Source: a virus. Taken from it: a stretch of DNA of 24,859 nt. Numbering within the stretch: the stretch's first letter is position 1; every line of letters begins with the position of its first letter. The stretch is taken from positions 1 to 24,859 of the IMG/VR virus record IMGVR_UViG_3300025769_000790; one strand, written 5' to 3'. Shown piece by piece: positions 1 to 24,859 of this stretch. The position numbers and the translations under genes were made by a program. A model generated the notes under the pieces. That model was not told where the DNA came from. It searched no databases and was given only the letters and a program-made list of their open reading frames with translations.

Positions 1-29
1 AATAAGTGTCCAAGCCTATTACTTCTTCT

Positions 30-74
30 GAGCGTCTATCGTGGTTTTGCCGGACCCCGGACGCTCTTTTTTTT
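30..74 (+). terminator. Rho-independent terminator
   Basis: A 7-bp stem (GAGCGTC at 30-36 pairing with GACGCTC at 60-66) is followed directly by eight T residues (67-74). The 23-nt loop contains a further CCGG/CCGG pair (50-53 and 57-60). It lies upstream of the integrase region and probably ends transcription entering from the left, which in a circular phage genome would be the late operon. The loop is longer than usual, hence moderate confidence. Confidence 0.65.
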
Positions 75-141
75 GCCCCGCTCAAACTAGTCATAATCAT
101 ACTGATGCATTATCACGCGTTTCCACTAAACCCCGCTGGAG

Positions 142-170
142 TTGACTGTTCTATAGTTTCATAATAATAT
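142..170 (+). promoter_or_regulatory. Candidate sigma70 promoter upstream of attP
   Basis: TTGACT (142-147) is separated by 17 bp from TAATAT (165-170) in an AT-rich stretch. An alternative -10, TATATT at 168-173, matches the consensus better but gives a 20-bp spacer. Transcription would run through the tRNA fragment at 201-250 into the integrase gene. This is inferred from sequence match only. Confidence 0.4.
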
Positions 171-200
171 ATTCTTTCAGTGAGAGGCAGAAAACCTTTA

Positions 201-250
201 TGTGACTACGGATCAGGAGGTTTGGGGTTCGACTCCCTACGGGTGTACCA
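201..250 (+). tRNA. 3' half of tRNA-Arg(ACG); probable attP core
   Basis: The segment has exact tRNA 3'-half geometry: anticodon loop CTACGGA (206-212, anticodon ACG), the 3' strand of the anticodon stem, a 5-nt variable loop, a T arm with loop TTCGACT between GGGG and CCCT, seven acceptor bases, A73 and an encoded CCA ending at 250. The 5' half (acceptor strand, D arm with its AGCTCAG-type sequence) is absent upstream, so this is not a functional gene. A tRNA 3' end next to a tyrosine integrase is the usual core attachment site of a temperate element. Because the tRNA 5' half is missing while int lies on the 3' side, the sequence reads as attP of a non-integrated genome rather than an attL junction. 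Pairing at the first two anticodon-stem positions is poor (204 faces G215), which may mark the left edge of identity with the bacterial gene. Confidence 0.75.
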
Positions 251-296
251 TTACTAATACACTATCTGCTTCTCGCTGAGTAAGAAAGACTTAGTT

Positions 297-1355
297 ATGA
301 AGCTTGAGTGTAAAATAAACCTATTTAAGCGCGGAAAAACCTACTTTGCGAAATCCACCGTTTTGGGTACAGTCCAGACGGTCTCCACGGGGGTGCGCTG
401 CAAAAAAACGGCAAAAAAAATTGCCGAGCAAAAATTGACCCTCCTCCTCCAGCAGTCAGACTCCGTCTGGCGCGTTCGTTACCTCGTCGATGAGTTCACC
501 CAAAACGCCTTCCACATTCGACGGGCGACCATCAGCGGGGTGCGTGGGTTCGTCGCCATGTTTCTGAAAACACTGGACCTATCGTGGGATCACCCCGTAG
601 AGGAGGTGTTCACCAAAGATAACGCCAACGCATTCTTCCGTTTACGGCTCGATGGGGCAGCTCATTCAGCGAGAACCACGGCATCGATCACGGCGAACAC
701 GATCCTACGCTCAGTCAAACAGCTGTTCAGCGACCGCATGGTGGACACATATTCCAGGTCACTGCCCGATTGCGTAGACGGTTTCAAAGCAGTCAAGCCA
801 CTGCCAGTCAGGCAGAAACAATACACCGTCTCCGATAAAAAGGACAAAATGCTCAAGGTCATCCAACAGTGCGAAGCACTCAACGAGTCGAATCCTGGCG
901 CATACCTCGCGTATTGGCTCATGCTGCACTGCGGTCTGCGGCGCGGAGAAGCCGCCGCTGCTCGCTGGTCATGGATCACTCCTCACGGTCTCATGGTTCA
1001 GGAGGAGGAGGATTTCAGCACCAAAAGCGGCAGGTCGCGCCTGATCCCGCTTTCCAGTGCCCAGATCGACCACCTGAAGACCTTTGAGGAGGAGCGAGTC
1101 CACATACTGCCCGGCCCCATGACGGCGCGTCTGAGAGACCATTCTGACGTTGTCGCAAAAATCATTCGTGCAGCAGGTTTCACAGGATCCAAATCAGTCC
1201 ACGAACTTCGCAAATACTTTGGCGCAAACGTAGCGACCCAGCTGGGGTTGTTTGCTGCTCAAAAGTATCTGGGTCATCACTCCCCGGAGATCACCTCGAG
1301 ATACTATGCGGATCTGATCGAACAAAAACCCGTGGAGATTAAAATCCTCGCTTGA
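297..1355 (+). CDS. int: Tyrosine site-specific integrase
   Basis: Phage integrase of the tyrosine recombinase family (352 aa), expected to recombine the phage attachment site with the host tRNA-Arg gene. The C-terminal catalytic domain carries the expected residues: R215 in GLRRGE, the H302-E-L-R305 motif, H327 in LGHH, and the nucleophile Y336 nine residues later in SRYY. The N-terminal 150 residues contain a basic arm-binding-like start and a SAM-like core-binding region. The gene starts 46 bp after the CCA end of the tRNA fragment and reads in the same direction, typical of tRNA-targeting elements. The Shine-Dalgarno is weak (AGAAAG). Length and motif spacing are normal, with no sign of truncation. 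The specific target is inferred from the adjacent tRNA fragment. Confidence 0.95.
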   Translation: MKLECKINLFKRGKTYFAKSTVLGTVQTVSTGVRCKKTAKKIAEQKLTLLLQQSDSVWRVRYLVDEFTQNAFHIRRATISGVRGFVAMFLKTLDLSWDHPVEEVFTKDNANAFFRLRLDGAAHSARTTASITANTILRSVKQLFSDRMVDTYSRSLPDCVDGFKAVKPLPVRQKQYTVSDKKDKMLKVIQQCEALNESNPGAYLAYWLMLHCGLRRGEAAAARWSWITPHGLMVQEEEDFSTKSGRSRLIPLSSAQIDHLKTFEEERVHILPGPMTARLRDHSDVVAKIIRAAGFTGSKSVHELRKYFGANVATQLGLFAAQKYLGHHSPEITSRYYADLIEQKPVEIKILA

Positions 1356-1396
1356 CAGAATCAGGTGCCTGGCCCGATGGGTGGGACAGGCACCTC

Positions 1397-1858
1397 ATGA
1401 AACTACAGTTCAACCACTCAACCATAACAACCGTCTGGCTCGAGGTGTGGGAAACACCTGCGCTCACCAGGCGATCCAAAACAAACCCCATGTTCAACAC
1501 GCACCCACTTTCCGGTGCGATGCGAAACCGCCAGGCTTCCTTCCTGGCCGAACTACTCATGAACATTGCTATAGGAAACGGCGCACAGTTTGGCGCGATC
1601 TCGACTGTGGACGTGCCTCCGGACATTGAAGTCAAATGGTCGGCCAAAGCTCACAAGCTGATTGCATCCCCCAACGAACTCAAACCCGGCTACAAATTCG
1701 TTCTGGCTACCGGGTTCCCGGAAATCGAGATCCTGGGCTGGGCTCACGCAGAGGAGATCACCCGGCCCATGCCAAATCACCCCAGAAACGCCCGATACAT
1801 TGGCCGGGACAAACTGCATGCGATCGAATCGTTGATAAAAAAATATGCGATCAAATAA
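1397..1858 (+). CDS. PDDEXK-like nuclease-fold protein
   Basis: A 153-aa protein with a PDDEXK-type arrangement: E52 in an alpha-helix (FLAELLM), D72 in STVDV, and E78-V-K80 on the next strand, followed by a GWAHAEEI segment resembling phage proteins of this fold. The catalytic residues look intact, but no assay-defined family can be named. The frame is open from a TTG at 1352 that overlaps the integrase stop. I prefer the ATG at 1397 because the TTG extension adds only a tryptophan-rich stretch without similarity. It sits between int and the regulatory switch, so it may be expressed with int. Possible roles include processing of phage DNA or a moron nuclease; the substrate is unknown. Confidence 0.6.
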   Translation: MKLQFNHSTITTVWLEVWETPALTRRSKTNPMFNTHPLSGAMRNRQASFLAELLMNIAIGNGAQFGAISTVDVPPDIEVKWSAKAHKLIASPNELKPGYKFVLATGFPEIEILGWAHAEEITRPMPNHPRNARYIGRDKLHAIESLIKKYAIK

Positions 1859-1929
1859 GGGGTTGGACAGCTTTTGTCCTACGGCTACTGTTCATATAAA
1901 CAGCATGAAGGTTCACCCCTCACTCATAG

Positions 1930-2169
1930 CTATTCTGCGCCGAATTGCTCAAGAAGAGCACTTAACTCCGCAGCATATTGTGAGTCGGGTGATTGAGCAA
2001 TCTGACGCTTTGCTTCCGCCAGAATCAACAGCTCCAGAACCTGGGTGCGGGATCTTCGAGATTTCTTTGCCAGGCGCGAAAGAGCCTCCTTCGCGTTGGA
2101 ATCAATCCAGGCATTGAAATTGGCTTTGTTTTTTGCTCTGACAGGTAAACTCACGCTCACAACATACAT
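1930..2169 (-). CDS. Ribbon-helix-helix DNA-binding protein, putative repressor
   Basis: The only convincing leftward gene of the window (79 aa). An N-terminal strand (YVVSVSLPV) and later helices (SNAKEALSRLAKKSRR and SRTQVLELLILAEAKRQ) fit a CopG/Arc-type ribbon-helix-helix fold, preceded by a basic linker. It is transcribed divergently from the rightward early genes, and 45 bp separate its start from three 11-bp repeats at 2221-2253. A regulator facing an operator array is the usual form of a lysogeny switch, so I infer it represses the rightward promoter and possibly its own. No clear Shine-Dalgarno precedes the ATG and the leader is very A+T rich. An overlapping + strand frame over the same bases is less protein-like. 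Confidence 0.6.
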   Translation of the reverse strand: MYVVSVSLPVRAKNKANFNAWIDSNAKEALSRLAKKSRRSRTQVLELLILAEAKRQIAQSPDSQYAAELSALLEQFGAE

Positions 2170-2214
2170 TATCGAACGAAAAGAAAAAGATAGAAAAATA
2201 ATTTTAATTTTCTA

Positions 2215-2253
2215 TTGACCTAGGCGCATACTAGGCGCATATTAGGCGCATGA
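2215..2253 (+). promoter_or_regulatory. Early promoter overlapped by three 11-bp operator repeats
   Basis: Three tandem copies of TAGGCGCAT begin at 2221, 2232 and 2243, exactly 11 bp apart, so they lie on one face of the helix. Each is a near-palindrome around GCGC. A sigma70-like promoter overlaps them: TTGACC (2215-2220), 17-bp spacer, CATATT (2238-2243). A bound protein would therefore occlude the spacer and -10. RHH repressors such as P22 Arc and Mnt bind adjacent sites about a helical turn apart, and RHH genes lie on both sides, so one or both are the likely ligands (inference). Confidence 0.65.
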
Positions 2254-2417
2254 ACAAACACGGAAAGCCAGAAAAACACATAACCCTTTCAAGTGGTGGA
2301 ACGACATTCAATCCTGAATATGTGAAATGGGCACAGGTAAACATTAAAGATAAACCCGCACCAGTATTAGCTCCTTTTTTTAAATCACAATATGAATGGC
2401 TGAAATCTGGAAGATAA
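2250..2417 (+). CDS. Small early protein (55 aa), unknown
   Basis: First rightward frame of the putative early operon, 55 aa, starting MNKHGKPEKH and ending WLKSGR. I do not recognise it. Its ATG begins inside the third operator repeat (2243-2251) and about 7 nt after the proposed -10, so its mRNA could be leaderless; no Shine-Dalgarno could fit. The position in the switch region suggests a regulatory role (Cro- or antirepressor-like), but there is no motif to support this. The frame could also be fortuitous; codon content is compatible with coding. Confidence 0.45.
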   Translation: MNKHGKPEKHITLSSGGTTFNPEYVKWAQVNIKDKPAPVLAPFFKSQYEWLKSGR

Positions 2418-2434
2418 ACGAACAGCAATCCAAC

Positions 2435-2452
2435 GGGGCGGGAAACCGCCCC
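2435..2452 (+). other. GC-rich hairpin with GAAA tetraloop
   Basis: Perfect 7-bp stem GGGGCGG (2435-2441) / CCGCCCC (2446-2452) closed by a GAAA tetraloop, 18 bp after the 55-aa gene. There is no T tract, so it is not a standard intrinsic terminator; an mRNA stabilising or processing element is possible. Confidence 0.55.
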
Positions 2453-2477
2453 ACAACTCAGAAAGACTAGCACCCAA

Positions 2478-2496
2478 TAGGCGCACAGTATCCACA
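2478..2496 (+). promoter_or_regulatory. Fourth operator copy with adjacent DnaA-box-like site
   Basis: TAGGCGCAC at 2478-2486 matches the three operator repeats at 2221-2251 in its first eight bases. It is followed at 2488-2496 by GTATCCACA, which differs from the DnaA box TTATCCACA at one position. Both lie just before the ATG of the small RHH gene at 2498, so this gene may have its own repressor site. The DnaA reading is weak because a single 8/9 match can occur by chance. Confidence 0.4.
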
Positions 2497-2497
2497 T

Positions 2498-2632
2498 ATG
2501 AAGATCAAAAACATTCAAATCCCAAATGACCTACACCAGCAGATCAAACTGCTGGCGGTTCAGAAGGGCATCACCATTCAGGCCTGGGTCGCTGACACGC
2601 TCCAGGCCGCCATCAACAGAAAACGAAAATGA
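2498..2632 (+). CDS. Small ribbon-helix-helix protein (44 aa)
   Basis: A 44-aa protein with the compact Arc/CopG layout: strand KIKNIQIPNDL, helix 1 HQQIKLLAVQKG, and helix 2 TIQAWVADTLQAAI, ending in a basic tail NRKRK. It is about the minimum size of an RHH dimer subunit. The gene lies downstream of an operator-like copy at 2478 and overlaps the next gene (ATGA at 2629-2632), so translation is probably coupled. Being co-directional with the early genes and opposite to the RHH gene at 1930-2169, it may be the Cro-like partner of the switch (inference). Too short for most automatic gene calls. Confidence 0.6.
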   Translation: MKIKNIQIPNDLHQQIKLLAVQKGITIQAWVADTLQAAINRKRK

Positions 2633-2715
2633 GCATCATCATTGGAACAACATTAATCACGCTCCTCTTCGTGTGCGCCATCAGCGGATTCGTTGGGGAG
2701 GAAAAACACTGGTAA
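2629..2715 (+). CDS. Single-pass membrane peptide (28 aa)
   Basis: A 28-aa frame overlapping the RHH stop by ATGA and ending 1 bp before the ERF gene start. Residues 2-22 are hydrophobic (SIIIGTTLITLLFVCAISG and flanks) and the tail is charged (EEKHW), consistent with a single transmembrane segment. The end of the gene contains GGGGAGG, a possible distant ribosome site for the ERF gene. Function unknown; it might only serve translational coupling. Confidence 0.4.
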   Translation: MSIIIGTTLITLLFVCAISGFVGEEKHW

Positions 2716-2716
2716 A

Positions 2717-3217
2717 ATGACTACAGAAACAGCACCCACCCAGCCAGGCACCAGCGATCTTTTTTGCGCGATCGCGAAAGCCCAGCTTAAAATCTCAGCG
2801 GTAACCAAAGAGGGCAAAAACCCTCACTTCCGCAGCAACTACGTCACGCTCGATAGCATCCTAAACGGGCCCGTGAAGGTGTTCTCAGAACACGGGATCG
2901 CCATCATTCAGATGCCCAGCATCGTGGAAGGCAAAATCAACATTCGCACCGTCCTGGCCCATGCCGGGGGAGCAAACATCCAGAGTGACCTCAGCATGCC
3001 CTGTGATGTGGGAAACCCGCACAAAGTGGGATCCACCATCACCTATTTGAGACGCTTCTCGTTAGCGTCTATCCTCGGGATCGCGGGTGAGAACGACGAT
3101 GACGGTAACGCCGCCGCCGGGGTGCAGGCCAAACCAACTGCTACCACAAATCGACGCCCCGTCACTACGGCTCGAGTGGTGCCAGGCAATAAACCCAAAT
3201 TCAACCTGGACCTATGA
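2717..3217 (+). CDS. erf: ERF-family single-strand annealing protein
   Basis: A 166-aa recombinase of the ERF family, which anneals complementary single strands during phage recombination and genome circularisation. Family features are visible: an N-terminal FCAIAKAQ helix, the KNPHFRSNYVTLDSI segment, the alternation of strands around HGIAIIQMP, and the GSTITYLRRFSLASILGI core ending in an acidic GENDDDGN turn. The last 35 residues are a disordered basic/Pro-rich linker. I start at the ATG at 2717; an upstream alternative start would overlap the small membrane peptide. The stop overlaps the exonuclease start (ATGA at 3214), so annealase and nuclease are probably made together, as in Red/RecET-type pairs. 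Confidence 0.9.
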   Translation: MTTETAPTQPGTSDLFCAIAKAQLKISAVTKEGKNPHFRSNYVTLDSILNGPVKVFSEHGIAIIQMPSIVEGKINIRTVLAHAGGANIQSDLSMPCDVGNPHKVGSTITYLRRFSLASILGIAGENDDDGNAAAGVQAKPTATTNRRPVTTARVVPGNKPKFNLDL

Positions 3218-4197
3218 GCGAGGAACGCAAACATCACCCATTTGGTTGTTCCAAATGGCCCGACCTGTTGCGGTGCGCCGACTACAAATCGGTGGAAGGG
3301 GAATCCTCGGAAGCCGCACAACGTGGGACCAGGATCCACAAATTGTGGGAACTGCTCGGCACCGATCAAAAGCTGCCGCACAACCCGGATCCAGAGGAGC
3401 TGGCGAATGCCGCATGGGCGGTAGAGGTCATCGACGAACTGGCACAGGGGGCGACAGTGGAGTGGGAGCTGGAGCTTCACTCTGAGTCGCCAGAATATTT
3501 TGGACACGCCGACTGCGTTTGGCAGTCAGATGGCACCACTCTCCACGTTGCTGACGGCAAATCCGGTCAGGGAAACCCTGAGCAATATATCCAGTTGGTT
3601 GGATACGCTAACGCCATCATCCAGGATAGACCAGAGATCGAGCAGGTAGAACTACATTTCATCTACTGGGACACCCGTCAAACCAGTAGCTTCAGCTTCA
3701 CCAAAGCATCAATCCTGAGCACGGTTGAGAAATTTCTTGACCACGTTGGAAGCGGCAAACGTGGGCTCGGAGTTCAGTGTCATCGCTGCCAACTTTATGA
3801 AGGTTGTAGTGAGATTAAAAGTGTCCTCTTCCGGGCCTGGCAGACGGACTGGGAGTCAGTCTGGTCTGATCCGAAAAAAGTCGCCGATCTGAAAGACGAT
3901 CTCGATTTTCTCAACAGCATGCGCGAGCGAGCCACTGCTCGCATCAAGGAGTGGGTCGATGGCGGGACAGATGTCCCCGGCTACAAAGTTTTCACTCGAT
4001 CCGGATCTTCAAAAGTGGACGGGGTGGGGGCATGGCAGTCACTCAAAGACACGCTGAATGCCGAGGAGTTCCTCGGATGCTGCTCAGTAAACCTCAAACA
4101 ACTTCAATCACTCTACCAGCTGCGAACCGGGCGCGAGCTGGACGGCGAATATATCAAACCCGGCAAACCCATAACAATGTTAAGAAAGACCAAATAG
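3214..4197 (+). CDS. RecB/Cas4-like PDDEXK exonuclease with Fe-S cysteines
   Basis: A 327-aa nuclease of the RecB/Cas4-like PDDEXK group. Visible residues: H42 in RGTRIHKLWE, D100 in GHADCVW, D114-G-K116 in HVADGKSGQ, and the Q127xxxY131 motif. Four or more cysteines are placed as in iron-sulphur members: C12 and/or C21 near the N-terminus and C189-x2-C192-x5-C198 after the nuclease core. By family knowledge such enzymes resect double-stranded ends to single strands, here the substrate for the adjacent ERF annealase. The C-terminal third (about 210-327) is a separate helical and basic region. It overlaps ERF by 4 nt and is followed 3 nt later by an SSB-like gene. Exonuclease polarity cannot be read from sequence. 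Confidence 0.8.
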   Translation: MSEERKHHPFGCSKWPDLLRCADYKSVEGESSEAAQRGTRIHKLWELLGTDQKLPHNPDPEELANAAWAVEVIDELAQGATVEWELELHSESPEYFGHADCVWQSDGTTLHVADGKSGQGNPEQYIQLVGYANAIIQDRPEIEQVELHFIYWDTRQTSSFSFTKASILSTVEKFLDHVGSGKRGLGVQCHRCQLYEGCSEIKSVLFRAWQTDWESVWSDPKKVADLKDDLDFLNSMRERATARIKEWVDGGTDVPGYKVFTRSGSSKVDGVGAWQSLKDTLNAEEFLGCCSVNLKQLQSLYQLRTGRELDGEYIKPGKPITMLRKTK

Positions 4198-4200
4198 ACT

Positions 4201-4497
4201 ATGGCTATAGCACCAGGCTCGAGACCTCGAGCGACATACACACGCATCGCTTACGCGAAGATGTTCGCAAACAACAGTGACAACCCAGCTGCTCCATCGC
4301 TGGGCAACAGTAAGGTTGAGATCCTAGAGGATCTTCAAAAGGGGGACATTGTCTCATTTAGCGGATGGGTGAACCAGGATCCACAAACGGGGGATAAAAC
4401 CCTGTCGATCATGATTCAACGGCGCGACGATGCCCCGGAGGCAGTCGCACAACCTGCGACTGTCGCGGTGACAGAAGACGACATCCCATTCTCATGA
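4201..4497 (+). CDS. SSB-like protein with acidic C-terminal tip
   Basis: A 98-aa protein ending EDDIPFS, very close to the bacterial SSB tip DDDIPF that docks partner enzymes. Residues 41-75 (VEILEDLQKGDIVSFSG and TGDKTLSIMIQRRD) resemble the later strands of an SSB OB fold (KGD-x-V-x-x-x-G, then G-K-x-x-S). The usual first OB strands are missing or unrecognisable: the N-terminus is a basic, proline-containing segment. It lies between the exonuclease and the resolvase and overlaps the latter by ATGA, so a single-strand binding role in recombination or replication is likely. An internal ATG at 4261 is a possible start. OB-fold assignment is an inference from part of the chain. Confidence 0.6.
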   Translation: MAIAPGSRPRATYTRIAYAKMFANNSDNPAAPSLGNSKVEILEDLQKGDIVSFSGWVNQDPQTGDKTLSIMIQRRDDAPEAVAQPATVAVTEDDIPFS

Positions 4498-4826
4498 CTA
4501 TTAACTCGAAGCAGAAGGGGGCTCGGGGTGAACGCGCCTGGCGCGACAAACTCAGGGAGCACGGGTATGATGCTCATCGTTCCTGTCAATATTCGGGCAA
4601 ATCACCTGACGGAACGTCCGCTGACGTTCACTCCGAGCTTCCCTTCCACTTCGAGGTTAAACACTGCGAGCGTTGGCCCATCCAGGATTGGATCTCACAG
4701 GCTAAATCAGACGCCCAGAGATCGGGTCTGCCATGGGTCATCGCAGCGAAACGCAACCACGCGCCCTTCACCGTGATGATGGACGCAGACACATTTTTCG
4801 CCATGTTGGCGGATCGAGGTCACTGA
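4494..4826 (+). CDS. Hjc-like Holliday junction resolvase
   Basis: A 110-aa protein matching phage and archaeal Hjc-type PDDEXK resolvases in length and motif order: N-terminal SKQKGARGERAW with E13, D44 in SADV, and E54-V-K56 in FHFEVKHCER, followed by a helix rich in Q/K (DWISQAKSDAQRS) and the strand PWVIAAKR. The reaction would be symmetric cleavage of four-way junctions, needed to debranch DNA before packaging. It overlaps the SSB-like gene by 4 nt. All proposed catalytic residues are present. A non-resolving structure-specific endonuclease remains possible. Confidence 0.8.
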   Translation: MTINSKQKGARGERAWRDKLREHGYDAHRSCQYSGKSPDGTSADVHSELPFHFEVKHCERWPIQDWISQAKSDAQRSGLPWVIAAKRNHAPFTVMMDADTFFAMLADRGH

Positions 4827-4866
4827 TCGTTTTTTAATCAGATTGTCCGGTCATTGGCTTCGATCT

Positions 4867-4886
4867 GGGGGAGCGAGTGCTCCCCC
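4867..4886 (+). terminator. Strong hairpin, possible terminator or attenuator
   Basis: Perfect 8-bp stem GGGGGAGC (4867-4874) / GCTCCCCC (4879-4886) with a 4-nt GAGT loop, followed by only TTTA. It lies between the resolvase and kinase genes, 18 bp before the kinase ATG. The short T tract argues for partial termination or mRNA protection rather than a full stop. Confidence 0.5.
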
Positions 4887-4904
4887 TTTACAGAACTTTA
4901 CAGC

Positions 4905-5405
4905 ATGAAAATAATTGGACTTTGCGGAAAAAAACGCTCGGGGAAATCATCCGCCGCCGAGCACCTACAACACATTATCGGCGATCGGTGCTACCGATTT
5001 GCGTTTGCCGACCAGATCAAAGCTGAGGTCGGGAAGATATTCGGCAAATACCGAGAGGACCGCAAAGAGACTCTGCGCCCGGTATACCAGAGTGTGGGGG
5101 AGGCAGCGAAACAGCTGTTCGGCACAACGGTCTGGGTAGACAAACTCGCCGACAAACTCAGTCGCCTCGAGGATCCGGACGCAGTTGTTGTCATCGACGA
5201 TCTGCGATTTCCCATCGAGTCCGAGTGGGTTCGATCCATGGGCGGAGTCGTCTGGCGGATCCGCCGCCCGGCTACGGACTGCATTGAGGACTCGCATGTC
5301 TCGGAGACCAGCGTCGATTTAATTAGGGCAGACGAAATTGTGTTCAACGATTCAACACCATTAAATTTCTATGACCGCATCACTAAGCTATACAACTGTC
5401 ATTGA
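4905..5405 (+). CDS. Deoxynucleoside monophosphate kinase
   Basis: A 166-aa P-loop kinase resembling phage dNMP kinases (T4 gp1-like group), which phosphorylate dNMPs to dNDPs for phage DNA synthesis. Walker A is G8-KKRS-G13-K14-S15. The conserved later segments are visible: FADQIKAEV, VVVIDDLRFPIESEW (D98/D99, R101), RIRRP, the D129-S-H131 motif and a final EIVFND turn. The open frame extends upstream to 4854, but that part overlaps the hairpin and has no similarity, so the ATG at 4905 next to the first beta strand is chosen. The 3' end overlaps the DnaA-like gene by 35 nt. Confidence 0.8.
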   Translation: MKIIGLCGKKRSGKSSAAEHLQHIIGDRCYRFAFADQIKAEVGKIFGKYREDRKETLRPVYQSVGEAAKQLFGTTVWVDKLADKLSRLEDPDAVVVIDDLRFPIESEWVRSMGGVVWRIRRPATDCIEDSHVSETSVDLIRADEIVFNDSTPLNFYDRITKLYNCH

Positions 5406-5745
5406 GCGCATGGCGCAGAGCATAGGAGCTGAATTCCAGGTTGATACTTCGTTGATCATGAGCAGATCCAGAATCGAACAAGCCGCAATGGCTCGCCAGG
5501 TCTTGATGGTCATGCTTTGTCGAAAAGGAATGAGTGCTCACCAGTGTGCGCGGGAATTGAACCGCGACCACACAACTATTACTCACGCTCACAAAAGCGT
5601 TCAGAACAGGCGCGAGACAGACAGGCACTTCGACGAGGTATTCCGCCGAATCGATTCCGAGTTTCGCGAGATGCCATCAATACACCAACCCAAAGCCTGG
5701 GAGATCTCATCGATTGGAGACCTGGCTCAACCCTACTATTTTTAG
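5371..5745 (+). CDS. Stand-alone DnaA domain IV (DnaA-box-binding) protein
   Basis: A 124-aa protein that is essentially the C-terminal DNA-binding domain of DnaA. YTTVIERMAQSIGAEF corresponds to its first helix, SRSRIEQAAMARQVLMVML to the next, and RELNRDHTTITHAHKSV (R65-D-H-T-T) to the signature helix-turn-helix that reads DnaA boxes. No AAA+ domain is present. The start at 5371 is preferred over 5410 because the first domain helix begins near residue 7. It lies three genes upstream of an AAA+ loader and just before the initiator gene, so it probably helps recruit or compete with host DnaA at an origin (inference). A transcriptional role is the alternative. Confidence 0.85.
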   Translation: MTASLSYTTVIERMAQSIGAEFQVDTSLIMSRSRIEQAAMARQVLMVMLCRKGMSAHQCARELNRDHTTITHAHKSVQNRRETDRHFDEVFRRIDSEFREMPSIHQPKAWEISSIGDLAQPYYF

Positions 5746-5747
5746 CC

Positions 5748-5936
5748 ATGCGTGAACCTGAACCAATGAGGGCAGACTTCTCCGGAGACACTCACCCAAA
5801 CCATGTTGTCAACGCCGAGGAGTTCCGGAGAGCGTTTCGAAGGTTCTTTGCAAAGCGGGGCATGGAGATTGGCTGGCATGCCGAGAAGCGTGCGGCTTCC
5901 AAGCGCAGGAACCTTCCGTCCATGGAGGAGGAGTAA
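5748..5936 (+). CDS. Hypothetical protein (62 aa)
   Basis: A 62-aa basic protein beginning MREPEPMRADFSGD, with a helical segment AEEFRRAFRRFFAKRGM and a KRAASKRR stretch before an acidic end. I do not recognise it. It starts 2 nt after the DnaA-like gene and its stop overlaps the next start (TAATG); the sequence encoding its last residues supplies the GGAGGAG ribosome site of the next gene. The frame is open further upstream but only as an out-of-phase overlap of the DnaA-like gene. Confidence 0.55.
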   Translation: MREPEPMRADFSGDTHPNHVVNAEEFRRAFRRFFAKRGMEIGWHAEKRAASKRRNLPSMEEE

Positions 5937-6733
5937 TGAAATACATTAAACTCTACTTCAATGACTGGGCTATGAACACCCGTGTCCTGACCCTTGAGGA
6001 AAAGGGTGCATGGGTAGACCTGATCGCCATCCTGTCGAGCAGCGAAAAGCCCGGAGAGATCACTCTTTGCGCCCGTTCTTTGGGTAGGCTTTGGGGTGTG
6101 ACACCGAGGAAAGCGAGCACCTTTCTGGAGTCCATCAGCGGTGCCGGGTTAATCACTTTTGAGAAAAATTCGGAAAAATTCCGCATAAATTGCAGCGAAA
6201 TCGAAAAAGCAAATTCAAAATATTCTGAATTTGTTTTGTCTCGGAAATCTAGCGTAAACCGTTCTTCATCAACAAAAGCATCGAGCATAATGAAGTCATC
6301 ATGCGAGCATAATGAAGTCATAATGAAGTCATCATGCGAGCATAATGCTCCCAATATTATAGTTAATAGTAGTACTACTACTACTACTAAGAACTCATCT
6401 AGTAGTAGAGGGGCAAAAGGTAAGTCGAAAGCTGCATCACAGTCGAAGCCTCCGACCCTGGAGGAGGTTTTGTCATTCTGCGAAAAACGCAGAATTCCTT
6501 CATCCACCGGAGAGGCTTTTTTCAATTATTACGAGGGTCACAACCTGTGGCTGAACAAACACAAGGAACCCATCAAATGGTGGTTCGTCATCCAGAACGA
6601 ACCATGGAAATCCAATCATGAACACAACAGCAATCGTAACGGATCTTTTCGGCCAATCAGTCGAAACACAGGAACAGCAAACGAGACAGACGGCAGTGAA
6701 TACGCAGAAGTGGGCAGAGTGGTTCGGCATTGA
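5936..6733 (+). CDS. DUF1376-type replication initiator/replisome organiser
   Basis: A 265-aa protein with an N-terminal winged-helix region typical of the DUF1376/YdaU-like group (IKLYFNDWAMNTRVLTLEEKG, then RSLGRLWGVTP and ISGAGLI), found in phage replication proteins. The middle (about 100-160) is a Ser/Thr-rich linker containing two 11-residue repeats (IMKSSCEHN...) encoded by an 11-bp DNA repeat array. The second domain (about 170-225: LEEVLSFCEKR, FFNYYEGHNLW, WWFVIQNEPW) resembles the helicase- or loader-contacting part of such proteins, and the tail RNTGTANE..Y..VGRVV is a conserved kind of ending. It overlaps the DnaC-like gene by 116 nt. By analogy with lambda O it would bind its own gene as the origin. 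Confidence 0.75.
   Translation: MKYIKLYFNDWAMNTRVLTLEEKGAWVDLIAILSSSEKPGEITLCARSLGRLWGVTPRKASTFLESISGAGLITFEKNSEKFRINCSEIEKANSKYSEFVLSRKSSVNRSSSTKASSIMKSSCEHNEVIMKSSCEHNAPNIIVNSSTTTTTKNSSSSRGAKGKSKAASQSKPPTLEEVLSFCEKRRIPSSTGEAFFNYYEGHNLWLNKHKEPIKWWFVIQNEPWKSNHEHNSNRNGSFRPISRNTGTANETDGSEYAEVGRVVRH
6287..6352 (+). repeat. Six tandem 11-bp iterons, candidate replication origin
   Basis: Six contiguous 11-bp units start at 6287, 6298, 6309, 6320, 6331 and 6342. Units 1, 3 and 4 are ATAATGAAGTC, units 2 and 5 are ATCATGCGAGC, and unit 6 is ATAATGCTCCC. They form two 33-bp blocks and are followed by an AT-rich low-complexity tract (about 6351-6392, including repeated ACT and AGT triplets). Iterons plus AT-rich DNA inside the linker of the initiator gene are the layout of the lambda origin within gene O. 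Origin function is inferred. Confidence 0.65.
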
Positions 6734-7238
6734 GCTGGTCGATGACAACGTCGAGCGCATGGTTCGTGCAGCAGCTGAGTGGGCTATTGCCGTCAAAGCT
6801 GGAGACAAACCTCGCTGGCTATCCCTGCTGGGGAGCAGCGGAGCTGGAAAAACACACATTGCCAAACGCCTTTGGGCGTGGCTTTCAAAACGACCAGACT
6901 TCCAGGGACGGGCAAACTACCTGCCGCAGTTCGTTTATTGGCCAAAACTCATGGATGACATGCGAACTGATGCCAGCCTCTACAGCCGATTCGGCGACAT
7001 GCAACGCTGGCGATACCTCGTCCTCGACGATGTAATGGCCGAACGTCAGTCCGACTGGACGCTGGAGAAGATCAACACACTGCTCGGGTGCCGTGTAGGC
7101 AAATGGACAATCCTCACCAGCAACCTGTCCATGATGGGCATCGCCAAAACAGAGAAACGCATCGCCTCCCGGCTCATCCGCGACAAAGGCATCGTCGCCG
7201 ACATACAGACCACAGACTACAACCTGCGAAACAGATGA
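6618..7238 (+). CDS. DnaC-like AAA+ helicase loader
   Basis: A 206-aa AAA+ ATPase of the DnaC/IstB type, expected to load the replicative helicase onto the origin. Walker A is G72-SSGAG-K78-T79, Walker B is YLVLDD (D137, D138), sensor 1 is T167-S-N169, and the arginine-finger segment is RIASRLIRD (R181/R185). The N-terminal 60 residues would hold the partner-binding part. The first 116 nt overlap the initiator gene in another frame, and no later ATG would keep the N-terminal domain, so the long overlap looks real. With the initiator and DnaA-domain protein it completes a theta-type initiation set; no helicase or polymerase gene is in this window. Confidence 0.85.
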   Translation: MNTTAIVTDLFGQSVETQEQQTRQTAVNTQKWAEWFGIELVDDNVERMVRAAAEWAIAVKAGDKPRWLSLLGSSGAGKTHIAKRLWAWLSKRPDFQGRANYLPQFVYWPKLMDDMRTDASLYSRFGDMQRWRYLVLDDVMAERQSDWTLEKINTLLGCRVGKWTILTSNLSMMGIAKTEKRIASRLIRDKGIVADIQTTDYNLRNR

Positions 7239-7498
7239 ACACGATCCTCCTAAATGGCAGAGAGCGAGATGTGCTCACCCAAAAGCGAGCAGAGGAGCTG
7301 GGGTATCGACCCATGACATACGCCTGTCACCCGGAGAACGAACTCTGGATCCTCAACCGTATCGCCAAAGACATGGACCGCGCCGGGCACATCATCGTCC
7401 TGGTCGAGCAACCAGACCCACATCAACACGATGACGAATGCGTCTGGCTCGAGATCTGGCGGCGCGTGTTCAGGAAATCACTCAGAAAGCCTCTGTAA
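7235..7498 (+). CDS. Hypothetical protein (87 aa)
   Basis: An 87-aa protein starting MNTILLNGRERDV and overlapping the loader stop by ATGA. It contains YACHPENELWILNRIAKD and HIIVLVEQPDPHQHDDECVWLEIWRR, a mixed alpha/beta pattern with acidic and histidine residues between, and a basic end. I do not recognise the family. The coupling to the DnaC-like gene suggests an accessory replication or nucleotide function, but nothing in the sequence proves it. Confidence 0.6.
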   Translation: MNTILLNGRERDVLTQKRAEELGYRPMTYACHPENELWILNRIAKDMDRAGHIIVLVEQPDPHQHDDECVWLEIWRRVFRKSLRKPL

Positions 7499-7500
7499 CC

Positions 7501-7584
7501 ATGGGATCTATTGTGACTGCTATGATGACACTACTTAACACTGCAAATGCGTCAGGCATGATCCTGAAGCGATTGAGGGGGTAA
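7501..7584 (+). CDS. Possible 27-aa peptide
   Basis: A 27-codon frame beginning 2 nt after the previous stop and ending 1 nt before the next gene. The encoded peptide has a hydrophobic N-terminal half (MGSIVTAMMTLLN) and a basic end (KRLRG). The tight spacing favours translation, but no good Shine-Dalgarno precedes it. The DNA encoding its last codons provides the GAGGGGG site for the following gene, so the region may be only a leader. Confidence 0.3.
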   Translation: MGSIVTAMMTLLNTANASGMILKRLRG

Positions 7585-7585
7585 T

Positions 7586-8296
7586 ATGGAGAAAAGACCA
7601 ATGAAGAGAAAGGGAGGGAACGGTGGACTCACCCGAAAACGAATCAACGATGACCAACGCGCAATCGCCATCAAAGACACCGCAGGGCAGTCATGTGGGC
7701 TGGCTAAAGCACTCGCTCCACATCAGGACGCAATCTCAGCCATATGCCCTCAGTCAGCGATCGATGCCAGCATGGACGGTGTCAGATCCAATCAGACATA
7801 CAACCGGGAATCAGTCATGCCAATCCTTCGAATGATCGCCATCGGTATGACTCAGGAAGACGCCGCTGCACTTGTTCACATCACTCCGAGCACACTCAGC
7901 AAATGGAAAAGTAAACACGCGGACTTCGAGACCGCATGCGAAAGGGCAAAGTCGATCAACAAAAACCTGCTGCTTAACGTGATCTACCAGGGAATGGAGA
8001 AGAGTCCGAGGCTGGCGTTGGACCTGTTGGAAAGGGTGCACCCGAAGGAATATGCTCAGACGAAGAGGGTGGACGGACAGATGAATCACACCCACGCTCA
8101 CGGTCCATCTGCTTTACTACAAACGCTTCACGCCGAACGATTGAAGGTGGATCAGGCACGAACGTCTGATGACCAATCAGTCGTCCTGGACGCTCAAGTC
8201 GTTGATGGAGAGCAGAAGCAGCTCAATCCAGGTGGAAAAACAGCGGAAGGGGGTGGTGGGGAGGGGTCCGTCCCCAGCGGAGGTCAGGACATTTAA
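7586..8296 (+). CDS. Putative terminase small subunit
   Basis: A 236-aa protein with a helix-turn-helix at about residues 85-110 (IGMTQEDAAALVHITPSTLSKW) followed by a helical segment (HADFETACERAKSINKNLL, MEKSPRLALDLLERVHP) as seen in phage small terminase subunits, which recognise the packaging site and hand DNA to the large subunit. The long N-terminal extension and the Gly/Gln-rich C-terminus are low complexity. A strong GAGGGGG ribosome site precedes the ATG at 7586. The large subunit lies 4.5 kb downstream, an unusual separation, so a transcriptional regulator is the main alternative. Confidence 0.6.
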   Translation: MEKRPMKRKGGNGGLTRKRINDDQRAIAIKDTAGQSCGLAKALAPHQDAISAICPQSAIDASMDGVRSNQTYNRESVMPILRMIAIGMTQEDAAALVHITPSTLSKWKSKHADFETACERAKSINKNLLLNVIYQGMEKSPRLALDLLERVHPKEYAQTKRVDGQMNHTHAHGPSALLQTLHAERLKVDQARTSDDQSVVLDAQVVDGEQKQLNPGGKTAEGGGGEGSVPSGGQDI

Positions 8297-8317
8297 CACC
8301 CCCCCCCCTCCTTTTTT
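8260..8317 (+). terminator. G-rich/C-rich stem with T6, possible terminator
   Basis: GGAGGGG (8260-8266) can pair with CCCCTCC (8305-8311), directly followed by six T residues (8312-8317). The C side is part of a run of ten C (8299-8308), and the G side belongs to a dense G tract (8249-8266). The loop is long (38 nt), so folding is uncertain. It would separate the small terminase gene from the accessory region. Confidence 0.4.
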
Positions 8318-8412
8318 GGCCCTATATGATTTTGGTATGGGTGTCTTTGCCGAGTGGGTGATGACGAAGTGCCATTTTAAGAAAGCAAACCATAAAAGAA
8401 AGGAATCCTGTA

Positions 8413-8853
8413 ATGAGTGTTCTAGTTGAAGGATTGGAGGAGCTGAAGCGAATGAAAGCGGAAGCTGGAATTGTAGAAAAGAAAATCGAACTGCCAGAAG
8501 AGTGGTCACTATGCTGCCCAAACTGCGGGAATGCATACGGACTGCATCATGACAAAATAACAATTTGGAACAGGAGAACAGAAGATCATGATGGTGTTCG
8601 ATTCACTATTAAAGGCACATCATTGACAAGTAAACTGTTTGCCGGAGGTGATTCACCGCAGGGCCCAAAGGAAAACCCGTCAAAAAGACGGGATGGGTTG
8701 GTGATTGAATTTTGGTGCGAACATTGTCCGGACATTAAACCAATCAACCTCAGAATAGCCCAACATAAGGGCATAACCTTTATGGGGTGGATGTTTTACA
8801 GCAAAGAACATGATGATTGGTTCACTAGAGGCATTTACTTTGATGAATGCTGA
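8413..8853 (+). CDS. Zinc-ribbon protein, unknown function (146 aa)
   Basis: A 146-aa protein with two cysteine pairs, CCPNCGNAYGLHHD (about residues 34-37) and WCEHC (about 101-104), spaced as a split zinc ribbon; histidines lie next to both. The insert between them is rich in charged residues. An AAAGGA-type ribosome site precedes the ATG. The base composition of this stretch is more A+T rich than the packaging genes around it, consistent with recent acquisition. It heads a group of small cysteine-containing proteins, so an anti-host or regulatory role is possible, but no family is recognised. Confidence 0.65.
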   Translation: MSVLVEGLEELKRMKAEAGIVEKKIELPEEWSLCCPNCGNAYGLHHDKITIWNRRTEDHDGVRFTIKGTSLTSKLFAGGDSPQGPKENPSKRRDGLVIEFWCEHCPDIKPINLRIAQHKGITFMGWMFYSKEHDDWFTRGIYFDEC

Positions 8854-8981
8854 AAGCGTGCTTTTGGGTGCCCAACAAATTCTACTGACGATGTGGTGCC
8901 TGGGGAGATCCCAGGACAGGGTTGCGAATCCCGCATGAATCAGAGTCAGTTTCAGTGAATGCGAAATGAGAGGCTACAGTT
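8854..8981 (+). other. Non-coding stretch with hairpins
   Basis: No convincing gene occurs here. It contains a perfect 6-bp hairpin CCTGGG (8899-8904) / CCCAGG (8910-8915) with a GAGAT loop, followed by a smaller imperfect GGGTT/AATCCC pairing (about 8919-8932). The second resembles a T arm superficially but no tRNA fold can be completed. It may be a leader RNA for the gene cluster at 8982-10173. Confidence 0.3.
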
Positions 8982-9071
8982 ATGAATGAATTGATTAAAT
9001 TGATGGATGCACTGGCATCTGGCAGCCGGGCTGAGACAGCTCGTGTGCTCGGTGGGGAGGGGTTGCTATGA
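8982..9071 (+). CDS. Small hypothetical protein (29 aa)
   Basis: A 29-codon frame starting MNELIKLMDALASGSR, preceded by a GAGAGG ribosome site and overlapping the following gene by ATGA. Its end encodes the GGTGGGGAGG sequence that serves as ribosome site for that gene. The first half is a likely amphipathic helix. Probably translated as a coupled leader; function unknown. Confidence 0.45.
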   Translation: MNELIKLMDALASGSRAETARVLGGEGLL

Positions 9072-9403
9072 AAACTGAACTACCGAAACTGAAACCATGC
9101 CCTATGTGCGGCTTTAGCAACACTGAAGTCATTGTGGGAACGATAGATTATCAGGGATACTGTCCTGTGTGCCAAATGAAGGGACCAGACAGAGCGACCG
9201 AGATTTACGCCATCCAAAGATGGAATTCCATCCCACGCCGCTCTGAGGTGCTGGAGTTGTTGCGGCTAGTGGATGAGGTCACAGGCTGGGAGAATGATTT
9301 GATAGACACCAACGAGTTCCCAGTGGATGGAGAGGCGATGATAAACGACATCGGGAATTTGCGAGAATACGCCGCCATACTCAGGAAGGAGATGGAATCA
9401 TGA
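9068..9403 (+). CDS. Lar-like zinc-ribbon protein
   Basis: A 111-aa protein whose N-terminal 55 residues match the Lar restriction-alleviation pattern: LKPCPMCGF, then YCPVCQMKGP, and the closing A-x-x-R-WN (YAIQRWNSI). In that family two CxxC pairs bind zinc, and some members modulate host restriction; many others are of unknown role. The C-terminal half (SEVLELLRLVDEV, GNLREYAAILRKEM) is helical and acidic, a fusion not needed for the ribbon. It is translationally coupled on both sides (ATGA overlaps). Restriction alleviation is an inference from the fold only. Confidence 0.65.
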   Translation: MKTELPKLKPCPMCGFSNTEVIVGTIDYQGYCPVCQMKGPDRATEIYAIQRWNSIPRRSEVLELLRLVDEVTGWENDLIDTNEFPVDGEAMINDIGNLREYAAILRKEMES

Positions 9404-9735
9404 ACGACAACAAACGTAGAAAGAAGATGGGTTGTATGGAGGCTGAGAAAAACTTTTTAAAACAGAAATCTGTTTACTCAGGTCTTCTGCGATATGCTGA
9501 GGAGGAGAACCCGTTTGTTTATTCATACCTCGGACTGTCTACCCTGATTGAGACAGCGGAGAGGAATGTGATTTGCATTAGTTTTACGAGCGAGCGATCT
9601 GAGTGTGCAGATCTGCTGGTAAATAAAGTGACTATGCAGTTCCTCGAATCTGCTCTACGGGACATTGGAGCATCACATTACAAGCTTAGGTTTTACGTGG
9701 AGGTCAGAACCAATGACGGTATCCATCCACACTGA
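9400..9735 (+). CDS. Hypothetical protein (111 aa)
   Basis: A 111-aa protein of the accessory cluster with a basic start (MNDNKRRKKMG), a helical segment (AEKNFLKQKSVYSGLLRYAEEE) and mixed strands (NVICISFTSERSE, YKLRFYVEVRT). Not recognised. It overlaps the upstream Lar-like gene by 4 nt with a clear AGGAAGGAG ribosome site, and its end overlaps the next gene by 23 nt. Confidence 0.6.
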   Translation: MNDNKRRKKMGCMEAEKNFLKQKSVYSGLLRYAEEENPFVYSYLGLSTLIETAERNVICISFTSERSECADLLVNKVTMQFLESALRDIGASHYKLRFYVEVRTNDGIHPH

Positions 9736-9985
9736 GAAACGAATGAAGGAAATTAAAGATTGTGTTGCGTGCGGATCCACCGCCCGGGTTGTCCTGGGTG
9801 GTCGGGTGAAATGTATGAACAGGAGATGTCAGATGACCGGGCCAAAAACGGATCGCTACGGCGAGAAGTGGAATAAGCTGCCACGGAAGACACAGGGCAG
9901 GTCGGGTCGCAGGACACCTTCATGGCAAAAGGGGATCAAAGAGGTTGAAACCAGACCTACCGATGAGTCAGGAGGGGAGCAATGA
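9713..9985 (+). CDS. Second Lar-like zinc-ribbon protein (90 aa)
   Basis: A 90-aa protein with a ribbon similar in layout to the Lar-like gene at 9068: KDCVACGSTARVV, VKCMNRRCQMTGP and the closing KWNKLPR, giving CxxC...CxxxxC. The C-terminus is basic and disordered. The ATG at 9713 is preferred because GGAGG lies about 10 nt upstream; an ATG at 9743 closer to the ribbon is also possible. It overlaps the previous gene by 23 nt and the next by ATGA. Likely zinc binding; function as for Lar relatives is inferred. Confidence 0.6.
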   Translation: MTVSIHTEKRMKEIKDCVACGSTARVVLGGRVKCMNRRCQMTGPKTDRYGEKWNKLPRKTQGRSGRRTPSWQKGIKEVETRPTDESGGEQ

Positions 9986-10173
9986 TACGCATCGTGGTTG
10001 AGGTGTCTGAGGACGCAAATGGCGTTGCCTTTCAGAAATACGTCCAGGCATGTGGGGCGACACCTGGTGAAGTTGAGGTAGGAGAGGGGGTTGATGCGAT
10101 CATTGACGAATATTTGGACACCCTCGAAGAGACGGACGATGTCATCGATGCTCAAACATTTGCGCGGAACTAG
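9982..10173 (+). CDS. Small acidic protein (63 aa)
   Basis: A 63-aa, strongly acidic protein (EVEVGEGVDAIIDEYL, ETDDVIDAQTF) with a short beta start MIRIVVEVSED. A strong GGAGGGGAGC ribosome site and an ATGA overlap with the upstream gene support translation. No family recognised. Small acidic phage proteins can act as DNA mimics against host defence, but the sequence alone does not show this. Confidence 0.55.
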   Translation: MIRIVVEVSEDANGVAFQKYVQACGATPGEVEVGEGVDAIIDEYLDTLEETDDVIDAQTFARN

Positions 10174-10183
10174 CGCGAGACCT

Positions 10184-11230
10184 ATGGATAAACGGCTCAT
10201 CATACGTGGTCAGCTCGGGGATAACTCGAGCTACGATTATCACTCGCGCATCATCATCGATGGCATGCTGGAGCGTGGATGGGATCTCTGCGTGGTGCCA
10301 TACAATTCGGACGCATGGTCACGTGTCCTCGATGAGCGGTATGAGCGGATCATTGCGCGTCAACCAAAATGGGACGCTCCTACCCTCATCATCCATCCAC
10401 CCAAACAAACACCCGACGATCCTGACCGGACGGTGTATTCGACCATGTGGGAGACCACTCGGATCCCCCAGGCGTGGATCCGAAACCTGAACAGGTGCCG
10501 TGCCGTGATTGTTCCATCAAACCCGAACATTATGACGTTCTCGGCTCAGGGAGTAACGTCTCCCATGCATTGTGTGCCGTTCGGGGTGGATACATCAGTG
10601 TTCCAATCCAGGTCATTTGTCAGGCGAAGCACCGTTGTGTTTGGGACATCGGGGATATCCCGTCATGGTTGGCCGCGCAAAGGGTTTGACGAGGTCGTCG
10701 ATGCATTCCTTCTGGCGTTCCCGGAAGGCAACGAAGACGTGGAACTTCGCATTAAGTGCTACCCGAGGGATCCGATGCCGTCATGGACGGACCAGCGCAT
10801 CGTGCGCGATGAGGGGGAGTGGACAAAAACGGATTTGGCGGCGTGGTATCACTCCATCGACTGCTACGTGTCCATGAGCAAAGGTGAAGGTTTTGGATTG
10901 ATGCCGCTCGAGGCTATGGCATGCGGACGACCATGTGTGATCCCGGCCTGGTTTGGACCGGAAGCTTATGCGAAGGAATACAATTCGTTCCTGGTGGATT
11001 ACAAGCTTGTCCCGGCGACGAATTATTACGAGGGACAGGGACTGTGGTGTGATCCATCGGTGGAGAGTGCTGCGACGATTATGCGCCAGATAGTAAAGCG
11101 TCCATTGATGATTAACGCAAAGGCGCGTCAAGCCCGGATCGATGCGTCACGGTTTACCTACGCACGCATGGTTGATGGTTACATTGATGTCATCAATAAA
11201 TATTTTGGGAACAAACCGTATGGATATTGA
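10184..11230 (+). CDS. GT-B glycosyltransferase, GT4-like
   Basis: A 348-aa glycosyltransferase. The C-terminal donor-binding half has the retaining GT-B EX7E motif E235-GFGLMPL-E243 followed by AMACGRPCVIP, preceded by the KGFDEVVDAF helix; the N-terminal half has Rossmann-like strands (RAVIVPSN, VPFGVDTSVF). Donor and acceptor are unknown. The ATG at 10184 is chosen because upstream codons overlap the preceding gene and lack similarity. It opens a three-gene sugar cassette placed between the terminase genes. Likely roles are modification of virion proteins, host surface glycans or phage DNA; the sequence does not decide between them. Confidence 0.85.
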   Translation: MDKRLIIRGQLGDNSSYDYHSRIIIDGMLERGWDLCVVPYNSDAWSRVLDERYERIIARQPKWDAPTLIIHPPKQTPDDPDRTVYSTMWETTRIPQAWIRNLNRCRAVIVPSNPNIMTFSAQGVTSPMHCVPFGVDTSVFQSRSFVRRSTVVFGTSGISRHGWPRKGFDEVVDAFLLAFPEGNEDVELRIKCYPRDPMPSWTDQRIVRDEGEWTKTDLAAWYHSIDCYVSMSKGEGFGLMPLEAMACGRPCVIPAWFGPEAYAKEYNSFLVDYKLVPATNYYEGQGLWCDPSVESAATIMRQIVKRPLMINAKARQARIDASRFTYARMVDGYIDVINKYFGNKPYGY

Positions 11231-11268
11231 TGAATTAGTCACGGGAGTCTGCTACTGGAGGTCACACA

Positions 11269-11871
11269 ATGATTTTTAGACCAGGCACATGGGACCAGGC
11301 AATCTTCGACTGCGTCTACACGGACAACGAATACCGGGTTAATAATTTTCTCGGAAAAACCATCGTTGATGTGGGGGCACATATCGGTTCGTTCTCGCTG
11401 CTCGCTGCCCATAGGGGTGCATCCGTTGTCTACGCATACGAACCCAACAAACACAATTTTGAGATCCTGACGCAAAATGCTCTGGGAACTGTGGTTCGCC
11501 CGTGGAATAAAGGCGTTCATGCGGCGAGCGGTCTACACCTTCAAAGTATGCAGTGCAGCATGCCTGAGAACACAGGGGGGTGCCCGACAGTTCTGGATAG
11601 TGATGGGGACATTGAAACGGTTTGCATGAACGACATCATCGATCAGTTGGGGCACATCGACATCCTGAAGCTTGATTGTGAGGGTGCGGAATACCCGGCA
11701 TTACTGCACTGCACCAAACTGGATCGATTATCAGCTATCGTTGGCGAATACCACGGTCACGTAGAGCATACAATTGATGAGCTGAAGCATTACCTGAATA
11801 GTCACGGTTTCAGCGTGGGGCTGGAACCTACGGAAGGTGGACTCGGGCATTTCTTTGCTATTCGATTATGA
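11269..11871 (+). CDS. FkbM-family methyltransferase
   Basis: A 200-aa SAM-dependent methyltransferase of the FkbM type. Motif I is TIVDVGAHIGSFSLLAA (D34, G36, G40), the acidic ribose-binding residue is E58 in YAYEPN, and the family signature DILKLDCEGAEY spans 131-142. FkbM enzymes O-methylate small molecules and sugars, fitting a position between two glycosyltransferase genes. A GGAGGT ribosome site precedes the ATG by 7 nt, and the stop overlaps the next gene by ATGA. Probably methylates the sugar added by the cassette, capping it (inference). Confidence 0.85.
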   Translation: MIFRPGTWDQAIFDCVYTDNEYRVNNFLGKTIVDVGAHIGSFSLLAAHRGASVVYAYEPNKHNFEILTQNALGTVVRPWNKGVHAASGLHLQSMQCSMPENTGGCPTVLDSDGDIETVCMNDIIDQLGHIDILKLDCEGAEYPALLHCTKLDRLSAIVGEYHGHVEHTIDELKHYLNSHGFSVGLEPTEGGLGHFFAIRL

Positions 11872-12785
11872 TTATTACGGACCCCATACACGAATACAAC
11901 CCAGAGATCACCATCGATTGGCTTCGAGAGCACTGCCCGGTCGATCATCGATTTGATCGCTTAATGTCGATCGATCGATCTATCATACGATGTCGGGACG
12001 CATCGGCAACAATAAGTGCGTCACTGTTTAACCGGGACACGAATGATCCGACTGGGATGACCAGGACATCCGAACAAAATTTTCGAAAACGATATTTTGC
12101 GTCACTGATGAACAACATCCAGTGGCTAGAAGCAACCGACATGGGTTGTGATTTGTTCGTGGAACCCAGCATCGCAGATGAGGTGATGAGGCATGTCACC
12201 TCTGCGAAAGTGAACCTTCACATTATGGAGGAAAATTCCTTAGCCGCGACAGGAATGTATTGGAGATTTCTCGCGTTCGACATGGATGAGGAATGGAGAC
12301 CTGATCAGGTGGTTCTGAGTGATGTTGACATGGAGTGGGAGCATCACGTCCCCTTCCTTCTCGAGCACTGCCCGGTTGCTCCCGTCTTTTACGGCAGGTC
12401 TGAAGATCCGTTTTATGTGACGGATGATTGCTCGAAATACACCCCGATCAGCTGCGGGTATACGGCATTCGAGAAGTCTGCCCTCGATTGGAAGTTTTCT
12501 GAAATAGTCCCCAGGTTTTTTTATTATCAGTGCTACAAGCAGTTCTATGAGCCCCGCAACAAATGGAACGGACCGTACCCGCTAATGCCACACGGTTTTG
12601 GAAACACATGGAACCTGTACGGCAGCGACGAACGCTTCTTTGCTAAAGTGGTGTATTATTACCTGAAACGTAAGGGATGCTTAAACATGTTGGTTCAAAG
12701 GGAATGTTTTGACTCGCCCCACGCACCGGAAAAAGCGGACATGGAATTTACCGAGAAATTCGGAGGAAAAATCATCTGTGTCTAA
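11868..12785 (+). CDS. GT-A-like glycosyltransferase (DxD motif)
   Basis: A 305-aa protein without an obvious close family but with a GT-A-like centre: MYWRFLAFDMDEEWRPDQVV followed by L-S-D152-V-D154-M, a DxD metal/nucleotide-sugar motif at the end of a beta strand, as in transferases with a nucleotide-diphospho-sugar fold. The region 195-260 is rich in aromatic residues (PRFFYYQCYKQFYEP) and may bind the acceptor. It is coupled to the methyltransferase (ATGA) and to the large terminase gene (TAATG), so it is cotranscribed with packaging genes and likely expressed late. Enzyme class is inferred from the motif and context. Confidence 0.6.
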   Translation: MIITDPIHEYNPEITIDWLREHCPVDHRFDRLMSIDRSIIRCRDASATISASLFNRDTNDPTGMTRTSEQNFRKRYFASLMNNIQWLEATDMGCDLFVEPSIADEVMRHVTSAKVNLHIMEENSLAATGMYWRFLAFDMDEEWRPDQVVLSDVDMEWEHHVPFLLEHCPVAPVFYGRSEDPFYVTDDCSKYTPISCGYTAFEKSALDWKFSEIVPRFFYYQCYKQFYEPRNKWNGPYPLMPHGFGNTWNLYGSDERFFAKVVYYYLKRKGCLNMLVQRECFDSPHAPEKADMEFTEKFGGKIICV

Positions 12786-12847
12786 TGCCAATCCACGCAA
12801 AACCAACCAGGGTTACTGGTCCGCAGAAAAGCTCGATCGATCGATCT
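11967..12847. repeat. 15-bp direct repeat TCGATCGATCGATCT, two copies
   Basis: Identical 15-mers lie at 11967-11981 and 12833-12847, 866 bp apart, one near the start of the GT-A-like gene and one near the start of the large terminase gene. In both the same reading frame phase encodes S-I-D-R-S. Each contains overlapping GATC and CGATCG palindromes. They could be remnants of recombination that inserted the sugar gene, or coincidence of codon choice. Confidence 0.45.
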
Positions 12848-14212
12848 CTCGTCCACCTCGACAGGTTCGCCTCCGATGTGTTCGGTCTCAAACTCTATAA
12901 ATGGCAGAAGCAGGTTTTGGGTGATCTGGACGAAGCTGGATCCAGAGTTGCCCTTAAGGCAGCGAACGGATCAGGGAAAACTGCCATGTGTGCGGCACCT
13001 GCGGCTTTGTGGCATGCGCTCATGTTCCCAGATTCTGTGTGCGTAACAACATCCGGTGTTTATCGTCAGGTCAAAGAGCAGATGTGGCCAACGATCAGAT
13101 CCCTCTCCAACTCGGTCAAGGATTTTGGCATCGAGATCAATCAGACGGATCTTCGAATTCCAGAACTGAACTCTCGCATCGTTGGTTTCTCGACCGATGA
13201 TCCAGGACGGTTTGAAGGTTGGCATGCAGAGAACCTTCTCATCATCGTGGACGAAGCTAAGTCCGTAAAAGACGGCATATTTGAAGCGATTGAGAGGTGC
13301 CAGCCGAATCGCATGCTCGTTATGTCGTCACCCGGCGGAAACTCGGGAGAATTCTTTCGGATTTTCACGAAGCACCATGACATGTATCGACTCCACACGG
13401 TCACGTCATTTGACTGCCCTCACATTCCCAAAGTGTGGGTGGATCAGCAAATCAAAAAATGGGGAGAGGATCATCCGCTTGTGCGCTCCATGATCTTTGG
13501 GGAGTTCATGCAAACTTCAGACGAGTCATTACTCGTCAACTACGACTCATACCAGGCGTGTTTACGCAACCCACCGAAATATGAGAACGGAGGGATAGTC
13601 GCCGGGGTTGACTTCGCCGGGGGCAACGACGAGAACGTGATTGCGATCAGGGAAGGAAACAAAATCAAAAAAATTGTCGCGTGGACAGACCGCGACACGA
13701 TGGCATCTGTGGGGAGATTTGTGGTAGAGTTCACGAAGGCAGGTTTGAAACCGGAGGATGTGTTCTGTGACGAGGGGGGTCTGGGGCGCCCGATGGCAGA
13801 CGCACTGCGAGATGCGGGTTGGCCCATCAACCGTATTAATTTTGGAGCTCGCCCCCGGGATCCCGAAAAATTCACGAACCTGGCGGCGGAGATGTGGTAT
13901 GAGACTGCTCGCCTGATCGAGAAGAACGAGATCATCCTCCCGACCGACGACGAGGTTTTGATGGCACAACTCACCAGCAGACGTTGTCGGGCGAACAAAG
14001 CTGGCAAATTGGAGTTGGAGACGAAGGGTGAGATGAAGGCTCGAGGTCTGTCATCACCCGACCGGGCCGATGCTGTTTGTATGTCTGTCGCGCTCGGTCA
14101 TGAGCATGACTACATGACTCAGTTCTCTAAGCCAACCATCGAGGAGATTTTTGCCGGGATGGAACTCGACGTTGAAGCTCCGGACTCTCGCAGGGGTTTT
14201 GATTGCGGCTAA
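12785..14212 (+). CDS. terL: Terminase large subunit
   Basis: A 475-aa packaging motor with ATPase and nuclease domains. ATPase: adenine-binding YKWQKQVL, Walker A AANGSGKT (K65, T66), Walker B LLIIVDEAK (D156, E157) and the coupling SSPGG at 181-185. Nuclease (RNase H-like): D276 in VAGVDFAGG, D329 in DVFCDEGG and D426/D429 in SSPDRADAV. Length is typical. It pumps DNA into the prohead and cuts concatemers. The start overlaps the GT-A-like gene stop (TAATG), and the portal follows after 51 bp. No disruption is seen. Confidence 0.95.
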   Translation: MPIHAKPTRVTGPQKSSIDRSLVHLDRFASDVFGLKLYKWQKQVLGDLDEAGSRVALKAANGSGKTAMCAAPAALWHALMFPDSVCVTTSGVYRQVKEQMWPTIRSLSNSVKDFGIEINQTDLRIPELNSRIVGFSTDDPGRFEGWHAENLLIIVDEAKSVKDGIFEAIERCQPNRMLVMSSPGGNSGEFFRIFTKHHDMYRLHTVTSFDCPHIPKVWVDQQIKKWGEDHPLVRSMIFGEFMQTSDESLLVNYDSYQACLRNPPKYENGGIVAGVDFAGGNDENVIAIREGNKIKKIVAWTDRDTMASVGRFVVEFTKAGLKPEDVFCDEGGLGRPMADALRDAGWPINRINFGARPRDPEKFTNLAAEMWYETARLIEKNEIILPTDDEVLMAQLTSRRCRANKAGKLELETKGEMKARGLSSPDRADAVCMSVALGHEHDYMTQFSKPTIEEIFAGMELDVEAPDSRRGFDCG

Positions 14213-14263
14213 AGGGAAAAATTTGTTTTGAGATCTCCCTCAGATTGGGCCAATGCGGGGTAA

Positions 14264-16177
14264 ATGGATTACTCGGATCTCTATGCCAAATCCTCCCAGG
14301 ATCTACAGGATCGGTCACAGTGGGAGACCAGGCAGCGTCAATTCTACGAAATGCGTCACCACGGTTTGCGCCGCAAAACCAAACCCTGGCCCGGCGCATC
14401 AGATGCCCATTTCCCGCTTTCCGATACCATTATCACCAACCTCAAACCCTACTACGTCCAGCAGCTGTTTGCGTTGGACACAGTCGCATCGTTTGTCTCT
14501 CTCCAGCAGCAACAGGCATCGTTGACCACTGCTGCCAGTCAGTGGATGGACTACAAGCTCAAACACAGGTCCAACCTACAGACCGAGATCATCTCGACGA
14601 TTGACACGATGCTTTTGACAGGGCGAGGGATACTGAAAGTGACATACGATTTGGATCGCAGTCAGCTCAACTTTGAGAATGTGGATCCAATGCACCTCAT
14701 TGTTCCCTCTTACTGCAAAGACATAGAGACCGCTGATCGCATCACGCACATCCAACACTACTCCCCGGATTCCTATCGGCGGAAGGCCGGGTTTAATCAG
14801 GACGAAGATTTTATCTCCCGGGTAACAGGGGGGAGCGCAAATGATCGCGGCGACCACAACAGGCATCAGATCGCGAAACAGCGTGAGGGGGTGATCGACA
14901 CCGATAAAGATACGATTGTGGTGTGGGAGACATACGTTCAAAACGACGATAAAACGTGGACTATTTATACATACTGCCCGCACGATCTGGAGTTCGACGT
15001 TCGACCTCCTATGGAGGTTCCATACGACCACGGGAAGCCTCCGTTTGTGTCCTGTCAATACGAGCACAAGGATGCTGGTTGGTATTCCCCGCGAGGAGTG
15101 ACCGAGCTGGTCGCAGTGTTTGAGGCATCATTGTCGAAGCTGCTCAACGAGAAAAACGACACGATGTCTCTCTACAACAGACCGTTGTTCCGGTCTACGA
15201 GAGCACTGCCAAATACAGCCAACCTGCGGTTTCAACCGGGGCAGATACTCCCGGAAGACATTCAGCCGATTCCGATGCCATCTCCGCCGATCAGCTTTGA
15301 TCAGCACATGATTCTGCACAGGGAGATGGCGCAGCAGCGTGTTTCAACACCCGATTTCGGGATCGCCCAAACCCTCGACCAGAACCAGAGGCGAACAGCA
15401 ACTGAGATCAGCGCGATTGGGAACCTGTTTACCCAGTCGGCAGATCTTCGCATGCGGACGTTCCGCTTATTTTTGGGCGATCTCTACCGTCAATGTTGGT
15501 CACTGCTCACTCAGTTTGATCGATCCAGTCTCAACTACTACTACCTGGACACGCTCGAACAGATTCCGCAATCCGCGCTCCACCAAAACTACGACATCAC
15601 CCCGAGCGGATCCGCTGACGGGGTCAACAAACAGTTCCATTTTCAGAAAGCGGTCGCCCGTTTTCAGATGTTCGTAAACGACCCGCACATCAATCAAGTG
15701 GAACTACGTCGAAGTGTGCTCGAAGCAGATGACAGTGGATTGGTGAAGCGTTTGCTCACGGACCCGGGCATCGAGATTGCCAACCAGGCCGAAGATCAGG
15801 CAGTCGAACTGTCTGTCATGCGTCTGGGATTCCCGGCTCAGGTTAAACCGAGTGATGATCATGCGACTCACGTTCGCACGATGCTCGACTACCTCGCACT
15901 GAAACGCGCCCAAAACGCGCCAACAGACCAGATGGAGTTGCAGCGGATCCAGGAGCACATAGGCATGCATATGGAACAGTTTCGTCAGCAGGATGGAAAA
16001 TCCGCGCAACAACTGACCATGGAGATTCAGGAGATTTCAGATGCAATTAATCAGACTAGTGAGGTCGGTTTGCCGACTGATGCGAATGGTGCCGGGGGTG
16101 CAATCCCCGGGATGGACCCGACAGGAAGCGGAGCTGCTGCGGCAATTCCTAGCCAGCCCATTGGGGCAGCGAATTAA
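14264..16177 (+). CDS. Portal protein
   Basis: A 637-aa portal, the dodecameric ring at the packaging vertex. Features: an N-terminal segment with the common portal lead-in KPWPGASDAHFPLSDT and a helix following it, a membrane-free alpha/beta wing, the stem region near SPRGVTELVAVFEASLSKLLNE (about 270-290), a long helical crown region around 370-420 (QRRTATEISAIG), and a Gln/Gly-rich C-terminal tail. The position directly after the large terminase and before scaffold and capsid is canonical. GCGGGG precedes the ATG. Its last 137 nt overlap the next gene. Size resembles portals of short-tailed phages. Confidence 0.85.
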   Translation: MDYSDLYAKSSQDLQDRSQWETRQRQFYEMRHHGLRRKTKPWPGASDAHFPLSDTIITNLKPYYVQQLFALDTVASFVSLQQQQASLTTAASQWMDYKLKHRSNLQTEIISTIDTMLLTGRGILKVTYDLDRSQLNFENVDPMHLIVPSYCKDIETADRITHIQHYSPDSYRRKAGFNQDEDFISRVTGGSANDRGDHNRHQIAKQREGVIDTDKDTIVVWETYVQNDDKTWTIYTYCPHDLEFDVRPPMEVPYDHGKPPFVSCQYEHKDAGWYSPRGVTELVAVFEASLSKLLNEKNDTMSLYNRPLFRSTRALPNTANLRFQPGQILPEDIQPIPMPSPPISFDQHMILHREMAQQRVSTPDFGIAQTLDQNQRRTATEISAIGNLFTQSADLRMRTFRLFLGDLYRQCWSLLTQFDRSSLNYYYLDTLEQIPQSALHQNYDITPSGSADGVNKQFHFQKAVARFQMFVNDPHINQVELRRSVLEADDSGLVKRLLTDPGIEIANQAEDQAVELSVMRLGFPAQVKPSDDHATHVRTMLDYLALKRAQNAPTDQMELQRIQEHIGMHMEQFRQQDGKSAQQLTMEIQEISDAINQTSEVGLPTDANGAGGAIPGMDPTGSGAAAAIPSQPIGAAN

Positions 16178-16355
16178 AAGGGAGATTTTTGTGTGGATCG
16201 TTCGTCAAACTGTGACAACGGTCGAGCGAGGGGCAGATAATGCCTCCTACAATATCGGATACTCAGCTGGTTTCCGGGACGGCATAGCTGCCCTGGACAC
16301 GTTGGTCGCGAATGGACTGCTGGCAGAGGCCGATGGCGAAAACGAATATGACTGA
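16041..16355 (+). CDS. Small head-region protein (104 aa)
   Basis: A 104-aa protein whose first 45 residues are encoded out of frame within the end of the portal gene. A strong AGGAG site (16028-16034) sits at normal spacing before the ATG at 16041; internal ATGs at 16080 and 16086 are alternatives. The core EAELLRQFLASPLGQRIKREI is a helical motif seen in small phage proteins near the portal, followed by NIGYSAGFRDGIAALDTL. Not assigned to a family; it may be a scaffold or head-assembly accessory. The overlap makes it easy to miss. Confidence 0.6.
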   Translation: MQLIRLVRSVCRLMRMVPGVQSPGWTRQEAELLRQFLASPLGQRIKREIFVWIVRQTVTTVERGADNASYNIGYSAGFRDGIAALDTLVANGLLAEADGENEYD

Positions 16356-17220
16356 AACGATGGAGCGGGACGAAATCATGCGTCTCATTTCGGGCGAAAA
16401 CGAAGCAGCTGCGCCCGCTGCTGAACCTATCAATGAGTCACCATCAGTGGATGAGGCACCCACTGTAAACGAAGAGTCTCAAGCAGGGGAACCGTCTCCG
16501 GAAATTAAAACCGAAGAGGATGATAGGTCTGACAAAACCGAGTCGAGATACGAGAAGCTCAGGAAAGCCGAAGCTCGCCAGAACAAAACATGGCAGAAGC
16601 TTCAGGAAGAAAAGGAGCAGATCAGGAAGCTAAAGGATGACCTGGAGGCTTCCCGGAAACAACTCGAAGAGGATCGCTCGAGGATCGCCGAGGAAATCGT
16701 AAACAACGGTGACGAAGCGTCACCCGATGTTTATGAGGCGGTCGCTGAACGATTCCGCGACTCAGGTGAACCTGAGTTGGCCGAAGAGGCGGCTCGCATG
16801 GCAGAGGAAGCTCGCCGAAAGCGAGCAAACGCCAGTCAGACCGTGGAAATCAATCGGTTTAAAAAGGAGTGGGCAGACTCTGTGAGTGAGTTGGTGAAGG
16901 CAAAACCTGAGCTTAACGATCAGGAGAGTGATCTCTACAAAGCGACTGAGTACCTGCTGAAAAACAAGCCAGCCTTAACAACTTATTCGAGCGGATTCCG
17001 CGATGCGGTCGAGGTAGCCGAATACTACGTCAACTCGAAGCGAGCCGAGTCCGTTGCAGATGAAAACAAACGGCTTCGAGCCGAGCTCGAAAGCTACAAA
17101 CGCAAACTCAATTTAGGAACCAGCGATGTCCCGCGAAGGTCAGGTCCGAAGGGGTTCGACGACATGAGTCGAGACGAACAACGTGAGGCGATTCTTCGCA
17201 TGACTCGCGCAAATAGATAG
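16348..17220 (+). CDS. Scaffolding protein
   Basis: A 290-aa protein of scaffold type, immediately upstream of the major capsid gene. It has an acidic, Pro/Glu-rich N-terminus, a long charged coiled coil at about residues 60-125 (RYEKLRKAEARQNKTW and EEKEQIRKLKDDLEAS), a helical middle, another coiled segment near ENKRLRAELESYKRKL, and a basic C-terminus, which is where scaffolds usually bind capsid. The start at 16348 overlaps the preceding stop by 8 nt; ATGs at 16333 and 16360 are possible. Assignment rests on composition and gene order, as scaffolds diverge fast. Confidence 0.75.
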   Translation: MTETMERDEIMRLISGENEAAAPAAEPINESPSVDEAPTVNEESQAGEPSPEIKTEEDDRSDKTESRYEKLRKAEARQNKTWQKLQEEKEQIRKLKDDLEASRKQLEEDRSRIAEEIVNNGDEASPDVYEAVAERFRDSGEPELAEEAARMAEEARRKRANASQTVEINRFKKEWADSVSELVKAKPELNDQESDLYKATEYLLKNKPALTTYSSGFRDAVEVAEYYVNSKRAESVADENKRLRAELESYKRKLNLGTSDVPRRSGPKGFDDMSRDEQREAILRMTRANR

Positions 17221-17228
17221 GATTTAAA

Positions 17229-18209
17229 ATGCCAGCAGATAGTACAATCACAACCAGCGGCGGAAGCGGATCAAACGACATTTCGGTCGCAATGCAGCGA
17301 TATTTCTCACGCGAACTTTTGGCGACCATCGAAAAAACGGTCGTCCTGGATCAGTTCGCTATGAAGGCACCACTCCCGGAGAAGAGCGGTGGAAAAACCA
17401 TGCGATTCTTCCGCTACGAAGAAGGTGATGCAGCGAACGTAGACACGTTGACCGAGGGAACGACACCGACAACCAAAGCTCTCCAGATGGAGACTGTGGA
17501 TGTTGACCTGGTTCAATACGGTCAGGTGTTGAGCATCTCTGATATAGCGGATGCGACTGCTCTGTTTAACAACATTGAACAGGCGACACTCCGCATCGGT
17601 CGAGACAGTGCTCTCAAGCTTGATAGCGTTATTCGCACTGAGTTGTTCAGCAACACTACCGGGATCTCAAACATCTATTCGGGTGCCACAACATCATACG
17701 GAGCATCGATCACGGCAGCAGACGCCAGCGACTGGTTGGATGCCGCTACCGCACTCAAGATCAATGCCGCCAGCCCCCTGGACGGAGGATTTGTCGCCAT
17801 CGTCGGACCTCAACAGGCGCGTGATCTGTTGGCCGATTCCGAGTGGCAGGAAGCGCACCACTATGCCGAGCCCCAGGCTCGCCTGCGTGGTGAGATTGGA
17901 CGAATGCACGGTGTCCGGTTTGTCGAAACGACTGAGCCATTCAGAGCGGGTTCCGGTGGATCCCAATACACCTACAACTCATCTGGTGACATCTATGGAT
18001 CCGTTGTGGTGGGTGCCCAGGCATACGGTGTTCCGAGCCTGTCGAGCCAGAGTCCATACAGTCCGTCTGTCTACATCGTTTCCGGTGCGGATAAAAACGA
18101 CCCATTGAACCAGCGCATCCTGGTTGGTTTCAAATCGTTTTTCGCAGCGAAAAACATTCAACCTAAACACATCGCCCGAGTTTACTCTAAGACTGGGTAC
18201 TCAGCATAA
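17229..18209 (+). CDS. Major capsid protein, N4-gp56-like
   Basis: A 326-aa HK97-fold shell protein resembling the N4-gp56 capsid family: AMQRYFSRELLATIEKTVVL at the N-arm/spine, the typical TLTEGTTPT turn followed by DVDLVQYGQVLSISDIAD, then GRDSALKLDSVIRTEL and later the RLRGEIGRMHGVRFVET segment of the A domain. An AGGATTT ribosome site lies before the ATG. It follows the scaffold gene by 8 bp. No protease is seen, so a separate scaffold without cleavage is likely. Length is typical and the gene is intact. Confidence 0.9.
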   Translation: MPADSTITTSGGSGSNDISVAMQRYFSRELLATIEKTVVLDQFAMKAPLPEKSGGKTMRFFRYEEGDAANVDTLTEGTTPTTKALQMETVDVDLVQYGQVLSISDIADATALFNNIEQATLRIGRDSALKLDSVIRTELFSNTTGISNIYSGATTSYGASITAADASDWLDAATALKINAASPLDGGFVAIVGPQQARDLLADSEWQEAHHYAEPQARLRGEIGRMHGVRFVETTEPFRAGSGGSQYTYNSSGDIYGSVVVGAQAYGVPSLSSQSPYSPSVYIVSGADKNDPLNQRILVGFKSFFAAKNIQPKHIARVYSKTGYSA

Positions 18210-18213
18210 TATT

Positions 18214-18459
18214 ATGCCTATTAGCGTCACAATCCCGATGGAAGCACTCGCGATCATGGATGGCGAGGAGTCAGTGGCACCGTCCGCTGGTGACGCGATC
18301 AGCGTCACGCTTGAAGGCACGGTTGAAGACATCGTCGATGGAGCGGTTACCGTTTACGCGACAACCGCAAACGGGGTGGATCTTGAGGGTGAGACTGGAC
18401 CTGAGCCCGAAATGGACAGGGAAGGAATGCTCTCCATGTTAGAGGGTGCTCAACTGTAA
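18214..18459 (+). CDS. Small acidic virion-region protein (81 aa)
   Basis: An 81-aa acidic protein (MPISVTIPMEALAIMDGEE, then AISVTLEGTVEDIVDGAVTVYA) starting 4 bp after the capsid gene. The middle alternates beta strands, and the C-terminus is EREGM-like and helical. Position after the capsid and small size suit a decoration or head-stabilising protein, but I recognise no family. The gene is followed by a strong terminator-like hairpin at 18470. Confidence 0.6.
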   Translation: MPISVTIPMEALAIMDGEESVAPSAGDAISVTLEGTVEDIVDGAVTVYATTANGVDLEGETGPEPEMDREGMLSMLEGAQL

Positions 18460-18469
18460 CTGTAGTCAC

Positions 18470-18495
18470 GGGGGAGGGTTTCCTCCCCCACTTTT
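18470..18495 (+). terminator. Hairpin terminator after the capsid gene pair
   Basis: A perfect 8-bp stem GGGGGAGG (18470-18477) / CCTCCCCC (18482-18489) with a GTTT loop, followed by ACTTTT. It probably gives partial termination, lowering expression of tail genes relative to capsid. The stem closely resembles the one at 4867-4886. Confidence 0.65.
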
Positions 18496-18496
18496 A

Positions 18497-18748
18497 ATGC
18501 CGAACTACACATACATTAACGAAGCCGGGCATCGGTCAGAGTTTATTAAACCGATTGGAACATCTGATTTTGTATCAAACGGTGTCCGTTGGAGTCGGGT
18601 GTCAGAACCGGAAGGATTCCGGATGCAAACGGGAGCATCTCTCCCGGATCAACGCGATCAGATCAAACGAGGATATAAACGCCTGGAGGATCGCGGGTGG
18701 AACAGCAAATTTTCTAAACAACAAATCAAAAAAGCCTGGGACATATGA
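18497..18748 (+). CDS. Hypothetical structural-region protein (83 aa)
   Basis: An 83-aa protein starting MPNYTYINEAGHRSEF, rich in basic and aromatic residues, with a central DFVSNGVRWSRVSEPEGF and a helical basic end (KFSKQQIKKAWDI). Not recognised. The ATG follows the hairpin by a few bases and the end overlaps the next gene by ATGA. Confidence 0.55.
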   Translation: MPNYTYINEAGHRSEFIKPIGTSDFVSNGVRWSRVSEPEGFRMQTGASLPDQRDQIKRGYKRLEDRGWNSKFSKQQIKKAWDI

Positions 18749-18969
18749 GAGACCACGTTCAAGGGCGCGGAGATATCATCGACGATAACGCGACCCACAC
18801 AGGAAATTACAATTGGATTACGGCGATCACTGATTGCACGATCTCAGCAATGACAACCGCGCTCAGAGGTAGCATGTCCGGGAAGGTTATCAGGGCAGGA
18901 GCATGGCTACGTGTGGACGCAACATCCATTACGCTAACTTCTGGAGAGATGGTTGCATATTCGGAATGA
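18745..18969 (+). CDS. Small putative virion protein (74 aa)
   Basis: A 74-aa protein of mostly short beta strands: DIIDDNATHTGNYNWITAIT, then GKVIRAGAWLRVDATSITLTSG ending in VAYSE. This type of strand-rich small protein recurs in phage tail regions, but no named family can be claimed. It is linked to both neighbours by ATGA overlaps. Confidence 0.55.
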   Translation: MRDHVQGRGDIIDDNATHTGNYNWITAITDCTISAMTTALRGSMSGKVIRAGAWLRVDATSITLTSGEMVAYSE

Positions 18970-19184
18970 TAACTAACCTCCAGAGATACGCCATGATGTG
19001 TTCCGTTGCGCCGGGTGCGTTGTCACCCGTTGTCGTATCAGGTGACTCAATCGTGACCGACTCTGGGAATCTATTAATAGACGGCACAAATTTTATTGTC
19101 GGAGATGGCATATACATCACCACCGAGAGTGGGAATGTCCTCACTGACGGCACAAATTTAATTAATCACATACGACATGGCTAA
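18966..19184 (+). CDS. Small repeat-containing tail protein (72 aa)
   Basis: A 72-aa protein with two related segments, SGNLLIDGTNFI and SGNVLTDGTNLI, reflected in a DNA repeat GACGGCACAAATTT at 19080 and 19146. Such G-N-x-L-x-D-G repeats suit an extended beta structure in fibres or spikes. It starts within the preceding stop (ATGA) and overlaps the fibre gene by 8 nt, so it is probably made with it. Confidence 0.5.
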   Translation: MITNLQRYAMMCSVAPGALSPVVVSGDSIVTDSGNLLIDGTNFIVGDGIYITTESGNVLTDGTNLINHIRHG

Positions 19185-20928
19185 TATACGAGTCAAAGAC
19201 TTACCAAACACTGACACGCTCGTCGATGGTGACGAGTTGATCGTGGACAGTACAGCTGCTGGAACCAGGCGCATATCGTTCGGAGAACTTAAATCCGAAA
19301 CTGCGTCCGATTTTGTTGCATCTCCCAGCACATACAAAGTGGCTACCCTGGCCGCCGACAACAAGCTGGATCCGTCACAGATTCCTGACACGCTGACCAA
19401 CGGACTGAACTTCGTCGGTGTCGCAAACAGTGCTCCTGATTTAGTGAGCACGACTCAGGGTGATTTTTACGTCATCGGCACCGCATTCGGGGTATACTCG
19501 GTTGGCGATCAGGCAGTGTATGACGGGAGCGCATACGTACGAGTGACGGATGGCACCAAGCAGATTGGCGAAGGTGGAACCGGAGCGACTACAGCAGCTG
19601 GTGCGAGAACAAATTTGAGCGTCAACTCCAAAGACGAGGACGCACAGGCGAATGGCACGAAGGTCACGGCACCTGCTTTGCGTTTTGATGGCACGTCTTC
19701 AGTGGTGACGGTTGCTGACGACGACAAGTTATCGTTCACGGATGGAAATGATGATTTGCCATTCACAGTTTCAGCGTGGATAAAATCTGATGACCTAAGT
19801 GTTGAGGTTCCAATCATTACTAAATATGGGGTCGGGAAAGAATTTCTTTTTTACGTTCAGGATTCTGATTTAGTATTGGCTTTATGGGATGGAACAAATG
19901 ACATAGCGGCCAGAACAACGTCAGCAATAACCGGGTACAACGGGCAATGGATTCATGTCGCTGCGACATATGCCGGATCTGGTCCGAATAGCGATAACGC
20001 ATTCACCGCAGCCGCGGACGGTATCACTCTTTACATTAACGGAGTGTCACAAACCATAACTGCGACAAATGACGCCAGCTATACAGGTATAGCTAACACG
20101 TCTGAGGTATTACGATTGGGGGCAAGGGCAGGAGTATTTGGGGAATCACATCTACGAGACGCCAAAATCTTCAACCGCGAACTCACAGCCAGCGAAATTG
20201 CAGAACTCGCCCGTGGCAATGATTTGGGATTCGCCGATGAATTTGGTGGTGCTTTGGGTGACACTTACACATCCAATTTCACAGGCAGTGCAAACGGATG
20301 GACAGCAGTTAACGGAAACATTGCCCACTCGACGAGCGTCGGTGGGGAATCCAACGCACTCCGGTTGATTCTCGACGGGACAACTGGGGGTCACTACCTG
20401 CAAAAAACGGGGGTATTCACCCGAGGCAAACGCTACCGCATTAAGGGGCGATACTATGTTCCGACGAACAGTCACGTTGATGGAATCTATTTCGCCATCG
20501 GCACAGCGGGACCAGTGGAAGTTGTCAGAGAATCAGCAGCCACGCTCGATTCGTGGATTGACTTCTCGGTGGAGGTCGTCGCTAACGCCACTGCCGACAC
20601 AGACCGATTGCTGGTGTATGCGATGGACGGGAACAGCAACACAGTCACCGACCCCGGTGCAAATGATGTGTTTTACATTCTCGATTTGGTTATCACCCAA
20701 ATCGGAACCCTCGCAGATTTCCGAGCAGAGGATTATAACGAATCAGCGAGCAAACTGTTAGACCGCAGCTCCAACAATTTCGTCGGCATTGGAACATCTG
20801 TCACGCTCACCGGAAATCAGCGGCACATCTCAGCCGACACCATCGACTTGAAAAACCTTCCAACATCATCCGCTGGATTGAGTGCTGGTGAGGTGTGGAG
20901 CAACGGCGGTGTTTTGACTGTGGTTTAA
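19177..20928 (+). CDS. Tail fibre with LamG-like domain
   Basis: A 583-aa tail fibre or receptor-binding protein. Residues 1-40 (IRVKDLPNTDTLVDGDELIV) form a tail-attachment-like module, 131-148 is the collar motif GEGGTGATTAAGARTNL common in phage fibres, and 165-347 is a LamG/concanavalin-like domain (RFDGTSSVVTVADDDKLSF, FTVSAWIK, GQWIHVAATY, ITLYINGV, EVLRLGA). Residues 360-510 look like a second jelly-roll carbohydrate-binding domain, and the end LPTSSAGLSAGEVWSNGG is a recurrent phage structural terminus. Host glycan binding is likely. No chaperone or lyase motif is seen. Confidence 0.8.
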   Translation: MANIRVKDLPNTDTLVDGDELIVDSTAAGTRRISFGELKSETASDFVASPSTYKVATLAADNKLDPSQIPDTLTNGLNFVGVANSAPDLVSTTQGDFYVIGTAFGVYSVGDQAVYDGSAYVRVTDGTKQIGEGGTGATTAAGARTNLSVNSKDEDAQANGTKVTAPALRFDGTSSVVTVADDDKLSFTDGNDDLPFTVSAWIKSDDLSVEVPIITKYGVGKEFLFYVQDSDLVLALWDGTNDIAARTTSAITGYNGQWIHVAATYAGSGPNSDNAFTAAADGITLYINGVSQTITATNDASYTGIANTSEVLRLGARAGVFGESHLRDAKIFNRELTASEIAELARGNDLGFADEFGGALGDTYTSNFTGSANGWTAVNGNIAHSTSVGGESNALRLILDGTTGGHYLQKTGVFTRGKRYRIKGRYYVPTNSHVDGIYFAIGTAGPVEVVRESAATLDSWIDFSVEVVANATADTDRLLVYAMDGNSNTVTDPGANDVFYILDLVITQIGTLADFRAEDYNESASKLLDRSSNNFVGIGTSVTLTGNQRHISADTIDLKNLPTSSAGLSAGEVWSNGGVLTVV

Positions 20929-20949
20929 TAAATAATTTAGAAACATACT

Positions 20950-21252
20950 ATGGACCCAAAAATTACTTACTTAAGAAGCCAGATAGCTGGTGTTGAATCG
21001 CAGCTTGCTGCTGACAATGGCAAATCCACCATCCTCCAATTGCTAGGCAAAGCTAAGGCATTGCTGAACGCACGGGAGGAATTGAACGAACCAGTCAACC
21101 GTGCCAACACGGAAGTCCTGCTCACGCAGGTTGTCGCCGCGGTCAATGCCTACAATGCTTCCAACCAAATCACAATGGATTCGGTTGCTGACATTATGGC
21201 TGGATTTGACGCTGCTGTTGCACCTGCCGATGAGCCAGCACCTGCCGAATAA
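20950..21252 (+). CDS. Hypothetical helical protein (100 aa)
   Basis: A 100-aa, largely helical protein (KITYLRSQIAGVESQLAADN, LLGKAKALLNAREELNE) with an Ala/Pro/Glu-rich C-terminus (APADEPAPAE). Not recognised. It follows the fibre gene by 21 bp and overlaps the holin-like gene by TAATG. It may be a fibre-associated or lysis-related protein. Confidence 0.55.
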   Translation: MDPKITYLRSQIAGVESQLAADNGKSTILQLLGKAKALLNAREELNEPVNRANTEVLLTQVVAAVNAYNASNQITMDSVADIMAGFDAAVAPADEPAPAE

Positions 21253-21431
21253 TGCAGAACTGGGCAGAGCATTCCAAGCTGGGGGTCGTGAGTCTGCTCG
21301 GGGTCACAGTCACGCTGACTCAGATCAACATCGTCATCCAGCTCGGGATAGGGCTCGCGTCACTGGCGTACGCCGTAATCAAAGTCATGCACGCATACCG
21401 CGATTATAAACGTAAAAAAGATGAAAATTAA
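21252..21431 (+). CDS. Holin-like small membrane protein (59 aa)
   Basis: A 59-aa protein with hydrophobic stretches at about 10-24 and 27-46 (INIVIQLGIGLASLAYAVIK), and a strongly basic C-terminus (RDYKRKKDEN). Small size, one or two membrane helices and a charged tail fit class II/III-type holins, which permeabilise the inner membrane at lysis. It overlaps a lipoprotein gene with spanin features by 11 nt, and the pair forms a likely lysis cassette. No endolysin lies next to it, so the assignment rests on topology and context. Confidence 0.55.
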   Translation: MQNWAEHSKLGVVSLLGVTVTLTQINIVIQLGIGLASLAYAVIKVMHAYRDYKRKKDEN

Positions 21432-21888
21432 AAGTCATGTGTATGTCGCTGGGGTTATCGGGATTCTTCTTTTAGGATCAGGGTGCGCTCAACTCAAACG
21501 CATTGGGGATAGTTTCTACACTCCTCAAATCGTTTCGAGCACCAACGTGGTAAACACTCCCATGGGCCCGATCGATGTGGTCACAACTCGGACAAACTGG
21601 GTGGTTTCATCTGGTAGCCGAGCAGCAGCGGAACTTCCAGGCGAGATAGGGATCCCTTTTGGTTCGCTCGTCACATTTTTGGTGATGTCTGCGCTGACGA
21701 TTGGAGCAGCGATCCGATCAAAAAAGTATAAAGATGCTACTCTAAGTGCACTCGATGCTGGGAACCAGTTCAAGGAGGAATTGAAGAAAAACAACATCAA
21801 TGTCGATGGCATGCTCAAGGGAATCGTCAAGGATCAGAAAGCCAAAAAGACGTTCCCGGTCATCAGAAAACTTTTGGACTTGATTTGA
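21421..21888 (+). CDS. Lipoprotein with internal membrane helix, spanin-like
   Basis: A 155-aa protein with a lipoprotein signal peptide (basic start MKIKSH, hydrophobic core, lipobox LGSGC with the lipidated C22) and a second membrane helix at about 78-98 (SLVTFLVMSALTIGAAI), followed by a charged C-terminal region with a helical pattern (DATLSALDAGNQFKEELKKN). Lipidation at one end and a transmembrane helix further on could link outer and inner membranes as a unimolecular spanin, but the periplasmic part is only about 55 residues and the protein continues past the helix. It directly follows the holin-like gene. An envelope lipoprotein of other function, for example superinfection exclusion, is the alternative. 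Confidence 0.6.
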   Translation: MKIKSHVYVAGVIGILLLGSGCAQLKRIGDSFYTPQIVSSTNVVNTPMGPIDVVTTRTNWVVSSGSRAAAELPGEIGIPFGSLVTFLVMSALTIGAAIRSKKYKDATLSALDAGNQFKEELKKNNINVDGMLKGIVKDQKAKKTFPVIRKLLDLI

Positions 21889-21889
21889 T

Positions 21890-23002
21890 ATGGGTTTAAC
21901 TACCGGACACGTATTCAGCGATGGCGACACGGTCACTGCTGCAAAGCTAAACGCGATGGTGAACAATGCGACCATCAGTGCTGACACGGTGACATCATCG
22001 ATGCTCTCGGATGACGTGATTGAGTCACGCCATATCGCTGATGGCGCAATCACATCCAATCACATTGCCAATGGCGCAGTCTCATTGGGAATTATCTCCA
22101 GCGAGACCAGTGCGCCAGGCACGATCATTCAGTCAGGCAGTGGGGGTACATGGGAGGAATTGTCACCGGGCGCAGCAGGTATGCTTCTCACCAGCAATGG
22201 TGCCGACACCGCTTTGACGTTTGGTTTGCTGGGATCCGCGAGCCTGGGGAACACATTGATCAGTGGGTTGGTTGAGCACACAAACCCAATTGTCGGTGAT
22301 CTCCTGATGGTCAAGGACACGGTAGCCGGGGTAAACAAACACACAACGATTCAGGGGGTGCTTAACTCCATGGATGGGCTCGGGTTGATCGACTCGAACG
22401 ACATTGCCCCCGACGATGAGGTGATGGTTTATGATAAGAGCACAACCACTGCCAAAAGGATGTTGTGGTCCGAGATACAGGAGAGTGTCCTGAATATTCC
22501 CACGCTTGAGCAACTGAATCAATCAACCATTCAGGACGACGATGACCTGGTCGTCTACGACACCTCCACCGGATCCACAAAGCGAATCTCGAAGGCAGAC
22601 TTGAGCACTGGTGGATCGATGCTCGAGGCACAGATAACTGTTACCGCAGCAGGTCCGACTGTAAACATTTCTCATACGATTGACACTGTCCCTGCGTCAG
22701 TGGATTCGGGTGTCGTTGTTGTTTACACATGTGACATCGTCGGAGGGGGAGTTTGGACTGGAGGAAGATTCACTGTTACGCTTCCGGATGCTGCATTTTA
22801 TCTGATTGAAGGCGTAAAGAAGCTGAATATTTTAATCGAAAACACATCTGCAAATTTGTTCTCCATTCAAAACGAAGACACTGGAACAAACCCTGTCCTC
22901 AATTACATAACAGACAGTGCAGACATCGGTCGAGGCAAAGTGATTTCATGCACCCCCTTTGTTGTAGGCTCAAGCCATTTTTGGACTGTTAGCATTTTGT
23001 AG
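21890..23002 (+). CDS. Tail fibre/collar-type structural protein
   Basis: A 370-aa tail protein. The N-terminus (VFSDGDTVTAAKLNAMVNNA) is a common phage tail module, followed by repeated short turns (SRHIADGAITSNHIANGAV). The middle has three copies of a roughly 23-residue beta module (136-158, 175-198, 216-238), best seen as DDEVMVYD...AKRMLWSEI and DDDLVVYD...TKRISKADL, shared with the N-terminus of the LamG fibre. The C-terminal 120 residues form a beta-rich domain. No enzyme motif is seen. Likely part of the adsorption apparatus. Confidence 0.65.
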   Translation: MGLTTGHVFSDGDTVTAAKLNAMVNNATISADTVTSSMLSDDVIESRHIADGAITSNHIANGAVSLGIISSETSAPGTIIQSGSGGTWEELSPGAAGMLLTSNGADTALTFGLLGSASLGNTLISGLVEHTNPIVGDLLMVKDTVAGVNKHTTIQGVLNSMDGLGLIDSNDIAPDDEVMVYDKSTTTAKRMLWSEIQESVLNIPTLEQLNQSTIQDDDDLVVYDTSTGSTKRISKADLSTGGSMLEAQITVTAAGPTVNISHTIDTVPASVDSGVVVVYTCDIVGGGVWTGGRFTVTLPDAAFYLIEGVKKLNILIENTSANLFSIQNEDTGTNPVLNYITDSADIGRGKVISCTPFVVGSSHFWTVSIL

Positions 23003-23003
23003 C

Positions 23004-23984
23004 ATGACACTCGCATCCATAGCAGATTTCGTTTGTAAGAAAGTCGGAAAAACCGATTCCGCTTCCGTTGCCATTTGCAAAGATTTTATTCGCCAACGGC
23101 ATGAGATGGTCTACGACACAGGGCTATGGAAGGACTCGATCAAAATCGAGCAGTTCTGTTTATCCACCAAAGACAGTCCGGATTCCAATCCATACACAAC
23201 GGATGCGGTGAACCCCTACGCATACGAGCAGGAGATTACTCTGCCCTACGAGATCGCCCGGCCAATCGCGGTTCTTTATGAGACAACTCTCATGAGTTGC
23301 CGTGATCTCCAGGCATTGGTCCGGATTCAACCGGAGGCAATGTTCTCCGAGGGTGTGCCAGCTTCCTACACCGAGATCGAGCCAATCGCGTTCGGAAAGT
23401 CTACTTCATCGGATCCGTTTCGAGTGATGTTGAGAGCACGATCCAGTTCCGCCGATGACGGCAAAACAGTTTACTTCAAGGGCATCCTCGATGGTCGCCC
23501 GGTGAGCGAGACATTTGTTCTCAGCACCACATCGCGATACGGATCCCAGGAGTTTGATGAGGTCCACTATGTTTCAAAGCCTGTGACCAGCGGGACCATC
23601 ACATTCTCCAACGGAGCTACCGACCAGATTATCCCGGCGGAGGAGACGAGGTATTCTCTGTGCCGACTACGACTGAGTCTGGTCCCTGAATACGTTGCGG
23701 GTGAGCAGGTCTGTATGATTGTGGTCGGGAAGAAAAGGCTTCGTCCACTTCGAAACGACTACGACGAACCTCAGATCCGGGGCATTGACAATGCTCTCAT
23801 CGCGTTTGCCGAGGGAGACATGCTCGAGCGTTCCAGGCAGTTTGGGAAAGCACAAATCAAATTTAGTGAAGCGTCCAGTTTGCTCGAGATCGTTCGAGAT
23901 CTGGAGAGGGGGCAGTCTTCTGCTGTGAGCGTTCTTCAACCAAACCCAGACGGGGCATACACCCGTGATGATTTTGGATTCTGA
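23004..23984 (+). CDS. Putative head-tail adaptor/tail tubular protein A-like
   Basis: A 326-aa protein. The N-terminal 50 residues (IADFVCKKVGKTDSASVAIC, then DFIRQRHEMVYDTGLWKDS) are helical like portal-binding adaptors, the middle is beta rich, and the C-terminal NALIAFAEGDMLERSRQFGKAQIKF helix returns to an adaptor-like fold. It is coupled to the following large tail gene (TGATG). In short-tailed phages an adaptor and a nozzle protein occur in this order, so the role is inferred from architecture and context. Confidence 0.55.
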   Translation: MTLASIADFVCKKVGKTDSASVAICKDFIRQRHEMVYDTGLWKDSIKIEQFCLSTKDSPDSNPYTTDAVNPYAYEQEITLPYEIARPIAVLYETTLMSCRDLQALVRIQPEAMFSEGVPASYTEIEPIAFGKSTSSDPFRVMLRARSSSADDGKTVYFKGILDGRPVSETFVLSTTSRYGSQEFDEVHYVSKPVTSGTITFSNGATDQIIPAEETRYSLCRLRLSLVPEYVAGEQVCMIVVGKKRLRPLRNDYDEPQIRGIDNALIAFAEGDMLERSRQFGKAQIKFSEASSLLEIVRDLERGQSSAVSVLQPNPDGAYTRDDFGF

Positions 23985-24859
23985 TGCCAGTTTACTTCAA
24001 TGACGGAACCGATGATCCTTTGGCATTTGACTCTCAACCGTTGATCGGTGGTGTCAACTCGTATGGTCGCGCATCCACCATTCCCCAACAGTCCGCATCC
24101 TATCTAAAAAACGTAGAGCTTTCGACCAGCGGCATCACTAAATCACGCCGGGGTGCTCACTACCTGTACACTCAGGTGTATGGGACCATTCACGCTATCA
24201 TCGCCCTACGGACTCCGATCTGGGACTACGGTGTGATGATTTTTGCTGACGGACACGTCTACCTTCACACCGAAGATGTCCAGGGGATCCTATTCAACGA
24301 TGTCTACGACTCCTCCGTTCAGGCGCATAAGTGCAGCGTCACAGAAATCAACGGAGCAGTGTTTTTCACTGACAGCAACGGGTCTATCATCGCCGTTCGC
24401 CAAAACGGTAGTGAAGACATACTGGTGGACGCTGACGGTAATACGATCTGGGACGATGTGGATTCAATCGCAACCTATGACGTTGCCGTCGAGGTCACTG
24501 ATCCAGAAGCTCCGACTGATGTTCGGTGTCTGACCGCGCACAGGTTTCGTTTAGTGTGCGCCAATGGCATCGATGAGGTTCATTTCTCGAATATCCTCCC
24601 GGATGTAAGTGACCCAGCTTTGGGTGACGTGTTCCCCGCTGATGGGGCAAATTCCCTCCGGGTAGGTGATGGGCGATCGGACAAAGTGGTTGCACTGGTT
24701 CCGTTCAAAGATTTCAGGATCGCAGTTCTCAAAGAAAACAGTGTTCACATAATTAATGCGGACCCATCGTTGATGGATGTCGCCAATTTTGAAATCCAAA
24801 TGGTTTCAGATCGCGTTGGATGTCTCGCTGAGAAGTCCGCAGTGCGAGTTGGTGACGAC
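23984..24859 (+). CDS. Large tail (nozzle-like) protein, 3' end outside window
   Basis: A frame open from ATG at 23984 to the window end (292 codons without a stop), beginning MPVYFNDGTDDPLAFDSQ. It has repeated beta-blade-like segments (YGVMIFADGHVYLH, AVFFTDSNGSIIAV, FRIAVLKENSVHII) and the segment SNILPDVSDPALGDVFP, similar in style to the nozzle or tail tubular B / gp10-type proteins of podoviruses. The start overlaps the preceding stop (TGATG). Its true length is unknown because the window ends inside the gene. Confidence 0.6.
   Translation, partial: MPVYFNDGTDDPLAFDSQPLIGGVNSYGRASTIPQQSASYLKNVELSTSGITKSRRGAHYLYTQVYGTIHAIIALRTPIWDYGVMIFADGHVYLHTEDVQGILFNDVYDSSVQAHKCSVTEINGAVFFTDSNGSIIAVRQNGSEDILVDADGNTIWDDVDSIATYDVAVEVTDPEAPTDVRCLTAHRFRLVCANGIDEVHFSNILPDVSDPALGDVFPADGANSLRVGDGRSDKVVALVPFKDFRIAVLKENSVHIINADPSLMDVANFEIQMVSDRVGCLAEKSAVRVGDD

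Follow-up and report, generated by a model that had tools for sequence, protein, structure and literature searches.

Ribbon-helix-helix (RHH) proteins are familiar as antitoxins, as plasmid regulators and from the secondary immunity of phage P22, and dimers of the RHH protein Arc are known to occupy subsites spaced by 11 bp. To our knowledge, no full primary phage switch built from RHH proteins is known, and our search of the literature did not reveal any.

The immI region of P22 is a secondary region, which modulates C2/Cro and controls ant, and it includes the antisense RNA sar (PMC11016777). In the coliphage 186 Tum/p95 system, the repressor is inactivated via a LexA-controlled phage promoter, not by self-cleavage, Tum being a separate gene acting on CI (PMC7708051). 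A different use of host LexA, recruited as a part of the phage switch, is found in GIL01, where LexA, helped by gp7, represses the lysogenic promoter P1 (PMC4551915). Moreover, repeats phased at 10–11 bp occur in the switch region of phage 186, where the monomeric recombination directionality factor (RDF) Apl binds direct repeats shared with att (PMC7498355).

In the present work, we analysed a 24,859-base virus record from IMG/VR (hereafter, the window). It stems from a temperate virus, presumably of uncultured marine Verrucomicrobia, whose decision between lysogeny and lytic growth appears to rest on two RHH proteins and helically phased 11-bp operators, with no lambda-type repressor.

The phage, its relatives and its presumed host

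From its left end, the window harbors an attachment site, a tyrosine integrase gene, a gene of unknown function coding for 158 residues and the leftward gene for the first RHH protein (RHH1, 1930–2169). The rightward early operon codes for the second RHH protein (RHH2), an Erf-like annealing protein, an exonuclease, a RusA-family resolvase, a DnaA C-terminal-like protein and a DnaC-like loader, and is followed by packaging and head genes. The features at the left end are:

203–252, plus strand: attP core, a 50-bp exact match to the 3′ ends of tRNA-Arg(ACG) genes in Verrucomicrobia
297–1355, plus strand: tyrosine integrase (Phage_integrase, 1.7e-11)

The DnaA-like phage protein, encoded at 5371–5745, carries a domain matching the DNA-binding C-terminus of DnaA (Bac_DnaA_C, E 2e-11), and the DnaC-like loader is encoded downstream of it, at 6618–7238. 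Furthermore, ORFs resembling (by eye) a glycosyltransferase and an FkbM-type methyltransferase lie at 10091–12785, between the genes for the small and the large terminase subunits.

The identity of the attP core with the 3′ end of tRNA-Arg(ACG) was found in four Verrucomicrobia assemblies, and this 50-bp match suggests a host family within the Verrucomicrobiota. Two of these genomes (L230 and L231) harbor integrase remnants with 60–62% identity, that of L230 being located beside tRNA-Arg(ACG); such remnants may represent the traces of related prophages.

Only three close relatives were retrieved from IMG/VR (L005, L006, and L007, with records of 25.6, 32.8, and 43.9 kb, respectively). The DNA identity among the four phages is about 94% (93–97% over most aligned stretches), so that conservation across them weighs little alone. 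A distant RHH1 homologue is encoded beside an integrase-like ORF in L008, from which the TAGGCGCAT array described below is absent. Beyond these four records, no relatives of RHH1 or RHH2 were found in viral contigs, genome contigs and 384 genomes of the class, and neither the integrase nor RHH1 had a match in the GenBank phage records.

RHH proteins and phased operators

The region comprising the two RHH genes includes the following features, in which P1 denotes the predicted early promoter of this phage:

1930–2169, minus strand: RHH1, a 79-aa RHH protein (Pfam RHH_1), presumed lysogenic repressor
2190–2215, no strand assigned: AT-rich inverted repeat ATAGAAAAATAA-tt-TTAATTTTCTAT, between RHH1 and P1
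2215–2243, plus strand: P1, TTGACC-N17-CATATT (-35 at 2215–2220, -10 at 2238–2243)
2221–2230, plus strand: operator O1, TAGGCGCATA (quasi-palindrome TAnGCGCnTA), in the -35/-10 spacer of P1, kept as TAGGCGCACA in the relatives
2232–2241, plus strand: operator O2, TAGGCGCATA, overlapping the P1 -10, identical in all four phages
2243–2252, plus strand: operator O3, TAGGCGCATG, overlapping the start codon at 2250, TGGGCGCATG in the relatives
2250–2417, plus strand: 55-aa ORF with its start codon at O3, whose transcript from P1 would have no leader
2478–2498, plus strand: second operator site before RHH2, TAGGCGCACA and then TATCCACATA at +11, located by triple scores
2498–2632, plus strand: RHH2, a 44-aa RHH protein of the early operon (PHROG, predicted structure), presumed Cro-like

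A preliminary description of this DNA had recognised, from the letters alone, a leftward RHH gene of 79 residues facing a rightward operon with an RHH gene of 44 residues, and profile searches recovered both. RHH1 matches Pfam RHH_1 (E 3e-4, 21.1 bits vs. a cut-off of 20.5); its predicted model consists of helices only, the strand not being modelled in the monomer, and lies at an rmsd of 0.5–0.7 from CopG and antitoxins, with Foldseek E >1. RHH2 matches HicB-like (1.7e-5) and Arc-like (3.4e-3) PHROGs as well as HicB, CopG_antitoxin and ParD in Pfam, the latter three all below the cut-off, and the top matches of its predicted structure are StnY (CopG family) and Arc, with weak E values. According to these profiles and models, both proteins can be assigned to the RHH/CopG superfamily, and RHH2 would be the first regulator that can be recognised in the lytic operon. 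No clear promoter was recognised for RHH1.

The same description had seen no CI/Cro-type helix-turn-helix (HTH) repressor, and this observation holds for the window and the three relatives, where the one HTH_3 match falls in the terminase-small-subunit gene (7586–8296), and no S24 or HTH_26 domains were found. The locus would thus not be a lambdoid immC (CI/Cro) region, no HTH repressor with or without S24 being found in the four related records; the absence of a classical repressor is strong, not final, because these records may be incomplete.

As for the operators, the three TAGGCGCAT copies reported 11 bp apart are exact at 2221, 2232, and 2243, with no further exact copy in the window. The triple has 9/9 identical columns (three 9-mers, one period), against at most 6/9 in 300 dinucleotide shuffles of the region, and no position elsewhere in the 24.9-kb window reaches 8/9 for such a triple. 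The TTGACC-N17-CATATT promoter, also proposed earlier, is the sole sigma-70-like match in 1300–2760 (9/12), a kind of match that taken alone is at chance level. An aspect overlooked in the preliminary description is that the putative operators are quasi-palindromic 10-mers, TAGGCGCATA being symmetric at 8/10 positions (TAnGCGCnTA), which would fit a symmetric dimer on each site, all on the same face of the helix. The sites take up the spacer between the -35 and the -10, run into the latter and extend as far as the start codon, so that an occupied O1–O3 array should block P1. Bases 2171–2228 show zero differences vs. L005 or L006, and likewise vs. L007, compared with 27–31 differences over the 410 bases compared (vs. 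L005 and L006).

The fourth copy that had been placed before RHH2 is present in approximate form, as TAGGCGCAC at 2478 with one mismatch, and the second site of the window itself is degenerate. The relatives have at this position the full triple TTTGCGCTTA/TAGGCGCAT(A/T)/TATGCATCTA, again 11 bp apart, whose outer members match best on the opposite strand, an arrangement that dimer sites would be expected to show. The P1 array and the site before RHH2 represent, in each of the four phages, the two best separate triple positions of the record. The 11-bp phasing is kept at P1 in the four phages, and the second site of the relatives is a phased triple as well.

The stretch between the two sites is a swapped cassette in the three relatives (2273–2475), with an unrelated 75-aa ORF replacing the 55-aa ORF. 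Since both operator sites and RHH2 persist despite this replacement, the swapped gene is unlikely to set operator specificity.

The position of the second array, directly upstream of RHH2, raises the question of which protein binds. The arrays might be sites of RHH2 alone, acting as a CopG/antitoxin-like autoregulator, with RHH1 on a separate operator such as the palindrome at 2190–2215; this AT-rich inverted repeat (P = 0.0015 in shuffles) is unchanged in all four phages and adjoins RHH1, between the two genes. However, a lysogenic repressor is required for P1, which also holds the sole array that is strong in all the phages, divergent from RHH1; moreover, a palindrome in AT-rich DNA could consist of promoter elements. 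We consider this arrangement the less likely one, yet a serious alternative for part of the model, and retain RHH1 as the presumed ligand of the arrays.

The presence of an integrase might also suggest an excisionase or RDF as the ligand of the 11-bp direct repeats, with repression of early promoters as a further role, like Apl of phage 186. Yet Apl binds att, whereas the attP of this phage has no 11-bp array among the top-scoring sites, and the quasi-palindromic sites, with inverted members in the relatives, fit a dimer rather than monomers on direct repeats. Among the proteins scanned, which covered part of the small ORFs, none matched an Xis family. The locus is thus not assigned to the RDF (Apl/Xis) operators, and we regard this explanation as highly improbable in comparison with dimeric RHH sites.

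Concerning the distribution of the operators, TAGGCGCAT was rejected as a widespread operator, most TTGACNTAGGCGCAT hits in IMG/VR having no partner at 11 bp; among these hits, an exact second TAGGCGCAT copy at 11 bp was found only in the phages of this group and in L004. The latter, an 80.9-kb contig (IMGVR_UViG_3300050821_003884) of an apparently unrelated phage with no RHH_1 match detected, has two TAGGCGCAT copies spaced by 11 bp behind a TTGACT (TTGACT-TAGGCGCATGATAGGCGCAT, 1557–1582), possibly by chance. GGCGCA triples at 11 bp occur in 98 viral stretches, and they were rejected as further examples: those inspected outside the group resemble tandem or coding-type repeats, none with TA flanks and a promoter context. 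No operator pairs were found in 320 genomes of the host order, and the viral and host-order searches revealed no wider family of RHH/11-bp-operator switches.

A predicted LexA-type promoter antisense to RHH1

A further element, overlooked in the preliminary description, lies downstream of RHH1:

1864–1907, plus strand: predicted LexA-controlled promoter P_SOS, TGGACA-N16-TACTGT, with the box CTGTTCATATAAACAG at 1888–1903 and an ATG at 1905
1905–2117, plus strand: ORF of 70 residues on the strand opposite to RHH1, which begins 1 nt past the LexA box and is uninterrupted in each of the four phages

The box is located 26 bp beyond the RHH1 stop, between RHH1 and the convergent 158-aa gene, and P_SOS points rightward, antisense into RHH1 and onward to P1. 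The box CTGTTC-N4-GAACAG is exact in the three relatives, and that of the window has one mismatch. The -35 is TGGACA or TGGACG, and the -10 is poor in the relatives.

The host LexA motif was derived from 11 genomes of the inferred host family. Five of them contain a single copy each of TTGAC-N17-TACTGTTC-N4-GAACA (reversed control, zero), which precedes lexA in four genomes and a DNA polymerase IV-type gene in one, these genes being identified by reading their translations and, for lexA, also via the S24 domain. In all five host promoters, a 16-nt spacer separates TTGACA from the box, and the ATG lies one base past the 16-bp box. The lexA and pol IV-type leaders of the host (L330–L334) would consequently be very short or absent, as the start follows the SOS box by one base.

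The phage layout is T-G/T-GACA-N16-TACTGTTC-N4-GAACAG-N-ATG; in the window (1864–1907), it reads TGGACA-N16-TACTGTTCATATAAACAG-C-ATG, with the spacing and the ATG position of the host promoters. A host-type box in such a promoter context points to a LexA-regulated (SOS) promoter. The palindrome separates two convergent genes and is able to fold into a stem of 6 bp, so it could alternatively be a terminator or a chance hairpin, with no LexA site and a lysogeny not linked to SOS. This is rather improbable in our opinion: no T-run directly follows the palindrome, and the match to the lexA/pol IV layout extends down to the position of the ATG.

The same position of the ATG, one base past the box as at the host lexA and pol IV-type genes, lends itself to a different interpretation of the putative LexA promoter: it might express the 70-aa ORF, open in all four phages, as a classic protein anti-repressor, in a Tum-like manner, instead of acting through antisense transcription. 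LexA-controlled anti-repressors are indeed known (186 Tum, PMC7708051). On the other hand, this ORF has no family match in profile searches and no similarity to RHH2 (a negative profile comparison, by which a third RHH protein was rejected), and all ten changes in its overlap with RHH1 are nonsynonymous in the 70-aa frame. In detail, the comparison with G002 gives 0 synonymous and 10 nonsynonymous changes for the 70-aa ORF and 6 synonymous and 7 nonsynonymous for RHH1, and six of the ten changes between the window and L005 fall at RHH1 third positions. The 70-aa protein therefore shows no sign of conservation; RHH1 is the better-supported coding strand, and the plus-strand ORF was rejected as the main gene, the substitutions fitting the minus strand as coding. 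We see the anti-repressor as a genuine possibility, short of probable.

The proposed switch and the described systems

With phased operators in the early promoter, conserved in the relatives, and no CI/Cro-like or S24 repressor found, an early switch operated by RHH proteins is likely. The sequence itself shows the operators, the geometry of the promoters, the RHH folds, the LexA-type box with its host-like layout and the conservation of these parts; the identity of the RHH protein on the array, the roles of RHH1 and RHH2, LexA binding, the antisense step and every other regulatory step are inferred from it. In lysogeny, RHH1 dimers would occupy the quasi-palindromic 10-mers, one per site and cooperatively every 11 bp; on O1–O3 over P1 and on the second set before RHH2, they would keep the early genes off, while LexA would keep P_SOS off. 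As the RHH proteins have no self-cleaving S24 domain, DNA damage would be sensed separately from the repressor. LexA cleavage would then allow P_SOS to fire antisense through RHH1 toward the early operon, and RHH1 may be lowered by the transcript acting as an antisense RNA, by polymerase collision or via the overlapping, little-constrained 70-aa product. Upon the loss of RHH1, P1 would open and RHH2 would be made, which may take over the same operators in a Cro-like role.

On balance, we lean towards this whole model, a lysis–lysogeny switch of a temperate tailed phage with RHH1 and RHH2 on the arrays and an antisense LexA promoter. More tentatively, a non-cleavable RHH protein might be the sole immunity repressor, with a promoter copied from the lexA/pol IV type of the host and placed antisense in the unit of the repressor, so that LexA loss would silence the latter via convergent transcription. 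If this were true, an antisense LexA promoter would represent a simple route of SOS induction for non-cleavable repressors, with a searchable signature (at the 3′ end of a repressor gene, a LexA box with a start codon behind it), and the scheme would be a first model of how prophage induction is regulated in Verrucomicrobia of the uncultured marine kind.

The preliminary description had compared the locus to the Arc/Mnt logic of P22, used as the primary immunity switch. The RHH switch with phased operators and no CI/Cro-type gene stands; the likeness to P22 is a weak analogy. With immI, the locus shares a pair of small RHH regulators flanking divergent promoters and putative phased dimer sites; the proposed antisense transcript would have a counterpart in sar. 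However, no C2/Cro-type primary region was found here, and the operators are triples of 10-mers at 11 bp with a LexA-type promoter built in. Neither RHH1 nor RHH2 has an Arc or Mnt match in Pfam (RHH2 having a weak Arc-like PHROG only), and no ant-like family was found among the proteins scanned, which covered part of the ORFs. With no Arc/Mnt match and no primary immC found, we classify the locus as an RHH-type phage switch and not, as judged from its sequence, as a member of P22 immI.

Compared with the separate Tum gene of phage 186, the LexA promoter would here be antisense in the own locus of the presumed RHH repressor. With respect to GIL01, LexA would here guard the antisense promoter, leaving P1 to the RHH proteins. 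The sites differ from the Apl operators in being quasi-palindromic, none being detected at att. By analogy, the nearest systems in functional terms would be P22 immI, for the RHH pair, and 186 Tum, for the LexA-linked induction without repressor cleavage, neither of which couples primary repression by an RHH protein with a LexA promoter in antisense orientation.

Follow-up and report, generated by a model that had tools for sequence, protein, structure and literature searches.

A probable replication origin within the linker-coding part of a phage initiator gene

Can DNA that encodes the linker of a phage replication initiator also be the origin on which that initiator acts? The question is raised by an initiator-like gene of 265 aa (5936-6733, plus strand) in one IMG/VR virus record of 24.9 kb; the whole stretch analyzed, 24,859 nucleotides, is referred to here as the window. 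The first-pass annotation had read a lambda-like origin into this gene, and the sequence comparisons presented below support this reading through recurrence of the arrangement in relatives, constraint on synonymous sites and transmission together with the N-terminal domain. It is very probable that the region from 6287 to about 6408, inside the linker-coding part of the gene, is the phage replication origin, and the best reading of these comparisons is a theta-type origin that would be bound by the winged-helix domain of the initiator.

The initiator-like gene and the repeats in its linker

An AlphaFold2 model of the initiator, built from an 11-sequence alignment, comprises an N-terminal winged-helix domain (about residues 5-90, assigned with Foldseek) in which residues 8-85 form a confident helix-helix-strand-helix-helix-strand-strand fold, a long helix extending to about residue 110, a disordered linker (residues 111-168, pLDDT < 50), and a C-terminal helical domain (residues 175-221). 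Foldseek searches with this model returned generic winged-helix regulators, all of them weak matches (best E = 3e-3) and none below E = 1e-3. The protein had been labelled DUF1376-type; it does match this profile (PF07120), however the score of 18.6 bits lies below the Pfam gathering cut-off of 30.1 bits, as does that of the relative L004 (28.8 bits), with other relatives scoring lower or not at all, and membership in this family is best regarded as borderline. Relatives of the initiator match PHROG families of primosomal proteins. No Pfam or PHROG match to lambda O or phage replication protein O was obtained for the window protein at E ≤ 0.1, nor to the lambda O family for its relatives at the thresholds used, and the profiles tested place the initiator outside the O family.

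The linker-coding DNA contains six tandem 11-bp units (6287-6352, plus strand), proposed to be initiator-binding iterons, preceded by a partial leading unit, AAGCATCGAGC, at 6276-6286 on the same strand. The units begin at 6287, 6298, 6309, 6320, 6331 and 6342, exactly as first annotated; those at 6287, 6309 and 6320 read ATAATGAAGTC and those at 6298 and 6331 read ATCATGCGAGC, while the sixth (ATAATGCTCCC) matches in its first half only. With the register moved by 3 bp, the array resolves into five perfect 4-2-4 (10-bp) dyads of the form ATGNNNNCAT at 6290, 6301, 6312, 6323 and 6334, in the order ATGAAGTCAT, ATGCGAGCAT, ATGAAGTCAT, ATGAAGTCAT, ATGCGAGCAT, spanning 6290-6343 with one base between neighbors and an exact 11-bp spacing. 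This is the only run of at least three such dyads at 11-bp spacing in the window, and the longest run found in 200 Markov sequences was three. The lag-11 self-match was attained in about 2 of 2000 shuffles (about 0.1%) of codons within the gene with the protein fixed, and in 1 of 5000 draws from the codon usage of the window; the 11-bp period is explained by neither codon use nor chance. The last 33 bp of the array are a near copy of the preceding 33 bp, and the 33-bp module encodes two 11-residue repeats (IMKSSCEHNEV/IMKSSCEHNAP), a modularity that had been remarked upon before and is real in the sequence. A search of the window for a second copy of the array found none. The earlier argument that 11-bp units place all sites on the same face of the helix holds for the exact spacing in the window but is not general, as relatives use 12 bp.

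Directly after the units lies the proposed unwinding element, an AT-rich tract (about 6350-6408, plus strand; 29% GC) that bears out the earlier description of an AT-rich, triplet-repeat sequence and includes (CTA)5 at 6375-6389. The opposite strand of this repeat presents 3′-GAT-5′ repeats leading away from the iterons, resembling DnaA-trios. The (CTA)5 region is the sole cluster of six CTA per 48 nt when both strands of the window are counted; clusters of at least six per 48 nt are confined to the tract, on one strand, in the window, the G003 and G004 contigs and loci L030 and L034, and the L002 and L005 contigs hold no cluster reaching six. In the model, array and tract are both coded within the disordered residues 111-168, between the folded domains, and since this peptide lacks structure and accommodates changes in its sequence, the DNA would be free to act as an origin while remaining in frame.

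The gene directly downstream of the initiator (6618-7238, plus strand) encodes a DnaC-like AAA+ helicase loader (PHROG 50, E = 2.5e-20), and a gene upstream (5371-5745, plus strand) encodes a stand-alone DnaA domain IV protein, the DnaA-box-binding HTH (PF08299, E = 2.2e-11). Such PF08299 genes immediately precede the initiator gene wherever upstream DNA of relatives was examined (L002 3430-3807, L023 4428-4826, L035 4008-4310 and L036 1428-1730, with two copies in L032 at 104-394 and 571-870), the match in L030 being weak. Stand-alone proteins of this type could occupy DnaA boxes and either hinder host DnaA or bring it in. The window holds no more DnaA boxes (up to two mismatches) than chance would give, and none lies 0-16 bp from the trio-like repeats, the nearest being at 6266 and 6500. 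GC skew, suggested earlier as a check on the origin, was of no help in locating it: the window shows a broad flat valley at 3.3-8 kb around the array that does not single out the site, and other contigs contradict each other.

Several other features were recorded in the window. Three tandem 11-bp TAGGCGCATA units at 2220-2251 lie over a promoter-like TTGACC-17-CATATT and adjoin a divergent ribbon-helix-helix gene (1930-2169, minus strand; PF01402); an array of this type is also present in L002 (281-311), and the one in the window is probably a repressor operator array. A short 11-bp tandem repeat at 16669-16694, inside an ORF at 16312-17220, is probably coding-driven. Between the small and large terminase genes, 10148-11871 encodes a glycosyltransferase, strongly conserved among relatives, and an FkbM-type methyltransferase, which is variable. 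The closest named relatives of the terminase (12785-14212) are those of Akkermansia phages, at 33-36% identity, a similarity that hints at a Verrucomicrobiota host.

Recurrence and exchange among related phages

Relatives were found in IMG/VR by scans with the initiator protein, its C-terminal part and the loader alignment. The comparison set consists of the window gene and ten distinct related initiator genes, which form five further classes; L006, L018, L019, L037 and L039, with different or partly related initiators, were left out. No initiator relative was found among 50,697 records of named phages or in the genomes of 84,980 bacterial and archaeal species. As the origin proposal anticipated, repeats and an AT/CTA tract recur in homologues with unlike linkers, the repeat sequence differing along with the linker. 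L014 and L017 carry 8-9 units, mostly of 11 bp, of the type CAACGAATCGT; the units are 12 bp long in L030 (GCTAAACCACGT), in L032, L033 and L034 (GGTACCCTAAAG), and in L035 and L036 (CCTACCCTAAAG/CGAACCC-type); L002 and L004 have irregular TCAGAAAAACC-type repeats and a CGATCAG...CTGATCG dyad. Periodicity exceeds the codon-preserving null in all classes, weakly so in L036 (P = 0.04), with the exception of L002/L004 (type B), where the two to three irregular repeats are not significantly periodic on their own.

A CTA-bearing, low-GC tract is located on the same side of the repeats in all compared genes, and CTA clustering is above the codon-preserving null at P ≤ 0.02 in 9 of the 11, the two falling outside this limit being L004 (P = 0.18) and L036 (P = 0.05). 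The 48-nt segment richest in CTA sits within the iterons in L035 and L036, and the tract of these two has CTA at 6-bp steps, a spacing also seen in L032.

Independent recurrence was sought in 2.9 million viral contigs, in which three stretches (L055, L056 and L057) carried four ATGNNNNCAT dyads spaced by 11 bp. The near-identical L056 and L057 carry the dyad array again in the linker region of a phage initiator-like gene, one different from that of the window; the L055 stretch is within no ORF of at least 60 residues. The array in L057 (5849-5891) and L056 (4344-4386) consists of 11-bp ATCATGNNNNN dyads and is followed by a purine-rich GAAGAG tract, and the full-length frame of the gene seemingly has no ordinary start codon in the assembly.

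In 50-bp DNA bins, the flanks of the window phage and L002 are mostly at least 90% identical on both sides, and the DNA from about 5950 to 6449, encoding the N-terminal domain, linker and tract, is weakly related, with no similarity between the linker DNAs. The exchanged segment has its right edge at about 6449, where homology to near-identical phages restarts and the part coding for the C-terminal domain (6449-6733, plus strand) begins. At the protein level, the N-terminal 100 residues are 45% identical and the C-terminal part 96%. L035 and L036 present the converse, with 96% N-terminal and 73% C-terminal identity and near-identical linker DNA. Across classes, linker-DNA similarity tracks N-terminal identity (71% for L014-L030, 73% for L032-L035) and not C-terminal identity. 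This co-inheritance is the pattern expected of an N-terminal domain that reads the linker repeats, and related phages appear to exchange the N-terminal domain and linker site as one cassette.

Constraint on the DNA and competing explanations

Among close relatives, synonymous differences are strongly reduced in the linker (3/156 codons, pooled, compared with 131/733 over the remaining codons; p = 5.5e-9, a value somewhat dependent on linker limits drawn by eye around repeats and tract). The reduction is seen in L002/L004 (0/40 in the linker, 23/184 in the rest), L014/L017 (1/48, 33/182), L032/L033 (1/34, 35/189) and L035/L036 (1/34, 40/178); the pool takes one of the three possible pairs within L032-L034, and for the L032/L034 pair alone the reduction is not significant (p = 0.39). 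Amino-acid replacements are not reduced in the same linkers. An antisense ORF at 5953-6525 was considered as the source of the constraint and rejected because the antisense stop-free stretch is not consistent across classes. Taken together, the synonymous constraint, the co-inheritance of N-terminal domain and linker, and a dense CTA cluster that, where present, is unique in its contig and lies beside the repeats on one strand point to a function at the DNA level.

Such a function need not be replication. Dyads at helical spacing fit repressors, and the data are also compatible with a protein-binding array for autoregulation, in which case the array would be an operator for the initiator or a phage repressor, controlling transcription and having no origin function; the window phage does carry the other 11-bp tandem array that resembles a ribbon-helix-helix repressor operator. 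However, the linker array lies about 350 bp into the gene, is followed by the CTA/AT tract, sits directly upstream of the region coding for the C-terminal domain and loader, and is exchanged along with the initiator's own N-terminal domain, and we consider an operator improbable. Chances are slimmer still that what is conserved is a structure formed by the early transcript, with a role of the RNA in translation control or in priming: the strand does fold better than shuffled sequences (z = -3.3 in the window, -2.4 in L014), but self-folding is inherent to tandem dyads, and the period, copy number and sequence vary by class while the direct-repeat-plus-AT layout is constant. Least credible is functionless low-complexity DNA left by replication slippage or duplication, which would suit both the 33-bp near copy and disordered linkers of variable length but is strongly disfavored by linker synonymous sites far more conserved than the rest of the gene, by repeats above codon-preserving nulls, and by the threonine codons of L032, L034, L035 and L036, which are ACC throughout the iterons and ACT throughout the tract.

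For the preferred reading, a replication origin, the N-terminal winged-helix domain would bind the tandem 11-bp dyad iterons and the resulting complex would melt the adjoining AT/CTA tract. Gene order and protein families further suggest that the DnaC-like loader, whose gene comes next, is recruited by the C-terminal domain and in turn places the host replicative helicase. A family of uncharacterized environmental phages thereby gains a testable candidate origin and, in six classes of repeats that each go with their own type of N-terminal domain on a common scaffold, a natural set of specificity cassettes suited to the study of how winged-helix initiators read iterons. More generally, phage origins may be predictable from sequence by short repeats and synonymous constraint in an initiator linker.

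Comparison with known replication origins

The E. coli Rac prophage, which has an active origin, oriJ (PMC3945230), offers a similar gene order in ydaU/ydaV, where a gene for a DUF1376 protein is followed by that for a putative ATP-binding protein. Its ydaU has no tandem array comparable to that of the window and contains scattered GTTCAAAC-like words only; in the copy examined (L042, 11500-11600), scattered GTTCAAACA and GTTTGAAC words are followed by AT-rich DNA, and oriJ might be located at these words.

The bacterial basal unwinding system consists of DnaA box, spacer and DnaA-trios, the last being repeated 3′-GAT-5′ motifs on a 5′ tail beside the boxes (PMC8287927). The top-strand CTA of the window gives bottom-strand 3′-GAT-5′, and the tract lies 5′ of the iterons on the bottom strand, with the same polarity; however, phage iterons stand in the place of a DnaA box, none being within 16 bp, and CTA spacing is 6 bp in L032, L035 and L036. 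Because of these two differences the resemblance may reflect merely an easily melted sequence, yet the idea of a trio is kept alive by the DnaA domain IV gene that immediately precedes the initiator gene in the examined relatives. Is the strand-opening code of bacteria, then, reused by phages that dispense with DnaA boxes? Tentatively, and with the odds against it, the (CTA)n tract could be a DnaA-trio-like melting element engaged not by box-bound DnaA but by an iteron-nucleated AAA+ assembly, formed by the phage DnaC-like loader or by host DnaA via the DnaA domain IV protein, such that phages would have borrowed a chromosomal origin-opening module and put a swappable initiator/iteron cassette of their own in place of the part that recognizes double-stranded DNA.

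Bacillus phage SPP1 carries oriL in gene 38 (PMC6316719), and its gp38/gp39/gp40 system is similar in having an origin within an initiator gene, a likeness of layout; it differs in having a second origin, oriR, elsewhere, whereas the window has no second copy of the array. Also close is the architecture of the lambda ori and its Stx-phage variants with six iterons, where iterons in the middle of the initiator gene, an AT-rich tract alongside and a helicase-loader gene next to it are likewise found, and where the iteron number differs among relatives and changes protein length (PMC7466680). The window and its relatives show the elements of a lambda-type architecture, namely linker repeats with an AT tract beside them and an N-terminal domain co-inherited with the iterons independently of the C-terminal domain. 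They differ from lambda in an initiator without a match, at the thresholds used, to any lambda O family of Pfam or PHROGs, in units of 11-12 bp and a CTA-repeat tract, and in a DnaC-like AAA+ loader in place of lambda P. An origin inside the initiator gene is a known type, as in lambda O and SPP1 gene 38, and the locus described here would add a new variant with another initiator family.
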